In this document: positions 1 through 64,000 of the stretch, in pieces
Layout of the letters: the number at the start of each line of letters is the position of its first letter
How positions within the stretch are numbered: position 1 is the first letter of the stretch
Source: Thermoleophilia bacterium
Lineage (GTDB): Bacteria > Actinomycetota > Thermoleophilia > Gaiellales > Gaiellaceae
Assembly (NCBI GenBank): GCA_025936995.1
Contig: JAICSH010000004.1
Location: forward strand, 1-64,000
Direction of reading: 5' to 3'
Length of the DNA: 64,000 bases
Notes under the pieces: model-generated
What the model was told of the DNA's origin: nothing
The model's input: the letters and a program-made list of their open reading frames with translations, nothing else
Databases searched by the model: none
Program-made: the position numbers and the translations under genes

Positions 1-53
1 AGGCGTTATGGGGCTGAATGGCTCCATCGAGGGTTCGAATCCCTCCTTCTCCG
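1..53 (+). tRNA. tRNA-Ser, 3' part only (cut by window edge)
   Basis: The T-arm (stem 29-33/41-45) is followed by a 7-nt acceptor strand (46-52) and discriminator G53. A long variable arm is visible (GGGGC ... GCTCC), so this is a class II tRNA (Ser or Leu). The start AGGCGT looks like the 3' half of an anticodon arm, as in tRNA-Ser(GCT), but the anticodon lies outside the window. Ser is preferred because the next gene is tRNA-Ser. Confidence 0.8.
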
Positions 54-90
54 CTAGCGCAGCGCCCGCCGCGGCTCTGCGCCCACCCGC

Positions 91-179
91 GGAGGGGTGG
101 CAGAGCGGTCGAATGCGGCGGTCTCGAAAACCGTTATCCGTTGTTAGGCGGATCGAGGGTTCAAATCCCTCCCCCTCCG
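91..179 (+). tRNA. tRNA-Ser (anticodon CGA)
   Basis: A complete class II tRNA. Acceptor GGAGGGG (91-97) pairs perfectly with CCCCTCC (172-178), and the discriminator is G179. The anticodon loop CTCGAAA gives CGA, which reads UCG. It has a long variable arm and a T-loop TTCAAAT. CCA is not encoded. It lies 38 nt after the preceding tRNA-Ser. Confidence 0.95.
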
Positions 180-227
180 CTCCTGTTCGCTGGACAGCGA
201 ACGCGAGACGGCGCATGATCATGGGCG

Positions 228-3029
228 ATGGCGAGCGATCTCCCGACCGGTGTCGTGACGTTGCTGTTCGCCGATGTAGAGGGTTCGACGCGGCTGTTGC
301 ACGAGTTGGGCGATGACTACGGGGAGGCGCTGCACGAGCATCGGCGGCGACTCCGCGCGTCGTTCGCCGAGCACGAGGGCGTCGAGGTCGACACGCAGGG
401 TGATGCGTTCTTCGTCGCGTTCGCCAGCGCGTCGAACGCGGTCGCCGCTGCTGCGGATTGCCAGCGTGCTCTTGCCGGTGGCCCGATTCGCGTGCGGATG
501 GGCTTGCACACGGGCGAGCCGCGGCTGACGGAAGAAGGTTACGTCGGTCTCGACGTGCACAAGGGTGCCCGTATCGCCGCCGTCGGTCACGGCGGGCAGG
601 TGCTCATGTCGGAGCCGACGAAGGCGCTCGTCGATGCGGAGGTCCGCGACCTCGGCGCGCACCGCCTCAAGGACCTCAGCGCGCCGGAGCGCATCTACCA
701 GCTCGAGATCGACGGCCTCCCATCCGAGTTCCCGCTGCTGAAGACGATAGAGGCGGGCATGAAGAACCTGCCGTTGCCGCGAACGTCGTTCGTCGGCCGC
801 GCCCCGGAGCTCGCTGCGGTCGACCGGCTTCTGGACGACCCCAACTGCCGCCTGCTCACGCTCGTCGGGCCGGGCGGGGCGGGCAAGACCAGGCTCGCCC
901 TCGAGGCCGCAGCCCGCCGGGTCGACCGCTACCCGCACGGCGTGCACTTCGTGCCGCTGGCCCCGGTCGCTTCGCCGGACCTTCTCGCGCCCGTCCTCGC
1001 CGAGTCGATCCAGTTCGCCGTCGACGCCGCGCACAGCGGCTTCTCGGCGCAGGAACAGCTATTGGACTACCTCGCCGAGCGTTCGACGTTGCTCGTGCTC
1101 GACAACTTCGAGCACCTTGTCGAGGGCTCCGGGCTTCTCAATGAGATCGTCGAGCGCGCGCCGAACGTCGAGCTCCTGACGACCTCACGGGAACGCCTCA
1201 ACCTCCAGAGCGAGTGGGTGCTCGACGTCGAAGGCCTCGGCCTCGCGGAGAACGGGAACGGGAGCGCGTCGGCGGTGCGGTTGTTCGTCGAGCGCGCCAC
1301 GCAGGTCGTTCCGGGCTTCGCACTCGACGACGCCGAGTACGCGCAGGCGCTCCAAATCTGCCGGCTCGTCGACGGCATGCCGCTCGGCATCGAGCTCGCG
1401 GCCTCGTGGGTGTCGGTCCTTTCCTGCGCCGAGATCGCCGACGAGATCGAAGGGAACATCGACTTCCTCGCCACGTCGATGCGCGATGTACCGGAGCGCC
1501 ACCGCAGCTTGCGCGCGGCCATCGACCACTCGTGGCGCCTGCTCACCGACGACCAGCGGGGCGCGTTCTCGCGGCTGTCCGTGTTCCGCGGCAGCTTCGA
1601 TCGCGGCGCCGCCGCTGCGGTCACCGGCGCCGACATGCGGCTCCTGTCCGAGCTCGTCGCCAAGTCACTCCTTCGCCGGCCGGATTTCGGCCGCTTCGAG
1701 CAGCACGAGCTACTACGACAGTACGCGGCCGAACAGCTCCGAGCATCGCCCGCCGAGGAAGCGGACGCCCGGGAGCGGCACGCGCGTCACTACGCGACAA
1801 TGCTTCTCGAACGGCAGACGACGCTCATGGGCCCGGAGCTCGCGGTCGCGAGGGACGAGCTGCGGGGCGAGCTGGACAACCTCCGCGCCGCGGTCGAGTG
1901 GACGCTGACGGAGGACGACGAGCCCAACGCGCTGCAGGTGCTCGAGGCGTTCGACACCTTCCTCTGGATGCACAGCTGGTACGAGGGCGGCGAGACGCTC
2001 GAGCGTCTCGCTCGAGCGGCCGGCTTCGCCGCGGACGACCCTGGCCGCGCCAGCGGGGTCGCGCTGGCGGCGGCGATGTCCCGGCTCGCGATCGACGCCC
2101 GACTCGGGCACGACCCGGAAGCGGAGAGGATCGGCACCCTGTGCTTGCCCGTCCTACGGACGCGGAACTTGGATCGAGAGCTCGCAAAGTGCCTCTGCGC
2201 GCTCGGAATCATGGCGGGGTATCGGGACGATTTGCCGGAGGCTGTGACGCTCCTGGAAGAGGGAGTGAAGATCGCGCACGCCCTCGGCGACGAGCTCACG
2301 GAGAGCGGAGCTCTGATGGATCTCGGCTTCGGCCGGCTCCTCATGGACGACCTCGGGGCGGCTCGCGAGGCGTTCGAGGCTTCGCACGTCCTCACGACGA
2401 ACCTGGGCAACCCGCTCCTGCTTGCGTATGCCACAAGCAAGCTCGGGCTCCTCGCCGACGCTGAGGAGCGCTTCGGCGATGCGCTCGGCCGCCACATGGA
2501 GGCGAACGAGCTGTTCTCGTCTTTCGGCGAGTCCGGCGGAACCGGCTACGCGCTCAGCCGCGCGAGCATGAGCGCGTTCGGGCTGGGTGACTACACCGAG
2601 GCTCTGCGACTGGGGCGTGCCGGCTACGAGGCGTTCTCCGAGGTCAACCACCGCTGGGGCCTGATCACGGCGCTCTGCCGCATCGGCTTCGCGGCACTCG
2701 CGCTCGGGGACGGCGCCGAGGCACGCGAGCGCTTTGAAGTGGCACTCGAACGCGCGCACGCCGCGCAGGCCATCTCGCTCGAGCTCCTGGCACTGAGCGG
2801 GATCGGTGCTTGCCTCGCCACGGATCCTGCTGAAGAGGAGCGGGCGGCCGTGACCCTCACCTTCGCGCTGGGTCATGAACAGCTTCCAGCCTCCTACGCC
2901 ATTGCCGCCCGCCCGGCCCTTGATCGACTCGAGGCCGAGTTGTCGGCTGAACAGCTCGCAGCCGTCCGCGAAGCGGCCGCCGCTGCGACGCTGGACGAGC
3001 TCGGGCGGACGGCGCGCCAGTCCGTCTGA
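228..3029 (+). CDS. Class III adenylate/guanylate cyclase domain - NTPase - TPR signalling protein
   Basis: This 933-residue cytosolic protein starts with a class III cyclase domain (about residues 5-170). A metal-binding Asp is seen in FADVEGST and a second in TQGDAFF. The usual GDG is varied to QGDA, a form common in actinobacterial cyclase-ATPase fusions. An AfsR/NB-ARC-like ATPase follows (about 190-500), with Walker A GPGGAGKT near 214 and Walker B LLVLDNFEHL near 288. The C-terminal half (about 550-925) is TPR-like helical repeats. Unlike many relatives it has no C-terminal LuxR helix-turn-helix, so it is probably a signal-responsive cyclase or scaffold rather than a DNA binder. ATG228 is used; ATG221 is out of frame. 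The ligand and output are unknown. Confidence 0.88.
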   Translation: MASDLPTGVVTLLFADVEGSTRLLHELGDDYGEALHEHRRRLRASFAEHEGVEVDTQGDAFFVAFASASNAVAAAADCQRALAGGPIRVRMGLHTGEPRLTEEGYVGLDVHKGARIAAVGHGGQVLMSEPTKALVDAEVRDLGAHRLKDLSAPERIYQLEIDGLPSEFPLLKTIEAGMKNLPLPRTSFVGRAPELAAVDRLLDDPNCRLLTLVGPGGAGKTRLALEAAARRVDRYPHGVHFVPLAPVASPDLLAPVLAESIQFAVDAAHSGFSAQEQLLDYLAERSTLLVLDNFEHLVEGSGLLNEIVERAPNVELLTTSRERLNLQSEWVLDVEGLGLAENGNGSASAVRLFVERATQVVPGFALDDAEYAQALQICRLVDGMPLGIELAASWVSVLSCAEIADEIEGNIDFLATSMRDVPERHRSLRAAIDHSWRLLTDDQRGAFSRLSVFRGSFDRGAAAAVTGADMRLLSELVAKSLLRRPDFGRFEQHELLRQYAAEQLRASPAEEADARERHARHYATMLLERQTTLMGPELAVARDELRGELDNLRAAVEWTLTEDDEPNALQVLEAFDTFLWMHSWYEGGETLERLARAAGFAADDPGRASGVALAAAMSRLAIDARLGHDPEAERIGTLCLPVLRTRNLDRELAKCLCALGIMAGYRDDLPEAVTLLEEGVKIAHALGDELTESGALMDLGFGRLLMDDLGAAREAFEASHVLTTNLGNPLLLAYATSKLGLLADAEERFGDALGRHMEANELFSSFGESGGTGYALSRASMSAFGLGDYTEALRLGRAGYEAFSEVNHRWGLITALCRIGFAALALGDGAEARERFEVALERAHAAQAISLELLALSGIGACLATDPAEEERAAVTLTFALGHEQLPASYAIAARPALDRLEAELSAEQLAAVREAAAAATLDELGRTARQSV

Positions 3030-3165
3030 CGTTCCTCCTGGGCTCTACGGACCGGCGCGCGCACCCGCGATCGCCGCCTGTTTCAGCTTGGACAAGCCTC
3101 CCGAGCCGAAACAGCACGAGGGCTTTGACGCTGTCCCGGAACGACAGCGATGGGTTGTCGACCGC

Positions 3166-4059
3166 TCAGAGATCGCTCCCGAAGATCACATGCTCGCCGA
3201 TAGGCTCGAAGCCGAGCTTCCGGTTGATCGCGCGCATCGCTGCGTTCTCCTCCGCGTTCGACGTCGTCACGCGAATCACGCCACGCTCCGCAGCCGCCCG
3301 CAACGTTCGCCTTTTCGCGGCCGTCGCGAGACCGCGGCTGCGGTGCTCGCGCACAGTGCCCGTCCCCCCGTGCTGGGCACGCTCTCCGGCAATGTTCAGG
3401 AACGTGACCGCCACCACACTGCCCACCTCGTCCACCACCGCCGTGCTCGCCTCCAGATCGGCATCCGGATGGTTCCACTCGCGAAGGAAGTCGTCGAGCC
3501 GGAAGTCGTCCAGTGGGATCGGTGTCGGTTCATCGAGCAACGCCGCTCTGAACGCCTCGTACACCGCTTCCGGCGCCACCTCGGCCATCGCCACGCACCG
3601 GTAACCGGCCGGGATCGGCAGCTTCGACGCGATGCGCGGGTCGACCGCGATGAGCGGTCCGCTCAGCAGCCGCGACCAGCCGCGCGCCGCCGCCCACCGC
3701 TCACCCTCCTCGGTCCAGCGGAAGAACGACGTGATCCTCATCGCACCAATCTCGCGCAGATGATCGAGAAGCCGCCTGCCGAGCTCGTCTCCGATCCCTC
3801 GCCGCCGGTACGCCGCGTCGACCGTGACGAACGCCCACGCTGCTCCCTCCGTCGTCGTCTCCGTATTCAGAGCAGCTGTGCCGACGCCCACCACGGCACC
3901 GTCGGCCTCGGCGACGAGATCGAGCAGTCGGGCACGCTCCGGGCTCGTCCCGCGCATGTGTCGCACCCCGTTGGCCGAGACCACGCGCGCGTCGTCGGCC
4001 GCGCGGAACAGCCGCGCGACCGCTTCGGCGTCCCGGTCGTCCGCTTCACGAATCTGCAC
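3166..4059 (-). CDS. Tandem GNAT-family N-acetyltransferase
   Basis: The 297-residue protein carries two GNAT folds. The first (about 1-150) has the acetyl-CoA loop RRRGIGDELG, and the second (about 160-297) has REHRSRGLATAAK. Duplicated GNATs of this type (mycothiol-synthase-like architecture) usually acetylate small amines or proteins; the substrate cannot be told here. The start is placed at GTG4059 (MQIREADDRD) because the longer upstream frame is arginine-rich and non-family-like. It is convergent with the preceding cyclase gene across a 136-nt gap in which I see no clear terminator. Confidence 0.85.
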   Translation of the reverse strand: MQIREADDRDAEAVARLFRAADDARVVSANGVRHMRGTSPERARLLDLVAEADGAVVGVGTAALNTETTTEGAAWAFVTVDAAYRRRGIGDELGRRLLDHLREIGAMRITSFFRWTEEGERWAAARGWSRLLSGPLIAVDPRIASKLPIPAGYRCVAMAEVAPEAVYEAFRAALLDEPTPIPLDDFRLDDFLREWNHPDADLEASTAVVDEVGSVVAVTFLNIAGERAQHGGTGTVREHRSRGLATAAKRRTLRAAAERGVIRVTTSNAEENAAMRAINRKLGFEPIGEHVIFGSDL

Positions 4060-4162
4060 AGGGGCGACCGTATCGGCTGCCCTCCCCCTCCGCCATCGAG
4101 CCGAAGGGCGAAGCGAGCCGGGCCCGGGGCACCGATGCCGGCGCCCCAGGGCCGGGTGAGAG

Positions 4163-4582
4163 TCAGGAGGCCTTGCGCGCGCTCCAGCTGCCACCGCCTA
4201 CCCCGCTCGTCCAGGTTCCGGACATCCTGTTCGTCCCGTGCAGCACGCCCTTGTACTTGGCGCCGACGGTGAGAGCCCCGAACTTGATCTTCGTGCCACG
4301 CACACCGCCGTCGATGGCGTACGTGCCACTGGGATTCGAAAGCTTGATCGTCCCGTGCAGCGTGGTGCCCGTCTGCCTCCAGTGAATCGTGAAGTGGCCC
4401 GAAACGGCGCCGCCGTACGTCCCCTTCCACTTGCCGCCGAGCTTCACCTGAATCGCAGCGTGCGACCTCGTCGAGGTCTGCGCGGCCAACGCCGCGCTGC
4501 AGCAGGCGAGAGCGAGAAGAGCGGCAATCCAGAGAGCGGGAAGCCGGCGCGTGATCCTGAGGCGTAGAGGCTGATTCATCAT
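4163..4582 (-). CDS. Small secreted protein of unknown function
   Basis: This 139-residue protein has a clear Sec signal peptide: basic start, hydrophobic core LWIAALLALACCSAALA, and cleavage after about residue 33. The mature part is rich in Gly/Lys/Thr with beta-strand periodicity (KGTYGGAVSGHFTIHW, GTYAIDGGVRGTKIKFG), suggesting a small beta-barrel or beta-sandwich. ATG4582 follows a strong AAGGAAGGAG site and overlaps the stop of the upstream gene as ATGA, so the two are translationally coupled. The function is unrecognised. Confidence 0.75.
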   Translation of the reverse strand: MMNQPLRLRITRRLPALWIAALLALACCSAALAAQTSTRSHAAIQVKLGGKWKGTYGGAVSGHFTIHWRQTGTTLHGTIKLSNPSGTYAIDGGVRGTKIKFGALTVGAKYKGVLHGTNRMSGTWTSGVGGGSWSARKAS

Positions 4583-4845
4583 GCTGAGCTCCTTCCTTGG
4601 AGGACGGTGGTTGCGAGCAGGCGCTCGTACGGAACGCGCGCCCGCTCCGCGACCCGGCGGATTGAGTCGGCGGTTCCCGCGAAATGGCAGAGGACGACCT
4701 CGTCCTCGCGAATCAGCACCGAGCCGAGGTAGCGAACGTCGTCGGAGAGCGAGGCGGCGATCCGTCGATCGAGCGCGCGCACTTCGTCCTCGTGCACGTC
4801 CGGCCAGTAGCACTCGGCGACGAAGCTCGCGTCACGTTCCGACAT
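4579..4845 (-). CDS. Small DUF4242-like protein
   Basis: This 88-residue cytosolic protein (MSERDASFVAECYWPDVHE...) has the size and pattern of the DUF4242-type ferredoxin-like small proteins: an acidic start, a central VRYLGSVLIREDEVVLCHFAG strand pair, and a helix ending in VPYERLLATT. The family assignment is tentative. It is the first gene of a two-gene unit with the secreted protein (4-nt ATGA overlap). Its start codon lies inside a 75-bp element (4836-4910) that is duplicated in front of the next secreted-protein gene. A CATGTT hexamer sits 6 nt before the ATG. Confidence 0.7.
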   Translation of the reverse strand: MSERDASFVAECYWPDVHEDEVRALDRRIAASLSDDVRYLGSVLIREDEVVLCHFAGTADSIRRVAERARVPYERLLATTVLQGRSSA

Positions 4846-4910
4846 GGCGCCAACATGACCCGTCGGGCGGTTTGGAGAAAGACCTGAAGACCCTACGAAA
4901 TTGGCTGCGC
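4836..4910 (-). repeat. Copy A of a duplicated upstream/regulatory element
   Basis: It aligns without gaps to 5668-5742 with 65 of 75 bases identical, including an unbroken 28-base identical core (4874-4901 versus 5706-5733). On the minus strand the core lies about 30-55 nt before ATG4845. CATGTT at minus 12 to minus 7 and the ATG itself are conserved in both copies. I infer a promoter plus regulator-binding site shared by two transcription units. Confidence 0.75.
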
Positions 4911-4920
4911 GCTACGGAAA

Positions 4921-4942
4921 AGCCCCCGCAGATGCGGGGGCT
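4921..4942 (-). terminator. Hairpin terminator after the secreted-protein gene
   Basis: A perfect 10-bp GC-rich stem, AGCCCCCGCA (4921-4930) with TGCGGGGGCT (4933-4942), lies 31 nt downstream of the stop at 4974. Only a short T stretch follows in the minus direction. Confidence 0.6.
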
Positions 4943-4973
4943 CTCCATTGCCCAGCGTGTGCGGGTCGGGACG

Positions 4974-5654
4974 TCAGTTGCCGGTCGAGTTGCCCAGAAC
5001 GATGAGGTTGAAGTTGCAGTTCGTGCTGGCGTTGTCGCACTGGGTCTGGACCTCGTCGAAGTGGAGCGGGTGTGTGAGGTCGAGTTGGTACGCGTCCTTT
5101 CCGCCGAAGCTCGAGCCGTCGAGGTCGAGCACGACGTTGCCGTTGTAGAGGAACGTCACTCCGAGCGAGTCGTCCATGTTGTTGGCGGTGATGTCCGTCG
5201 CATACACGTCTTCGCTGCAGATCGTGTGGAGTACGTCGTCGTTCGTCAGGCTCCAGTTGCTGCTCCCAAAGTCGAGACAGTGCTGCGTGACTGCGCCGGG
5301 CGAAGCCGTCTGCGCGGTCGTCTCGAGATTCCCGCTGCCGTCGAACTTGAGGTTCCCGAGGTCGCTCTCGATGTTCGCCAGGTGCCCGCTGTCGGTCGAG
5401 TCGAGGTTGACCGTGTTTCCGCTGGAGTCGAGCTTGACGGTGTTCTCACTCGGGTCGATTCCGACGGTTCCGCTCACGCTCGTCGTAGATGTGCCGACCT
5501 GCGTGACGGGAACCGGGTCGGTGCTCGTGTTCTGCACGACCACCTGCTGGAAGGGCGTCGTCGCTGCGTGGGCGATCTGCTCGCGGAACACCGTCGAGCC
5601 GAGCACGATCGCGGCGACCACGAGCAGGATCGCCGGTATCAGGGCCTTGCGCAT
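4974..5654 (-). CDS. Secreted protein of unknown function
   Basis: A 226-residue protein starting MRKALIPAILLVVAAIVLG, a signal peptide or N-terminal anchor (residues 3-30). A low-complexity Asn/Ser/Thr/Val-rich beta segment follows, with repeats VKLDSSGNTVNLDS and DLGNLKFDGSGNLE. Four cysteines lie in the C-terminal half (HCLDF, ICSED, QCDNASTNC), so extracytoplasmic disulfides are likely. ATG5654 is preceded by a strong AAGGAGGAGG site. Its upstream region holds copy B of the 75-bp element and a 12-codon relic ORF (5639-5677) that begins like the DUF4242-like gene. The function is unrecognised. Confidence 0.75.
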   Translation of the reverse strand: MRKALIPAILLVVAAIVLGSTVFREQIAHAATTPFQQVVVQNTSTDPVPVTQVGTSTTSVSGTVGIDPSENTVKLDSSGNTVNLDSTDSGHLANIESDLGNLKFDGSGNLETTAQTASPGAVTQHCLDFGSSNWSLTNDDVLHTICSEDVYATDITANNMDDSLGVTFLYNGNVVLDLDGSSFGGKDAYQLDLTHPLHFDEVQTQCDNASTNCNFNLIVLGNSTGN

Positions 5655-5667
5655 GCCTCCTCCTTTC

Positions 5668-5742
5668 GTTCCGTCATGGCCTCAACATGGCCCGTCGGAC
5701 CGATCGGAGAAAGACCTGAAGACCCTACGAAATGGCCTGCGC
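5668..5742 (-). repeat. Copy B of a duplicated upstream/regulatory element
   Basis: It matches 4836-4910 (65/75 identical). It overlaps the last codons of the LuxR-type regulator gene: its TAG stop at 5725-5727 lies in the identical core. It carries a conserved ATG (5677) preceded by CATGTT 6 nt upstream. That ATG opens only a 12-residue frame (MTERKEEACARP) ending inside the secreted-protein gene. Confidence 0.75.
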
Positions 5743-8451
5743 GTCGAGGCTGTCGAGCGCGCGGGCGAGCTGTGCTCGCGAGGAGATGCCGAGCTTCCGG
5801 TAGGCGCGCTTCAGATTCGACTCGACCGTCTTGACGCTCACGAACACCTGCTCGGCGATCGCCTGATTGCTCAGACCATTGGCCGCGAGCTGGGCGATGC
5901 GGAGCTCGGTTGCGCTCAGCTCGTCGGGCGCGCGCCGGACCGCGACCCGGCCCAGCTCCTCGTCGACGCGGGCGAGCCAGGCCTCGGCTTGCTGGGAGGC
6001 AAAGAGCTCGCGCGCCTGCTCCAGAGAGAGTCGCGCCTCACGCTTCCGCTTCAGCCGCCGCTGCAGCCGGCCCTGGACGAGAAGCGTCCGGGCGTGCTCG
6101 AAGGGCATCGGACATCGTTCGTGCTCGGCGAGCGCGCGCTCGATGGCCTCCGCCGCGCCGTCGAGCTCGCCCTGCGCTGCGAGCACCAGACCGCGGCACC
6201 GGGCCGAGACCGCGAGATTCCAGGGGATGCGCGAACGGGCCGCGCGCTCTTCGAAGCGGGCGAGCAGTCCCCGGGCTCGGTCGACGTCACCGGCCGCCAG
6301 AGCAGCCTCGATCGCGTCGCCGTCGACCCGCCAGACTGCGGGCTCGCGGAAGGCGACGCGTTCGAACACCTCGAGCGCCTCCGTCAGGTGCCGGTCCGCG
6401 GCGACGCTTTCGCCTGCCGCGAGCTCGGCCAGTCCCAGGCAACGGCTCCAGAGCGCCGCGACCATCGGCTCCCCTGCATCTTCCTTCGCTGCGGCTTCGC
6501 GGACGGACTCGACCCGCCCGGCATACGCGTCCACGTACGCGCGCCAGAGCTTTCCGGCCTCCGGGCCGACCCCGTGCTGGCCGAAGGCGTCGAGCATGCG
6601 CTCCGCGAGCTCCGCCGCTTCGGCCAGGTTGCCGGCCCAGGTTGCGACGATGACCCGATTGAGCAGGATGTTGGCGAGCGACGACTCGTCGCCTTCCTCG
6701 CGCGCCTGCTCCTCCGCCTGCTCGAGGCGCGCACGCGCACCGTCGAGGTCGTCGACGTAGCGGAGCCACTGGCCGAGCTTGAAGACGACGCGCGTGTCGA
6801 CGGTCGCCGGCGGACCGCTCTCCTCGAGCGCGAGCGCCCGCATCGCCGTCTCCTGGTCGAAGCCGTCGCCGAGAAACAGGTCGGCGCGCACGCGCGCGCT
6901 CAATGCAGCGGCGACGAGTCCGGGGTCGGGGTCCGGAACGCCCTCGAGCAGCGCCAGCGCCTCCCGTGCCGAGGCCGCCGCCTTCGGCAGGTCGACGGTG
7001 CCGGCGTAAAGCGCAACGGCGGCATGGCAGCGGGCCTTGAGCACGGGATCGCGGGCGTCGGCGAGCGCCTCCTCTGCCAGCGCCGTCGCCGCGGATTCGC
7101 CGCTGCCCCAGTAGTCGATCTCGGCGAGGGTCAGCAGCGCTCGCGCGCGCAGGTCACCCGGCTGAAGCGTCGTGCGCAGCTCTTCGAGCAGCGTCCTCGC
7201 TGCCGGGAAGTCGCTTGCGAGGTAGAGCTGCTCGGCAAGCTCGAGCTGGAGCTCCGGTCGCTCCGTGGCGTTTGCCGGAAGCAGCCGCAGGGCGAGCCCG
7301 GTCAACTCGGCTGCGGAGTCGGGGGAGCCGCGCATGCGCGCTCGGCGGGCGGCCGCCTGGAGCTCCTGCACGACCGCGGCGTCCGGACCGGGCGCCGCGA
7401 GCGCGAGATGCCTCGCACGCTCCTCCGGGTCGCGCGCGAGGCCGGCGACGGCGCGATGCGCCGCGCGGAGGCGGGCCGCCGGCGCGGCGGAGTACACCGC
7501 CGACGCGAAGAGCGGGTGGACGAACTCGATCCGGCCGTCCACCTCGACGCGCACGAGCCCCGCCTCCTCCGCGGGCGCGAGCTCGGCCGGATCGATCGTC
7601 TCCGTGTCGGGCCGCGCCAGCGCGGCGGCGCGCAGGAGCGCGTTCTGCGCCTCGGCCGGAAGCGCCTGGACGCGTGCCCGGACGAGCGCGTCGAGGCCCT
7701 CCGGGACCGGAAGGCGGTCCGAGATGGCGTGGTCGCCGCGCCGGTCGAGCTCGCGCGCGACCTCCAACGCATAGAGCGGGTTGCCGCCCGACGCCTGGGC
7801 GATCCGCACGAGCGCCGGTCGCGGGAACGTCCGCCCGAGCTCCTGCGTGAGGACGCGATGGAGGGCGGCGACCGAAAGCGGCCCCAGCTCGAGGTGCTCG
7901 ACCTCGAGGTCGCGCTCGAGCGCGGGGATCGGCGCGCTTGCACGCTTCGCGGCGCGAACCGAGACGAGGCCGCGCACGGGCTCCTCGCCGAGGCGGCGCA
8001 ATGCGAAGTCGACCGCCGCCGCCGACGAGGCATCGAGCCAGTGGAGGTCGTCGACGGCGCAGACGACCCCCGACTCGAGGGAGAGTGCACGCAGAAGCGT
8101 GAGCAATCCGGCGCCGACGACGCGACGCTCGGGCGGCCGCGCGGACGCGGCGCGCAGGAGCGCGACGTCGAGACCCACCCGCTGCGGCTCGGGCAGCCGC
8201 GCGAAGAGCTCGTCCGGCATCTCGGCGAGCAGATCCGCGAGCCCCGCGAAGGCGAGACGGGACTCCGCCTCGGTCGGCCGCGCGATCAGCACTCGCGCAC
8301 CTTGCGCCCGGGCACGCTCGACCGCCGCCTGCCACAACGTCGTCTTGCCGATTCCCGGCTCACCGACGATCGCGAGCACGTGGGGTCTCTTGGAGCGCAG
8401 GAAGGCCTCGACGGCCTCCAGCTCCGACTCGCGCCCGACCAGGCTCGACAC
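5725..8451 (-). CDS. LuxR-family transcriptional regulator with AAA/STAND ATPase
   Basis: A 908-residue LAL-type regulator. The N-terminal ATPase has Walker A GEPGIGKTT (about residues 31-39) and Walker B VVCAVDDLHWLD (about 130). The middle is a long helical TPR-like region. The C-terminus has a LuxR helix-turn-helix (about 840-905: LSATELRIAQLAANGLSNQA ... VSVKTVESNLKRAYRKLG). It likely binds DNA after ligand- and ATP-dependent oligomerisation. GTG8451 is preceded by TACCCT 6 nt upstream, suggesting a leaderless transcript separate from the XRE gene 31 nt upstream. Its 3' end overlaps copy B of the duplicated element, so it may control the downstream secreted-protein units (inference). Confidence 0.9.
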   Translation of the reverse strand: MSSLVGRESELEAVEAFLRSKRPHVLAIVGEPGIGKTTLWQAAVERARAQGARVLIARPTEAESRLAFAGLADLLAEMPDELFARLPEPQRVGLDVALLRAASARPPERRVVGAGLLTLLRALSLESGVVCAVDDLHWLDASSAAAVDFALRRLGEEPVRGLVSVRAAKRASAPIPALERDLEVEHLELGPLSVAALHRVLTQELGRTFPRPALVRIAQASGGNPLYALEVARELDRRGDHAISDRLPVPEGLDALVRARVQALPAEAQNALLRAAALARPDTETIDPAELAPAEEAGLVRVEVDGRIEFVHPLFASAVYSAAPAARLRAAHRAVAGLARDPEERARHLALAAPGPDAAVVQELQAAARRARMRGSPDSAAELTGLALRLLPANATERPELQLELAEQLYLASDFPAARTLLEELRTTLQPGDLRARALLTLAEIDYWGSGESAATALAEEALADARDPVLKARCHAAVALYAGTVDLPKAAASAREALALLEGVPDPDPGLVAAALSARVRADLFLGDGFDQETAMRALALEESGPPATVDTRVVFKLGQWLRYVDDLDGARARLEQAEEQAREEGDESSLANILLNRVIVATWAGNLAEAAELAERMLDAFGQHGVGPEAGKLWRAYVDAYAGRVESVREAAAKEDAGEPMVAALWSRCLGLAELAAGESVAADRHLTEALEVFERVAFREPAVWRVDGDAIEAALAAGDVDRARGLLARFEERAARSRIPWNLAVSARCRGLVLAAQGELDGAAEAIERALAEHERCPMPFEHARTLLVQGRLQRRLKRKREARLSLEQARELFASQQAEAWLARVDEELGRVAVRRAPDELSATELRIAQLAANGLSNQAIAEQVFVSVKTVESNLKRAYRKLGISSRAQLARALDSLDAQAIS

Positions 8452-8457
8452 GGTCAG

Positions 8458-8463
8458 AGGGTA
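8458..8463 (-). promoter_or_regulatory. Putative leaderless -10 (TACCCT) of the LuxR gene
   Basis: A TAnnnT hexamer lies 6 nt before GTG8451 and matches the spacing seen before many other starts in this window. No ribosome binding site is present. Confidence 0.45.
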
Positions 8464-8482
8464 TGTGCTGTCGGCCCGCGGT

Positions 8483-9772
8483 TCAGGCGGGTGCGCCGGC
8501 GCGCGCGGCCAGCGCTTGCTTCAGGAGGTCGAGCGCCTTCTGCGCGTTGCCCTGCTCCTCGTAGATCGCCGCCATGGCCGAAAGAGACTCGGCGACGTAC
8601 CGATTCGCGACCGGGGAATGCTCGACGGCGAGTTCGTAGAGCTCGAGGGCGCGGGCGGTGTCCCCTTCGCGGCGGTAGACGTCTGCGACCGCGGCGTAGG
8701 CGCGGGCCGCGTCCCTCGGGGCGGCAGCGTTGAGCTGCGGGACGGTGCCCAGGAGGAGCTCGATCGCCCGCGTTCCGTCACCGAGCGCCGAAAGCGCGCG
8801 GGCCCGCTCGACCGCGAACATCGCCGCCTCGGTCGGCTCCCCGGCGGCGACGACAGTCGGTTCGGCCTCGTCGAGGAGGTCGAGCGCCACCTGCGGGCTG
8901 CCGCGGTCGTTCTCGATGTAGGCGACCATCAGCAAGGCCCGCGCGGCCTCGACCGTCTGCTCGCTCGCTCTCAGGGTCGCGACCGCCAGCTGCGCGTATT
9001 CGGCCGCGCGGTCGGCGTCACCCTCTTCGAGGTGGACGCGAGACTGCGACCAGTAGAGGCTCGCGCGCAACATCGGGTCGATCGTCTGGCGCGCGAGGTC
9101 GAGAACCTCTCCGACAGCCGCGTGCGCGCGGGCAAAGTCGCCGTGGTCGACGTAGGCGTTGGCGAGAAGGAGCGCGAAGCGGACCTGGTCGAACTGGTCT
9201 TCACGCTCGCGCGCCTCGTGGAGGAAGCGCTCGAAGATCGCGAACGCTTCCTCGAAGCGGCTTTGTGCGGCGTAGCTGCGACCGAGGGCGTTCGCCGCCG
9301 CCGAGGCGTCGCCCGGGCCCAGTGCGCCGGACTCGAGCGCATGCTCCAGGAGCGCAATCCCCTGCGGGACGTCCCCGCGGCGGAGCGCCACGCGTCCGAG
9401 CCCGAGCTCCGCCCGCGCGAGCTTCTCCGGCGAGTCTGCGTCCGCGTGCGCTGCCTCGTACAGCTCCGCTGCCCGCTGCTCGTTGCCGAGCCGGAGGGCG
9501 ACCTCGGCCTCGAGGAACTCGGAGCTGACGGCATCGGCATCGGGAAGGCCGGTGGCGAGGTACTCGGCGCTGACACCGAGGCGCTTCCCGAACTCGCGCA
9601 GGATCTGGAGGGAAGGGACGCGCGCGCCCGCCTCGATCCGGGAGACGTACGCCGCCGTGCAGCCGTCGAAAGAGAGCTCGCGCTGAGTCAGGCCGGCAGC
9701 GCGCCGCGCCTCCTTCAGGCGTTGCCCGACGGCGGCCGGGTCATCGACGTGAGTGGACGGGCGGCGGGGCAC
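8483..9772 (-). CDS. XRE-family regulator with TPR domain
   Basis: This 429-residue protein has an N-terminal lambda-repressor-type helix-turn-helix (about 14-70: VGQRLKEARRAAGLTQRELS ... YVSRIEAGARVPSLQILREF). A TPR superhelix of about nine repeats follows (80-425). This is the architecture of actinobacterial peptide- or ligand-responsive XRE-TPR regulators. Start GTG9772. The LuxR-type regulator follows in the same direction after 31 nt; both may sense different inputs for the same local regulon (inference). The target and ligand are unknown. Confidence 0.87.
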   Translation of the reverse strand: MPRRPSTHVDDPAAVGQRLKEARRAAGLTQRELSFDGCTAAYVSRIEAGARVPSLQILREFGKRLGVSAEYLATGLPDADAVSSEFLEAEVALRLGNEQRAAELYEAAHADADSPEKLARAELGLGRVALRRGDVPQGIALLEHALESGALGPGDASAAANALGRSYAAQSRFEEAFAIFERFLHEAREREDQFDQVRFALLLANAYVDHGDFARAHAAVGEVLDLARQTIDPMLRASLYWSQSRVHLEEGDADRAAEYAQLAVATLRASEQTVEAARALLMVAYIENDRGSPQVALDLLDEAEPTVVAAGEPTEAAMFAVERARALSALGDGTRAIELLLGTVPQLNAAAPRDAARAYAAVADVYRREGDTARALELYELAVEHSPVANRYVAESLSAMAAIYEEQGNAQKALDLLKQALAARAGAPA

Positions 9773-9879
9773 TGGCGGCCAAGACTACAGGCATAACACG
9801 CGAAAAAGCGAGTCCTGCGGACTGGCGGCGGCGCCCGGGAGAAGCTGCTGCCGCCACCAGCCACGACAGGAAGCGAGCC

Positions 9880-9969
9880 CTAGAGGCCCGGCCAGGGGCT
9901 GTCGCCCAGCACGAGCGCGAGCAACGATGCGCCGACCACGATGGCCAGCAAGGCAATCCTTGCGTTCAC
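9880..9969 (-). CDS. Putative 29-residue membrane microprotein
   Basis: A short frame reads VNARIALLAIVVGASLLALV plus LGDSPWPGL. It is one hydrophobic helix with a short polar tail. GTG9969 is preceded by AAAGGA at a workable spacing (9978-9983). It lies in the otherwise empty 282-nt stretch between the XRE gene and the DUF3892 gene. There is no family assignment; it could be noncoding, but the hydrophobic periodicity and ribosome site argue for translation. Confidence 0.45.
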   Translation of the reverse strand: MNARIALLAIVVGASLLALVLGDSPWPGL

Positions 9970-10054
9970 GGACTGTCCTTTCGGTCGATTGACAGAACAG
10001 CCCGGCCGGGTGACGTCTGTTCTACTTCAAGAGTCGGACGTGGCTATCTAATGT

Positions 10055-10387
10055 TTGTTTTCAACAGCGCGAGGGGGTAGACTCGCGGCGACGTGGCGCC
10101 CGCGGCCGACATCTAGATCCATCGCCGACTACCGGATCATCTGCGTCGTACGGGGGATCGACGGAGGCCTCGAGGGCGTCGGCTATACAGCGAACGGCAA
10201 CGGCGTGATGTACGACGACATCTGGACCGTCGAGCAGGCGCGAGGAGCGATCGAGAACGGCGACCGGCTCTACGCCCTCGGCCCGGGCGGCGGCTTCGCG
10301 GAGATCGAGCTCTCCGAGGACGGCATTCGCGCACGGCCGGACAACGGCGGCGACAACACGCTCGACGACCTGCCGGCGTGCGGCTAG
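10055..10387 (+). CDS. DUF3892-family protein
   Basis: Up to 110 residues. The conserved part begins at YRIICVVRGIDG and continues through YTANGNGVMYDDIWTVEQAR, GDRLYALGPGG and a C-terminal DNTLDDLPACG. This matches the small DUF3892 fold (about 75-90 residues; function unknown). The first 20 or so residues after TTG10055 look non-conserved, so the true start may be later, but no better in-frame start is evident. Its TAG stop is shared, as CTAG (10384-10387), with the convergent channel-like gene. Confidence 0.7.
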   Translation: MFSTARGGRLAATWRPRPTSRSIADYRIICVVRGIDGGLEGVGYTANGNGVMYDDIWTVEQARGAIENGDRLYALGPGGGFAEIELSEDGIRARPDNGGDNTLDDLPACG

Positions 10388-10728
10388 GTGCGGTCGCCGC
10401 TCGAGAAGAACGACGCGAACGAGCCTGCGACCGCCGTCACGACGAAGATCGCCCAGAACTCGAGGACGACGTCGACGACCTGCCCGGCGTGCGTGACCGG
10501 GTTGTTCAGCGCGGACGAGACGGTGAGGATCTGCACCGTCGCGAAGAAGAGCGCGTCGCCGAAGCAGTGGATGTCCGTGCCGTGCGCTCCGCGTTCGAAG
10601 TCCCACATCAGCGCCGCGCCCACGAGATCCACGGCCAGGGAGAGGCAGAACGCGATCACGATCCGCGCGAGCAGGCGCCGGTGGCGCTCGCCCCAGGTGA
10701 CGAGCCGTCGCAGCTCCTCTCTCAGCAT
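10384..10728 (-). CDS. Two-TM ion-channel-like protein with atypical filter
   Basis: A 114-residue membrane protein. It has a basic amphipathic start, TM1 about residues 21-41 (RIVIAFCLSLAVDLVGAALM), a pore-helix-like segment with TVQILTVSSALNNPVT, and TM2 about 86-108. This is the 2TM/pore-loop plan of Ion_trans_2 channels, but the K+ selectivity signature TVGYG is replaced by TVSSA. Potassium selectivity therefore cannot be assumed. It is convergent with the DUF3892 gene, with a 4-nt CTAG overlap. Confidence 0.65.
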   Translation of the reverse strand: MLREELRRLVTWGERHRRLLARIVIAFCLSLAVDLVGAALMWDFERGAHGTDIHCFGDALFFATVQILTVSSALNNPVTHAGQVVDVVLEFWAIFVVTAVAGSFASFFSSGDRT

Positions 10729-10796
10729 CGCCGAGAGGCTAGGGCCGCGATCGGCCGGACAGGCCCGCGCGGAAGGGCGATACCCTGGGCGCTCTC

Positions 10797-10885
10797 GGAG
10801 AGGTGTCCGAGCGGTCGAAGGAGCGCGACTGGAAATCGCGTGGGTGCCGAAAGGTGCCTCGAGGGTTCAAATCCCTCCCTCTCCG
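10797..10885 (+). tRNA. tRNA-Ser (anticodon GGA)
   Basis: Acceptor GGAGAGG (10797-10803) pairs with CCTCTCC (10878-10884), and the discriminator is G10885. The anticodon loop CTGGAAA gives GGA, reading UCC/UCU. A long class II variable arm is present. A perfect palindrome begins 16 nt downstream. Confidence 0.95.
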
Positions 10886-10901
10886 CTCAAGGCTGCACTT
10901 G

Positions 10902-10936
10902 CGGACACGTCCGGTACCTGGTACCGGACGTGTCCG
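10902..10936. repeat. Perfect 17-bp palindrome (REP-like; possible terminator)
   Basis: Arms 10902-10918 and 10920-10936 are exact reverse complements around a single T, with core GGTACC-T-GGTACC and outer CGGACACGTCC/GGACGTGTCCG. The outer motif recurs at 31986-32023. It lies between tRNA-Ser(GGA) and the convergent groES-like gene, so it could end both transcripts. Confidence 0.75.
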
Positions 10937-10943
10937 GTTCGGT

Positions 10944-11243
10944 TCAGTCGTGGATTCGCGCGATGAGCTCGGCGCGGCGCAGCACCTTCTGCGCGGTGCC
11001 GGCGAGCCGGACGTCGTAGCCCCCGCCGCTGGGGAATAGCACCTTGTCGCCCGGCGCGACGCCGTCGGCAGCTGAGCCGACCGCGGTCACGATTCCGCTC
11101 CGGCACTGGGCCTCCGCGCTCGCCGGGAGGATCAGCCCCGCGCGCGTCTCGGCCTCCTCGTCGGTCGGCTCCACGACGACGAAGTCGTCGAGGGGCTCGA
11201 GCGTGAGGCGCAGTGGGCGCGTGTCCTCCAGCACGCGGTTCAC
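10944..11243 (-). CDS. groES: GroES-family co-chaperonin
   Basis: A 99-residue Cpn10 protein. The conserved run IxxLDDFVVVEPTDEEAETRAGLILP includes the start of the mobile loop, followed by GIVTAVG, PGDKVLF and a terminal ELIARIHD. It caps GroEL during folding. No groEL is adjacent, so this is probably a stand-alone or second groES. The N-terminus (MNRVLEDTRPLRLT) is slightly extended compared with usual. It is divergent from the LigD-type polymerase gene, with 14 nt between the start codons. Confidence 0.9.
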   Translation of the reverse strand: MNRVLEDTRPLRLTLEPLDDFVVVEPTDEEAETRAGLILPASAEAQCRSGIVTAVGSAADGVAPGDKVLFPSGGGYDVRLAGTAQKVLRRAELIARIHD

Positions 11244-11257
11244 GATACTCCTGAGGG

Positions 11258-12271
11258 ATGCCGTCCCAGTCGCCGTTCGTCGAGCTCGAGGTCGGGCCGC
11301 GCACCGTCAAGGTGACGAACCCGGACAAGGTGTTCTTCGCGACGCGCGGCGAGACGAAGCTCGACCTCGTCCAGTACTACCTCTCGGTCGGGGAGGGGAT
11401 CGTGCGCGCGCTGTGCGAGCGGCCGACCCAGCTGAAGCGGCACCCGGACGGCGTGGAAGGCGAGGCGATCTACCAGAAGCGCGTGCCCAAGCACCGGCCC
11501 GACTGGATCGAGACCGCGACCGTCACGTTTCCCTCCGGCCGCACCGCGGACGAGCTGTGCGTCACCGAGCTCGCGCAGGTCGCCTGGGCGGCGAACCTCG
11601 CCACGATCGACTTTCACCCGTGGCCGTCGCGGCGGCGCGACGTCGAGCACCCGGACGAGCTCCGCATCGACGTCGATCCGCAGCCGGGCACCGGGTTCGC
11701 CGAGGCGAGGCAGGTCGCCGCGGTCGTGCAGGAGACGCTCGACGAGCTCGGGTTCACCGGCTGGCCGAAGACGTCCGGCAACCGCGGGATCCACGTCGCC
11801 TGCCGGATCGAGCCGAAGTGGGGCTTCCGCGAGGTGCGGCGGTGCGCGCTCGCGTTCGCGCGCGAGGTCGAGCGGCGCGCGCCGAAGCTCGTCACGACCG
11901 CTTGGTGGAAGGAGGAGCGCGGCGAGCGCGTCTTCATCGACTACAACCAGAACGCGCGGGACCGGACGATCGCGTCCGCCTACTCCGTCCGCGCCCGGCC
12001 TGACGCGACGGTCTCGGCGCCGTTCCGCTGGGAGGAGCTGGGCGATCTCGAGACCGAGGACTTCACGCTGGCGACGATGCCCGCGCGCTTCGCCGAGCTC
12101 GGCGACGTCCAGGCGGGGATCGACGACGCCGTCTGCGACCTGCGCAAGCTACTCGAGTGGGTCGAGCGGGAGGAGGCGGAGGGGGCCGGCGAGGCGCCGT
12201 ACCCGCCGAACTTCCCGAAGATGCCGGGCGAGCCGAAGCGCGTCCAGCCGTCGCGGGCCAAGAAGAGCTAG
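11258..12271 (+). CDS. LigD-type polymerase/primase domain protein (NHEJ)
   Basis: A 337-residue stand-alone archaeo-eukaryotic primase-like polymerase. The start VELEVGPRTVKVTNPDKVFF, the catalytic Asp pair in LRIDVDPQPG, the TSGNRGIHV motif, and RVFIDYNQNARDRTIASAYS are all typical of LigD POL domains. It fills gaps and adds ribonucleotides at breaks during non-homologous end joining. The matching ligase is encoded convergently just downstream rather than fused, and the two share CTAG stops (12268-12271). No Ku gene is in the window. The C-terminal 30 residues are a Pro/Lys-rich tail. Confidence 0.92.
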   Translation: MPSQSPFVELEVGPRTVKVTNPDKVFFATRGETKLDLVQYYLSVGEGIVRALCERPTQLKRHPDGVEGEAIYQKRVPKHRPDWIETATVTFPSGRTADELCVTELAQVAWAANLATIDFHPWPSRRRDVEHPDELRIDVDPQPGTGFAEARQVAAVVQETLDELGFTGWPKTSGNRGIHVACRIEPKWGFREVRRCALAFAREVERRAPKLVTTAWWKEERGERVFIDYNQNARDRTIASAYSVRARPDATVSAPFRWEELGDLETEDFTLATMPARFAELGDVQAGIDDAVCDLRKLLEWVEREEAEGAGEAPYPPNFPKMPGEPKRVQPSRAKKS

Positions 12272-13287
12272 GCGCGGAGCAGCTCCTCGACTGCGAGGTC
12301 GTCGGGGCTGCGCGGCGGGCGCACCTCGCGCCAGGTGCAGTCGCGCGCGTTCTTGTCCGGCCGGAAGCGGAGGAGCCGCGTACCGTGGCGGAAGCGGTGC
12401 TTCTCGAGCTTGTCGAAGCGAACCTCGACGACGAGCTTCGGCTTGAGCGCCGTCTCCTCGAGCTCTCCCGTGCCCCAGCGGTTCGGCTCGCTGAACCGAC
12501 GGTCGCTCTTCTCGTCGACGAGCGGCAGCACCTTCTCGGCGATCTCCGCCTGGTTCTTCGCGCCTACCGCGGCCGAGCCGACGTAGGTGAGGCTCCCGTC
12601 GTCGGCGTAGAGCCCGAGCAGGAGCGTCGCGATCGTCGCGCGGCCGCCCTTCTTCCAGCGGATCCCGGCCACGACGCAGTCCGCCGTCTTGTGCGGCTTG
12701 ACCTTGACGACGCCGTCGCGCGACCCCGCGAGGTACGGCAGGCCGAGCTTCTTCGCGACCACGCCGTCGAAGCCCGCCGCTTGCAGCGTCCTCAGCCACT
12801 CGCGCCCCTGCTCGACGTCGTCGGAGACCGGCGACAGCTCGAATCCATCGCCGACCTTCTCGAGCTCGGCTCGCCGCTTCTCGATCGGCCGCTCGTGCAC
12901 CGGCTTCCCCTTCCAGAGGAGGAGGTCGAACGCTACGAAGGTGGACGGGATCTCGCCGGCGAGCCTGCGGACGCGGCTCTCCGCCGGGTGGAGCCGCATC
13001 TGCATCGCGTCGAAGTCGAGCGCGCCGTCCCGCGCGATCACGATCTCGCCGTCGAGTGCCGAGTGCGCCGGCATCAGCTCGCCGAGCGGCCGCAGCTCGG
13101 GGAAGTAGCGGAGCAGCGGCCGGCCGTTCCTCGACCAGAGCGCGAGCTCGCCGCCGTCGTTCTCGAGCACCCCGCGGAAGCCGTCCCACTTCGGCTCGTA
13201 GCGCCACCCGCCACCCGCCGGCAGCTCCGAGACGAGCTCGGCCTCCATCGGCGGGAAGGGGACGTCAGGGCCGGGAGCGTCAGGCAT
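12268..13287 (-). CDS. ATP-dependent DNA ligase (LigC/LigD-ligase type)
   Basis: A 339-residue nucleotidyltransferase with OB fold. Motif I is EPKWDGFRG (Lys is the adenylation site, about residue 33), motif III is DGEIVI, motif IV is DGVVAKK, motif V is VKVKP, and the OB domain starts near residue 215. The size matches stand-alone NHEJ ligases. It seals nicks and ends made ready by the neighbouring polymerase-domain protein. A TAGGTT hexamer lies upstream of ATG13287. It is divergent from the giant kinase gene, with 50 nt between the start codons. Confidence 0.92.
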   Translation of the reverse strand: MPDAPGPDVPFPPMEAELVSELPAGGGWRYEPKWDGFRGVLENDGGELALWSRNGRPLLRYFPELRPLGELMPAHSALDGEIVIARDGALDFDAMQMRLHPAESRVRRLAGEIPSTFVAFDLLLWKGKPVHERPIEKRRAELEKVGDGFELSPVSDDVEQGREWLRTLQAAGFDGVVAKKLGLPYLAGSRDGVVKVKPHKTADCVVAGIRWKKGGRATIATLLLGLYADDGSLTYVGSAAVGAKNQAEIAEKVLPLVDEKSDRRFSEPNRWGTGELEETALKPKLVVEVRFDKLEKHRFRHGTRLLRFRPDKNARDCTWREVRPPRSPDDLAVEELLRA

Positions 13288-13337
13288 CTCGGGCGAGAAC
13301 CTAGACGAGCTGTTCGTTCCGCGCGATACTCGACGAC

Positions 13338-16300
13338 GTGGCGGGCGTCGAGGCAGAGCGGACGCGCGCCGCCAAGGTCCAGGACGCGCTCTACCGCGTC
13401 GCCGAACTGGCCAGCGCCGCGCAGGACATGCAGGAGTTCTACCGCGCGATCCACGAGATCGTGGGCGAGCTCATGGATGCCAGGAACTTCTTCATTGCGC
13501 TCTACGACGAGAAGCGGCAGCTCATCAACTGGCCCTACTACGTCGGCGACCTCGACCCCGACCCGCCGGATCCGAACGCGTGGCTCGAGTTCGGCGAAGG
13601 CGACGCCCGCGGAGCGACGGCGTACGTGCTGCGTACCGGACAGCCACAGATACTCACGTACGACCGTTGGCAGGAGCTGATCGAGCGGGGGGAGATCGAG
13701 CCGGCCGGAGTCATGACCGAGGACAGCAGCTGGCTCGGTGTGCCGCTCGCGGCCGAGCAAGAGTCGGTCGGAGTACTCGTCGTCCAGTCCTACACATCCG
13801 AGCGTCGGTACACGGAGCAGGACAGGGAGCTGCTCGCGTTCGTCGGCCAGCACGTCGGCGCTGCGCTCTCCCGGGCGCGCGCGATCGAGGAGACACGGCA
13901 GCGAAACGCCGAGCTCGCGGTGATCAACAGCGTCCAGGCGGCAATCGCGGGCGAGCTCGAGCTGGAGGCGATCTACGACGCGGTCGGCGACAGGATCCGA
14001 GACGTCTTCGACGCGCAAGCCGTCCAGATCACGATGCTCGACGAGGCGACGGGCCTCCTGCACGACACGTACATCTTCGAGCGCGGCGAGCGGTTCCAGG
14101 TCGAGCCATACTCGCCGCTCGGCTTCACGAAGCACGTCCTGGAAACGGGCGAGCCGCTGCTGATCGTCGAGAACCTCGATATCGAATCCGAGCGTTACGG
14201 GAGCAGGGTCGACACCGGGGAGAAGCCGAAGTCGGTCCTGTTCGTCCCGCTCATCGCGCGGGGCAAGCCCGTCGGGGTCGTCTCGCTTCAGAACATCGAT
14301 CGAGAGCACGCGTTCGACGATTCGGACGAACGTCTGCTGACGACGCTCTCGAGCAGTCTCAGCGTGGCGCTGGAGAACGCGCGGCTCGTGCACGAGACGC
14401 GCGAGCGGAACGCGGAGCTCGCCCTGATCAACAGCGTCCAGTCGGCGCTGGCCGGCGAGCTCGAGATGCAGGCGATCTACGACGTGGTGGGCAACAAGAT
14501 CCAGGAGATCTTCGACGCGCAGGGAGTCGCAATCGTGACGCTCGACGAGCCGGGCAGCCTCCTGCGCTACCCGTTCCTGATCGAGCACGGAAAGCGGCTG
14601 TGGCCGGAACCAACCGGGGTCGCCGGCTTCAGTAGGCATGTCCTGGAGAGCCGTGAGTCGCTTCTGGTCAACGAGACCTTCGCGGCAGAGGCCGAGCGGT
14701 ACGGCGCCACCCTCGTTGCCGGCGAGCTTCCGAAGGCCGCGCTTTACGTTCCGCTCTTTTCGCGCGCCCGCGCGACGGGAGTCGTCATGATCGAGAACTT
14801 CGAGCGAGAGCACGCGTTCGACGACGCGGACCAGCGTCTGCTGACCACGCTCGCGGGAAGTCTCAGCGTCGCACTGGAGAACGCCCGCCTTGTGCACGAG
14901 ACTCGGCAGCGGAACGCCGAGCTGGCGCTGATCAACAGCGTGCAGGAGGCGCTCGCCGGGGAGCTCGACCTGCAGGCGATCTACGACGTCGTGGGCGACA
15001 AGATCCAGGAGATCTTCGATGCCCAGGTCGTCGACATCGGCATCTACGACGAGGCGTCGGGGCTCATCCACTTCCCGTACACGATCGAGCGGGGGAAGCG
15101 CTTCCCCGACGAGCCGTTCGAGCTGATCGGCTTCCGCAAGCACGTGATGGAGACCGGCGAGCCCCTGCTGCTCAACGAAAAGATGATGGAGGCGGTCGAG
15201 CACTACGGCAATCCGGCCGTGTTGGCCGGTGAGCTGGCCAAATCGTGGCTCGGCGTCCCGCTCGTCGCCGGAGGCCGCCCGGCCGGCGTGATCTCGCTCC
15301 AGAACGTCGATCGGGAGCATGCGTTCGGCGAGTCCGACGAGCAGCTCCTCGAGACACTTGCGGGCAGTCTCAGCGTCGCGCTGGAGAACGCGCGGCTGGT
15401 GCACGAGACTCGGCAGCGGAACGCGGAGCTGGCGCTGATCAACAGCGTGCAGGAGGGAATCGCGGGCGAGCTCGACGCGCAGGCGATCTACGACGTCGTC
15501 GGGGACAAGATCCAGGAGATCTTCGACGCCCAGGTCGTCGACATCGGCATCTTCGACTTCGCGGCCGGCCTGACTCGCTACCCGTACACGATCGAGAAGG
15601 GCGTGCGGTTCCCCGCAGATCGGCGCGCGCCGATCTCGGGCTCTCCCTTGAACCTACAGGTCATCCAGACCAAAGCTCCAGTGCTTGTCAACGACGTGCC
15701 CGCGTCAGAGCTGGAGCGCGGCGAGGCCCTCCCGGTGGTGCAGGGCGAGCCCGCATTGTCGGTTCTCTTCGCCCCTCTGATCACCGGCGACGAGGTCCGC
15801 GGCCGGATCTCGCTCCAGAACCTCGACCGGACGAACGCGTTCACCGAGAACAACGTCCGGCTGCTGACCACGCTTGCCTCGAGCCTGAGCGTGGCGCTGG
15901 AGAACGCGCGGCTGGTGCACGAGACGCGACAGCGGAACGCCGAGCTCGGACTGATCAACAGCGTGCAGGACGCGATCGCCGGCGAGCTCGAGACGCAGGC
16001 GATCTACGACGCCGTGGGGGACAGGATCCAGCAGATCTTCGACGCTCAGGTCGTCGCGATCCGAACGCTCGACGCCGCGACGGGATTGGTCCATGCCCGG
16101 TACATCATCGAGCGGGGCGAACGGCTGCAGGAGGAACCGATGACGCCGGTCGGGTTCACGAAGAACGTGCTCGAGACCCGCGAGTCGGTGCTCGTCGGCG
16201 AGAACCTCACGGATGTGGCCGACCAGTTCGGGAGCGAGGTCGTGGCGGGCGTGGCGCCGCAGTCGGTCCTGTTCGTCCCCCTCATCGCCAGAGGCGAGGC

Positions 16301-19300
16301 GACGGGCGTGCTTTCGCTGCAGAACATCGATCGCGAGCACGCGTTCAGTGCATCGGACCAGCAGTTGCTGGAGACGCTGGCCGGCAGCCTGAGCGTGGCG
16401 CTGGAGAACGCCCGGCTCGTGCACGAGACGCGGCAGCGGAACGCGGAGCTCGCCTTGATCAACGGCGTGCAGGACGCGATCGCAGGCGAGCTCGACTCGC
16501 AGGCGATCTACGACGCCGTGGGGGACAGGATCCAGGAGGTCTTCGACGCACAGGCCGTCTTCATCTCGACCGTCGACGAGGCGAGCGGCCACATGGAGTT
16601 TCCGTACATCATCGAGCGCGGTGAGCGTCTGACGGCCGACCCGGCGCCCCCGGGCGGCGTCTCGAGACACGTACTGGAGACAGGTGAGTCGCTGCTGTTG
16701 ACCGACGTCGACGCGGAGATCGACCAGTACGGAAGCACGATCCTGGCCGGGGATTGGCCGAAGTCGAGCGTGTTCGTCCCGCTCGTCACGAGCGGCAGGA
16801 CCACGGGCATCATCTCACTGCAGAACGTCGATCGCGCGTACGCGTTCAGCGAATCGGACCGGCAGTTGCTGGAGACGCTGGCGGGCAGTCTGAGCGTTGC
16901 GCTGGAGAACGCGCGGCTGGTGCACGAGACGCGGCAGCGGAACGCGGAGCTGGCGCTGATCAACGGCGTGCAGGAGGCGATTGCAGGCGAGCTGGATCCG
17001 CAGGCGATCTACGAGGCCGTCGGCGACAGGATCCAGGAGATCTTCGATGCCCAGGCCGTCACGATCGAGACGCTCGACGAGACGACGGGACTCATGCACT
17101 ACCCGTACCTCATCGAGCGCGACATGCGGCTGCAAACGGATCCGGGCCCAACGGGGGGCTTCTCGAAGCACGTGCTGGAGACACGTGAGCCGCTCCTGCT
17201 CGTGGAGAACATCCAGGCCGAGGCAGAGCGGTACGGCAGCTCGATCCTCGCAGGGGAGATGGCGAAGTCTGTCCTCTACGTCCCGCTCGTCACCGGAGGT
17301 AAGCCGGTTGGGGCCATCTCCCTGCAGAACGTCGATCGCGAGCACGCCTTCGGCAAGTCCGACCAGCAGCTCTTGATGACGCTCGCCGGCAGCCTGAGCG
17401 TGGCCCTCGAGAACGCGCGCCTCGTGCATGAGACGCGGCAGCGGAACGCCGAGCTCGCCCTGATCAGCGGCGTGCAGGACGCGATCGCCGGCGAGCTCGA
17501 TCAGCAGGCGATCTACGACGCGGTCGGCAACAAGATTCAGGAGGTCTTCGACGCCCAGGCGGCGATGATCATCATGCTCGACGAGGCGTCCGGACAGGCT
17601 GTCACTCCGTACGCGATCGAGCGTGGCGAGCGGCAGCAATGGGAGCCGATGGCGCCATGGGGGTTCGTGAAGCACGTGCTGGAAAGACGCGAGCCGCTAC
17701 TGATCAACGAGGACGTCGTCGGCGAGGCCGCTCGCCTGGGATTCGCGCCCCGGATCGTCGGCGATGTGGCGAAATCGATCCTGTTCGTCCCGCTCGTCGC
17801 CGGTGGCAGAGCGACCGGCGTGATCTCGCTGCAGAACGTCGATCGCGAGCACGCATTCGGCTCGTCGGACCAGCAACTGCTGGAGACGCTCGCGGGGAGT
17901 CTGAGCGTGGCGCTGGAGAACGCGCGGCTGGTGCACGAGACGCGGCAGCGGAACGCGGAGCTCGGACTGATCAACGGCGTGCAGGACGCGATCGCGGGTG
18001 AGCTCGACTCGCAGGCGATCTACGACGCCGTCGGCGACAAGATCCGCGACGCCTTCGACGCGCAGGTGGTCTCGATCGCGACGGTCGACGACGCGGCCGG
18101 CCTCATCCAGTACCCGTACCTGATAGAGCGCGGGGCCCGGCTCCAGGCCGAGCCGCGGCCGATGGCCGGCTTCGCGAAGCACGTGCTGGAAACGCGCGAG
18201 CCGCTGTTGATCGCCGAGAACCTCGACGCAGAGGCGGAGCGCTACGGGAGCACCGTCGTGGCCGGCGAGAACGCCAAGTCCGTCCTGTTCGTCCCGCTCG
18301 TCGCCGGAGGCAAGGCGACCGGCGTGATCTCGCTGCAGAACATCGATCGCGAGCACGCCTTCAGCGAGTCCGACCGGCAGCTCCTAACAACCGTGGCCGG
18401 CAGCGTCAGTGGGGCACTCGAGAACGCTCGCCTCGTCTCGGAGACGCGCCAGCGCGTCGGCGAGCTCGCCACGGTGAACAGCATCGGGCAGGCGCTTGCC
18501 TCCCAGCTCGAGCTCGATGGGCTGATCGAGCTCGTCGGTGAGCAGGTGCGCGAGACCTTCGACGCCGACATCGCCTACGTCGCTCTTCACGACCAGGCTG
18601 CCGGGCGGATCGAGTTCGCCTACCACTACGAGGCCGGTGACCTCCAGCTGCCGGCTCCCATGGAGTACGGCGAGGGCCTTACTTCGCAGATCCTCGAATC
18701 GCGGGCACCGCTCCTCCTCAACCGCGAGGGTCAGCGGGAGAAGGGCGCAATGGTCGGGACGCCCGCACGTTCGTATCTCGGCGTGCCGATCCTGCTCGGC
18801 AGCAGGTCGATCGGCGTGATCAGCGTGCAGAGCATCGAGGAGGACGGGCGGTTCACGGAGGCCGACGCCGGCCTGCTCTCGACGATCGCGGCGAACGTCG
18901 GCGTCGCGATCCAGAACGCCCGCCTCTTCACCGAGATCGAACGGCAGCGGCAGTACCTCGAGTCTCTCGTCGCCATCAGCCCGGCGGCGGTCGTGGTAAT
19001 GGATGTCGAGGAGATCGTGACCGACTGGAACCCGGCCGCGGCCGAGCTGTTCGGCTACTCCGCGGACGAGGCCGTCGGCCGGCATGTCGACGACCTCGTC
19101 TTCGGCTCGAGCAGGTTCGACACCGATGAAGGGCGCGAGCTCACCCGCGAGGCCATGACGACGGGCCGTGCGCAGCGGATCACCCAGCGCCGGCGCAGAG
19201 ACGGCTCCCTGGTCGACGTCGAGCTCATGCTCGTCCCGCTGACGGTCGACGGCTCGCATGCCGGCCTCCTCGCGATCTACCACGACGTGACCGAGCTCCA

Positions 19301-21242
19301 GCGCGCCCGCCAGGAGGCCGAGGCCGCGACGCAGGCTAAGAGCGCGTTCCTCGCGACGATGAGCCACGAGATCAGGACGCCGATGAACGCCGTGATCGGA
19401 ATGACCGATCTCCTGCTGGGCACCGAGCTCACGGGGGAGCAGCGCGAATTCGCCGAGGTCGTGCACTCGAGCGGCGACGCGCTGCTGCACGTGATCGACG
19501 ACATCCTCGACTACTCCAAGATCGAGGCCGGCAAGCTCGATCTCGAGCACGCGCCGTTCAACCTCCGGGACTGCGTCGAAGGCGCGCTCGACATCGTCGC
19601 ACCGCGAGCGTGGGAGAAGGAGCTCGAGCTCGGCTGCCTCATCGACGAAGGCGCGCCCGCGGGGGTCCTCGGCGACGAGGCCCGGCTGCGTCAGGTGCTC
19701 CTGAACCTGCTCTCGAACGCGGTCAAGTTCACCGAGCGTGGCGAGGTCATGGTGCTGGTCGACGCCGACGAGTCCGCGGCCGGCGCGCGCCGGATCGAGC
19801 TCGCCGTCCGCGACACCGGGATCGGGATCCCGGCCGACAGGATGGACGACCTCTTCACCTCCTTCAGCCAGGTCGACGCGTCCACGACCCGCCGCTTCGG
19901 AGGCACGGGACTGGGCCTTGCCATCTCGAAGCGGCTCGTCGAGCTGATGGGCGGCACGATCTCCGTCGAGAGCGAGCAGGGGAAAGGCTCGATCTTCCGC
20001 ATCTCGCTGCCGGCTCAGGCGGCAGAGGTACCGGCGAAGATCCCGCTCGACGAGGGACTCCCACACCTCGCCGGCAAGCGGATCCTCGTCGTCGACGACA
20101 ACGCGACGAACCGGGAGATCGTCACCCGCCACGCGCGGTCGTGGGGGATGGAGCCCGTCGCGATCGAGCTCCCGGCGGCAGCGCTCGAGCTGATCGAGAA
20201 CGGGGAGCCGTTCGACGTCGCCGTCCTCGACATGATGATGCCCGGGATGGATGGGCTCGCCCTCGCCGGCGAGATCCGGAGCCGGCGCAGCGCGCAGGAG
20301 CTCCCGCTCCTTCTGCTCACCTCGCTCGGCCGCCTGCCGCAGACGGAATCGAGCAGCGTCTTCTCGGCTCAGCTCTCGAAACCGCTGAAGGCGTCGCAGC
20401 TCTACAACACGCTCCTGCAGCTGCTCACGGTGGGCGGGACAGGAGGGGGAGAGGAGGTCGAGGCGGTGACGGACGGAAAGCTCGCGAGATCGGCGCTGCG
20501 GATCCTGCTCGCCGAGGACAACGCGATGAACCAGAAGGTCGCGCTGCGGCTCCTCGAGCGGCTCGGCTACCGCGCCGACGTCGCGACGACCGGGCTCGAG
20601 GCGATCGGTGCGCTCGAGCGGCAGCCGTACGACGTGATCCTGATGGACGTGCAGATGCCCGAGCTCGACGGCCTCGATGCGACGCGCCGGATCTGCGAGC
20701 GCTGGCCGGCGGAGAGCCGCCCGCACATCATCGCGATGACCGCGAACGCCCTCCCCGAGGATCGTGAGGCGTGCTTCGCGGCCGGCATGAACGACTACGT
20801 GGCGAAGCCGATCCGCTCCGAGGAGCTCGCGGCCGCCCTCAAGCGCGCGAAACCGCTCCGGAACGGTGACGCCGCCCCTGCGCCCGCCGGTTCCGTGAGC
20901 CTCGACGCCGGCGCGCTCGAGAACCTGCGAGATCTCGGGGGCGCCGCCTTTCTCGGCGAGGTGGTCGACGCCTTCCTCGCGGACGCGCCCGAGCTGATCG
21001 CGACGCTCCGCCGCGCGCTCGACGAGCGGAGCCACGAGGAGCTGCGGCGCGCGGCACACACGCTGAAGTCGAACGGCGCGACGCTCGGGGCCGAGGGGTT
21101 CGCGGAGCTGTGTCGCACCCTCGAGCAGCGCGCGAAGTCCGGCGAGCTCGACGGCGCGGAGGAGCTCGTCGGCCGGATCGAGCAGGAGTACCGCCCGCTC
21201 GAGGAGGCCCTCGTCGCTCTCCGGACGGAGCCCGTCCCGTGA
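13338..21242 (+). CDS. Giant hybrid histidine kinase with 11 GAF domains, PAS, two receivers and HPt
   Basis: This 2,634-residue protein has no predicted membrane segment or signal peptide. Order: GAF1 (about 20-185), nine near-identical tandem GAFs of 167-172 residues (about 190-1705), a divergent GAF11 (1710-1870), PAS (1878-1990), HisKA with phospho-acceptor H2010 (SHEIRTP), HATPase_c (about 2110-2235; N-box LLSNAVKF, GTGLGLAIS), REC1 (phospho-acceptor D2298), REC2 (D2437), and HPt (H2574 in AAHTLKSNG). All catalytic motifs look intact. Short helical linkers carrying NARLVHETRQRNAEL join the GAF units. GTG13338 follows GATACT 7 nt upstream, with no ribosome site. Its stop overlaps the next start as GTGA, so the receiver-cyclase downstream is its likely partner. 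Confidence 0.93.
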   Translation: MAGVEAERTRAAKVQDALYRVAELASAAQDMQEFYRAIHEIVGELMDARNFFIALYDEKRQLINWPYYVGDLDPDPPDPNAWLEFGEGDARGATAYVLRTGQPQILTYDRWQELIERGEIEPAGVMTEDSSWLGVPLAAEQESVGVLVVQSYTSERRYTEQDRELLAFVGQHVGAALSRARAIEETRQRNAELAVINSVQAAIAGELELEAIYDAVGDRIRDVFDAQAVQITMLDEATGLLHDTYIFERGERFQVEPYSPLGFTKHVLETGEPLLIVENLDIESERYGSRVDTGEKPKSVLFVPLIARGKPVGVVSLQNIDREHAFDDSDERLLTTLSSSLSVALENARLVHETRERNAELALINSVQSALAGELEMQAIYDVVGNKIQEIFDAQGVAIVTLDEPGSLLRYPFLIEHGKRLWPEPTGVAGFSRHVLESRESLLVNETFAAEAERYGATLVAGELPKAALYVPLFSRARATGVVMIENFEREHAFDDADQRLLTTLAGSLSVALENARLVHETRQRNAELALINSVQEALAGELDLQAIYDVVGDKIQEIFDAQVVDIGIYDEASGLIHFPYTIERGKRFPDEPFELIGFRKHVMETGEPLLLNEKMMEAVEHYGNPAVLAGELAKSWLGVPLVAGGRPAGVISLQNVDREHAFGESDEQLLETLAGSLSVALENARLVHETRQRNAELALINSVQEGIAGELDAQAIYDVVGDKIQEIFDAQVVDIGIFDFAAGLTRYPYTIEKGVRFPADRRAPISGSPLNLQVIQTKAPVLVNDVPASELERGEALPVVQGEPALSVLFAPLITGDEVRGRISLQNLDRTNAFTENNVRLLTTLASSLSVALENARLVHETRQRNAELGLINSVQDAIAGELETQAIYDAVGDRIQQIFDAQVVAIRTLDAATGLVHARYIIERGERLQEEPMTPVGFTKNVLETRESVLVGENLTDVADQFGSEVVAGVAPQSVLFVPLIARGEATGVLSLQNIDREHAFSASDQQLLETLAGSLSVALENARLVHETRQRNAELALINGVQDAIAGELDSQAIYDAVGDRIQEVFDAQAVFISTVDEASGHMEFPYIIERGERLTADPAPPGGVSRHVLETGESLLLTDVDAEIDQYGSTILAGDWPKSSVFVPLVTSGRTTGIISLQNVDRAYAFSESDRQLLETLAGSLSVALENARLVHETRQRNAELALINGVQEAIAGELDPQAIYEAVGDRIQEIFDAQAVTIETLDETTGLMHYPYLIERDMRLQTDPGPTGGFSKHVLETREPLLLVENIQAEAERYGSSILAGEMAKSVLYVPLVTGGKPVGAISLQNVDREHAFGKSDQQLLMTLAGSLSVALENARLVHETRQRNAELALISGVQDAIAGELDQQAIYDAVGNKIQEVFDAQAAMIIMLDEASGQAVTPYAIERGERQQWEPMAPWGFVKHVLERREPLLINEDVVGEAARLGFAPRIVGDVAKSILFVPLVAGGRATGVISLQNVDREHAFGSSDQQLLETLAGSLSVALENARLVHETRQRNAELGLINGVQDAIAGELDSQAIYDAVGDKIRDAFDAQVVSIATVDDAAGLIQYPYLIERGARLQAEPRPMAGFAKHVLETREPLLIAENLDAEAERYGSTVVAGENAKSVLFVPLVAGGKATGVISLQNIDREHAFSESDRQLLTTVAGSVSGALENARLVSETRQRVGELATVNSIGQALASQLELDGLIELVGEQVRETFDADIAYVALHDQAAGRIEFAYHYEAGDLQLPAPMEYGEGLTSQILESRAPLLLNREGQREKGAMVGTPARSYLGVPILLGSRSIGVISVQSIEEDGRFTEADAGLLSTIAANVGVAIQNARLFTEIERQRQYLESLVAISPAAVVVMDVEEIVTDWNPAAAELFGYSADEAVGRHVDDLVFGSSRFDTDEGRELTREAMTTGRAQRITQRRRRDGSLVDVELMLVPLTVDGSHAGLLAIYHDVTELQRARQEAEAATQAKSAFLATMSHEIRTPMNAVIGMTDLLLGTELTGEQREFAEVVHSSGDALLHVIDDILDYSKIEAGKLDLEHAPFNLRDCVEGALDIVAPRAWEKELELGCLIDEGAPAGVLGDEARLRQVLLNLLSNAVKFTERGEVMVLVDADESAAGARRIELAVRDTGIGIPADRMDDLFTSFSQVDASTTRRFGGTGLGLAISKRLVELMGGTISVESEQGKGSIFRISLPAQAAEVPAKIPLDEGLPHLAGKRILVVDDNATNREIVTRHARSWGMEPVAIELPAAALELIENGEPFDVAVLDMMMPGMDGLALAGEIRSRRSAQELPLLLLTSLGRLPQTESSSVFSAQLSKPLKASQLYNTLLQLLTVGGTGGGEEVEAVTDGKLARSALRILLAEDNAMNQKVALRLLERLGYRADVATTGLEAIGALERQPYDVILMDVQMPELDGLDATRRICERWPAESRPHIIAMTANALPEDREACFAAGMNDYVAKPIRSEELAAALKRAKPLRNGDAAPAPAGSVSLDAGALENLRDLGGAAFLGEVVDAFLADAPELIATLRRALDERSHEELRRAAHTLKSNGATLGAEGFAELCRTLEQRAKSGELDGAEELVGRIEQEYRPLEEALVALRTEPVP
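13923..18473 (+). repeat. Nine tandem ~504-bp GAF-encoding repeats
   Basis: Equivalent anchor codons of the INSVQ/INGVQ motif fall at 13923, 14427, 14931, 15438, 15954, 16458, 16959, 17463 and 17970, with the divergent GAF11 equivalent at 18474. The periods are 504, 504, 507, 516, 504, 501, 504, 507 and 504 bp, all multiples of three. The start of each unit (AIAGELDxQAIYDAVG) and its end (REHAF ... LAGSLSVALENARL) are nearly invariant, while the ligand-facing middle varies. Confidence 0.9.
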
Positions 21243-22303
21243 GTGCTCCGGGGCCTGCGCCCGGCACGATCCTCATCGCCGACGACAACCGCGTGAACCG
21301 GCTCCTGCTCGCACGTGGGCTCGAGCACATGGGACACATGATCGTCTTCGCGGAGCACGGCGCGGAGGCGCTCGACCTGTTGCGCGGGCAGCGGTTCGAC
21401 CTCCTGCTGCTCGACGTCCTCATGCCCGAGCTCGACGGCTACGAGGTGCTCGCGAAGCTGAAGGACGACCCGCATCTCCGCGACCTCCCCGTGGTCGTGA
21501 CGTCGGCGCTCGACGAGATCGACAGCGTCGTGCGCTGCCTCGAGATGGGAGCTGAGGACTACCTGACGAAGCCGGTCAACCCCGTTCTCCTCAACGCGCG
21601 GATCAACGCAAGCCTCGAGAAGAAGCGCCTCCGCGACCAGCAGCGGGAGCTGATCAGCAAGTTCGCGACGAAGGAGGTGGCGGAGGACCTGCTGACCTCG
21701 GGCTTCTCGCTCGGTGGGCAGTACGTCGAGGCGGCGGCGATGTTCTGCGACATTCGCTCCTTCACGACGATCTCGGAGTCCCGCGAGCCGGCCGAGACGA
21801 TCGAGCTCCTCAACGACTACTACACGCTGATGATGGACGCGATCATGGGCGAGGGCGGGGTCGTCAACCAGATGATCGGCGACGGCCTGATGGCGATCTT
21901 CGGGGCGCCGGTCCCGCGGGACGACCACCGGCAGGCCGCCGTGCTCGCCGCGCGTCAGATGGTCGAGCTGATCCGGCTCTTCAACGAGGACCAGGCTGCG
22001 CGGGACAAGGTGCAGATCCGGATCGGCGTCGGGATCGCATCCGGCCGGGTCGTCGCGGGCTATACGGGCACGTACAACCGGGCGACGTACACGTGCGTCG
22101 GCGACACCGTCAATGTCGCAGCGCGGCTCGAGGCGCACACGAAGGAGCTCGACCGTCCGATCCTGATCGACGAGAACACGCGGCTCGGCCTCGCGGACGG
22201 GATCGCCGTCGAGGCGCAGGGCGAGGTGCTCATGAAGGGCAAGACCGAGCCGACGAAGGTCTACGCCGTGCTCGACGACGCGGTAGTCGCCGAGACCGCC
22301 TGA
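21239..22303 (+). CDS. Receiver-domain class III nucleotide cyclase
   Basis: A 354-residue response regulator. The N-terminal REC domain (about 8-125) has LIADDNRVN, phospho-acceptor Asp in LLLLDVLMPELDG, and the KPVNP lysine. A short helical linker leads to a class III cyclase domain (about 165-345). Metal Asps are in FCDIRSFT and GDGLMAIFG, and transition-state Asn/Arg are in DTVNVAARLE. All are kept, so it is likely active; Asp in VGDTVN favours ATP as substrate. GTG21239 overlaps the kinase stop (GTGA), implying coupled translation and phosphotransfer from the GAF-array kinase (inference). Confidence 0.9.
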   Translation: MSAPGPAPGTILIADDNRVNRLLLARGLEHMGHMIVFAEHGAEALDLLRGQRFDLLLLDVLMPELDGYEVLAKLKDDPHLRDLPVVVTSALDEIDSVVRCLEMGAEDYLTKPVNPVLLNARINASLEKKRLRDQQRELISKFATKEVAEDLLTSGFSLGGQYVEAAAMFCDIRSFTTISESREPAETIELLNDYYTLMMDAIMGEGGVVNQMIGDGLMAIFGAPVPRDDHRQAAVLAARQMVELIRLFNEDQAARDKVQIRIGVGIASGRVVAGYTGTYNRATYTCVGDTVNVAARLEAHTKELDRPILIDENTRLGLADGIAVEAQGEVLMKGKTEPTKVYAVLDDAVVAETA

Positions 22304-22331
22304 CCCGCAACTCGCGAGTGCCGCCCGCGTC

Positions 22332-22337
22332 TAACCT
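22332..22337 (+). promoter_or_regulatory. Putative leaderless -10 (TAACCT) of fabF
   Basis: TAACCT is followed by 6 nt and then ATG22344. There is no Shine-Dalgarno, so the transcript probably starts at or next to the initiation codon. Confidence 0.5.
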
Positions 22338-22343
22338 CGCGGG

Positions 22344-23573
22344 ATGAAGAGGGTGGTCGTGACCGGGCTGGGCGCCGTGACGCCGATCGGCGCCGATGCG
22401 CCGACGACCTGGCGCGCGGCTCTCGCCGGCGAGAGCGGCATCGACTTCATCCGCTCCTTCGACGCGAGCGCGTTCCCGGTGCGCATCGCCGCGGAGGTGA
22501 AGGACTTCGACCCGGCGCAGGTCGCCTCGCCTAAGGACGCGCGGAGGCTCGACCGCAACGTCCTGCTCGCGCTCGGCGCGGGGCGGGAAGCCGTCGCGGA
22601 CGCTGCGCTCGACGGCGCCTATCCGTCGAATCGTGTCGGGATCCTCTTCGGCACGGCGATCGGGGGCATCAGCGGGATCGTCGAGCAGGTGGATGTGCTG
22701 CGCGAGCGCGGCCCGGATCGGGTCGCCCCGACCTTCATCCCGAACGTGCTCGTGGACACGGCGAGTGGCCAGCTCGCGATCGCGCTCGGGTTCCGCGGCC
22801 CGAACTACGCACCGGTGTCCGCCTGCGCGACGGGTTCGACCGCGGTCGGCGAGGCGGCGGAGCTGATCCGCCGGGGAGACGCGGACGCCGTCCTGGCCGG
22901 CGGCTCCGAGGCGTGCCTCACCCCGTTGATCCTCGCTGGCTTCTGCGCGATGCGAGGCCTCGCCGCCGAGGAGGAGCACCCGCCGCGCGCGTCCCGCCCC
23001 TTCGACGCGACGCGCGCCGGCTTCGTGATGGGGGAGGGCGCCTGCGTGCTCGTGCTCGAGGAGCTCGAGGCCGCGGAGCGGCGCGGCGCAACGATCTACG
23101 CCGAGATCCTCGGCTACGGGATGTCGAACGACGCGCACCACCTCGCGCAGCCGGATCCCGAGTCCGTCGGCGTGGCCGAGATGATGCGCCACGCGCTCGA
23201 TCGCGCCGGCGTCGAGCCCGAGCGGATCGGCTACATCAACGCGCACGGCACCTCGACGCCGCTCGGCGACGCGGCCGAGACGCGGGCGATCAAGGAGGTG
23301 TTCGGCGGGCACGCGCGCAGCCTCGCCGTCTCCTCGACGAAGTCCGTCACCGGCCACTGCTTCGGCGCCGCCGGCGCGATCGAGGCGATGATGTGCGTCC
23401 TCGCCGTCCGTGACGGCGTGCTGCCGCCGACGATGAACTACGTCCACCCCGATCCCGACTGCGACCTCGACTACGTGCCGAACGAGGCGCGACGGTTGCA
23501 GGTCGAGGTCGCCCTCTCGAACGCGATGGGGCTCGGCGGGCACAACGGCTGCGTCCTCGTCGGGAAGGTCTAA
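22344..23573 (+). CDS. fabF: 3-oxoacyl-ACP synthase II (FabF)
   Basis: A 409-residue condensing enzyme of fatty-acid elongation. The catalytic triad is visible: C161 (SACATGS), H301 (NAHGTSTPLGD) and H338 (SVTGHCFGAAG). The start MKRVVVTGLGAVTPIG is typical and the length is normal for FabF. It condenses malonyl-ACP with acyl-ACP in the cytosol. No other fab genes are adjacent, so it could instead serve a specialised lipid or polyketide pathway; the sequence looks like housekeeping FabF. Confidence 0.93.
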   Translation: MKRVVVTGLGAVTPIGADAPTTWRAALAGESGIDFIRSFDASAFPVRIAAEVKDFDPAQVASPKDARRLDRNVLLALGAGREAVADAALDGAYPSNRVGILFGTAIGGISGIVEQVDVLRERGPDRVAPTFIPNVLVDTASGQLAIALGFRGPNYAPVSACATGSTAVGEAAELIRRGDADAVLAGGSEACLTPLILAGFCAMRGLAAEEEHPPRASRPFDATRAGFVMGEGACVLVLEELEAAERRGATIYAEILGYGMSNDAHHLAQPDPESVGVAEMMRHALDRAGVEPERIGYINAHGTSTPLGDAAETRAIKEVFGGHARSLAVSSTKSVTGHCFGAAGAIEAMMCVLAVRDGVLPPTMNYVHPDPDCDLDYVPNEARRLQVEVALSNAMGLGGHNGCVLVGKV

Positions 23574-23576
23574 GCG

Positions 23577-24203
23577 ATGGGGTGGGAGGGACCGCCCGCT
23601 CCATACCGGATCGAGACGGAGCGGCTCGTGATCCGGTGCTACGAGCCGCGCGACACGCCACTCGTCAAGGAGGCAATCGAGTCGAGCCTCGAGCACCTTC
23701 GAGCGTGGATGCCGTGGGCTCACGACGAGCCGCAGACGCTCGAGGAGAAGCTCGAGCTCGTGAAGTACTTCCGCTCGAACTTCGACATCGGCGAGAACTT
23801 CACGTACGGGATCTTCGACTCCGGCGAGTCCGAGGTCCTGGGAGGGACGGGGCTGCATCCGCGGATCGGCCCGGGCGGGCTCGAGATCGGCTACTGGATC
23901 CGCGCGAGCGCGACGCGGCAAGGCTTCACGACGGAGTCGACGGCGGCGCTGACGCGCGCCGGCTTCGAGATCTGCGGGGCCGACCGCATCGAGATCCGGA
24001 TCGAGCCGGGCAACACCGCGAGCTTCGGCGTCCCGCACAAGCTCGGGTTCGCCGAGGAGGCCACGCTCCGCCGCCGACTGCCGTCCCGCGAGGGCTCCGA
24101 GCTCCGTGACGTCACGATCTTCACGATGTTCCGCGAGGACTTCGATCCTGCGATCGCGCCGGGGATCCGCGCCTTCGACGCGCGCGGAGAGCAGCTCATC
24201 TAG
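23577..24203 (+). CDS. RimJ/RimL-type GNAT acetyltransferase
   Basis: A 208-residue GNAT (Acetyltransf_3 type). It starts YRIETERLVIRCYEPRDT; a GLEIGYWIRASATRQGFTTE acetyl-CoA-binding region lies mid-protein, and GNTASFGVPHKLGF is near the end. This subgroup modifies protein N-termini or small molecules; the substrate is unknown. It starts 3 nt after fabF. The stop shares CTAG (24200-24203) with the convergent HAD gene. Confidence 0.88.
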   Translation: MGWEGPPAPYRIETERLVIRCYEPRDTPLVKEAIESSLEHLRAWMPWAHDEPQTLEEKLELVKYFRSNFDIGENFTYGIFDSGESEVLGGTGLHPRIGPGGLEIGYWIRASATRQGFTTESTAALTRAGFEICGADRIEIRIEPGNTASFGVPHKLGFAEEATLRRRLPSREGSELRDVTIFTMFREDFDPAIAPGIRAFDARGEQLI

Positions 24204-24847
24204 CCCAGCAGCACGTCGACCGTGAGCTCGTCGAGCGAGCGGACGACTGCGTCGGCGAGCCGGAGGGCCTCTTCGTCGGGCGGATAGGCCGCGTTCGGGA
24301 TCGCCACGACGCGCATCCCCGCCGACTTCGCGGAGCGAATGCCGGAATGTGAGTCCTCGACGGCCGCGCACCGCTCCGGCGCGCCGCCGAGGCGTCGGGC
24401 GGCTTCGAGATAGACGTCCGGCGCGGGCTTGCCGCGCGCGACCTCCTCCGAGGAGACGGTCGCGCGGAAGCACTCCGCGATCCCGGCGAGCTCGAGCACC
24501 TCCTCGAACACCTCGCGGCTCGAGGAGGACGCGAGCGCGAGCGGGAACGCGTCGGCGGTCCGGCGCACGGCCTCCACCGCTCCGGGCAGCAGCGGCAGCT
24601 CGCGCCGGTACGCGTCGAGCATCCGCCGCACGACCTCGCTGTTGATCTCGTCCGGATCGTCGGGAACGCGGGCCTCCTCGTGGAGGAATCGCGACCACTC
24701 CGGCGCGCTCATCCCCATCATCGCCCGCTGGACGTCCTCGTCGTAGCGGCCGCCGTGCTCGCGGACGTAGTGCTCCCGCACCGCGTCCCACACCTCCTCG
24801 GACCGGAGCAGCACCCCGTCGAGGTCGAAGACGACGGCCTCGGTCAC
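24200..24847 (-). CDS. HAD-superfamily phosphatase (beta-phosphoglucomutase-like)
   Basis: A 215-residue HAD hydrolase. Motif I is VVFDLDGVLL (nucleophile Asp about residue 8), with a helical cap about 15-80, motif II LASSSS, motif III Lys in ARGKPAPDVY, and motif IV AVEDSHSGI. Such proteins dephosphorylate sugar phosphates or similar. It is translationally coupled to the flavin reductase upstream (ATGA overlap at 24844-24847) and shares CTAG with the GNAT gene on the other side. Confidence 0.9.
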   Translation of the reverse strand: MTEAVVFDLDGVLLRSEEVWDAVREHYVREHGGRYDEDVQRAMMGMSAPEWSRFLHEEARVPDDPDEINSEVVRRMLDAYRRELPLLPGAVEAVRRTADAFPLALASSSSREVFEEVLELAGIAECFRATVSSEEVARGKPAPDVYLEAARRLGGAPERCAAVEDSHSGIRSAKSAGMRVVAIPNAAYPPDEEALRLADAVVRSLDELTVDVLLG

Positions 24848-25314
24848 ACCGAGTGGTACGTGCTCTCGCGATAGACGAGCGCGTGATGCGACGGCCCGTG
24901 CTCGAGCGAGAGGACGTCGGCGATGAAGAACGTGTGGTCGCCCGCGTCCGCCTCGGCACGCGTCTCGGCCTCGATCCAGCCGAGCGCTCCCTCGATCAGC
25001 GGCGCGATCTGCCCCTCTCGAGTCGGGACGCCCTGCCAGTGGACGATCGGCGGGTAGCCGGCTGCGAAGCGGCGGGCGAGCTCCTCCTGCTCGGCGCCGA
25101 GGAGGCTGACCGCGAAGCGTCCGGCGCTGCGCAGGAGCTCGTAGCAGGAGGCGTCCTTGCCGATCGAGACCCCGATCAGCGGGGGCTCGAGGGAGAGCGA
25201 GACGAGGGACGAGACCGTGACGCCCATCCGGTCGCCGTCGACGTCGACGCTGAGGATGGAGACGCCGTGCGGCCAGAGCCGCATCAGCGCCCGGAGGTCG
25301 TCTCCCGTCGTCAT
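24844..25314 (-). CDS. Flavin reductase-domain protein
   Basis: A 156-residue split-barrel FMN-binding protein of the flavin reductase (RutF/HpaC-like) family. Signs are ALMRLWPHGVSILSV at the start, TVSSLVSLSLEPPLIGVSI, and a FAVSLLGAEQEELARRFA helix, with a GDHTFFIADV C-terminal strand. It supplies reduced flavin to a monooxygenase or acts alone as an oxidoreductase; no partner monooxygenase is near. TAGCGT lies 7 nt before ATG25314. Confidence 0.88.
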   Translation of the reverse strand: MTTGDDLRALMRLWPHGVSILSVDVDGDRMGVTVSSLVSLSLEPPLIGVSIGKDASCYELLRSAGRFAVSLLGAEQEELARRFAAGYPPIVHWQGVPTREGQIAPLIEGALGWIEAETRAEADAGDHTFFIADVLSLEHGPSHHALVYRESTYHSV

Positions 25315-25321
25315 GGGAGCA

Positions 25322-25327
25322 ACGCTA
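25322..25327 (-). promoter_or_regulatory. Putative leaderless -10 (TAGCGT)
   Basis: A hexamer on the minus strand lies 7 nt before ATG25314 of the flavin-reductase/HAD unit. No ribosome site is seen. Confidence 0.45.
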
Positions 25328-25333
25328 CAGCGA

Positions 25334-25418
25334 CGGCGGGGGTGAGATTTGAACTCACGGAGCCCGAAGGCTCAGCGGTTTTCAAGACCGCCCCGTTAGA
25401 CCGCTCCGGCACCCCGCC
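25334..25418 (-). tRNA. tRNA-Ser (anticodon TGA)
   Basis: Class II tRNA on the minus strand. The acceptor GGCGGGG at the 5' end (25418-25412) pairs with CCCCGCC (25341-25335), and the discriminator is G (complement of 25334). The anticodon loop CTTGAAA gives TGA, reading UCA. The variable arm GAGCCTTCGGGCTC is clear. Its 5' half and upstream flank are duplicated at 25487-25540. Confidence 0.95.
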
Positions 25419-25437
25419 GTGGCGTCTAGTGTCGCAG
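25384..25437 (-). repeat. Direct repeat copy 1: 5' half of tRNA-Ser(TGA) plus upstream flank
   Basis: It is identical to 25487-25540 except for one base (C25394 versus T25497), offset 103 bp. It runs from the anticodon loop outward through the acceptor 5' strand and 19 nt of upstream sequence. Confidence 0.9.
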
Positions 25438-25455
25438 GAGGGAGAAGGAGGGGGC

Positions 25456-25484
25456 CCGTGGGGGAACCAAGGGTTCCCCCACGG
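25456..25484. repeat. 13-bp perfect hairpin between the tRNA repeats
   Basis: Arms CCGTGGGGGAACC (25456-25468) and GGTTCCCCCACGG (25472-25484) pair perfectly with a 3-nt loop. It lies in the 49 bp separating the two tRNA half-copies. It could be a terminator or a mark of the duplication event. Confidence 0.75.
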
Positions 25485-25486
25485 TG

Positions 25487-25540
25487 AAGACCGCCCTGTT
25501 AGACCGCTCCGGCACCCCGCCGTGGCGTCTAGTGTCGCAG
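25487..25540 (-). pseudogene. tRNA-Ser(TGA) 5'-half remnant
   Basis: Copy 2 of the 54-bp direct repeat. It contains the acceptor 5' strand, D-arm and 5' anticodon stem of tRNA-Ser, with no 3' half, so it cannot give a functional tRNA. It ends directly at the start of the MmcQ/YjbR-type gene and may carry a duplicated tRNA promoter. Confidence 0.85.
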
Positions 25541-25543
25541 CCG

Positions 25544-25945
25544 GTGGCGACCATGAAGGATCTCGACGGGCTCGCGCTCGGCATGCCCGAGGCGGCGAAG
25601 GAGGTCGAGGGCGGCCGGCCCACGTACAAGGTGCACGGGAAGATGTTCTGCTTCCACCGCAGCCGGCGGAAGGACGCGGTCGATCCGGAGACCGGCGAAC
25701 TGCTGGACGACGTCCTCGTCTTCCGCGTCGCCGATCTCGGCGTCAAGGAGATGCTGCTCTCGGATGCACGCGGCGTCTATTTCACGACGCCGCACTGGGA
25801 CGGCTACTCGGCCGTGCTCGTGCGGATCCGCGACCTCGACCGGCTCGATCGCGAGGAGCTGCGCGACCTCGTCGAGGAAGCGTGGCTGACGCGAGCGCAG
25901 AAGCGCCTCGCGAAGGCGTGGCTCGCAGGGCGCAGGGAGAGCTAG
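25544..25945 (+). CDS. MmcQ/YjbR-family protein
   Basis: A 133-residue small protein of the MmcQ/YjbR (CyaY-like fold) family. It has LDGLALGMPEAAKEVEGGRP at the start, KMFCFHRSRR, LLSDARGVYFTTPHW, and terminal LVEEAWLTRAQKRLAKAW. Members are thought to bind DNA or act in small-molecule responses; the role is unclear. Start GTG25544 gives MATMKDLDGLAL, in line with family N-termini; ATG25553 is the alternative. It begins 3 nt after the tRNA half-repeat. The stop shares CTAG (25942-25945) with the next, convergent gene. Confidence 0.82.
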   Translation: MATMKDLDGLALGMPEAAKEVEGGRPTYKVHGKMFCFHRSRRKDAVDPETGELLDDVLVFRVADLGVKEMLLSDARGVYFTTPHWDGYSAVLVRIRDLDRLDREELRDLVEEAWLTRAQKRLAKAWLAGRRES

Positions 25946-26070
25946 TCAGTACCACTCGACTGTTTTCGCCGATCGAGCTCGGCCTGCGCCCTCTGTGCGA
26001 GTTCGAGAAGCCGGCGGTTGTTGTCGTCCCACCGGGCCAGCTCAGCCTTCGTCATCCTCTTCTTCGCCAT
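25942..26070 (-). CDS. Short basic helical protein (42 residues)
   Basis: It reads MAKKRMTKAELARWDDNNRR and continues with an amphipathic LLELAQRAQAELDRRK helix. ATG26070 has a strong GAGGAGG site, so it is very likely translated. An in-frame ATG 48 nt further upstream would add 16 residues (MSRALGTSETSWSRRT) but lacks a ribosome site. A TATATT hexamer lies near 26130. There is no recognised family. It shares CTAG stops with the MmcQ gene. Confidence 0.65.
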   Translation of the reverse strand: MAKKRMTKAELARWDDNNRRLLELAQRAQAELDRRKQSSGTD

Positions 26071-26231
26071 CGTCCTCCTCGACCACGACGTCTCGGATGT
26101 CCCGAGTGCACGCGACATGTCGTTCAGGGTGAATATAGGCCGACGACTTCCTCTCGATACATCGCCGGCTCGGTCACGCTGCGAAGCTTCGCGGCCCGAA
26201 CCGGCGTCCGCAAGACGCTCTTTCGGACGTG

Positions 26232-27431
26232 TCAGACCGAGACGCGCTCGGGCGCGCCGTACTGCCGCAGGACGTCCGGCACCTCGCCGTGGAAGTTCTC
26301 GAGGACGGCGAGCGCCATTCGGTCGACGACGGCGGTGCCGTTCAAGAGGTGGAGCGGCTCGGGGCTCTTGCCGTCGCGGTAGCGGATGCCGAGGCGGCGC
26401 GCCTGGAAGTCCGTCGTGTTCGAGACCGACGCGGTCTCGCGGTATCGCTCCTGGCTCGGGAACCAGATCTCCACGTCGTACGTCTTCGCCGCCGCTGCGG
26501 ACATGTCCCCGGCGGGCAGCACGACGATGCGGAACGGGACGCCGAGGTCGCGAACGAGCTCCTCGGTGTTCGCGAGCAGGAGCTCGTGCTCGTCCCACGA
26601 TCTCTCCGGGAGGCAGAGGGAGAACTGCTCGACCTTGTTGAACTGATGGACGCGGAACATGCCGCGCGTGTCGCGGCCCGCGGCGCCGGCCTCGCGGCGG
26701 AAGCACGGGGAGAAGGCGACATAACGAAGCGGGAGTTCCTCCGCGTCGATGATCTCCCCTGCGTGGAGACTCGAGACCGGGATCTCCGCCGTGCCCGAGA
26801 GATAAAGGCCGTCGGCGGGGACCGCGTAAACGCTGTCCTCGTCGGAGGGGAAGTGCCCCGTGCCGATCAGCGCGTCCTCACGCACGAGGACGGGTGGGAG
26901 CACCGTGACGAAGCCCTTCTCCGCGAGCCGGTCGAGGGCGTAGCGGTAGAGGGAGAGAGCCAGGCGGCCGGTGTCGCCGATCCAATAGCCGAACCGGGCG
27001 CCGCTCATCCGCGCGGCACGGTCCATGTCGAAGCGCCCGAGCTCGAGGCTCTCCTTCGGATCGGCCAGCTCGGGCGGATCTCCGATCACGCGCTCGACGC
27101 GGACGTCGTCCTCGGTCGCGCCGTCCGGGACGTCGTCGGCGGGCGGGTTCGGGATCCGAAGGCCGACCTCGTCGCGTGTGGCCTCCGCTTCGGCGAGCTC
27201 GCGCTCGGCCGCCTGGAGCTCCTCCTTGCCGCCGCGCAGCTCCTCGAGCTGCTCGGGCGTCGGCTTACCTTTGATCTTCGTGCGGGAGCGGAGGTCGTCA
27301 ACGCGCGGTACGAGCCCGCGCCATCTCTCGTCGGCGGCGAGCCACGCGTCGAACGTCTCGCCCGCGCCCTTCCGAGCGAGGCGGCGCCGGAACTCTTCGG
27401 GCTCGTTACGGGCTGCGCGGGCGTCGATCAC
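26232..27431 (-). CDS. serS: Seryl-tRNA synthetase
   Basis: A 399-residue class II synthetase charging tRNA-Ser. An N-terminal coiled-coil arm (about 28-105, with EELRGGKEELQAAERELAEA) contacts the long variable arm. Motif 2 is seen in FSPCFRREAGAAGRDTRGMFRVHQF and motif 3 in LLNGTAVVDRMALAV. The length is slightly short of the usual 420-430 residues. GTG27431 overlaps the Cof-type phosphatase stop as GTGA. It lies about 0.8 kb from tRNA-Ser(TGA). Confidence 0.95.
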   Translation of the reverse strand: MIDARAARNEPEEFRRRLARKGAGETFDAWLAADERWRGLVPRVDDLRSRTKIKGKPTPEQLEELRGGKEELQAAERELAEAEATRDEVGLRIPNPPADDVPDGATEDDVRVERVIGDPPELADPKESLELGRFDMDRAARMSGARFGYWIGDTGRLALSLYRYALDRLAEKGFVTVLPPVLVREDALIGTGHFPSDEDSVYAVPADGLYLSGTAEIPVSSLHAGEIIDAEELPLRYVAFSPCFRREAGAAGRDTRGMFRVHQFNKVEQFSLCLPERSWDEHELLLANTEELVRDLGVPFRIVVLPAGDMSAAAAKTYDVEIWFPSQERYRETASVSNTTDFQARRLGIRYRDGKSPEPLHLLNGTAVVDRMALAVLENFHGEVPDVLRQYGAPERVSV

Positions 27432-28174
27432 GCGACGGAGTCTAAGTACGCCTCCAGCAGCGCAGCGATGCCTTCCTCGTGCACCGAAGGGACAACCAGA
27501 TCCGCGCGCTCGAGCACGTCCTCGTGCGCGTTCGCAACGGCGACGCCGAAGCCGGCCCAGTCCAGCAGCTCGCGGTCGTTCTCCCCGTCGCCGCAGGCGA
27601 CCGTCTCCTCGGGCCGGAACTCGAGCCGGTCCGCCACGAACGCGAGCCCGCTGCCCTTGCTCACGTCCGGGTGCGCGAACTCGAGGAAGTACGGGAGCGA
27701 CTTGGAGATGAAGAGGAGCCCCTCGAACCGCGGCTTCAGCTCTTCCTCGAGTGCGTCGAGCGCCGCCGGATCGCCTACGGCGACGAGCTTGGTCGGGTCG
27801 CGGTCGAGCCACGCGCGAAGATCGCCGACGGCGTGGATCTCCAGGCGTTGGAAGTCGGCGTACTGCCTCGCCTCCGGCGTCACCTCCGCCACGTACAGAA
27901 GGTCGTCGATGTAGCAATTGAGGTGGAAGCCGGCGGCGTGGACCGCGTCCATGGCCTCCTTCGCCTCCGCGAGCGGGATCGGGACGTGGAGGAGGAACTC
28001 GCCGGTCGTCGGGTCGGCGACGACCGCTCCCTGGTAGCAGACCACGAGATCGTCGAGGCCCGCCTGCTCGAGGTACGGCCGCGCGGCGCGGAACATCCGT
28101 CCGGTGACGACGACGACGTGGACACCTGCCGCGCGCGTCCGCGCCAGCGCGTCGCGGGTCCGCGGCCGCAGCAC
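27428..28174 (-). CDS. Cof-type HAD phosphatase with no canonical start before its catalytic motif
   Basis: The frame from GTG28174 encodes 248 residues of a Cof/IIB HAD: motif II VVVVTGRM, Lys in DVSKGSGLAFVAD, and motif IV CGDGENDRELL. Motif I, which carries the nucleophile Asp, lies upstream in the same open frame (28175-28213: FALDLDRTLIAEDG), but no ATG, GTG or TTG occurs between it and the in-frame stop at 28304-28306. Either an unusual start near 28225-28240 is used (an AGGA-like site is at about 28239-28242), or there is a sequence error. It is coupled to serS through GTGA. It probably acts on a sugar or cofactor phosphate. Confidence 0.8.
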   Translation of the reverse strand: MLRPRTRDALARTRAAGVHVVVVTGRMFRAARPYLEQAGLDDLVVCYQGAVVADPTTGEFLLHVPIPLAEAKEAMDAVHAAGFHLNCYIDDLLYVAEVTPEARQYADFQRLEIHAVGDLRAWLDRDPTKLVAVGDPAALDALEEELKPRFEGLLFISKSLPYFLEFAHPDVSKGSGLAFVADRLEFRPEETVACGDGENDRELLDWAGFGVAVANAHEDVLERADLVVPSVHEEGIAALLEAYLDSVA

Positions 28175-28257
28175 GCCGTCCTCGGCGATCAGCGTCCTGT
28201 CGAGGTCGAGCGCGAAGGCGGCGACGTGCCGCGGGAATCCTGCCGGGAGCTCGACGG

Positions 28258-28677
28258 CTACGGAGCCTGGCCGCCGGTCGACTTGACGACGTAGGCGGCG
28301 ACGTCAGCGATCTGCTGCGTGCTCAGCGTGGACTTGAACGCCGGCATCGTTCCGCCGCTCGGCGCGCCGCCGTTCGTGACCTGCGCGGTGACGGCGCGGT
28401 AGTCGGGCTTGAGCGAGTCGAGGTTCGGTCCGACGGTTCCGGTCGAGTGCGCGGCGGCGAGGGTGTGACAGCTTCCGCAGCCCGCGGAGCCGAACACGCT
28501 GTTCCCCTTCGTCGCGTCGCCCTTGAGATGGAAGGCGGGGACGACGGGGAGGGTCGGGCCGCTCGCGACGGTTCCGACGACCGTCTTCGGCGTGGGGGAG
28601 GCGACCCCCTGAGCGCCGCAGCCGGCGAGCACCAGGGCGCCGAGCAGCGTGGCGGCGATGAATCCTGGACGGCGCAC
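28258..28677 (-). CDS. Lipoprotein cytochrome c
   Basis: A 139-residue exported mono-haem cytochrome. It has a lipoprotein signal peptide with lipobox LAGC (C20), a low-complexity linker (21-50), then a class I cytochrome c domain with CGSCH (C67, C70, H71) and axial Met in GTMPAF (M111). It probably carries electrons at the outer face of the membrane. Start GTG28677 gives VRRPGFIAATLLGALVLAGC. It is followed closely by the Cof-type phosphatase in the same direction. Confidence 0.9.
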   Translation of the reverse strand: MRRPGFIAATLLGALVLAGCGAQGVASPTPKTVVGTVASGPTLPVVPAFHLKGDATKGNSVFGSAGCGSCHTLAAAHSTGTVGPNLDSLKPDYRAVTAQVTNGGAPSGGTMPAFKSTLSTQQIADVAAYVVKSTGGQAP

Positions 28678-28742
28678 CGGACCGGACTCTAATGAAGCGC
28701 TAAGACCGGGCGCGCGGGAACCGGTGCGAGGGTTCCGCTGAG

Positions 28743-28748
28743 TACCAT
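28743..28748 (+). promoter_or_regulatory. Putative leaderless -10 (TACCAT) of htpX
   Basis: TACCAT is followed by 7 nt and ATG28756. No ribosome site is present. Confidence 0.5.
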
Positions 28749-28755
28749 TCACGCC

Positions 28756-29682
28756 ATGAAACGCACATCGTTCGGGCGCGACCGGGGGCTGTCGCTGCGG
28801 ATGCTCTTCACGAGCGGGCTGCTCGGCCTCCTCTACGTCGGCTTCGCTCTCGTCCTCTTCTACGTGCTCCACGCCGGAATCGCGGTGATGGTCGTCATCG
28901 TCGTCGCGATGGCGTTCTTCCAGTACTACACGTCGGACAAGATCGCGCTCGCCGCGTCCGGGGCCAAGATCGTCTCGCCTGAGGAGGCGCCCGACCTGCA
29001 CGCGATGGTCGAACGGCTCTGCGCCATGGCGGGGCTCCCCAAGCCGCGCGTCGCGGTCGTCGACACCGACGTCCCGAACGCGTTCGCGACGGGCCGGAAC
29101 CCGAAGCACGCCGCGATCGCGGTGACGACGGGGCTCTGGCGGAGGCTCGAGCCGCAGGAGGTCGAGAGCGTCCTCGCGCACGAGCTCTCCCACGTCGCGA
29201 ACCGTGACGTCCTCGTCATGACGATCGCGAGCTTCTTCGCGATGCTCGCCGCGATGCTCACGCGCTGGGGGCTCTTCTTCGGCATGTGGGGCGGCGGCTT
29301 CGGCGGCGGCAACCGGAACAACAACAACAACCAGGTGCCGGTCTGGCTGATCGTCTTCGCCGTCTCGATCGTCGTCTACGCGATCAGCTTCATCCTGATC
29401 CGGACGATCTCCCGCTACCGCGAGTATGCGGCCGACCGCGGCTCGGCGATCATCACGGGCGCTCCGGAGAACCTCATGAGCGCGCTGCAGAAGATCTCGA
29501 GCGGCATCACCCAGATCCCGCAGCGCGACCTGCGCGAGGTGGCCGGCATGAACGCCTTCTTCATCATTCCGACGAACTGGAAGTCCCAGATGAGCGAGTG
29601 GATGATGGACCACCCGCCGCTCGAGAAGCGCCTCGCGGCCCTCGCCGAGATCGCCCGCGAGATGGGCAAGCCGGTCTCCTAG
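28756..29682 (+). CDS. htpX: HtpX-like M48 membrane metalloprotease
   Basis: A 308-residue membrane protease that degrades damaged membrane proteins. Two TM helices lie at about 16-56, zinc site H142-E143-x-x-H146 (HELSH), two further TM helices about 152-172 and 194-218 around a Gly/Asn-rich linker (GGGFGGGNRNNNNN), and the third zinc ligand E223 in REYAADRGS. It faces the pspAB-pspA genes convergently, matching the actinobacterial HtpX/PspA/PspAB envelope-stress grouping. Confidence 0.93.
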   Translation: MKRTSFGRDRGLSLRMLFTSGLLGLLYVGFALVLFYVLHAGIAVMVVIVVAMAFFQYYTSDKIALAASGAKIVSPEEAPDLHAMVERLCAMAGLPKPRVAVVDTDVPNAFATGRNPKHAAIAVTTGLWRRLEPQEVESVLAHELSHVANRDVLVMTIASFFAMLAAMLTRWGLFFGMWGGGFGGGNRNNNNNQVPVWLIVFAVSIVVYAISFILIRTISRYREYAADRGSAIITGAPENLMSALQKISSGITQIPQRDLREVAGMNAFFIIPTNWKSQMSEWMMDHPPLEKRLAALAEIAREMGKPVS

Positions 29683-29726
29683 AGCGCTCGCGAGTCCTCG
29701 CCGCGCCCGAGACTCCACCGTCCGCG

Positions 29727-29765
29727 CAGGACATGACCCGGTGCCGGGCACGAGGTCATGTCCTG
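29727..29765. repeat. Palindromic REP-like element
   Basis: A 12-bp perfect inverted repeat, CAGGACATGACC (29727-29738) and GGTCATGTCCTG (29754-29765), surrounds an inner GGTGCC-G-GGCAC palindrome. It lies between the convergent htpX and pspAB genes. Confidence 0.7.
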
Positions 29766-29824
29766 TCTGGACATCCGTAGCTCTGAGCGTCTGCGGTTGC
29801 GCGACGACACTGGCTATTTGGGCC

Positions 29825-29854
29825 GTGTCTGCGTGCCCGGCACCAGGACGTGTC
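29825..29854. repeat. Second REP-like element in the htpX-pspAB gap
   Basis: A core GTGCC-C-GGCAC (29833-29843) is flanked by GTGTC and ACGTGTC segments. It is imperfect compared with the other members, and ends 13 nt before the pspAB stop. Confidence 0.55.
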
Positions 29855-29867
29855 TCAGAGGGACGCG

Positions 29868-30452
29868 TCAGATTGGAGCGTCGAAGAGCGCGAGCCACTT
29901 GCTGAGGTCGGGCTCGACGGGTAGCTCGTGCTCGAGCTTCGCCTTCAGCTCGAGCTCCTGCGCGTTGTCACGCTCCTGCTTCTCGCCGGTCGGGATGAAC
30001 GGCCACCACGTGCCGGTCTTGAAGCCGTAGATCCAGTAGACAGGGTGGCCCGAGCTGAACGCCGAGCCGTCGAACCGGAAGGCGGCTGCGAGGAGTTGTC
30101 CGCCGAAGCCGTGCTCATCGAGCTCCGAGGCGAGCGCGTGGACGCCCGCGACCTGGTCGTCGAGCTGGTCGTCGTGGACGATCACCCACTCGAAGCCGAA
30201 CGAGTCGGTCTTGCGATCGATCTCCGAGCCGGAGCCGCGGGCGACGGTGCGGAGCAGCTCTTCCGCGTCGTTCTCGGTAGAGGTGAATTCCCCGGCCGAG
30301 AGCGGCTTGAAGATCAGTGCGGCATCCCCGGCGGTCTTCAGCGAGCACTCCGTCTCGAGGGTGATCGCGGCGGTCGAGAGCGCGAAGAGCCGCTCGCCGG
30401 CGGGCTCCTGGAGCTTCTTGCGGCCGAAGAGGATGTCGCCGAACCGGGTCAG
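29868..30452 (-). CDS. pspAB: PspA-associated protein PspAB (probable CTG start)
   Basis: The frame from 30452 to 29868 encodes 194 residues: LTRFGDILFGRKKLQEPAGE at the start, FALSTAAITLETECSL, DSFGFEWVIVHDD, and terminal PIEPDL-like LPVEPDLSKWLALFDAPI preceded by WWPFIPTGEKQERDNA. This is the PspAB pattern. No ATG, GTG or TTG precedes residue 90 (GTG30185). A CTG at 30450-30452 overlaps the pspA TGA as CTGA, exactly where a coupled start is expected. PspAB accompanies PspA in actinobacterial envelope-stress loci. Confidence 0.82.
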   Translation of the reverse strand: MTRFGDILFGRKKLQEPAGERLFALSTAAITLETECSLKTAGDAALIFKPLSAGEFTSTENDAEELLRTVARGSGSEIDRKTDSFGFEWVIVHDDQLDDQVAGVHALASELDEHGFGGQLLAAAFRFDGSAFSSGHPVYWIYGFKTGTWWPFIPTGEKQERDNAQELELKAKLEHELPVEPDLSKWLALFDAPI

Positions 30453-31273
30453 GACTCGGTTGCTTCCTCGGCCGGCGGCTGAGCCGGCTCCGCGCCGGCG
30501 GCCGGCTGCTCACCCGCCGCGCCCGGCGCAGGCTCGGCGTCACCCGCCGCGATCTCCTTCTGCGGCGCGCCGGATCCGACCTCGGCCTTGAGCTTCGCGA
30601 GCTCGTCGTCGACCTGCGAGGACGAGGAGATCTGAGCGAGCTCGCGATCGAGCTGCGTCTGGTCGCCGGTGGTGAAGTCCTCGAGCGCGCCGCTCGACGT
30701 GAGCTCGTCGATCGCCGAGGCACGCGCCTGCATCTCCTCGGTCTTGTCCTTGGCGCGCTGGATCGCCATCCCGGTGTCGTTCATGTGCTCGCCGATGCCG
30801 GTCGCGGCCTCGCCGACCTTGACCTGGGCCTCCGCCGCGGAGTACTGCGCCTTGAGGACCTCCTTCTGCGACCGGAAGGACTCGACGCGCGTCTCGAGCT
30901 GCTGCTGGGCCGCGATCAGCTTTTCCTGCTGGCCCTCCAGCCCCTTCACCTGCGTGTCCATCTCCTGCAGCTGCTGTTGCGCGACGGCCTTCCGCTGGAG
31001 CGCCTCGCGGGCCAGGTCCTCGCGGTTGGCCGCGACCGCCTGCCGCGCCTGCGTGTCGAGCTTGACGACGTTCTGCTCGAGCTTCTGCTGCTGGAGCTCG
31101 ATCCGCTTCTTGGAGGTGACGACATCGGCGACGCCGCGCTTCACGTTCTGGAGCTGCTCGAGCATCTGCTCGTACGAGTAGTCGAGCGTCTCGGTCGGGT
31201 TCTCGGCGCGATTCAGAAGCTTCGAGTACTTCGACTTCACGATCAGCGCCGTGCGTGACATCAGGCCTGCCAT
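30449..31273 (-). CDS. pspA: PspA/IM30-family membrane-stress protein
   Basis: A 274-residue, almost wholly helical coiled-coil protein. ESCRT-III-like helices span about 5-220 (YEQMLEQLQNVKRGVADVVT, QARQAVAANREDLAREAL). A Pro/Ala/Glu-rich, probably disordered C-terminal tail covers 225-274. It binds and repairs the cytoplasmic membrane. ATG31273 has a strong GAGGAGG site. The Ala/Pro tail is an extension beyond the usual 220-230 residues. PspAB is coupled downstream. Confidence 0.92.
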   Translation of the reverse strand: MAGLMSRTALIVKSKYSKLLNRAENPTETLDYSYEQMLEQLQNVKRGVADVVTSKKRIELQQQKLEQNVVKLDTQARQAVAANREDLAREALQRKAVAQQQLQEMDTQVKGLEGQQEKLIAAQQQLETRVESFRSQKEVLKAQYSAAEAQVKVGEAATGIGEHMNDTGMAIQRAKDKTEEMQARASAIDELTSSGALEDFTTGDQTQLDRELAQISSSSQVDDELAKLKAEVGSGAPQKEIAAGDAEPAPGAAGEQPAAGAEPAQPPAEEATES

Positions 31274-31300
31274 CAATCCTCCTCGGGGATAGCCGTGGAC

Positions 31301-31307
31301 TAGCCTA
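31301..31307. promoter_or_regulatory. Symmetric divergent -10 (TAGCCTA) between pspA and the MBL gene
   Basis: Plus strand TAGCCT (31301-31306) lies 6 nt before ATG31313. The minus-strand reading gives TAGGCT (31307-31302), 28 nt before pspA ATG31273. The overlapping, mirror-symmetric hexamers fit a bidirectional promoter within a 39-bp gap. Confidence 0.5.
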
Positions 31308-31312
31308 CCGCC

Positions 31313-31984
31313 ATGCTCGTGGAGCGGAGCATGCATCCCGACTGGCTCAGCAACGCGTATGTGCTGGCGATCGAGGACGGCCCGGCGTTGTTCGTCGACT
31401 CGGGTGCCGACATCGCGCCGCTCGTGGAGGCGGTCGACCGCTGGCGGGCGACTCCGGTCGCGATTCTCCGGACGCACGCGCACCACGACCACGTCGTGAA
31501 CGAGGACGAGCTCGCGCGGCGGTACTCGGTTCCCGTGGTTGCCGAAGCGGGCGAGTGGGACTGGGACGGTCTGCGCGTGCGCGGTCTCGCGACGCCCGGC
31601 CACTCCGACGACGGCCTCTCGTTCGTCGTCGGCGACGACCTCGTTGCGACCGGCGACACGCTCTTCCGCGACGCCGTCGGAGGCGGCGACGTGGAGGTGG
31701 TGCGGCGTTCCGTGATGGATGTTCTGCTCTCGCTCCCCGACGAGATGCGGGTGCTTCCGGGCCACACCGACGACACGACGATCGGCCGCGAGCGCGAGTC
31801 GAACCCGTTCGTCCGCGTCTGGAGCGGAGCGGAGCCGGAGGGAACCGAGCGCGTGCGCGTCGGAGGGCGAGACGCGACGCTCGTGGTGTGGTCGCCCGAC
31901 TACGACGGCAAGGGCAAGGCCTGGTTGCGCTACGACGACGGAAGCGAGGCGACCGTCGGCGGCTCGCGCGTCGAGCGCGGCTGA
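31313..31984 (+). CDS. Metallo-beta-lactamase-fold hydrolase (glyoxalase II-like)
   Basis: A 223-residue single-domain hydrolase. The metal motif is THAHHDH (about residues 60-66), followed by ATPGHSDDGLSFVV, GDTLF, and VLPGHTDDTT. These are the ligands of a binuclear Zn/Fe site. A C-terminal strand-rich extension (about 175-223) is not part of the core fold. The substrate is likely a thioester or similar; unknown. No ribosome site; leaderless start inferred. Confidence 0.85.
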   Translation: MLVERSMHPDWLSNAYVLAIEDGPALFVDSGADIAPLVEAVDRWRATPVAILRTHAHHDHVVNEDELARRYSVPVVAEAGEWDWDGLRVRGLATPGHSDDGLSFVVGDDLVATGDTLFRDAVGGGDVEVVRRSVMDVLLSLPDEMRVLPGHTDDTTIGRERESNPFVRVWSGAEPEGTERVRVGGRDATLVVWSPDYDGKGKAWLRYDDGSEATVGGSRVERG

Positions 31985-31985
31985 A

Positions 31986-32023
31986 CGGAACACGTCTTGG
32001 TGCCAGGCACCGGGACGTGTCCG
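31986..32023. repeat. REP-like palindrome
   Basis: Inner GGTGCC-A-GGCACC (31999-32011) with outer ACACGTC/GACGTGT arms. It shares the outer CGGACACGTC/GACGTGTCCG motif with 10902-10936. It lies between the MBL gene and nucS. Confidence 0.7.
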
Positions 32024-32046
32024 AAACGGACAGTAGGTTGCGCGGC

Positions 32047-32715
32047 GTGCGTCTCATCGTCGCCCGCTGTGAGGTCACCTACACCGGCCGCGTCTCGGCC
32101 GTCCTGCCCGAGGCGGTGCGGCTGCTGATCCTGAAGGAGGACGGCTCGGTGCTCGTCCACGACGACGCCGGCGGGTACAAGCCTCTCAACTGGATGACGG
32201 CGCCGACGTTTCTCGCCGACGAGGGCGACCGACTCGTCGTCACGAAGCCGAAGAGCGACGACGTCCTCGAGATCCGCCTCCTCGAGGTGCTGAGCGACGT
32301 CGCGCACGACATGGGGGAATCGGTCGCGCTGCAGAAGGACGGCGTCGAGCGCGACCTGCAGGAGGCCCTCGCGGCGGCGCCCGAGGCGCTCGGCGAGCCG
32401 CTGACGCTCGTGCGGCGCGAGTGGCAGACGGAGATCGGTCCCGTCGACCTGATGTGCCGCGACGACGCGTCCGAGTGGGTCGCTGTCGAGGTGAAGCGGG
32501 TCGGGACGATCGAGGCGGTCGAGCAGCTCACGCGGTACCTCGACTTCATCCGCCGCGATCCCGCCAAGGCCGGCTGCCGCGGGATCCTCGTTGCGGAGCG
32601 CCTGAAGCCGCAGGCCGTCGCGCTCGCCGAGTCGCGGGGCGTGCGCTGCGTCGCCGTCGATCTTGCCGTCCTCCGCGGCGAGCGCGAGCCCGAGCTGACG
32701 CTCTTCGCGGCCTAG
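32047..32715 (+). CDS. nucS: Endonuclease NucS (EndoMS), mismatch repair
   Basis: A 222-residue restriction-like nuclease that cleaves mismatched DNA in bacteria lacking MutS/MutL. The N-terminal dimerisation domain (MRLIVARCEVTYTGR ... DGSVLVHDDAGGYKPLNWM) is followed by a catalytic core with D134 (GPVDLM), E148 and K150 (VEVKR) and QLTRYLDF. The C-terminus ELTLFAA resembles a beta-clamp-binding peptide. Start GTG32047. It shares CTAG (32712-32715) with the convergent RuBisCO-like gene. Confidence 0.95.
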   Translation: MRLIVARCEVTYTGRVSAVLPEAVRLLILKEDGSVLVHDDAGGYKPLNWMTAPTFLADEGDRLVVTKPKSDDVLEIRLLEVLSDVAHDMGESVALQKDGVERDLQEALAAAPEALGEPLTLVRREWQTEIGPVDLMCRDDASEWVAVEVKRVGTIEAVEQLTRYLDFIRRDPAKAGCRGILVAERLKPQAVALAESRGVRCVAVDLAVLRGEREPELTLFAA

Positions 32716-33656
32716 TCCGCCACGGCCTCCACGGCGGCAGCGACTCCGGCGCGCATACCGTCCGGGTGCGCATACGCGGCCGAGCCGAGGAGGAGCATGA
32801 CGCCGTCACGTGTGCCGGCCCGTTCGAGCTGCTCGCGTGCGTTCTCGGCGCCGACGCCGCCGCCGATCACGGCGGTCGCGGGCCGCGCCGCCGCGATCTG
32901 CTCCCGCACCTCGTCGTCCGTGTCGAAGGTACGCGGCGAGAAGGAGCCCACCTGGACGTAGTCGGCGCCGAGTAGCCGCGTCAGCTCCGCGAGGACGCGC
33001 GCGGAAACCGAGACCGGCCCACCGCGGCGGAGGAATGCCGAGCCCACGCGATGCACGAAGATCGGCAGGCCGTACTCGCGGAGCCGGCCGACCGAGCCGA
33101 GGCCCGCGACGAAGGCGTTGATCATCAGCGCCCGGGGGCCCGCCGCGACGATCGCATCCACGTCCGCCCCGGTGACGTTCGCGGCGTAGCGGACGTGCTC
33201 GGGGATCGCCGCATTGATCGCCCGCACGCGCTCGGGCGACGACCGCTGCAGCTCGTCGTCCTTGACGAGGCAGGCGCCGCCTGCAGCCAGCTCGGCCGCT
33301 ACCCCGTCTGCCTCCCCGGGCGACAACCCCTGCGCCGGCTTGACGATCGCTCCCACCGAGACGCCGGGCGAGGCCGTGAACGCAGGCCCCGGCAGCCCGT
33401 CCGGCCAGTCCACCCCGACGAGCCGGCAGAACTCCATGTCACCGCGATCCGCCCATTCGCCCGTAACACACGCCGCGAGCAGCTGCTCGGCGCTCGTCTC
33501 TCCGTCGAGCGCGGGGAAGTCGACGGTGACGCGCTCGCCGTCGACGTCCACCACGCGACCTTGCACATGCTCAGGGCCGTCCGGCAAGCTCACCGACTGG
33601 AGGATCGCGAGCGTCTCGCCCCAGGCCGGCGGCCGGATTTCGTAAACCGCACGCAT
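32712..33656 (-). CDS. RuBisCO-like protein (short, form IV-type)
   Basis: A 314-residue protein with the RuBisCO large-subunit TIM-barrel pattern. IVKPAQGLS has K106 at the catalytic-lysine position, and VKDDE (K132-D133-D134-E135) matches the carbamate and metal ligands. A HRVGSAFLR segment fits the next barrel strand. The loop-6 lysine region (GxVVGKLEG in true RuBisCO) is replaced by VQVGSFSPRTF, so CO2 fixation is unlikely. The N-terminal domain is truncated: total length is about 60-100 residues under typical family members. It may be an isomerase/enolase-type enzyme of sulfur or sugar metabolism; the true role is unknown. TACGAT lies 6 nt before ATG33656. Confidence 0.8.
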   Translation of the reverse strand: MRAVYEIRPPAWGETLAILQSVSLPDGPEHVQGRVVDVDGERVTVDFPALDGETSAEQLLAACVTGEWADRGDMEFCRLVGVDWPDGLPGPAFTASPGVSVGAIVKPAQGLSPGEADGVAAELAAGGACLVKDDELQRSSPERVRAINAAIPEHVRYAANVTGADVDAIVAAGPRALMINAFVAGLGSVGRLREYGLPIFVHRVGSAFLRRGGPVSVSARVLAELTRLLGADYVQVGSFSPRTFDTDDEVREQIAAARPATAVIGGGVGAENAREQLERAGTRDGVMLLLGSAAYAHPDGMRAGVAAAVEAVAD

Positions 33657-33662
33657 CGCCCT

Positions 33663-33668
33663 ATCGTA
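33663..33668 (-). promoter_or_regulatory. Putative leaderless -10 (TACGAT)
   Basis: A minus-strand hexamer lies 6 nt before ATG33656 of the RuBisCO-like gene. No ribosome site is seen. Confidence 0.45.
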
Positions 33669-33698
33669 GGACCCTCGCCGCGACGAGGGAGGATCGAG

Positions 33699-34016
33699 AT
33701 GGCTGTGAAGCTGCACCGTTGCCGGGGTCAGTTCGTGAAGATCAAGGGCCACCCGTGCTGGCGCGTCGAGAAGGCGCTCATCGACATGGGGGTCGAGTAC
33801 GAGCGCGTCCCGGGGCCGGGACCGAAGAGCAAGCGCACGACCGTCAGCGAGGGGACGGGCCAGCCGAAGTACCCCGCAATTCAGTTCGAGGACGGAAGCT
33901 GGTACCGCGAGGAGTCGAAGGACATGGAGCGGACGATCCGCGGCGGCGGCCTCATGGAGCGGGCCTCGAGCGGCGCCTCGGCGGGCGGCGGCGAGGAAAC
34001 CACCGAGCTACACTGA
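33699..34016 (+). CDS. Glutaredoxin/GST N-terminal-like protein
   Basis: A 105-residue protein with a thioredoxin-fold start (LHRCRGQFVKIKGHPCWRVE). The usual CxxC is spread as C-x8-HPC. EKALIDMGVEYERVPGPGP and YPAIQFEDGSWYREESKDM resemble the GST/glutaredoxin substrate-side strand and helix. The Ser/Gly-rich tail is disordered. ATG33699 has a GAGGGAGGA site. A role in thiol redox is inferred only from the fold. tRNA-Ala follows 8 nt after the stop. Confidence 0.72.
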   Translation: MAVKLHRCRGQFVKIKGHPCWRVEKALIDMGVEYERVPGPGPKSKRTTVSEGTGQPKYPAIQFEDGSWYREESKDMERTIRGGGLMERASSGASAGGGEETTELH

Positions 34017-34024
34017 GCCGCCCC

Positions 34025-34097
<73 letters not shown>

Positions 34098-34101
34098 TGT
34101 G

Positions 34102-34127
34102 GAAACGCCCTGGAAACAGGGCGTTTC
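34102..34127 (+). terminator. Hairpin terminator after tRNA-Ala
   Basis: An 11-bp perfect stem, GAAACGCCCTG (34102-34112) and CAGGGCGTTTC (34117-34127), with loop GAAA. It starts 4 nt after the tRNA. No long U-run follows. Confidence 0.7.
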
Positions 34128-34164
34128 GCGCAAAGCGTCGCTGGACGCCCGGCCGGCACAGGTT

Positions 34165-34170
34165 TAGGGT
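34165..34170 (+). promoter_or_regulatory. Putative leaderless -10 (TAGGGT) of the BMP-type gene
   Basis: TAGGGT is followed by 6 nt and then ATC34177, which starts the signal-peptide frame. The spacing equals that before other ATG/GTG starts in the window. Confidence 0.4.
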
Positions 34171-34176
34171 CGTCCG

Positions 34177-35205
34177 ATCACCCGCCGGATCGCGCTAGCC
34201 ACGCTTGCGGCTGCGGCCTTTCTCGTCGCGGCGGTCGGTGCCCTGGCTTCGGACAGTGCCCGAGAGCTGCGGATCGGGCTCGTTCTCGAGCAGCCCCTCG
34301 TCAGCCGTGCGGGCGACCCGTATCAGTACGGCGCGTACCGCGGGCTCGTCCGGGCAGCGAAAGACCTTCGCCTCCAGGCAAAGGCCGTTGCCCCGAACCC
34401 GACAAGCAGCGGCGACCCCTACCTGGCCCCGATGTCCTACCTCGCACGGCAGCGGTACGACCTCGTGATCGCGGTCGGGACGCTCGAGGTGGACTCACTC
34501 GGTCACACCGCCCGCCTCTTCCCGCACGAGAAGTTCGTCCTGCTCGACGGGAGCCGCGAGGCGATGCGCAACCCGCCCACGAACGTGGAGGGAACGGTCT
34601 TCCACACGGAGCAGGCTGCGTATCTGGCGGGTTTCGTGGCGGCGCGCATGGCCGACCGGGGCCCGCGTCCCCACGTGGTCAGCTCGGTCGCCGGTGTCCC
34701 GATCGGGCCGGTGCAGGCGTACGTGGCGGGCTTCCAGGCCGGGGCGAAGCGCGCCGATCCCAAGATCAAGCTGCTGAACGCCTACACGTACGACTTCCTC
34801 AACCCGGCGAAATGCCGGCATGCGGCCCTCAACCAGATCGCCCGGGGCTCGCAGGTCGTGTTCGACGTCGCAGGAGCCTGCGGCATCGGTGCGCTCGAGG
34901 CTGCGAAGCGGAAGGGCGTGTTCGGCATCGGGGTCGACATCGACCAGTCCTACCTCGGCAGGTTCGTCCTCACGAGCGTCGTCAAGAATCTGGACGCGGC
35001 CGTCTACGAGCTAGTCCGGCGACTTCACGACGGGAAACTCCCGAGTGGCGGCAACCTGAGCTTCGACCTGCGCAAGCACGGGGTCGGTCTCGGGAAGTTC
35101 AGTCCGGTGGTGCCCGCGGCACTTCGCCGCGAGCTGGTCCCCCTCGTCTCCCGGATCGAGGACGGGGAGATCGTCGTGCCGACGACGGTCAGTGGGTCGC
35201 GCTGA
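34177..35205 (+). CDS. BMP-family (Med/PnrA-like) substrate-binding protein, apparent ATC start
   Basis: The frame encodes about 342 residues with a signal peptide (ITRRIALATLAAAAFLVAAV...). A BMP/PnrA-like fold follows: RIGLVLEQPLVS, YDLVIAVGT, FVLLDGSREA, EQAAYLAGFVAARMA, FDVAGACGIGALEAAKRKGV, and GVDIDQS. These proteins bind nucleosides or purines for ABC uptake or sensing; no permease is adjacent. The first ATG in frame is at 34432, well inside the fold. In frame upstream there is only TAG34165 and then ATC34177, so the start is unusual or a base is wrong. It overlaps the convergent BTAD gene by 17 nt. Confidence 0.75.
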   Translation: MTRRIALATLAAAAFLVAAVGALASDSARELRIGLVLEQPLVSRAGDPYQYGAYRGLVRAAKDLRLQAKAVAPNPTSSGDPYLAPMSYLARQRYDLVIAVGTLEVDSLGHTARLFPHEKFVLLDGSREAMRNPPTNVEGTVFHTEQAAYLAGFVAARMADRGPRPHVVSSVAGVPIGPVQAYVAGFQAGAKRADPKIKLLNAYTYDFLNPAKCRHAALNQIARGSQVVFDVAGACGIGALEAAKRKGVFGIGVDIDQSYLGRFVLTSVVKNLDAAVYELVRRLHDGKLPSGGNLSFDLRKHGVGLGKFSPVVPAALRRELVPLVSRIEDGEIVVPTTVSGSR

Positions 35206-36944
35206 CCGCGACCCAGATCGCGCCTGCTCCGGCGGCGACGGCCGATATCCCCCTGCCGAGGTGGAGCGACGTGGCCGGTCCGTGGCCGGGGGTCAGGCGC
35301 GTGAGATTGCCGTGGGAGTCGAGCGCCCACAGGGCGCCGTTGCCCGCGGCGAGCGCGAGGGGATACCCGGACGCCACCGCCTCGGCATCGTCGACGCCGA
35401 GCGTGGTCGGATCGATCTCCTGGATCTCGGGCTCATCGAGCAGCCAGAGCGAGCCCCGCGCGTAGACGGGGGTGGCGAGCCCGGAGCCGAACAGCTGGGA
35501 GTCGGTCTCCTTCGCCGTGTCGGGGTCGATGCGCAGCAGGCGCTCGGACTGCGTGGTCACCCATACGGAGCCGCCGCCCGTCGTCAGGCCCGTCGGCGTT
35601 CCGACACTCACGTGCCCGTCGACCTCGTTCGTCCGGGGATCGATCCGCAGCAGCTCGCTCCCTCGGGTCGCCCAGACATACCGTGAGCTGACGGCGATGT
35701 AGAAGACGGGGTTCGGAGCGAGCCCCTGGCTGCCGAGCGGGATGGTCGCTGCCGTCTGGTCGAGGCGCGGGTCGATCTGGGTGACGGTCCCGTCGTTGCC
35801 GTCCGCGACCCAGACGTAGCCGAAGCCGATGGCGATGTCGTTCACGTCGGCGCCTGTGCCGATGTTCGCCACGAGCTTGCCCGTGGCCGGGTCGATCCGG
35901 TCGATCGTGCCGTCCTCGGCGTTGGCGACCCACACGCCGCGCGCGCCGACGGCGATCGCGACCGGGCCCCTTCCGACGCGCACGAAGCTCTCGACCTTCG
36001 TGCCGCTCTCGTCGATCTTGGCCACCGAGTTCGGGGGCACGACGACGACCGCGGCTTTGCCGCCGGTCAGGACGATCGCCGCGGCGGCGGCACCTCCGAG
36101 AATCGCGAGCCCGGCGACAACGGCCGCGAGGGGGCGACGGAGCCGAGCGCTTCCCGGCACCCGGGCGGTCCCAGGAGCGCGGCGTGGGTCGTCGACACGG
36201 GCGGGCGCGGCCAGCGACGGCTCGTGCGCGAGGATCGCCCGCTGCAGCGCCTGCAGCTCCTCGCTCGGCTCGAGCCCCAGCTCCTCGAGGAGTGTCTCCC
36301 GCGCCGCGCGGTACGCGTCGAGCGCGTCCGCCTGGCGGCCCGATCGGTAGAGGGCGACCATCAGATGCCCGCGCAGGCGCTCGTGAAGGGGATGGGCACG
36401 GACGAGCGCCTCGAGCTCCGGGACGAGGTCGTCGTGACGGCCGAAGCGCGAGCTCGAGGTCGATGCGCCTCTCCGTCCCAGTCGCCCGGAGCTCTTCGAG
36501 CCGCTCGATCTCGTGCTGGGCGAAGTCGTCGTAGGCGAAGTCCGCCAGCGCCGGCCCGCGCCAGAGCGCGAGTGCCTCGTGCAGCTTCGCCGCGGCGGGA
36601 CCGCGATCGAGCGGCCGCGCCTCGGCGAGGAGCTCCTCGAACCGGCGCACGTCGACCTGCTCCGGCGCCACGTCCAGCCGGTAGCCGGAGCCGACCGTCT
36701 GCACCGAATCCTGGCCGAGCTGCTTGCGCAGGCTCGAGATGTACCCCTGCAACGCCTTTGCCGCGGTTTCGGGCGGCTTCCCGTGCCACAGCTCCTCGAT
36801 CAGCCGGTCGCTCGAGACGGCTTCGCCGCCGTGCAGCAGCAGGATCGCGAGCAACCTCCGCTGTTGCCCGCCGCGCAACGGAACCGCGGTTTCGCCGTCT
36901 CGAACCTCGAGCGGTCCCAGGATCAGGTAGCGCAATCCGCTCAA
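35189..36944 (-). pseudogene. BTAD/SARP-type regulator fused to a membrane beta-propeller, frameshifted
   Basis: The frame from ATG36944 encodes an OmpR-type winged helix (about 1-95: LRYLILGPLEVRDGETAVPL, LIEELWHGKPP) and the start of a BTAD helical domain. It breaks at about 36438-36446 (after IDLELAL). The expected sequence RHDDLVPELEALVRAHPLHE continues in another frame to 35189: the rest of BTAD, a TM helix (LAAVVAGLAILGGAAAAAIV) and an extracellular six- or seven-bladed YVTN/NHL-like propeller (GVWVANAEDGTIDRIDPATG). One extra base explains it. Codon pattern stays good on both sides, so it is a recent mutation or a sequence error. If intact it would be about 585 residues: an anchored transcription regulator. 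Confidence 0.82.
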
Positions 36945-37091
36945 CCAAGCGACCGTACAACCTGGCGCGTCCGCCGATAAGGGCCGCGTCTTACCGATGC
37001 CTTACCGCGTTTGACCGTCTCATTGCCGCGGCCCCGCAAGCTGCCTGGACAAGGAACCGCAGCGGGCGGTTCGGGAACAAAGGAGAGGGCA

Positions 37092-37580
37092 GTGGACTCC
37101 AGGCACACGATCAAGGCGGCGGCAGCGACGCTGACGGTCGGCTTCCTGCTCGTAATCGCGTTCGCCGGGCCCGCCCAGGCCGGCGGCACGGCGCCGAAGG
37201 GCATGACCGCACAGGCGTTCAAGGCGCTCCAGGCACGCAGCGACGCGTGGAATCGCTACTACCACCTCGGCGCGTACAGCCGGGCTGCGGGGACCGCGCA
37301 ACAGGGTGGGCAGCGCCGAGCCCAGGCGACGAACCGGTACTACGGCCTCGGCGCCTCGAGCCGGCTTGCCGGGGTCGCGCAGCAGGCGGAGCAGCTGCGC
37401 GCAGACGCGACGAACAGGTACTACGGCGTCGGGCAGTACGCGGTCGTTCGAGCGGCCGGCGGGTTCGACTGGGCCGACGCAGGCATCGGCGCGGGCGCCA
37501 TGCTCGGCGGGATCATGATGCTGGGCGGCCTCGCCGTCGCGGTTCGGCGCCGCGGCCCGTCCGTCCCGAGGACGACCTGA
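37092..37580 (+). CDS. Exported protein with three NRYY repeats and C-terminal anchor
   Basis: A 162-residue protein. Signal peptide about 1-33 (LTVGFLLVIAFAGPAQA), then three repeats of about 30 residues beginning NRYYHLGAYSR, NRYYGLGASSR and NRYYGVGQYA, separated by Gln/Ala-rich helices (GVAQQAEQLRADAT). A C-terminal hydrophobic helix with RRR stop-transfer follows (about 130-152). GTG37092 has a GGAGAGGG site. The topology suggests a surface-anchored protein. No family is recognised. It is divergent from the BTAD gene. Confidence 0.75.
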   Translation: MDSRHTIKAAAATLTVGFLLVIAFAGPAQAGGTAPKGMTAQAFKALQARSDAWNRYYHLGAYSRAAGTAQQGGQRRAQATNRYYGLGASSRLAGVAQQAEQLRADATNRYYGVGQYAVVRAAGGFDWADAGIGAGAMLGGIMMLGGLAVAVRRRGPSVPRTT

Positions 37581-37594
37581 ATCCTGCAACGCGG

Positions 37595-37628
37595 GAGACG
37601 GAGGCCCGGGGACCCGGGCCTCCGTCTC
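37595..37628 (+). terminator. Strong hairpin terminator
   Basis: A 16-bp perfect GC-rich inverted repeat (37595-37610 with 37613-37628) lies 14 nt after the NRYY-repeat gene stop. It has a 2-nt loop or, realistically, a 4-nt loop with a 15-bp stem. Confidence 0.75.
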
Positions 37629-37644
37629 TGTGCCCGTGAGGAGG

Positions 37645-37672
37645 TTGACATATTCCGATATAGGCATATAAT
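37645..37672 (+). promoter_or_regulatory. Consensus sigma-70 promoter with likely ArsR operator
   Basis: TTGACA (37645-37650) and TATAAT (37667-37672) match consensus exactly with a 16-nt spacer. The start GTG37679 is 6 nt after the -10, so the mRNA is probably leaderless. The spacer is AT-rich and partly symmetric (ATTCCGATATAGG, CATAT), suiting binding by the ArsR protein encoded immediately downstream. Confidence 0.8.
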
Positions 37673-37678
37673 CTGCCC

Positions 37679-38020
37679 GTGGCCCGCACGTCCACGACCT
37701 CGGATGTCTTCAACGCGGTGGCCGAGGGCCGCCGTCGCGAGATCCTCGACACGCTGATCGCCGGGGAGAAGGCGGTCGGGACGATCGTGGGCGACCTCTC
37801 GTTGTCCCAGCCTCAGGTCTCGAAGCACCTGCGGGTGCTCAGCGAGGTCGGACTCGTGAGATGCAGGGCGGAGGGACGTCGCCGCCTGTACAGCCTCGAG
37901 CCCGCGCGCCTCCAGCCGTTCCACGACTGGCTCGCCAAGTACGAGCAGGCACTGGACGAGCGGCTCGATCGGATGGACGACTACCTCACAGACCTCCAAC
38001 GAAAGGGAGAGCAGCAGTGA
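37679..38020 (+). CDS. ArsR/SmtB-family transcriptional regulator
   Basis: A 113-residue winged-helix repressor. It starts with VFNAVAEGRRREILDTLIAG, has recognition helix LSQPQVSKHLRVLSEVGLV and wing RAEGRRRLYSLEP. There is no metal-binding CxC, so it belongs to the SRPBCC-linked ArsR subgroup rather than the metal sensors. It is coupled by GTGA to the SRPBCC gene. A perfect consensus promoter overlapping a probable operator implies autorepression. Confidence 0.92.
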   Translation: MARTSTTSDVFNAVAEGRRREILDTLIAGEKAVGTIVGDLSLSQPQVSKHLRVLSEVGLVRCRAEGRRRLYSLEPARLQPFHDWLAKYEQALDERLDRMDDYLTDLQRKGEQQ

Positions 38021-38511
38021 CAGCTACACGGCACGGGACGGCAGTCCACGAGTATCCGAACGAGCTCGAGATCGTCACCACCCGCGAGTTCGACGCCCCG
38101 CTCGAGCTCGTCTTCGACGTGTTGACGAAGCCGGAGCATGTGCGGAATTGGTTCGCCCCGTTCACCGACCGGGTGACGGAGTGCGCGATCGACCTGCGCG
38201 TGGGCGGCGAATACCACATCGTCTTCGTCACGAGCGACGGCGCGGAGTGCTCGTTCCGGGGGACGTACCTCGAGGTCGAGGTGCCCACCCGGACGGTCTC
38301 GACGTGGCGGTTCGAAGGCTGGCCGGATGCCGATGCCGTCGAGTGCGTGAACCTGGAGGAGACCGACGGGGTGACGAAGTTGACGATGAGCCTGACGTTC
38401 AGCGACGAAGCCGGCCGCGCCCACATGAGCACGCACGACGGCCAGGAGGACAGCTACGACAAGCTCGAGGACTACCTGAGGTCGCTGCTCGAGGCCGAGG
38501 CGACCGTCTAG
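38017..38511 (+). CDS. SRPBCC/AHSA1-family protein
   Basis: A 164-residue START-like fold. It has LEIVTTREFDAPLELVFDVL, PEHVRNWFAP, DLRVGGEYHIVF, FRGTYLEVEVPTRTVSTWRF, and a C-terminal helix DGQEDSYDKLEDYLRSLLE. Proteins of this pair (ArsR plus AHSA1) bind hydrophobic ligands; function is unknown. GTG38017 overlaps the ArsR stop. Confidence 0.9.
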   Translation: MTATRHGTAVHEYPNELEIVTTREFDAPLELVFDVLTKPEHVRNWFAPFTDRVTECAIDLRVGGEYHIVFVTSDGAECSFRGTYLEVEVPTRTVSTWRFEGWPDADAVECVNLEETDGVTKLTMSLTFSDEAGRAHMSTHDGQEDSYDKLEDYLRSLLEAEATV

Positions 38512-38541
38512 GCGCTGCCGGGAATCGGCAAGATGCCGTAG

Positions 38542-39783
38542 GTGCAGCGGATCCCTCTAGGCGCCCTCCAGGAGCGCGAGTTCCGGCTGTTCTTCACCGG
38601 CCAGCTGGTGTCGCTCCTGGGCGACGCCGTCACCCCGTTCGCGCTCGCCTGGGCGGTCCTCGACCTGACGGGATCCGCGCGCGACCTCGGCTTCGTGATC
38701 GCCGCGAAGACGGCGCCGCTCGTGGTCTTCCTCCTCGTCGGCGGCGTCTTCGCGGACCGTCTGCCGCGACGCGGCGTGATGATCACCGCGGACGTCGCCC
38801 GTCTCGCCGTCCAGGCGGCGACCGCCGCCCTCCTGCTCTCCCACACGGCGCGGATCTGGGAGCTGGTCGTCCTCCAGGCGTTCGCCGGGACGGCGACTGC
38901 GTTCTTCAACCCGGCGTCGACGGGGCTGACGCCGATGACGGTCAGCGCCGGGCGCCTGCAGGAGGCGAACGCGCTGCGCGGGATCTCGATGGCCTCGATG
39001 CAGCTCCTCGGACCTGCGATTGCCGGCGTCCTCATCGTCACGGTCGGACCGGGCTACGCGCTCGCGATCGACGCGGCCAGCTTCGGGGTCAGTGCCTTCT
39101 ACCTCGCGCGCCTGCACCTGCCGCTGCACATAAGCCTGCCGCCACAGTCGTTCGCGCGCGACCTCCTGGACGGCTGGCACGAGTTCGTCGCGCGGACGTG
39201 GGTCTGGCTCATCGTCGTGAGCGCGTCGCTCGGGAACATGATGAGCGCGGTCTGGGTCGTGCTCGCCGCGACGTGGATCAAGCAGGGACACGGCGGTGCC
39301 GGCGCGTGGACGGCGATCCTGGTCGTCTCGGCCGTCGGCGCCTTGATCGGCGGCGCGACCGCGTTGCGCACGAAGCCGCGACGGCCGTTGCTCGTGGCGT
39401 GCATCGTGATCATCCCGAACGCCGTTCCGCTCGTCCTGCTCGCGCTGAAGCTGCCTTGGGAGACGCTCGTCGTCGCGGGGCTCGTGACGGGGTTCGGGAA
39501 CATGCTCTTCAACACGCTCTGGGAGACGACGCTGCAGCAGCACGTTCCGCCCGCGTCGCTCTCGCGCGTCAGCGCCTACGACTGGTTCGGGTCGCTGCTG
39601 TGCCAGCCGGTCGGGCTCGCCGTGGCAGGAGTGGCGGCGGCCGCCATCGGGATGAGCCCGACGCTCTGGATCGCGGCGGCGATCGACCTCGTCGCGATCG
39701 TTGCGCTGCTCGCTGCGCCGAGTGTGCGGCGTCTGGAGAGTCTCGCCGAGCCCGGACTCGAGCAGGAACCGGCGATCGCCTAG
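38542..39783 (+). CDS. MFS transporter (EntS/MFS_3 type)
   Basis: A 413-residue inner-membrane exporter with about 11-12 TM helices. It starts LQEREFRLFFTGQLVSLLGDA, has the MFS loop 2-3 GGVFADRLPRRGVMI, and SAGRLQEANALRGIS as in enterobactin-exporter-like MFS_3. It probably exports a small molecule; the substrate is unknown. Start GTG38542. Downstream of ArsR-SRPBCC by 30 nt, so possibly co-transcribed. The stop shares CTAG (39780-39783) with the convergent SDR gene. Confidence 0.9.
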   Translation: MQRIPLGALQEREFRLFFTGQLVSLLGDAVTPFALAWAVLDLTGSARDLGFVIAAKTAPLVVFLLVGGVFADRLPRRGVMITADVARLAVQAATAALLLSHTARIWELVVLQAFAGTATAFFNPASTGLTPMTVSAGRLQEANALRGISMASMQLLGPAIAGVLIVTVGPGYALAIDAASFGVSAFYLARLHLPLHISLPPQSFARDLLDGWHEFVARTWVWLIVVSASLGNMMSAVWVVLAATWIKQGHGGAGAWTAILVVSAVGALIGGATALRTKPRRPLLVACIVIIPNAVPLVLLALKLPWETLVVAGLVTGFGNMLFNTLWETTLQQHVPPASLSRVSAYDWFGSLLCQPVGLAVAGVAAAAIGMSPTLWIAAAIDLVAIVALLAAPSVRRLESLAEPGLEQEPAIA

Positions 39784-40724
39784 CGGAACTCCTCGATGTC
39801 GAGGCCCTCGTGGTGGTGGTCCCACCCGTACTTCGCGATGTGTCCCCAGCAGTCCGGCTTGCTGCCGTCCGTGTCGGTGACTCCGTACGCATCCGCGAGC
39901 TGCCGGGCGCTCACGATCGTCCCTGACCAGCGGTCGGCGTCACCGGCCCGCGCGAGGGCCGCGATCCCTCTGGCGACATAGGTCGGCGACTCCGAGATAG
40001 CAAAGCCGGGCCGCGTCTCGCAGGCGTCGCGCCAGGTCGCCTCCGTGACGCCGAAGTGCTCGAGCATGCTCTCGGAGCGGAGCCAGCCCGGAGTCACGCC
40101 GACCGCCGTCGCGGGGAGGCTCTCGAGCTCGGCGGCGAGGCCCTTGACGATCCGTTCGACGTTGGCCTTGACGAGGTCGTAGTAGAAGCCGACGTTGCGG
40201 CGGAACTCCGCATTGGCCTCGGACGTGCCGTCGGTCAGCTCGACGACGAGCCCGCGGGTTCCGTGGCTCTCGGCCGTGCGCAGGACGAGCGGGACGGCCG
40301 CATGCGACGTGATCAGGTGTGTATGCACGCCCATCTGCAGCATCCGCAGCCCGCCCGCCCAGTCGTGCTCCCAGAGCGGCTTGTCCCATTCCATGTAGCG
40401 GTCGCCGCCGAAGATGTCGTTGACGAGGACGTCGAGCCGGCCACGCTCGCGCTCGATGCGCGCGACGAGTTCGCCGACCGCCGCCGGATCCTCGTGGTCG
40501 ACGACGAGCGCCGCTCCTTCTCCTTCCGCCGCGGCGATCAGGTCACCGGTCCCCTCGATCGTCTCGGGCCTCTCCATCTCGGACGGGCCGGAGGTGCGGC
40601 TGCTGCGGCCGGTCGCGTAGACGAAGAAGCCGGCGCGCGCGAGCTCGACGGCGATCGCTCGCCCGGCGCCACGGGTCGCTCCGGCGACGAGCGCGACCTT
40701 CGGCTCAGAGGCGGCACCGCTCAC
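39780..40724 (-). CDS. Short-chain dehydrogenase/reductase
   Basis: A 314-residue classical SDR. Its cofactor motif GATRGAGRAIA, with the Tyr-x3-Lys pair in YYDLVKANVER, marks the active site. NDIFGG replaces the usual NNAG strand end. The long C-terminus (GTIVSARQLADAYGVTDTDG ... HHHEGLDIEEFR) matches the DHRS1-like bacterial subgroup of about 290-310 residues. NADP preference is suggested by Arg after the first strand (TGRSSRT). The substrate is unknown. Confidence 0.9.
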   Translation of the reverse strand: MSGAASEPKVALVAGATRGAGRAIAVELARAGFFVYATGRSSRTSGPSEMERPETIEGTGDLIAAAEGEGAALVVDHEDPAAVGELVARIERERGRLDVLVNDIFGGDRYMEWDKPLWEHDWAGGLRMLQMGVHTHLITSHAAVPLVLRTAESHGTRGLVVELTDGTSEANAEFRRNVGFYYDLVKANVERIVKGLAAELESLPATAVGVTPGWLRSESMLEHFGVTEATWRDACETRPGFAISESPTYVARGIAALARAGDADRWSGTIVSARQLADAYGVTDTDGSKPDCWGHIAKYGWDHHHEGLDIEEFR

Positions 40725-40745
40725 GCGGCCGGATCATGCCGGAGC

Positions 40746-41681
40746 TCAGCGGCTTGGGCCGCGGACGGTGAGGAAGATCGTGCCGCCCACCGTCTCGTAG
40801 ATCGAGGCGCACCGGAGCGAATCGTCGGTGACGGCGTCGAGCTCGTATGTCCTGGCCGGTTCCGATAGGCCGAGCCCGGCGGCGGCTGAGCGCACCTTCG
40901 TCACCGCGGTGCCCAGCGACTCGCAGCCGAGGGTGAGCGGCCGCAGGGCGGCCGCGAGCCTGTGAGCCGTCGCGGGCTCGATCGGGCCGGTCGACGGAAT
41001 CAGCGTCACCGTCCGCGCTCCGGGATCGACGACATCGCTTTCGAAGCACGTCCCTGCGCCGTCGCGGGTGGAGACTGTCCAGCCGGCGAAACCGAACCGT
41101 GCGAGCTTGGCCCGCGTGAGCTTCATCGCCGCGTCGCGGTCGAGGCAGCTCGACTTGAGCCCGCCGACGTAGTCGTCGAGGGAGTCCTGGAGCTGGATCT
41201 GCCCGACGTCCTGCGATCCCGACGGAAGCGGCGTGAAGCCGGCGGGCGGCTTCTGGCCGCGGGGAAGGACGGTCACGCCTCCGAGGCCGTTGTCGTAGGC
41301 GGCGAGCGGGGGCGGCTCGACTCCGTGATCGCGCTTCCATCCGAGAGCACAGTCGTGGGCCGGGTCGCCGGAGACCGAAGGTATGACCGTGTCGTTGCCG
41401 TCGATCAGGCACTGGACGCTTGTCGTCTCCTGCGCGGGCGAGCCTCGGAGGACCGCCCATGCCCCGGCGGCCGTGGCGGCGGCCGCGACGGCTGCGAGCA
41501 CGAGCACGAGGGAGCGACGGCGACGCACGACGGGCCGCTGCCCTGCTCCGCGGCCGAATGGCAATTCGGTCACTCCGGCCAGCAGGGACTCACGTCCGGC
41601 GGCACCGAAGACGTTTGCCGCCTCCCCGTCCGCGAGCGGCGAAAGGCGCTTCAGAGACTCGATCGAGCTACGTCCACTCAT
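40746..41681 (-). CDS. Membrane-anchored partner of ECF sigma factor
   Basis: A 311-residue protein with a cytosolic N-terminus (1-55), one TM helix (about 56-78: RSLVLVLAAVAAAATAAGAWAVL), and an extracytoplasmic domain of about 230 residues with five cysteines. It overlaps the sigma gene by 14 nt, the usual position of an anti-sigma factor. There is no zinc-binding HxxxCxxC anti-sigma motif, so an anti-sigma role is inferred from position only. Confidence 0.75.
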   Translation of the reverse strand: MSGRSSIESLKRLSPLADGEAANVFGAAGRESLLAGVTELPFGRGAGQRPVVRRRRSLVLVLAAVAAAATAAGAWAVLRGSPAQETTSVQCLIDGNDTVIPSVSGDPAHDCALGWKRDHGVEPPPLAAYDNGLGGVTVLPRGQKPPAGFTPLPSGSQDVGQIQLQDSLDDYVGGLKSSCLDRDAAMKLTRAKLARFGFAGWTVSTRDGAGTCFESDVVDPGARTVTLIPSTGPIEPATAHRLAAALRPLTLGCESLGTAVTKVRSAAAGLGLSEPARTYELDAVTDDSLRCASIYETVGGTIFLTVRGPSR

Positions 41682-42228
41682 GCTCTTGTCCTCCGATGAG
41701 TTGGAAATTCTTCGCCGGAAGTGCGTCGCGCAGCCGTTTGCGCGCGCGGTGCAGGCGGAGCCGCACGACGGCCCGACTCGTGCCGAGGGCTATCGCGACC
41801 TCGTCTCGCGTGAGGCCTTCCCACGCCAGGAGCGACAGCAGCTCGCGGTCGGAGTCGCTCAGGCTGGCAAAGGCGCGGGCGAGCTCGCTCGAGGATTCAT
41901 CCGGGTGGGCTGCGTCCAGCGCTGTCGGGTCGATGCCGGCTGCCAGACGCTCGCCGAGCGCACTGCGCCGTCGTTGACTGCGGCGCTGGTTCGCAATGAC
42001 ACGCCGAGCGACACCGAACAGCCACGGACGCAGGTCAGCGTCTTGCGGACAACGGTCGAACCGGCGCCACAGGGTGGCGAAGGTCTCGGCGACAGCCTCC
42101 GCGGCGTCCTCGGGATCACGAACCCGTCGGAGCGCGTAGCCGCAGATCGGCTCGTACAGCTCGCGATAGGCCGCCTCGAACCGCTCCCGGCGACCGGCGA
42201 ACCCGTTGCGCATCAGGCCATCCTGCAC
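41668..42228 (-). CDS. ECF RNA polymerase sigma factor
   Basis: A 186-residue sigma-70-family group 4 factor. Region 2 is at about 15-85 (YRELYEPICGYALRRVRDPE, DLRPWLFGVARRVIANQRR) and region 4 about 118-172 (ASLSDSDRELLSLLAWEGLT ... LGTSRAVVRLRLHRARKRL). No region 3. It directs stress- or envelope-related transcription and is probably controlled by the overlapping membrane protein. ATG42213 is an alternative start. Confidence 0.92.
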   Translation of the reverse strand: MQDGLMRNGFAGRRERFEAAYRELYEPICGYALRRVRDPEDAAEAVAETFATLWRRFDRCPQDADLRPWLFGVARRVIANQRRSQRRRSALGERLAAGIDPTALDAAHPDESSSELARAFASLSDSDRELLSLLAWEGLTRDEVAIALGTSRAVVRLRLHRARKRLRDALPAKNFQLIGGQEHEWT

Positions 42229-42274
42229 AACCGGAACATGTCCGGCTCCTGCCGCAGCGTTTCAAGGCGCGTGA

Positions 42275-42298
42275 GCGCGGGCCTCGCCCGGCCCGCGC
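42275..42298 (-). terminator. GC-rich hairpin after the PepSY-like gene
   Basis: Stem GCGCGGGC (42275-42282) and GCCCGCGC (42291-42298) with an 8-nt loop, 7 nt past the stop at 42306. No U-run follows. Confidence 0.45.
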
Positions 42299-42305
42299 GC
42301 GCAGC

Positions 42306-42725
42306 TCAGCGCGGGACTCCGGGCGGTGGCCCGCCGTGCCCACCGGGTCGCTCCATCACGCCGAACGAGCTGTCGAGGTGGATCTCGACCTCGCTGCCGT
42401 CCGACTTCGTCACCGTGACCTCGTAGCCGTCGCCGAAGTAGTCGGTCGTCACCTCGCCGGCGGTGCCGCTGCCGGCGGCCTCCACGGCGGCCGCCTTCGC
42501 CCTGTCGGCCGCGTCGCCGGTGACCGGCTTCTCGGCGTCCTCGTGCGCGGCGGTGCCGTGCGCCGGCATGTTCCGCGGCGCCTGTGGCGGGTGGCCCACC
42601 CTGGCAGTGGGCGTCGTCGCGGTGCCGGAGTGGGACGTCGCCGCGCCGGCGACCGCTGCTCCGCCGACCGCGGCTCCGGCGAGCGCGGCGACGCCGAGTC
42701 CGACCCTCTTGACCTTGCCGAGCAT
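42306..42725 (-). CDS. Secreted PepSY-like protein
   Basis: A 139-residue protein. It has a signal peptide (1-32: VGLGVAALAGAAVGGAAVAGAA), a His/Pro-rich linker, then one PepSY-type unit (about 72-125: DRAKAAAVEAAGSGTAGEVT, GDGYEVTVTKSDGSEVEIHL). PepSY domains inhibit proteases or sense the cell surface. The Pro/Gly tail is disordered. ATG42725 has an AAAGGAG site. It is divergent from the response-regulator gene and may be its target, as PepSY proteins often are beside OmpR/EnvZ pairs (inference). Confidence 0.78.
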   Translation of the reverse strand: MLGKVKRVGLGVAALAGAAVGGAAVAGAATSHSGTATTPTARVGHPPQAPRNMPAHGTAAHEDAEKPVTGDAADRAKAAAVEAAGSGTAGEVTTDYFGDGYEVTVTKSDGSEVEIHLDSSFGVMERPGGHGGPPPGVPR

Positions 42726-42884
42726 CGTGTGCTCCTTTCGTCCGATCCGGGTTGGCCCGGGTACGGGAACCACGATGCGGCGGCCGCGTTGGAGCCGCCT
42801 TCGCCACCGCTGGGAAGGTCCTGTGCATGCCGCGTCCGGTGCGTTCCCAGGAGATTCACAGAGAGCCGTGCCATGGTGTGAGGC

Positions 42885-43580
42885 ATGAACGCGAAGGGCG
42901 CCGCCGGGAGGGTCCTCGTCGTCGACGACGAGCCGTCGATTGTCGACGCGGTCGCCACCGCCCTCCGCTACGAGGGCTTCGAGGTGCGTGAGGAGGGGAC
43001 GGGACGCGGCGCGCTCTCGGCCGTCGCGGACTTCGAGCCCGATCTCGTCGTCCTCGACTGGATGCTCCCGGACCTCGACGGGGTCGAGGTCGGCCGGCGT
43101 CTGCGCGAGCGCGGCTTCAAGACCGCGATCCTCTTCCTCACCGCCAAGGATGGGGTCGAGAACAAGGTCGAGGCGCTGCGTGCCGGGGGAGACGACTACG
43201 TCACGAAGCCGTTCAGCCTCGCCGAGGTCGTCGCGCGCGTCCAGGCGATCCTGCGCCGCACCGCCGGCGAGCTTCCGGGGGACGTCCTCCACTTCGCGGA
43301 CGTGACGCTCGACGAGGTGCGTCACGAGGTCCACCGGGGCGACACCCGCGTCGACCTGACCGCGACGGAGTTCTCGCTGCTGCGCTACTTCCTCCTCAAC
43401 CCGCGCCGCGTGCTCTCGAAGGCACAGATCCTGCAGAACGTCTGGCGCTACGACTTCGGCGGCAACTCGAACGTCGTCGAGACGTACGTGAGCTACCTGC
43501 GCAAGAAGCTCGACGCGCTCGGGCCGCCGCTGATCCGGACGATCCGGCAAGCCGGCTACATGCTCGACGCCGAGGACTAG
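42885..43580 (+). CDS. OmpR/PhoB-family response regulator
   Basis: A 231-residue two-domain regulator. The receiver domain covers 8-120 (VLVVDDEPSIV, phospho-acceptor D58 in VVLDWMLPD, Lys in YVTKPF), and the winged-helix Trans_reg_C about 130-228 (LTATEFSLLRYFLLNPRRVL, VVETYVSYLRKKLD). It is phosphorylated by the kinase encoded 2 nt downstream and binds direct repeats in target promoters. Confidence 0.95.
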   Translation: MNAKGAAGRVLVVDDEPSIVDAVATALRYEGFEVREEGTGRGALSAVADFEPDLVVLDWMLPDLDGVEVGRRLRERGFKTAILFLTAKDGVENKVEALRAGGDDYVTKPFSLAEVVARVQAILRRTAGELPGDVLHFADVTLDEVRHEVHRGDTRVDLTATEFSLLRYFLLNPRRVLSKAQILQNVWRYDFGGNSNVVETYVSYLRKKLDALGPPLIRTIRQAGYMLDAED

Positions 43581-43582
43581 CG

Positions 43583-44980
43583 GTGCGCCGGCTCTCGCTG
43601 CGGGCGCGGCTCCTGCTCGGCGTCGTCCTCCTCGCCGCGCTCGGGCTCGCCGCGGCGGACGTCGCGACCTACAAGTCGCTCAGCGACTACCTCTTCTCGC
43701 GGGTCGACAGCACCCTCAACGCCGTGCATCCGGGCGTCGAGCAGACCTTCTTCGGGGACGAGCACGACCACCATGCGGACGAGCTCGCGCCGCCCGGGTA
43801 CTGCGTCGAGCTCCGCACGCTCGCGGGCCGCGCGCTCCAGTCGCCGTGCCAGGGGGCGCCGGGCGAGACGCACGAGTCGCAGCCCCGCTATCCACGCAGC
43901 GTCTCCCTCCCCGCGCAGCCGAACACCGGCGAGGGTGACCGCGTCCGGTTCCTCACCGTCGATGCCATGGAAGGGGACGGCCGCTATCGCGTCCGCGCGT
44001 CGATGGAGCGTGACCACCCGAACGAGCTGCTGTTCATCGCCGCGCCGCTCCGCAGCGAGGACAACACGCTGCACCGGCTGTTCCTCGTCGAGCTGCTCGT
44101 CACCGCGGTCGTGCTCGCGGCGCTCGCTGCGGTCGGCCTCTGGATCGTGCGGCTCGGCCTGAGCCCGCTGCGGCGAATCGAGCAGACCGCAACCGCGATC
44201 ACGGCCGGCGACCTCTCGCACCGGGTAGAGCACCCGGATCCGCAGACCGAGGTCGGCCGGGTCGGGAGCGCGCTCAACGAGATGCTCGACCGGATCGAGG
44301 CGTCTGATCGCCGGCTCCGCCGCTTCGTCGCCGACGCCTCGCACGAGCTGCGCACCCCGCTGGCGGCGGTGCGTGCGTACGCCGAGCTGTTCGGCCGCGG
44401 CTCGGCCGCGCATCCCGACGATCTCGAGCGGTCGATGTCAGGGATCGTCCGCGAGGCCGAGAGGATGAGCCTCCTGGTCGACGACCTGCTCCTGCTCGCG
44501 CGGCTCGACGAGGGTCGTCCCCTCGAGCGCGAGCCGGTGGATCTCGCGGCCGTCGTACTGGAGGCGGTCGACGCCGCCCGGGTCGTCGAGCCGGAACGGC
44601 CGATCGAGCTGTCCGTCGAGCCCGCGACGGTCACCGGCGACGCGGTCCGGCTTCGTCAGGTGGTCGACAACCTGCTCGCGAATGCACGCGCGCACACGCC
44701 GGCAGGCACGCCCGTGTCGGTCGAGCTCGGACAGGTCGACGGCCGCGCCACGCTCACCGTGGCCGACCATGGGCCGGGACTGACGGAGGAGCAGGCGACT
44801 CGCGCCTTCGAGCGCTTCTACCGCGCCGACAGCTCGCGCGCACGCACGAGCGGCGGCGCCGGTCTCGGGCTCTCGATCGTGGCCGCGGTGGTCGAGGCGC
44901 ACGGCGGTACGGCCGAGGTGCGCCCGACGCCGGGCGGCGGCGCGACCTTCACGATCACGCTGCCGCTCGGCGCCGGCTGA
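43583..44980 (+). CDS. Sensor histidine kinase (EnvZ-like)
   Basis: A 465-residue membrane kinase. TM1 about 8-28, an extracytoplasmic sensor of about 130 residues with a His/Asp-rich patch (DEHDHHADE, possible metal site), TM2 about 168-190, HAMP (about 190-243), HisKA with H254 (ASHELRTPL), and HATPase_c (N-box LLANARAH, G2 GAGLGLSI). The DEHDHH cluster suggests metal sensing, but this is inference. Start GTG43583, 2 nt after its response regulator. Confidence 0.94.
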   Translation: MRRLSLRARLLLGVVLLAALGLAAADVATYKSLSDYLFSRVDSTLNAVHPGVEQTFFGDEHDHHADELAPPGYCVELRTLAGRALQSPCQGAPGETHESQPRYPRSVSLPAQPNTGEGDRVRFLTVDAMEGDGRYRVRASMERDHPNELLFIAAPLRSEDNTLHRLFLVELLVTAVVLAALAAVGLWIVRLGLSPLRRIEQTATAITAGDLSHRVEHPDPQTEVGRVGSALNEMLDRIEASDRRLRRFVADASHELRTPLAAVRAYAELFGRGSAAHPDDLERSMSGIVREAERMSLLVDDLLLLARLDEGRPLEREPVDLAAVVLEAVDAARVVEPERPIELSVEPATVTGDAVRLRQVVDNLLANARAHTPAGTPVSVELGQVDGRATLTVADHGPGLTEEQATRAFERFYRADSSRARTSGGAGLGLSIVAAVVEAHGGTAEVRPTPGGGATFTITLPLGAG

Positions 44981-44983
44981 TCG

Positions 44984-45145
44984 CTACGCGGCGAGCTCTT
45001 CGGGGAGGGGCGTCGCGAACGAGTAGAGCCTGGCTTCGCTCTCGGGGCGATCGAGCGTGAACGGGAGGAACATCGCAGCTGCGACCGCCACGACGACGCC
45101 GAAGTCGAGGATTGCGTTGAGGAGGATCGCTGTGTTGAGGGACAT
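44984..45145 (-). CDS. Small membrane protein (53 residues)
   Basis: It reads MSLNTAILLNAILDFGVVVA, then VAAAMFLPFTLDRPESEARL and a polar end. One TM helix (about 5-28) with a cytosolic or surface tail. ATG45145 has an AAAGGAG site. The stop is 4 nt beyond the convergent kinase stop. No known family; coding is likely from the ribosome site and helix pattern. Confidence 0.65.
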   Translation of the reverse strand: MSLNTAILLNAILDFGVVVAVAAAMFLPFTLDRPESEARLYSFATPLPEELAA

Positions 45146-45237
45146 GTCGCTCCTTTGCTGCTCGTTGTCCGTCCCTCCAGACTTCCCGCGGCGGATGAGG
45201 CGCCCCTGGCAGCGACCTGTGAAAACGCTGCGAGGTG

Positions 45238-45263
45238 GAAGGGGCCGCTCGCGCGGCCCCTTC
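45238..45263 (-). terminator. Hairpin terminator after the cupin gene
   Basis: An 11-bp perfect stem (45238-45248 with 45253-45263), GAAGGGGCCGC and GCGGCCCCTTC, with loop TCGC. It begins 2 nt past the stop codon of the cupin gene and has short flanking T/A stretches. Confidence 0.7.
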
Positions 45264-45265
45264 GT

Positions 45266-45781
45266 TCAGCTGACCCGGTCGTCGGGCTGGTCCATGCGGA
45301 AGTCGAACCGGGCGATGATGCCCGGGTCGGCTCCGTCGGCCAGATCGGGATCTCGCGTCGCGACCCAGGCGTAGTTGTGCTCCGGGTAGGCGACGACGTC
45401 GGGGAAGCTCCCGGCGCTCATGCCGAGGATCCGCGCAGGCTCGTCGTGCGGATTGCTGAAGGCGTGCACGCCGGCTCGGCCCTCGGGGCAGAACACGAAG
45501 TCGCCTGGAGCGAGCTCTTCCTCGCCCTCGAGATTCCTCCACACGGGACGCCCGCTAAGGACGAAGAACATCTCCTCGCCCCCGTAGTGCATGTGCATCC
45601 GCATGCCGGGAGCCCCGGGCCGCAGCTCCCAGAGCGTGGCGCCCATCCTGGCGTTCTCCGGACGCCAGAAGGAGCGGTGGGCCAACCCGGTCTCGTCGCC
45701 CTCGCCGTCCCAGGGCACGTCGGCGAACAGGTTCTGGCGGTGAATCGGTTCGTACCTCCGTTGCGTCAGCGGTTGCGGCAA
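45266..45781 (-). CDS. Cupin-domain protein
   Basis: A protein of about 171 residues with a conserved beta-barrel. Motif 1 is approximated by MRMHMHYGGEEMFFVLSGRP and motif 2 by GDFVFCPEGRAGVHAFSN, providing His/Glu metal ligands. The fold may sit in a sugar isomerase, dioxygenase or storage role; unknown. The frame is open to GTG/ATG at 45901, but the region before TTG45781 is unconserved in look and would overlap the PEP carboxykinase ribosome site, so 45781 is preferred. The start is uncertain. Confidence 0.78.
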   Translation of the reverse strand: MPQPLTQRRYEPIHRQNLFADVPWDGEGDETGLAHRSFWRPENARMGATLWELRPGAPGMRMHMHYGGEEMFFVLSGRPVWRNLEGEEELAPGDFVFCPEGRAGVHAFSNPHDEPARILGMSAGSFPDVVAYPEHNYAWVATRDPDLADGADPGIIARFDFRMDQPDDRVS

Positions 45782-45918
45782 GGCGATCCGCCCGCCTATC
45801 GGCGGCGCAACACCTCGCCCGAAGACAGAACCGCTACCTCGCTGCCGGATCCACGCGGCGATCCTAGACCATCCCCTACCATGCGACACCGGCACGGCCA
45901 TCGACCAGGAGGAGCGCG

Positions 45919-47514
45919 TTGACGATCACCGACCGGCCTGAAGACAGTCTCGCCGTCCACGGGCTGCGCGTCGGGGGACGCGTGCTCCGCAATCCGACGA
46001 CGTCGCAGCTCTACACGGCGGCGCTCGACCGTGGCGAGGCCGTCCTCGGCGAGGACGGGCCGCTCGTCGTCGACACCGGGCGCTTCACCGGCCGCTCGCC
46101 GAAGGACAAGTTCATCGTGCGCGAGCCCGGCTCCGAGGACCGGATCTGGTGGAGCGACGTCAACGCCGAGATCTCCGAGGCGCACTTCGACGGCCTGCGC
46201 GGGAAGGTCGTCGCGCACGTCGAGAGGCACGACGTCTACGCGATCGACGCCTTCTGCGGCGCCGATGGCAACCACCGGTGCGCCGTGCGCGTCCTCACCA
46301 CGCACCCGTATCACGCGCTGTTCGCCAAGACGATGTTCATCGAGCCCACGCCGGCCGAGCTCGCGGACTTCGAGCCGGACGTGCTCGTCCTGCACGAGCC
46401 GGAGGTCGAGGCCGATCCGGCGCAGGACGGCACCCGCAGCGGCGTCTTCGTCTGCCTCCACCCGTCCCGCGGCGAGATCCTCATCGGCGGCACGTTCTAC
46501 GGCGGCGAGATCAAGAAGTCCGTCTTCACGCTGATGAACGACCGGCTCCCGCAGGACGGCGTGATGCCGATGCACTGCTCGGCCAACGTCTCGCGGGACG
46601 GCGCCGACGTCGCCGTCTTCTTCGGCCTCTCCGGCACCGGCAAGACGACGCTCTCGGCGGACCCGGAGCGGTTGCTGATCGGAGACGACGAGCACGGCTG
46701 GGGCGACGAGGGCGTCTTCAACTTCGAGGGCGGCTGCTACGCGAAGACGATCCGCCTCTCCGCCGACGCGGAGCCCGAGATCTGGAAGGCCGTGCACAGC
46801 TTCGGCACCGTGCTCGAGAACGTCGTCGCCGACGAGCGCGGCGTCCTCGATCTCGACGACGACTCCAAGACCGAGAACACGCGCGCCGCGTACAAGCTCG
46901 AGCGCATCGCGAACGCGCTGCCGGCCAAGCGTGCCGGCCATCCCAGCTCGGTGATCCTGCTCGCCGCGGACGCGTTCGGGATCCTGCCGCCGATCGCGAA
47001 ACTCAGCCACGAGCAGGCGCTCTTCTTCTTCCTCTCCGGCTACACGTCGAAGCTCGCAGGCACGGAGCTCGGCGTGACCGAGCCGCAGCCGACCTTCTCG
47101 ACGTGCTTCGGCGCGCCGTTCCTGCCGCAGCCGCCGACCGTCTACGCGAAGCTGCTCGGCGAGAAGCTCGAGCGCCACGACGCGGGCGCCTGGCTGATCA
47201 ACACCGGCTGGACGGGCGGACCGTTCGGCGAGGGTCACCGGATGCCGATCCAGGCCACGCGCGCGCTGCTCGCCGCGGTGCTCTCGGGCGAGCTCTCGGG
47301 GGCCGAGTTCCGCACGGATCCGGTCTTCGGCTTCCAGGTGCCGGTGTCGGCGCCGGGCGTCGACGAGGCGCTGCTCGACCCGCGCTCGACCTGGGCCGAC
47401 CCGGAGGCGTACGACCGGAAGGCGCGCGAGCTCGCGCAGATGTTCGCCGACAACTTCTCGGCCAAGCACGCGGACGCGCCCGCCGAGGTCGCCGCGGCCG
47501 CACCGAAGCTCTAG
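45919..47514 (+). CDS. pckA: Phosphoenolpyruvate carboxykinase (ATP)
   Basis: A 531-residue gluconeogenic enzyme making PEP from oxaloacetate with ATP. The P-loop GLSGTGKTT starts at residue 236, the second metal/nucleotide motif is LLIGDDEHGW, and RSPKDKF and NTGWTGG motifs match the ATP-type family. The length is typical. TTG45919 has a strong AGGAGGA site. The start is divergent from the cupin gene. It works with malic enzyme (56 kb) at the PEP-pyruvate-oxaloacetate node. Confidence 0.96.
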   Translation: MTITDRPEDSLAVHGLRVGGRVLRNPTTSQLYTAALDRGEAVLGEDGPLVVDTGRFTGRSPKDKFIVREPGSEDRIWWSDVNAEISEAHFDGLRGKVVAHVERHDVYAIDAFCGADGNHRCAVRVLTTHPYHALFAKTMFIEPTPAELADFEPDVLVLHEPEVEADPAQDGTRSGVFVCLHPSRGEILIGGTFYGGEIKKSVFTLMNDRLPQDGVMPMHCSANVSRDGADVAVFFGLSGTGKTTLSADPERLLIGDDEHGWGDEGVFNFEGGCYAKTIRLSADAEPEIWKAVHSFGTVLENVVADERGVLDLDDDSKTENTRAAYKLERIANALPAKRAGHPSSVILLAADAFGILPPIAKLSHEQALFFFLSGYTSKLAGTELGVTEPQPTFSTCFGAPFLPQPPTVYAKLLGEKLERHDAGAWLINTGWTGGPFGEGHRMPIQATRALLAAVLSGELSGAEFRTDPVFGFQVPVSAPGVDEALLDPRSTWADPEAYDRKARELAQMFADNFSAKHADAPAEVAAAAPKL

Positions 47515-47517
47515 CCC

Positions 47518-48552
47518 TCAGCGTAGCCGCGTCCGCGCTCGGCCCTCGCGCGCGCGCAGCTTCCACTTGCGGACCTCCTCCTTTCGCAGCAGCGCGTCGT
47601 GCCGCATCGCGATCGCCAGCAGCTCGCCCTGGAGCTTGCGCCAGCTGTGGAGACGCTCGAACGGCAGCGTTCCTTCGTCGATCGCGGCGAGGACCGCGCA
47701 GCCGGGCTCGTGCTTGTGCGTGCAGTCGCCGAAGCGGCAGTCCGCGGCGAGCTCCTCCACGTCCGAGAACGTCGCGTCGAGGGCGGCGGAGCCGACGTCC
47801 CAGAGCTGCAGCTCGCGCAGGCCCGGCGTGTCGATCACGAGTCCGCCGCCCGGCAGGACGAGCAGCTGGCGGTGCGTCGTCGTGTGCCGGCCCTCGTCGT
47901 CGTCCTCCCGCGTCTCGCGCGTCTCCATCACCTCGTTGCCGATCCAGCGGTTGACGAGTGTCGACTTGCCGACGCCCGAGGAGCCGAGGAGGACTGCGGT
48001 GGTGCCGTCGGCTATCCGCGCCCGCAGCGCGTCGCACCCTTCGCCGGTCAGCGCCGACACGACATGGACGGGGACGCCGACCGCAACCGCTTCGACTTCC
48101 GCGACCATCGACCACGGGTCGTCGAGGCGGTCGGCCTTCGTCAGCACGATCTCGGGCTGGGCGCCGCTCTCCCAGATCGTGAGGAGGTAACGCTCGATCC
48201 GCCGCGGCTCGAGGTCCGGGCCGAGCGAGGAGACGACGAACGCGACGTCGACGTTCGCGGCCAGGGTCTGGGCGGTCGTGGTCAGGCCCGCCGCGGTGCG
48301 CTGGATGGCGCTGCGGCGTGGGAGGACGGTCCGGATCAGCCCGTCGCGGAGGCCGACCCAGTCCCCGACGCCCACGTCGACGCCCTCGTGCATGAGCCGG
48401 CCGGGCAGGCGGGAGCGGACGGACCCGGTCTCCGTCCAGACGTCGAACGCGGCCCGGTGGGCGGCGGCGACGCGTCCCGGCACGAGTCCGGGCTCCAGGT
48501 TGTCGGCGAGCTCAGAAGTGAATCCGAGCTCGCGCAAATCGAATCCAGGCAA
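47518..48552 (-). CDS. rsgA: Ribosome small-subunit GTPase RsgA
   Basis: A 344-residue circularly permuted GTPase for 30S maturation. It has an N-terminal OB fold (about 25-85), permuted order G4 (LTKAD), G1 (GSSGVGKST, about 187-195), G2/G3 (GRHTTTHRQ, DTPGLREL), and a C-terminal zinc knuckle (CRFGDCTHKHEPGC). TTG48552 has an AAGGAG site. A 13-codon leader ORF lies in its 5' region (48616-48657). Convergent with pckA, with 3 nt between stops. Confidence 0.94.
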   Translation of the reverse strand: MPGFDLRELGFTSELADNLEPGLVPGRVAAAHRAAFDVWTETGSVRSRLPGRLMHEGVDVGVGDWVGLRDGLIRTVLPRRSAIQRTAAGLTTTAQTLAANVDVAFVVSSLGPDLEPRRIERYLLTIWESGAQPEIVLTKADRLDDPWSMVAEVEAVAVGVPVHVVSALTGEGCDALRARIADGTTAVLLGSSGVGKSTLVNRWIGNEVMETRETREDDDEGRHTTTHRQLLVLPGGGLVIDTPGLRELQLWDVGSAALDATFSDVEELAADCRFGDCTHKHEPGCAVLAAIDEGTLPFERLHSWRKLQGELLAIAMRHDALLRKEEVRKWKLRAREGRARTRLR

Positions 48553-48615
48553 CGCAAAGCTCCTTCGCGGAAAAGTTGGGACGCCGCACGCGTCCAGCAG
48601 AAGGAGCGTCCGGCG

Positions 48616-48657
48616 CTAGGTCAGGAGGACCGAGGAGGTGGCAAGCGCAGACGTCAT
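48616..48657 (-). CDS. Possible leader peptide of rsgA (13 residues)
   Basis: The frame MTSALATSSVLLT begins at ATG48657 with a strong GAGAGGAGG site and ends at TAG48616, 63 nt before the rsgA start. The spacer can fold (GGACGC ... GCGTCC). This layout fits translation-dependent attenuation, but the peptide has no marked codon bias. Inference only. Confidence 0.4.
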   Translation of the reverse strand: MTSALATSSVLLT

Positions 48658-48795
48658 TTGTCGAACCTCCTCTCGCCGGGAACGGACTGAAGCAGCGTAG
48701 GCGCAGCGCCGGCGCTCGTCAACCCCCGCGCGAAGCGCCGCTCATGCGCCTTCTTGTTGGCGAAATGCGCGGCAGAGTGGTAGGAATCGTGCGCG

Positions 48796-49332
48796 ATGCG
48801 CAGCGACGACGTCCAGCCGCTCCGAATCGCGCCGAGCGGCTCGGACCGTGGACCGGTCGCGCCGGCGCGTCGGATCGACGAGCTCGACCGCAACATCATC
48901 GAGGCGCTGCAGGCGAACGGGCGCGAGTCTTTCCGCGCGATCGCCGCGAGCGTCGGCGTGTCGGAGGCGACGGTGCGCGCCCGCTACGGGCGGCTGACGG
49001 CCGAAGGGATCCTCCAGGTCGTCGGCGTCACGAACCCGCTCGGGCTCGGCTACGAGCAGGCGCTCGTGGGCGTCAAGACCTCCGGCTCGCCGGAGAACGC
49101 CGCCGACGCGATCGCGCGCTGGCCGGAGGCCGACTACGTCATCGCGACGGCAGGCCAGTTCGATCTCGTCGTCGAGCTGGTGGCCACCGACCGCCGCCAT
49201 CTGCTCGACCTGACGAGCCGGCTCCGGTCTCTACTGGACGTCGTCTCGACCGAGACCTTCGTATACCTGGAGATGTGGAAGCAGCTCTACGACTGGGGGA
49301 GCGGCATGCCAAAGGAGGACACCACCAAATGA
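48796..49332 (+). CDS. Lrp/AsnC-family transcriptional regulator
   Basis: A 178-residue regulator. Helix-turn-helix about 27-72 (IDELDRNIIEALQANGRESF, VSEATVRARYGRL) and a RAM ligand-binding domain about 85-165. It is the first gene of a coupled operon for amine uptake and catabolism, so it is probably a local, substrate-responsive activator or repressor of this operon. It ends in a 4-nt ATGA overlap with the aminotransferase. Confidence 0.93.
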   Translation: MRSDDVQPLRIAPSGSDRGPVAPARRIDELDRNIIEALQANGRESFRAIAASVGVSEATVRARYGRLTAEGILQVVGVTNPLGLGYEQALVGVKTSGSPENAADAIARWPEADYVIATAGQFDLVVELVATDRRHLLDLTSRLRSLLDVVSTETFVYLEMWKQLYDWGSGMPKEDTTK

Positions 49333-50713
49333 GCATCACGCAGAGCGCTACGTCGGCCGACGAGCTCCGCCGCATGGCGGGCGAGCACCTCTGGCTCCAC
49401 TTCACGAACATGGGCGGCCACCAGCCGCCGATCATCGCGCGCGGCGACGGCTGCTACCTCGAGGACATCGACGGCAAGCGCTACCTCGACGCGCTCGCGG
49501 GACTCTTCTCGGTCAACCTCGGCTACGGCTTCGGCGAGGAGATCGGCCAGGCGGCGCTCGAGCAGATGCGCGAGCTGCCCTTCTACACGAACTGGACCTA
49601 CGCGCACCCCCGCGCGATCGAGCTGGCGACCGAGGTAGCCTCGCTCGCCCCCGGCGACCTGAACCGCGTCTTCTTCGTCTCCGGCGGATCCGAGGCCGTG
49701 GAGTCGGCCTGGAAGCTCGCACGTCAGTACTTCATCGCCCGGGACGGGATCGATCCGGGTCAGAAGTACAAGGCGATCGCACGCGACATCGCGTACCACG
49801 GTACGACCTTCGGCGCCCTCTCGCTCAACGGCGTCGAGCCGCTGCGCGAGCCGTTCAAGCCGCTCGTCCCCGAGGTGCGGCACGTGAGCAACACGAATCG
49901 CTACCACCGTCCCCCCGAGGAGACAGAGGCGGAGTTCACGGCCTTCCTGCTCGAGGAGCTCGAGCGGACGATCCTCGAGATGGGTCCCGAGACGATCTGC
50001 CTCGTCCACATGGAGCCGATCCAGAACGCCGGCGGCTCCTTCGTCGCGCCGGAGGGCTACTGGCGCGGCGTCCGCGGGCTCTGCGACAAGTACGACATCC
50101 TGCTCTCGGCGGACGAGGTGATCACCGGCTTCGGCCGCGTCGGCCACTGGTTCGCGTCCGAGCGCTACGACATCCGGCCGGACATCGTCACGTGCGCGAA
50201 GGGTCTATCGTCCTCGTATGCGGCAATCGGGGCAGTCGTCGCCACCGACCGCGTCATGGAGCCGTTCCTCTCGGCGTCCTCGATGTACACCCACGGGATC
50301 ACGTTCGGAGGCCACCCCGTGATGAGCGCGATCGCGCTGAAGAACATCGAGATCATGAAGCGGGAGCGCATCATGGAGCACGTCCTCGGCAACGAGGACG
50401 CGTTCAGCCGGACGCTGGGCCAGCTGCTCGACCTCCCGATCGTGGGAGACCTGCGCGGCACCGGCTACTTCTACGCGATCGAGCTCGTCAAGGACAAGGA
50501 GACGCGCGAGACGTTCTCCGACGAGGAATGCGAGACGCTCCTGCGCGGATTCCTGTCGCCGCGCCTGTTCGAGAGGGGCTTGATCTGCCGCGCCGACGAC
50601 CGCGGCGATCCCGTCGTGCAGATCTCTCCTCCGCTCGTCGCAACTCAGTCAGAATTCGACGAGATGACCGGGATCCTGGGCGACGCACTCGCCGAGGCGT
50701 GGGAGCAGCTGCA

Positions 50714-50717
<4 letters not shown>
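49329..50717 (+). CDS. Class III (omega) aminotransferase, probably polyamine-linked
   Basis: A 462-residue PLP enzyme. The PLP lysine is K291 (CAKGLSSSY). LSADEVITGFGRVGHWFAS carries the cofactor Asp, and MEPIQNAGG and THGITFGGHP follow the fold-type I pattern. It resembles putrescine/spermidine or omega-amino acid:pyruvate aminotransferases. Coupled to Lrp upstream (ATGA) and the ABC ATPase downstream (TTGA). Context indicates it oxidises the first amino group of an imported diamine; the precise substrate is unproven. Confidence 0.9.
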
Positions 50718-51819
<1,102 letters not shown>

Positions 51820-51823
<4 letters not shown>

Positions 51824-52980
51824 GCGATCGCATCACCAGGCAGGTGTTTCTTCGCCGCGCGGCGGCGAGCGGATCCGTCCTCACGGTCCCGGGAATCCTC
51901 GCGGCCTGCGGCGGCGGCAGCTCGCCGTCGTCCGGCGGCGGCACCTCGACCGAAGCGCACAAGCTCGCCAAGACCCTGCACTTCTCGAACTGGACGCTCT
52001 ACATCGACAAGAAGGGCAACAAGCACCCGTCGCTCGACCAGTTCCAGGCGAAGTACGGCGTGCACGTTGCCTACGCGGAGGACATCAACGACAACGCGTC
52101 CTTCTTCTCGAAGATCCAGCCGGACCTCTCGAGCGGCCAGTCGACCGGCCGCGACATCATCGTGATGACCGACAACTCGCGCTATCCGAGCCTGCTCGTG
52201 AAGAAGGGCTGGGTGGAGAAGCTCGACAAGAGCGCGATCCCGAACATCAAGAACCTCGTCCCGCAGCAGCGCCACCCCAGCTGGGACCCCAACCGCGACT
52301 ACAGCCTGCCCTGGCAGTCCGGCTTCACGGGAATCGGCTGGAACGAGAAGCTGACGGAGCCCGTCACGACGATGGGCGACCTGCTCGGGAACAAGAAGCT
52401 GAAGGGGAAGGTCGGGCTGCTCAGCGAGTTCTCGGACACGCTCGCGCTGGTCATGGCCTACAACGGCGACGACCCGAGCAAGATCACCGACCAGACCTTC
52501 AACCGTGCGATGAAGACCATCCAGAAGGCGGTCGACTCGGGCCAGGTCCGCGCGTTCTACGGCAACGACTACAGCGGACCGTTCGCAAAGGGCGATCTGC
52601 TCGCGACGATGGCGTGGTCCGGCGACGTGGTCCAGCTCCAGGCCGACAACCCGCACCTGAAATGGCAGCTGCCCGACACCGGCGGCGACATCTGGACCGA
52701 CAACATGCTGATCCCGAAGGGCGGCGACGCCTACACCGCGTCGGTCTACATGAACTTCGTCTACACCCCGAAGATCGCCGCCGAGATCGAGGATTACGTC
52801 AACTACGTCTGCCCGGTCCTCGGAGCGAAGGAAGCGCTGATCAAGCAGGACCCGGCGGTCGCGAAGAACCCGCTGATCTTCCCGACGAAGGACATGCTGG
52901 ACAACGCGCACACGATCGACCCGGCTGCGCTCAACAACGAGAAATGGCTGACGGCTTGGCAGAACCTCGTCTCCGCCTGA
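51820..52980 (+). CDS. Polyamine-binding lipoprotein (PotD-like)
   Basis: A 386-residue spermidine/putrescine-type binding protein. The N-terminus has a twin-arginine-like RRAAASGSVLTVPGILAAC lipobox (Cys about residue 28) and a Gly/Ser linker. LHFSNWTLYIDKKGNK, LPWQSGFTGIGWNEKL and YTASVYMNFVYTPKIAAEI match PotD. ATGA overlap with the ATPase. The two acidic residues expected to hold the amine cannot be assigned confidently by eye. Confidence 0.9.
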
Positions 52981-52981
52981 C

Positions 52982-53839
52982 GTGCGGGTCTTCCACCGCA
53001 AGCGCTGGCTGACGCCGTACCTGCTCCTCGCCCCGGGGATGCTTTGGCTGGCCCTGTTCTTCCTGGTCCCGCTCGGCTTCCTCTTCTACCAGTCGCTGGA
53101 GTCGGGGAACATCGACTTCGGCTACGCCTTCACCTGGGCGTGGGGCAACTACTCGAGCGCGATCAGGAGCTACCGGGGGCAGTTCGAGCGCTCGTTCGAG
53201 TATGCAGGCATCGCGACGGTGGTCGCGTTCCTCGTCAGCTATCCGGTCGCCTACTGGATCGCGTTCCGCGGCGGGCGGTGGAAGAACCTGCTCCTCCTCT
53301 TCATCGTGGCGCCGTTCTTCGTCACGTACCTGATCCGGACGCTCGCCTGGGAGACGATCCTCTCCGACAACGGGTTCGTGGTCCGGATCCTCCACGACAT
53401 CGGCGTTCTCAGCCCGGGCGGGCGTCTGCTCGCGACCGGAACCGCCGTGGTGGCGGGCATCACCTACAACTTCCTCCCCTTCATGGCGCTGCCGCTCTAC
53501 GTCTCGCTGGAGCAGATCGACCAGCGGCTGATCGAGGCTGCGGAGGATCTCTATGCCAGCAGGTGGGCGGCGTTCATACGCGTGACGTTCCCGCTCTCGC
53601 TCCCCGGGGTGGTCGCGGGAACGCTGCTGACGTTCATCCCGGCGGCGGGTGACTTCATCAACGCCGAGCTGCTCGGCTCGCCGACGAACCACATGATCGG
53701 CAACGTGATCGAGTCGAAGTACAAGGAACTGCTCGACTACCCGGCGGCCGCCTCGATGTCGTTCATCCTCATGGCGATCATCCTGGCGATGATCCTCCTC
53801 TACGCCCGCGCGGTCGGGACGGAGCAGCTCACCGGATGA
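52982..53839 (+). CDS. ABC permease, PotB-like
   Basis: A 285-residue six-TM permease. It starts KRWLTPYLLLAPGMLWLALF. The EAA loop is EAAEDLYASRWAAFIRVTFP, which docks the ATPase, followed by LPGVVAGTLLTFIPAAGDFI. GTG52982. It is coupled to the second permease by ATGA. Confidence 0.93.
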   Translation: MRVFHRKRWLTPYLLLAPGMLWLALFFLVPLGFLFYQSLESGNIDFGYAFTWAWGNYSSAIRSYRGQFERSFEYAGIATVVAFLVSYPVAYWIAFRGGRWKNLLLLFIVAPFFVTYLIRTLAWETILSDNGFVVRILHDIGVLSPGGRLLATGTAVVAGITYNFLPFMALPLYVSLEQIDQRLIEAAEDLYASRWAAFIRVTFPLSLPGVVAGTLLTFIPAAGDFINAELLGSPTNHMIGNVIESKYKELLDYPAAASMSFILMAIILAMILLYARAVGTEQLTG

Positions 53840-54684
53840 CCTCGGTGGCGGTTCCGCTACGCAGTCGGCGCGGCACGCTCGCCGCCGCGGTCGCGTTCGC
53901 GCGACGGCACGTGCTGACGGTCTACTCGCTTCTCTTCTTCGCGTACCTGATGCTGCCCATCGGGGTCGTGATCGCGTTCTCCTTCAACGATCCGAAGGGG
54001 CGCTTCAACTACACGTGGCAGGGCTTCACCTGGAAGAACTGGGAGCAGTGGAATGCGATCCCGGACCTGCAGAGCGCGATCCAGCTCTCGCTCCTGATCG
54101 CGCTGATCGCGAGCATCGTCGCCACGCTGCTCGGCACGCTCGTCGCGCTCGCGCTCGTCCGCTACGGCTTCCGCGGCCGGGCGGCGACGAACCTGCTCGT
54201 CTTCCTACCGCTCTCGACGCCCGAGATCGTGCTCGGCGCGTCGCTCCTCACCCTGTTCCTGAACCTGACGAGCGTCCTCCCGATCGGGTTCTGGACGATC
54301 CTCATCGCCCACATCATGTTCTGCATCAGCTTCGCGGTCGTGACCGTGAAGGCGCGCCTGATCGGGTTCGACCGCCACCTCGAGGAGGCGGCGATGGACC
54401 TCGGGGCGAACGAGCTCACGACCTTCACGAAGGTCACGCTGCCGTTGATCGCGCCGGCGATCCTCGCCGCGCTGCTCCTCTGCTTCGCCATCTCGATCGA
54501 CGACTTCGTCGTGACGTACTTCAACGCGGGCAACCGGGTCACGTTCCCGATCTTCGTCTGGGGCGCGGCCCGCGTCGCGACGCCGCCGCAGATCAACGTG
54601 ATCGGGACGGCGATCTTCGTCGTCGCCGTCACGCTCATGCTCGCGAACGTCGTCTTCCAGAACCGGCGCGCGAAGCAGGCCTGA
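53836..54684 (+). CDS. ABC permease, PotC-like
   Basis: A 282-residue six-TM permease. EAA loop EEAAMDLGANELTTFTKVTL, then PLIAPAILAALLLCFAISID with DDFVVTYFNAG, a PotC hallmark. It pairs with the PotB-like subunit. The stop and next start overlap by one base (TGATG). Confidence 0.93.
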   Translation: MTSVAVPLRSRRGTLAAAVAFARRHVLTVYSLLFFAYLMLPIGVVIAFSFNDPKGRFNYTWQGFTWKNWEQWNAIPDLQSAIQLSLLIALIASIVATLLGTLVALALVRYGFRGRAATNLLVFLPLSTPEIVLGASLLTLFLNLTSVLPIGFWTILIAHIMFCISFAVVTVKARLIGFDRHLEEAAMDLGANELTTFTKVTLPLIAPAILAALLLCFAISIDDFVVTYFNAGNRVTFPIFVWGAARVATPPQINVIGTAIFVVAVTLMLANVVFQNRRAKQA

Positions 54685-56105
54685 TGGCCGGCGCATCGGT
54701 CGATCCGCGGCTGCCGTCGTGGTGGCTCGAGGACGCGCTGGCGCGCGAAGGGGATCCGGCGCCGGCGGCTGCGCTCGCCGGCGACGCGACGGCTGACGTC
54801 GCGATCGTCGGCGGCGGCTACACGGGCCTGTGGACGGCGCTCGCGCTCCGCGAGCGGTCGCCCGAGCTCCGCATCACGGTGCTCGAGGCGGAGATCTGCG
54901 GGCACGGGCCGAGCGGGCGCAACGGTGGCTTCGTCCACGGCTACTGGGCGTCGCTCGCGTCGGTCGTCGCGGTGCTCGGCGAGGAGCGCGCACTCGAGCT
55001 CGCCGTCGCGGGCGAGCGAATCATCCCCGGCATCCGCGCCTGGGCCGAGTCTCGGCGGGAGGACGTGTGGCTGCGCGAGGCCGGGATGCTCGAGGTGTCG
55101 GCGGCGCCCGCGCAGGACGCCGGCGTCGAGAAGGGCGTGGCCGCCGCCGCTCGGCTCGGACGCTCCGACCAGGCGGTCCCGCTCACGCCGGAGGAGGTGG
55201 CACAGCGCGTCTCCTCGCCGGTCTTCCGGAACGGCATCTTCTATCCGGAATGCGCGACCGTCCACCCGGGCCTCCTCGTGCGGGCGCTGCGGCGCGCAGC
55301 GCTCGACGCGGGGGTGACCCTCCACGAACGGACCCCGGTGAGAGGCGTGCGCGCCGGCTCGCCGAACGAGCTGGCGACTCCGGGGGGAACCCTCCGCGCG
55401 CCGGAGGTGGTGCTCGCGACCAATGCCGCGCTGACGGGCTGGTCGCCGGCCTCTCGCAACCTGACGAACTTCGGCTCCTACGTCGTGCTCACCGAGCCCG
55501 CGCCCGAGGCGCTTGTGGAGATCGGCTGGACCGGGGGCGAGGCGATCGTGGACGGCCGTATGTTCCTCCACTACTTCCGGACGACGAACGACGGACGGGT
55601 GCTCATGGGGAGCGGCAGCGGGCCCATCGGCCTCGGTGGGCGCATCGACGATCGCTTCTCGCGCGACGTTCCGACGGCCGCGCGCGCGGAGGCGGGCCTG
55701 CGGCGCCTGCTGCCCGGCCTCGCCGGTGTTCGCGTCGAGCGCGCCTGGGGCGGTCCGATCGACGTCTCGGCGGACCACCTGCCGTTCTTCCGCACGAAGG
55801 CCGGGACGCGGATCCACTTCGGCGCCGGCTACTCCGGGCACGGCGTCGGGCCGAGCTGGCTCGGCGGGCAGACGCTCGCATCGCTCGCGCTGGGCTCCGA
55901 CGACGAGTGGACGCGCCTGCCGCTGGCGGCGCGAGCCGTGCCGCGCCTGCCGCGGGAGCCGTTCCGCCGGGTCGGCGGCGGGCTCGTGCGCTGGGCGATC
56001 ATGGCCTGCGAGGCGGCCGAGGAGGAGGGCCGGCGCGCCCCGCTCGCCGCGCGGGCGGGCGCCGCGCTGCCGCGGCTGCTCGGGATGGAGCTCGGTACGC
56101 GCTGA
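54684..56105 (+). CDS. FAD-dependent amine/amino-acid oxidoreductase (PuuB/DadA-like)
   Basis: A 473-residue DAO-fold flavoprotein. The dinucleotide motif VAIVGGGYTGLWTALAL is at about 34-50, then EICGHGPSGRNGGF (the FAD-contacting motif of gamma-glutamylputrescine oxidase-like enzymes), and a C-terminal FGAGYSGHGVGPSWLGG. It probably oxidises a polyamine or its gamma-glutamyl or amino-acid product, completing the import-transaminate-oxidise set. It starts at the TGATG overlap. Confidence 0.9.
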   Translation: MAGASVDPRLPSWWLEDALAREGDPAPAAALAGDATADVAIVGGGYTGLWTALALRERSPELRITVLEAEICGHGPSGRNGGFVHGYWASLASVVAVLGEERALELAVAGERIIPGIRAWAESRREDVWLREAGMLEVSAAPAQDAGVEKGVAAAARLGRSDQAVPLTPEEVAQRVSSPVFRNGIFYPECATVHPGLLVRALRRAALDAGVTLHERTPVRGVRAGSPNELATPGGTLRAPEVVLATNAALTGWSPASRNLTNFGSYVVLTEPAPEALVEIGWTGGEAIVDGRMFLHYFRTTNDGRVLMGSGSGPIGLGGRIDDRFSRDVPTAARAEAGLRRLLPGLAGVRVERAWGGPIDVSADHLPFFRTKAGTRIHFGAGYSGHGVGPSWLGGQTLASLALGSDDEWTRLPLAARAVPRLPREPFRRVGGGLVRWAIMACEAAEEEGRRAPLAARAGAALPRLLGMELGTR

Positions 56106-56119
56106 GCCGCGCGGCCCGG

Positions 56120-57544
56120 CTACTGGGTCGACGCGAAGGTCGAGGCGGACCGGCGGGCGACGCCGCTGCGAAGCGCAGCCCCGGCGACTGCTGCGGCAAC
56201 CGCCGGCGCGATCGCCCGGTTGAAGACGCTCGGGACGATGTAGTCCGCCGAGAGCTCGTCGGCTCCGATCGAGCCGGCGATCGCCTCCGCGGCCGCAAGC
56301 TCCATCGCGGAGTCGATCGTCCTCGCGCGGATGTCGAGCGCGCCGCGGAAGACGCCGGGAAACGCGAGCACGTTGTTGATCTGGTTCGGGTAGTCGCTCC
56401 GGCCCGTCGCGATGACGGCGGCGTGCCCTTCGATCTCCTCCGGCACGACTTCCGGGCTCGGGTTCGCGAGCGCGAAGACGACTGCATCCGGAGCCATCGT
56501 GCGGACGCCGTCCGCGCTGATCGCGCCCGTCACCGAGAGGCCGATGAACACGTCCGCGCCCTCGAGGATCTCGTCCGCGCTGCCGCGGAGGTTCTCGGGA
56601 TTGGTCTCCTCCGCGTACTGCTGCTTCGTCTCGCTCAGGCCGGCACGGCCGCGGTAGATCGCTCCGCCCTCGTCGCAGCCGACGATCCACGTCGCGCCCG
56701 CGGACTGCAGGATCCGCGTGACCGCGATACCCGCGGCGCCGACGCCCGTGGTCACGATGCGGACGCCGGACAGGTCCTTGCCGACGACGCGCAACGCATT
56801 GAGCACCGCGGCGAGGACGACGATCGCCGTCCCGTGCTGGTCGTCGTGGAAGACCGGGATAGCGAGCCGCTCCCGAAGCCTGCGCTCGACCTCGAAGCAG
56901 CGGGGCGCCGAGATGTCCTCGAGGTTGATGCCGGCGAACCCCGGCGCGATCGCCTCGACGGTACGGACGATCTCGTCCGGATCCTTCGTCGCCAGGCAGA
57001 TGGGGAAGGCGTCGATGTCCGCGAACTCCTTGAAGAGCACGGCCTTGCCCTCCATCACCGGCAGCGCGGCTTCGGGGCCGATGTCGCCGAGGCCCAGGAC
57101 GGCGCTTCCGTCGGTCACCACCGCCACGGTGTTGCGCTTCATGGTGAGGTTCCAGACGTTGTCGGGGTCGTCGGCGATCGCGCGCGAGACGCGGGCGACT
57201 CCCGGCGTGTAGACCATCGAGAGATCTTCCCGCGTCTTCAGCGGCAGGCGCGGCTGCACCTCGAGCTTGCCGCCGAGGTGCGCGAGGAAGACGCGGTCGG
57301 AGACGTTGACCACCTCGACGCCCTCGCGCGACCGGACGGCGGCGACGATCGCCGCGAGGTGCTGCTCGTCGTCGGCCAGGACGTTGACGTCGCGGATCTT
57401 CGTGGAGCCCTCGACCCGGACGAGGTCGATCGCGCCGAGCAGCCCTCCTGCTTCGCCGATAGCGGAGGCGAGCTGCGCGAATGCGCCGGGCGTGTTCTCG
57501 ATGCGCACGCGGATGGCCGCGCTGAAGGAGGCGGACGGATGCAT
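56120..57544 (-). CDS. NAD(P)-dependent malic enzyme with N-terminal ACT domain
   Basis: A 474-residue protein. An ACT domain (about 8-80: IRVRIENTPGAFAQLASAIG) precedes a bacterial malic enzyme core with VYTPGVARVSRAIADD, KGKAV-like EGKAVLFKEFADIDAFPI, metal-binding NLEDISAP and FHDDQHGTA, and the nucleotide fold TTGVGAAGIA. It makes pyruvate and CO2 from malate; the ACT domain suggests amino-acid or metabolite control. ATG57544 is chosen; an upstream ATG57580 would add 12 residues. Confidence 0.92.
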   Translation of the reverse strand: MHPSASFSAAIRVRIENTPGAFAQLASAIGEAGGLLGAIDLVRVEGSTKIRDVNVLADDEQHLAAIVAAVRSREGVEVVNVSDRVFLAHLGGKLEVQPRLPLKTREDLSMVYTPGVARVSRAIADDPDNVWNLTMKRNTVAVVTDGSAVLGLGDIGPEAALPVMEGKAVLFKEFADIDAFPICLATKDPDEIVRTVEAIAPGFAGINLEDISAPRCFEVERRLRERLAIPVFHDDQHGTAIVVLAAVLNALRVVGKDLSGVRIVTTGVGAAGIAVTRILQSAGATWIVGCDEGGAIYRGRAGLSETKQQYAEETNPENLRGSADEILEGADVFIGLSVTGAISADGVRTMAPDAVVFALANPSPEVVPEEIEGHAAVIATGRSDYPNQINNVLAFPGVFRGALDIRARTIDSAMELAAAEAIAGSIGADELSADYIVPSVFNRAIAPAVAAAVAGAALRSGVARRSASTFASTQ

Positions 57545-57590
57545 CGACCCAAGCTTTCCGGTTTGTTTCCGTCGCCGCATCCGCAGTGAT

Positions 57591-57596
57591 TACGCT
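57591..57596 (+). promoter_or_regulatory. Putative leaderless -10 (TACGCT)
   Basis: TACGCT is followed by 7 nt and GTG57604. This spacing argues for GTG57604 over the upstream ATT/ATG-like frame as the HMG-CoA lyase start. Confidence 0.5.
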
Positions 57597-57603
57597 CGCG
57601 ACG

Positions 57604-58479
57604 GTGGAAATCTGCGTATGCGACGTCGGGCCGCGCGACGGCCTCCAGAACGAGCCGGACGTGCTCGCGCCCGAAACGCGGGCCGAGCTCGTCGACCGTC
57701 TCGCTGCCGCCGGGCTGCGCCGGATCGAGGCCGTGAGCTTCGTCCGCGACGACCGCGTCCCGCAGATGGCCGGCGCCGAGGAGGTCGTAGCGGGCGTGAG
57801 CCGGCGCGAGGGTGTCGAGCTGTCCGGCCTCGTCCTCAACGAGCGCGGGTGGGAGCGCTTCGCGGCGGCTCCGCTCGATCGCGTGAACGTGACCTTCGCG
57901 GCCACCGAGGCCTTCAACCTTCAGAACGGGAACGCGACACTCGCCGAGGCGGTCGAGCGCGCGGAGGCGATTCTCTCCGCCGCGGGGGAGACGCCGGCGA
58001 CGGTGACGATCTCCTGCTCGTTCGGGTGCCCGTTCGAGGGCCGTGTCGACCCGGGCGCCGTCGCCGAGCTCGCAGCCCCGTTCGTGAGGCGGGCCGAGGT
58101 CGTCCTCGCGGACACGATCGGTGTCGCGACGCCGTCGGCGGTGCGCGCGCTCGTGCAGCGGACGCGGGCGCAGGGCTTCCACGGCCACAACACGCGCAAC
58201 ACCGGGTATGCGAACTGCCTGGCAGCGCTCGAGGGAGGTGCGAGTGTCCTCGACGCCTCGGTCGGCGGTCTCGGCGGCTGTCCGTTCTCGCCGCGCGCGA
58301 CGGGCAACGTCGCGACGGAGGACCTCGTCTACCTGCTCGAGGGCGAGGGCGTGCCGACGGGCGTCGACCCGGACGCCCTCGTCGGCGTAGCGCAGTGGCT
58401 GGAAGGCGTCCTGGGCCGACCGCTCGAGGGCTACCTCCACCGCGCAGCCCCCTGGCCCACTCGGACCGGTCCAACCTAG
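57604..58479 (+). CDS. Hydroxymethylglutaryl-CoA lyase
   Basis: A 291-residue TIM-barrel lyase. The N-terminal EICVCDVGPRDGLQNEP has the metal Asp and catalytic Arg. The HGHNT-like FHGHNTRNTGYANCLAALE and the signature GGLGGCPFSPRATGNVATED carry the His ligands and catalytic Cys. It splits HMG-CoA into acetyl-CoA and acetoacetate in leucine breakdown. GTG57604 is chosen by motif start and the -10 spacing. Its TAG stop lies in a palindromic inverted repeat. Confidence 0.93.
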   Translation: MEICVCDVGPRDGLQNEPDVLAPETRAELVDRLAAAGLRRIEAVSFVRDDRVPQMAGAEEVVAGVSRREGVELSGLVLNERGWERFAAAPLDRVNVTFAATEAFNLQNGNATLAEAVERAEAILSAAGETPATVTISCSFGCPFEGRVDPGAVAELAAPFVRRAEVVLADTIGVATPSAVRALVQRTRAQGFHGHNTRNTGYANCLAALEGGASVLDASVGGLGGCPFSPRATGNVATEDLVYLLEGEGVPTGVDPDALVGVAQWLEGVLGRPLEGYLHRAAPWPTRTGPT

Positions 58480-58574
58480 TAACAAACTGTTACTAGGTGC
58501 GCCGGAAGGCTGTTTCGGAAGCGGCGGGACACGTCCGTTCGGGGCACTGTCGAGGTTAGTAACAGTTTGTTACT
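58475..58574. mobile_element. Miniature element with 18-bp terminal inverted repeats
   Basis: 58478-58495 and 58557-58574 are exact 18-bp reverse complements, and each is itself nearly palindromic (AGTAACA-n-TGTTACT). The left copy extends to a 10-bp perfect stem (58475-58484/58488-58497). The 61-bp interior holds GGGACACGTCCG, the motif of the REP-like palindromes elsewhere. It supplies the stop codons of both flanking convergent genes (TAG58477, TAA on the minus strand 58572). It may be a mobile mini-element or a bidirectional terminator. Confidence 0.6.
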
Positions 58575-59763
58575 TGGGATTCGCCGTTCGGACGATGCGG
58601 GCCGACACGAGTGCGGCGATGTCCTCCGGCGAATGGCCGAGCTCGGTGAGGATCTCCTCCGTGTGCTTGCCCAGCGCGGGGGGTGGCGCGTGGTGGCGCA
58701 CCCGGTCTCCGTCGGCCGTAAGCGGCGCAGCGACCGTGACGAGGTCTCCGAGCGACTGGAGGATCCCGAGCGCCTCGGTCTGCGGATGTCGGGCCGCTTC
58801 GCCCACGTCGTACACCGGCGACGCGGGCACGCCCGCGGCGACGAGCGCCTCGAGCAGCTCCGTCGAGCCCCTCTCCCGGGTTCGCTGCTCGACGAGCGCG
58901 ACCAGCTCCGCGCGGTTCGAGACGCGGTCGGGATTCGTGACGAAGCGCGGGTCGCCGGCAAGCTCTGGCACGCCGAGCACGCTGCAGAACGCTGCGAAGA
59001 GCTTGTCGTTTCCCGCGACGATCATGAGCTCGCCGTCGCGGGTCGGGAACACCTGGTACGGCGCGATCTGAGGGAAGCCGCTCCCCTCGCGGCCGGGAAC
59101 GAAGCCGGCGCCGAGGTAGCCGACGAGCTGGAACGCAACGAGTGAGAGCGCGGTCTCGTACAGCGAGAGCTCGAGCGTGCGGCCGACGCCGGTGCGCTCC
59201 CGCTCGTACAGCGCGGCGAGGACTCCGAGAGCCGCCCAGACACCGGTGCCGAGGTCGATCAGGGACACGCCTACGCGCGCGGGCGGCCCGCCCGCCTCGC
59301 CGGTGACGCTCATGATCCCCGACGCTGCCTGCAGCAGCGGGTCGTAGCCTGGCCGGTCGCTCAACGGGCCGTGCGTGCCGAACGCGCCGATCGAGCAGTG
59401 GACGAGCCGCGGATTGCGGACCCGGAGCGCGGCGGCGTCGAGCCCGTGCCGCTCCGCTGCTCCCGGCCGCAGGCTCTGGAGGAACACGTCTGCGCGATCG
59501 ACGAGCTGCAGGACGATCCCCCGGCCGCGCTCGTCCCCGAGGTCGACCGCGAGCGAGCGCTTCCCGGCGTTCGCCGAGAGGAACATCGCGCCCTCGCCGT
59601 CGAGAAACGGCGGGCCCCACGCGCGGGAGTGATCGCCCGCGAGCGGCTCGACCTTGACGACGTCGGCGCCGAGCGCGGCGAGCAGTTGGGTCGCTGTCGG
59701 CCCCGCAATGGAGGCCGTAACGTCGACGACGCGGGTGCCGGCGAGCGGGCGCAGCGCGGTCAT
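58570..59763 (-). CDS. Class III (CaiB/BaiF-type) CoA-transferase
   Basis: A 397-residue family III CoA-transferase. It starts [20 protein letters not shown], has [19 protein letters not shown], and [20 protein letters not shown] with the catalytic Asp in the YD motif region. It moves CoA between carboxylic acids. Beside HMG-CoA lyase it may serve acyl-CoA degradation. ATG59763 overlaps, as ATGA, the stop of a 24-codon GNAT relic. Confidence 0.9.
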
Positions 59764-59834
59764 CGCTCGAGCGCGTAGAGCCGCGTGGGCTTGCTTCGAA
59801 CCTTCCGCAGGAGGAGACGCTCGGTCTCGATCAC
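59760..59834 (-). pseudogene. 24-codon relic of a GNAT gene
   Basis: The frame [20 protein letters not shown] ends LER. The first 11 residues match the starts of the two GNATs just upstream, after which the sequence is unrelated. GTG59834 overlaps the stop of the upstream GNAT (GTGA) and its TGA overlaps the CoA-transferase ATG (ATGA). It looks like a third GNAT copy deleted to its first codons while the coupling was kept. Confidence 0.65.
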
Positions 59835-60322
59835 CGCGGGTGAGTCCAGACCACGTGCGGACCGTAGTGCCGCAACTCGATCGTCTCGCCGGGCGTTGCT
59901 CCGAGCCGCCCGGCGACCCGCTGAGAGGCGACGTTTCCAGGTGCGATGAGCGAGATCACACCGGAGCGGCCGAACCAGTCACGGACGGCGACGGCCGCCT
60001 CGGTCGCGTAGCCCTTGCCCCAATGCTCGTGCGCAAGCGCCCAGGTGAGCTCCGGCTGCGCGTCCGGCGAGCTCGACCGAACCCACCGCTCGGGGTCGTA
60101 GAAGTTGAAGCCCACCCGCCCGATTCGCTCGCCGGCCGCTTCGACGATGAGCTTCCCGGCCGGATAGGTCTCCCACCCGTCCACCCACTGCCGCACGACG
60201 CCACGCGAGTCCTCGACGCCGCCGAGGAAGTCCATGACTCGAGGGTCGGCGAGAAAGGCCGGCGGATCCTCGACGTCGGCGACCGTCGGCTTCCGCAGGA
60301 GGAGGCGCTGGGTCTCGATCAC
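59831..60322 (-). CDS. GNAT acetyltransferase, paralogue 2
   Basis: A 163-residue RimJ/RimL-type GNAT. It starts [20 protein letters not shown], has the acetyl-CoA motif [19 protein letters not shown], and ends [20 protein letters not shown]. It is a clear tandem duplicate of the upstream gene, coupled by GTGA (60319-60322). Substrate unknown. Confidence 0.88.
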
Positions 60323-60855
60323 CGCGGATGCTCCCAGACGACGTGCGGCCCGTTGTCGAAGAGCTCGATCGTCTCCCCGGGGGTCGCGCCCAGCCGCTCC
60401 GCCAGCCGCTGCGAGCGGACGTTGACCGGGGCGATGAGCGAGACCAGCCGTTCGAACGCCCGCTCGGCGTAAGCCCATTCGCGCACGGCGAGCGCCGCCT
60501 CGGTCGCGTAGCCGCGGCCCCAGTGCTCGCTCGCGAGCGCCCACCCGAGCTCGGGCTGCGCGAACTCGCCGGCGCTCGCGAACGTCGTGTGCGTCCACGC
60601 TCTCACGTCCCAGACGAGCACGCCGACGCGGCCGAGCCAGCGTCCGTCCTCGCGGCGGATCACGGAGAACGGCCCGCAGCCGTTGTCGTCCCAGCGCTCG
60701 AGCCAGCGGCGGACGACGAACTCCGGATCCGAAGCCGCTTGCGGATGGACACCCCCGATGTGCTCCATCGCGACCGGGTCGGTGATGAGGTCGAGAGCCG
60801 ACCGCGCGTCCTCGAGCAAGGGCTTCCGCAGGAGGAGCCGCTCCGTCTCGATCAT
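60319..60855 (-). CDS. GNAT acetyltransferase, paralogue 1
   Basis: A 178-residue [43 protein letters not shown], and terminal [23 protein letters not shown]60855 fits family starts and has a GGAG site 10 nt upstream; ATG60876 would add seven residues. The C-terminal 20 residues match paralogue 2 nearly exactly, showing recent duplication or conversion. Confidence 0.88.
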   Translation of the reverse strand: MIETERLLLRKPLLEDARSALDLITDPVAMEHIGGVHPQAASDPEFVVRRWLERWDDNGCGPFSVIRREDGRWLGRVGVLVWDVRAWTHTTFASAGEFAQPELGWALASEHWGRGYATEAALAVREWAYAERAFERLVSLIAPVNVRSQRLAERLGATPGETIELFDNGPHVVWEHPR

Positions 60856-60919
60856 CTCCCGCTCCGGCGCCGGCAAAGCCGCCGCCTCCGCTCACGGGTG
60901 AGCTCCGTCGAGCCTACGC

Positions 60920-61354
60920 TCACAGCGGCAGCATGATCGACCGCTCGAACTCGATCACGGTCTCGTCGCGCTGGTTGAGGCCGCGCGTGCGGACAGTGAC
61001 GATGCCGAAGCCGGGCCGCGACTGCGACTCGCGCTTCTCGAGCACCTCCGTCTCGGCCCGGATCGTGTCGCCAGCGAAAACCGGCGCCGGCAGCCGAACC
61101 TCGCGCCAGCCGAGGTTGACGCCGCGCTCCGACACGTCGGCGACGGACAGGCCCGTGACGAGGGCCAGCGTGAAGGTCGAGTCGACGAGCGGCCTCTCCC
61201 ACTCGGTCGTCGCGGCGTACTCCGCGTCGAAGTGGATCGGATTCGTGTTCAGCGTGAGGAGCGTGAACCAGACGTTGTCGGCCTCCAGTACGGTGCGCCC
61301 GAAGCGGCTCCGGTAGACGGCCCCGACCTCCAGCTCCCCGTACGTGCGACTCAC
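60920..61354 (-). CDS. MaoC-like hydratase/dehydratase
   Basis: A 144-residue hot-dog protein. It starts RTYGELEVGAVYRSRFGRTV, and N-x-x-P-I-H-F-D (TNPIHFDAEYA) carries the catalytic His/Asp of R-specific enoyl-CoA hydratases. TFTLALVTGLSV and APVFAGDTIRAETEVLEKR are typical of the family. It likely hydrates mesaconyl- or enoyl-CoA. GTG61354 lies 11 nt inside the divergent GNAT gene if that starts at 61344. Confidence 0.9.
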   Translation of the reverse strand: MSRTYGELEVGAVYRSRFGRTVLEADNVWFTLLTLNTNPIHFDAEYAATTEWERPLVDSTFTLALVTGLSVADVSERGVNLGWREVRLPAPVFAGDTIRAETEVLEKRESQSRPGFGIVTVRTRGLNQRDETVIEFERSIMLPL

Positions 61355-62195
61355 GCCCGAGATCATCGCAGCGATGCACGAGCTCGCTCTCGAGCAGCGG
61401 CGCGAGCTCGGCGTCCGCGCGCCCTGGCACGTCGGCGACGTGACCTGGGGGCTCCGCCAGCACGAAGGCCGCGAGCACGAGTGGAAGATCCGTGTCTGGA
61501 AGGACGGCGGCCGCACCGTCGCATGGTCGTGGCTGAAGGACGACCGGGCGCTGCTCGAGTTCGACGTGCGGCGCGACCGGCTCGACCTCCTCGACGAGAT
61601 CCTCGCCGACCAGGACGCGCGCACCGCGGTCGCCTTCGAGGACGACGCGGAGGTGCGGGCCGCGCTCGAGCGCAACGGCTTCACACGGCCCGGCGACGCG
61701 AAGATCAACCGCCAGGGGCCGGACATGCACTTCCTCGCGCGGGACCTTTCGGACGCGCCCGAGCCGCCGGAGCTGCCGGACGGGTTCCGCTGCCGGACGA
61801 TCGAGCCCCGTGACCTCGCGGAGCGGGTCGCGATCCACCGCGACGTCTGGGCTCCATCGCGCGTCACCGAGTCGAGCTTCGCGAACGTCCAGGCGTCCTG
61901 GCCGTACCGCGCGTCCCTCGATTGCGTCGTCGAGGCGCCGGACGGCCGCTTCGCCGCCTATTGCCTCGTCTGGCCGGACGACGAGAACCGCGTCGGCGAG
62001 CTCGAGCCGGTCGGCGTGCGAGACGAGTTCCGCCGGCGCGGGCTCGGAGCCGCCGTCTGCAAGTTCGCGCTCCGCCGCCTGCACGAGGAGGGAGGCCGGC
62101 AGGCGATCGTCTACTGCGTCACCGACGCTGCGTGCGGGCTCTACGAGTCGATCGGCTTCCGCCGGCACGCGACGCTCGTCGGCTACTCGCGCTGA
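61344..62195 (+). CDS. GNAT acetyltransferase (possible tandem fold)
   Basis: A 283-residue protein. The C-terminal GNAT domain (about 150-283) has FRRRGLGAAVCKFALRRLH and LYESIGFRRHATLVGYSR. The N-terminal half (ELALEQRRELGVRAPWHVGD, SWLKDDRALLEFDVRRDRLD) resembles a degenerate GNAT. Start GTG61344 gives MRLTPEII and overlaps the divergent MaoC-like gene start; ATG61374 is the alternative. Confidence 0.82.
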   Translation: MRLTPEIIAAMHELALEQRRELGVRAPWHVGDVTWGLRQHEGREHEWKIRVWKDGGRTVAWSWLKDDRALLEFDVRRDRLDLLDEILADQDARTAVAFEDDAEVRAALERNGFTRPGDAKINRQGPDMHFLARDLSDAPEPPELPDGFRCRTIEPRDLAERVAIHRDVWAPSRVTESSFANVQASWPYRASLDCVVEAPDGRFAAYCLVWPDDENRVGELEPVGVRDEFRRRGLGAAVCKFALRRLHEEGGRQAIVYCVTDAACGLYESIGFRRHATLVGYSR

Positions 62196-62204
62196 GCTGC
62201 CGCG

Positions 62205-62984
62205 TCAGAAGAAGACGGTCTTGACGAGCAGGACGATCGCGACGACCACGACCACGAACATGAGCAGGACGCCGAGGCCCAGCGCTGTGCCGCCGAGCGC
62301 GAGCTTGGCCGGCACTTTCGGGTCGCCCTCCTCGCCGAACGCCGACTCGAGCTGACGCTCGACGTAGGCCGTGATCCGCTCCTCGAAGCGCGATGCCATG
62401 TCTTCCTGGCGGGTCTTCGTGCTCGCCTCGTGCGTCTTGAGCGGCCGCGACGACGCGGCACGCCCGTCGATCGTGAGCTCGAAGATGTGCTCGTGCTGCA
62501 CGTCCTTGAGGTGCTGCTGCCCCAGGTCGTGGACGGCGACCCCGTCCGGGAGCTGGTTGCCGAGCAGCGCGCGCGTCGTCTCGGAGATGAGGATCTGGCC
62601 GCCGTGGCCCGCGCTCGAGATGCGCGCCGCGCGGACGACGTCGAGCCCGAGGTAGCCCTCCTCGCCGACGTGAGGCTCGCCCGTGTGGAGCCCCATGCGC
62701 ACCGACACCGCCTTCCCGTCCGGCCAGTCGTGGTCACGCAACGCCCGCTGCGCGTCGACCGCGGCCGCCACCGCGTCCCGCGCCCGCGGGAAGGAGAAGA
62801 AGAACGCGTCGCCCTGCGTGTCGATCTCCGTTCCCTCGCGCGCCACGAATGTCTCGCGCACGAGCCGGCGGTGGTCGCCCGAAACGCGCCCGTAGCCTTC
62901 GTCGCCGAGCTCCTGCAGGAGCCGCGTCGAGCCCTCGATGTCGGTGAAGACGAACGTGACGGTCCCGCCCGGCAGCGTGGTCAT
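62205..62984 (-). CDS. Membrane-anchored class III adenylate/guanylate cyclase
   Basis: A 259-residue protein. The N-terminal cyclase domain (about 6-170) has FTDIEGST and [20 protein letters not shown], the same QGDA variant as the 0.2-kb cyclase, and [22 protein letters not shown] charged helix (about 185-225) leads to a C-terminal TM segment ([18 protein letters not shown]). The catalytic domain is thus held at the inner face of the membrane. TAGCGT lies 8 nt before ATG62984. Confidence 0.9.
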
Positions 62985-62991
62985 GGGCGCC

Positions 62992-62998
62992 TACGCTA
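62992..62998. promoter_or_regulatory. Symmetric divergent -10 (TACGCTA)
   Basis: Plus TACGCT (62992-62997) is 6 nt before ATG63004. Minus TAGCGT (62998-62993) is 8 nt before ATG62984. The whole divergent intergenic space is 19 bp, so both promoters must overlap here. Confidence 0.55.
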
Positions 62999-63003
62999 CT
63001 CGG

Positions 63004-64000
63004 ATGAACCGGCTCGCGCAGGAGACGAGCCCGTACCTCCTCCAGCACGCGGACAACCCTGTCGACTGGCATCCGTGGGGCGAGGAGGCTCTCGGCCGCG
63101 CCCGCGCCGAGGGGAAGCCGCTGCTCGTCTCGATCGGCTACTCCGCGTGCCACTGGTGCCACGTGATGGAGCGGGAGTCGTTCGACGACGAGGCGACCGC
63201 CGCCGTCATGAACGAGCTCTTCGTCAACGTCAAGGTCGACCGCGAGGAGCGACCCGACGTCGACGCCGTCTACATGGACGCCGTCGTCGCGCTCACCGGC
63301 CAGGGCGGCTGGCCGCTCACCGTCTTCCTCACGCCCGACGGCGAGCCGTTCTTCGGCGGGACGTACTTCCCGCCCGAGCCGCGCCACGGCCTGCCCTCGT
63401 TCCGGCAGCTGCTGCAGGCGGTCTCCGGCGCGTACCGCGAGCGGCCGGAGGACGTCGCCGCGCAGGCGGAGGCGCTCGTCGGAGCGCTACGGCGCTCTGC
63501 CGAGACCGAGCCCTCGCTCGAGCCGCTGACCGGGGCGCTGCTCGCGGAGGCCGAGCGTGTCCTGCTGTCGCAGCTCGATCCGCGCTGGGGCGGTTTCGGC
63601 CACGCGCCGAAGTTCCCACCGGCGTCGGCTCTCGAGTTCCTCCTGCGGCGTGGCGAGCTCGACGCGGTGCGGCTCACGCTCGACGGGATGGCTGCGGGCG
63701 GGATGCACGACCTCGTCGGCGGCGGCTTCCACCGGTATTCGGTCGACGAGCAGTGGCTCGTGCCGCACTTCGAGAAGATGCTCTACGACAACGCGCTCCT
63801 CGTCCCGCCGTACCTCCACGCGTGGCTGCTCACCGGCGAGGCGCGCTACCGCGAGGTGGCGGAGCGGACGCTGGACTACATGCTCCGCGAGCTGCGATTC
63901 CTCGGCGGAGGCTTTGCCTCGGCGCAGGACGCGGACACGGACGGCGTCGAGGGTCTGACGTACACGTGGACCGCGGAGGAGGGCGCGCCGGCCGGGCTGT
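63004..64000 (+). CDS. DUF255/YyaL thioredoxin-domain protein (N-terminal part)
   Basis: 332 residues are visible; the gene runs off the window. It starts [20 protein letters not shown]. The DUF255 thioredoxin-like domain carries [20 protein letters not shown] with Cxx[12 protein letters not shown] and [21 protein letters not shown] (alpha/alpha) barrel begins about residue 200 ([30 protein letters not shown]). The family is SSP411/YyaL-like of about 650-690 residues; function is poorly known. Confidence 0.93.

Follow-up and report, generated by a model that had tools for sequence, protein, structure and literature searches.

The origin of RuBisCO is often discussed by way of its form IV relatives, the RuBisCO-like proteins (RLPs), few of which have an assigned reaction. 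The DeepYkr RLPs, which include the R. rubrum RLP, R. palustris RLP1 and the protein of PDB 3qfw, are 1,3-isomerases of 5-methylthioribulose-1-phosphate (MTRu-1-P) that yield 1-methylthio-xylulose/ribulose-5-phosphate (PMC5893883; PMC6302742). Other described groups are the MtnW/YkrW enolases of DK-MTP-1-P (PDB 2oek, 2zvi), the OiaX/NonPhoto RLPs (PDB 3nwr), proteins of ~420 aa with sugar-acid pathway neighbours, and the Photo RLPs of Chlorobaculum tepidum and R. palustris (RLP2; PDB 1ykw, 2qyg), of which R. palustris RLP2 takes no part in MTA metabolism (PMC5893883). Here we describe a compact RLP of uncultured actinobacteria which, judging by its gene neighbours and active-site residues, appears to serve not CO2 fixation but the recycling of a by-product of S-adenosylmethionine that contains sulfur. 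Its gene lies in a window of 64,000 nucleotides, the whole stretch of DNA that was analysed, together with two neighbours:

32712..33656, minus strand: compact RLP gene
32038..32715, plus strand: nucS (endonuclease NucS; PF01939/PF21003), tail to tail with the RLP gene with a 4-base overlap
33699..34016, plus strand: small GST-N/glutaredoxin-like protein (PF13409 at 1.1e-4, below cut-off; homologues in L086 and L097)

The RLP reading frame runs over 314 codons from an ATG at 33656 to a stop at 32712. RuBisCO_large (PF00016) is the sole strong Pfam match of its product (6.2e-18; 65.5 bits against a cut-off of 30.1 bits), and solved RuBisCO and RLP structures match it at 8e-13 in a PDB search, which bears out the original prediction of a 314-residue RuBisCO-like protein. 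With the curated PF00016 cut-off exceeded and both the KxDE metal site and the equivalent of Lys175 in place, the protein belongs to the RuBisCO superfamily and is, as far as its sequence tells, a compact member of form IV type. Profiles and alignment were also checked for an unrelated TIM-barrel family and for KDDE residues lying off the RuBisCO metal site, and neither was found. The N-terminal domain is shortened as had been predicted, but the C-terminal helical extension is cut as well, and small size is shared with DeepYkr RLPs, which measure 336-378 aa in the examples seen. An AlphaFold model built from three sequences reached a mean pLDDT of 46.9, too low for a fold search or for active-site geometry; its one feature in agreement with a reduced N-domain of RuBisCO is the predicted order of the N-terminal elements.

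Orthologues that are 73-88% identical occur in 4 of the 15 other genomes of the genus, so that the protein is present in 5/16 genomes, many of them incomplete, a pattern of patchy retention. For three of the four orthologues dN/dS is ~0.12-0.19 (dN 0.07-0.12 vs dS 0.61-0.72) and substitutions fall mostly at third codon positions; the RLP gene is therefore a real gene under purifying selection.

Beyond the genus, about 20 compact RLPs are found in Actinomycetota, all of 303-349 aa except for a degenerate protein in genome G744. When an alignment of 11 members was run over the class, the phylum and one further order, further members scored 259-434 bits and every other RLP or RuBisCO at most 151 bits. 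A maximum likelihood tree with form I, form III, MtnW, Photo, NonPhoto/OiaX and DeepYkr references, those derived from the PDB being partial sequences, unites the compact proteins, including mtnA-adjacent ones from other families, in one clade on a long stem (SH-aLRT/UFBoot 100/100). This clade falls outside every sampled reference group, which supports the possible new compact clade that had been proposed. In AU tests a grouping with MtnW is rejected (p 0.032), and groupings with DeepYkr (p 0.214), Photo (0.284), NonPhoto (0.285) and form I/III (0.54) are not; the clade is distinct in the tree, and the tests are compatible with several placements of it. The branch is apparently undescribed: the open-access literature, to which our search was confined (subscription papers not being covered), yielded no description of it. 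Viral contigs contained no relatives of the compact RLPs, and a plasmid search returned only known RLPs and RuBisCOs, which then served as references.

The structure of RuBisCO defines which of its residues hold the C1 phosphate and which the C5 phosphate of the substrate. Transferred by alignment to the window protein, the active-site positions are as follows:

33456..33458, minus strand: Glu67 codon (GEW motif), invariant in the 19 intact compact RLPs
33339..33341, minus strand: Lys106 codon (IVKP), equivalent of RuBisCO Lys175
33252..33263, minus strand: K132-D133-D134-E135, carbamylation and metal site (K201, D203 and E204 equivalents)
33048..33053, minus strand: His202-Arg203, equivalents of H294 and R295
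32925..32957, minus strand: VQVGSFSPRTF, with Gln in place of H327 and loss of the loop-6 Lys334
32856..32864, minus strand: Gly265-267, equivalents of S379-G380-G381, with the C1-phosphate glycines kept and Ser379 lost
32784..32786, minus strand: Gly291, corresponding to the C1-phosphate glycine G403

The two segments singled out originally hold the residues expected of them: IVKPAQGLS carries the catalytic lysine as K106, and VKDDE the carbamate and metal ligands as K132, D134 and E135. In a MAFFT alignment every intact compact RLP keeps the equivalents of Lys175, Lys201, Asp203, Glu204, His294, G380 and G403, and all but one keep that of G381, as is likewise the case for Arg295. His327, Ser379 and the E60/T65/W66 segment, T65-W66 included, are missing from the clade, and Lys334 is lost in most members including the window protein, while several carry a lysine in that column. 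The replacement of the loop-6 lysine segment by VQVGSFSPRTF had been recognised correctly, with the refinement that loss of K334 is common to other form IV proteins. Retention of the C1-phosphate glycines together with loss of the residues for the C5 phosphate and CO2 (H327, K334, S379) fits a 1-monophosphate as the probable substrate of the compact RLPs.

The retained metal site and Lys175, and the presence of a full-length RuBisCO of ~490-540 aa in some RLP-positive genomes, could be taken to indicate a true RuBisCO or another RuBP-using enzyme. Set against this are the losses just described, and the window protein itself, with Gln for H327, Arg for K334, Gly for S379 and no conserved 60-66 segment, departs from forms I-III at each of these positions; we regard such an activity as exceedingly improbable. 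A structural or regulatory pseudo-enzyme finds a precedent within the clade, since the G744 protein is devoid of catalytic residues. In the 19 intact members, by comparison, whose identity ranges down to 42%, 50 positions are invariant, among them all metal ligands (KDDE), Lys106, His202 and Glu67, which together with the low dN/dS makes a non-catalytic role very unlikely for the window protein. HMMER aligns Glu67 with RuBisCO Asn123, the position of Lys98 in MtnW; MAFFT shifts it by one column, so that a catalytic role for Glu67 is a suggestion only. The Photo RLPs also have a Glu at the Asn123 position (HMMER) and a similar form of the loop-6 segment, but they replace Arg295 with Phe, occupy a long separate branch and stand apart from the compact proteins in the maximum likelihood tree (1ykw, 2qyg), where an enforced grouping is not rejected (AU p 0.284).

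Eight genomes from genera and families other than that of the window (G023, G648, G768, G763, G812, G845, G781 and G822) carry mtnA immediately behind the RLP gene and in the same orientation. The two genes overlap by 4-20 nt in seven of these, by 4 nt in G023, G648, G768, G845 and G822 and according to the called starts in G812 and G763, and are separated by an 11-nt gap in G781. All seven RLP-adjacent mtnA genes that were scanned exceed the TIGR00512 cut-off and match this model much better than that of ribose-1,5-bisphosphate isomerase. The next gene upstream of the RLP is often ahcY, and several genomes share the order ahcY, RLP, mtnA and then comF, hpf and secA where the contig reaches that far. 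Among the relatives tested, mtnA is found in 8/8 genomes that have an intact RLP and are at least 80% complete vs 7/14 RLP-negative ones (Fisher p 0.022, kinship not corrected). The original statement that no methionine-salvage genes are adjacent is accurate for the window locus but fails for these relatives; in the window's own genome, which is 70% complete, mtnA follows ahcY on contig C45, away from the RLP, and in this genus the two genes are unlinked, which counts against an action on the MtnA product. Nonetheless, the pairing in relatives and the presence of mtnA in the same genome speak against the implied lack of a salvage link and allow the class of substrate to be inferred. In G744 mtnA was not detected, and the RLP, kept near ahcY in that cluster (L088, 9313-10467), has lost the equivalents of Lys175, KDDE and His294. 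It may be a pseudo-enzyme or a decaying gene, and this joint loss we count in favour of a functional tie between RLP and MtnA.

The pairing also bears on an OiaX/NonPhoto-like function as (de)carboxylase or transcarboxylase of sugar acids. Scores against the NCBIfam equivalogs for OiaX, form III and MtnW are all far below the cut-offs, and the best of them, for OiaX (NF042437), is 69.2 bits vs a cut-off of 700 bits. The best profile match in the PDB is likewise a NonPhoto protein (3nwr, 104 bits), and the tree tolerates a NonPhoto grouping. Most NonPhoto members, however, keep H327 and K334 and so differ from the compact clade in their K334/H327/S379 pattern, and in place of apiose-type kinase or dehydrogenase neighbours there is the conserved pairing with mtnA. 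There is little, then, to recommend an OiaX-like reaction, and we give it as little weight as a non-catalytic role.

Another candidate is the DK-MTP-1-P enolase of classical methionine salvage, as in MtnW, with which the compact RLPs share the fold family, KDDE and a methionine-salvage context. Linkage to mtnA and weak scores of some clade members against TIGR03332 and NF007095 agree with it. Yet the clade reaches at most 139 bits vs a cut-off of 409 for NF007095 (23.4 bits for the window protein) and 113.5 vs 513.6 bits for TIGR03332, Lys98 of MtnW is not kept, and the tree grouping is rejected. Moreover, no hit to MtnB, the producer of the MtnW substrate, exceeded the cut-off in 14 RLP-positive genomes and six further ones, and none to MtnD, the consumer of the MtnW product, did so among the 14, in a scan from which G763, G812, G768, G845, G781 and G822 were left out; these relatives are draft genomes of up to 99% completeness. 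An MtnW-like function is accordingly improbable.

No class II aldolase (PF00596, to which both MtnB and the aldolase of the DHAP shunt belong) was detected in seven genomes that hold both RLP and mtnA and are 92-98% complete (G071, G135, G763, G812, G845, G781 and G822). This leaves the RLP as the only recognised enzyme there that could consume the MtnA product, the same position as that of the DeepYkr RLPs, and we therefore propose that the compact RLP takes the step following MtnA, with MTRu-1-P as substrate and most likely an isomerisation as reaction, a reading drawn from sequence, gene context and analogy to which we assign a probability of about 0.58. MtnA (S-methyl-5-thioribose-1-phosphate isomerase) would supply MTRu-1-P or 5-deoxyribulose-1-phosphate. 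A Mg2+ ion would be coordinated by carbamylated Lys132 together with Asp134 and Glu135. The one phosphate of the substrate, at C1 of MTRu-1-P or of its 5-deoxy analogue, would be bound by G266/G267 and G291, and enolisation would involve proton transfer by Lys106 and possibly by Glu67, which belongs to the N-terminal domain. Overall this would most probably amount to a 1,3-isomerisation to 1-methylthio-pentulose-5-phosphate, as with the R. rubrum and R. palustris RLPs of the DeepYkr group.

In three genomes, each of them with an RLP, a hit to MTA phosphorylase exceeds the cut-off, which speaks for this proposal. Two other findings on pathway content count against it. Several further RLP-positive genomes, among them G007 (95% complete) and G069 (90%), have no such hit, so that the source of MTR-1-P there is not evident. 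Many RLP-negative genomes of the same genus retain mtnA, and another sink for MTRu-1-P must therefore exist or have escaped recognition. Within the same family, G005, G009, G011, G012, G020, G033 and G095 carry mtnA, mostly after ahcY, with no RLP, MtnB or MtnD over cut-off.

The compact RLPs presumably act after MtnA, as the DeepYkr RLPs do, and both lack the C5-phosphate residues, but the two differ in several respects. They are separate in the tree, although a sister constraint is not rejected (AU p 0.21). DeepYkr proteins have His at the E204 position (KDDH) in 3qfw, L217 and L218 and Asp in L219, whereas KDDE is found in 19/19 intact compact RLPs, which also keep Arg295 and have Glu67 instead of Asn. 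Neighbourhood checks revealed no cupin methylsulfurylase or transketolase gene adjoining the compact RLPs. On account of the metal-site residue and the tree we do not file the clade under DeepYkr. A PF01050 cupin gene near ahcY-mtnA was considered as a methylsulfurylase and is not supported, because it stands among sugar-nucleotide genes and occurs in RLP-negative genomes too.

The same differences leave some room for other chemistry on the MtnA product, that is, isomerisation or elimination to another product, or use chiefly of 5-deoxyribulose-1-phosphate from 5'-deoxyadenosine. The genomic evidence for it is identical, and the distinct clade with its KDDE, Arg295 and invariant Glu67 and no adjacent cupin partner is compatible with it; but no known RLP behaves in this way and nothing specific indicates another product, and we consider it unlikely, though deserving of attention. 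The compact RLPs may be a new clade, not grouping with the known MTRu-1-P isomerases, that evolved or kept the processing of the MtnA product independently, with salvage of methylthio- or deoxy-sugars proceeding without MtnB, MtnD, a class II aldolase or an adjacent cupin or transketolase; we put this forward tentatively, at slightly less than even odds. A separate and widespread actinobacterial clade beside mtnA would tie the RuBisCO fold once more to the recycling of by-products of S-adenosylmethionine, and it suggests that MTRu-1-P chemistry either had more than one origin or is an ancestral trait of the family. The clade would also give an annotation to proteins for which NCBIfam and Pfam offer no name beyond RuBisCO large chain.

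The nucS neighbour is conserved within the family, also in L086, L096, L097, L098, L090 and L092. nucS and an AlkZ-like gene were considered as functional partners of the RLP and rejected, because their conservation is limited to the family and their orientation is convergent or divergent. The small GST-N/glutaredoxin-like gene is divergent from the RLP gene in the window's genus and is directly followed by a tRNA-Ala (CGC) at 34025-34097; in G071 a related protein is encoded next to MTA phosphorylase (L179, 6635-9043), and a link to thiol handling is possible. Two plasmids hold DeepYkr-type genes in other arrangements. On an NT-25 plasmid (LR723679.1; L218, 1-4915) mtnK, mtnA, a split transketolase and a DeepYkr-type RLP annotated as 'transcriptional regulator' form one run, which suggests a transketolase, and not a cupin, as the enzyme that takes up an RLP product. 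On Vibrio nigripulchritudo plasmid NZ_AP027047.1 (L219, 2004-6623) a split transketolase, a DeepYkr-like RLP and an FGGY sugar kinase lie in one run, and in this RLP KEDD replaces KDDH.
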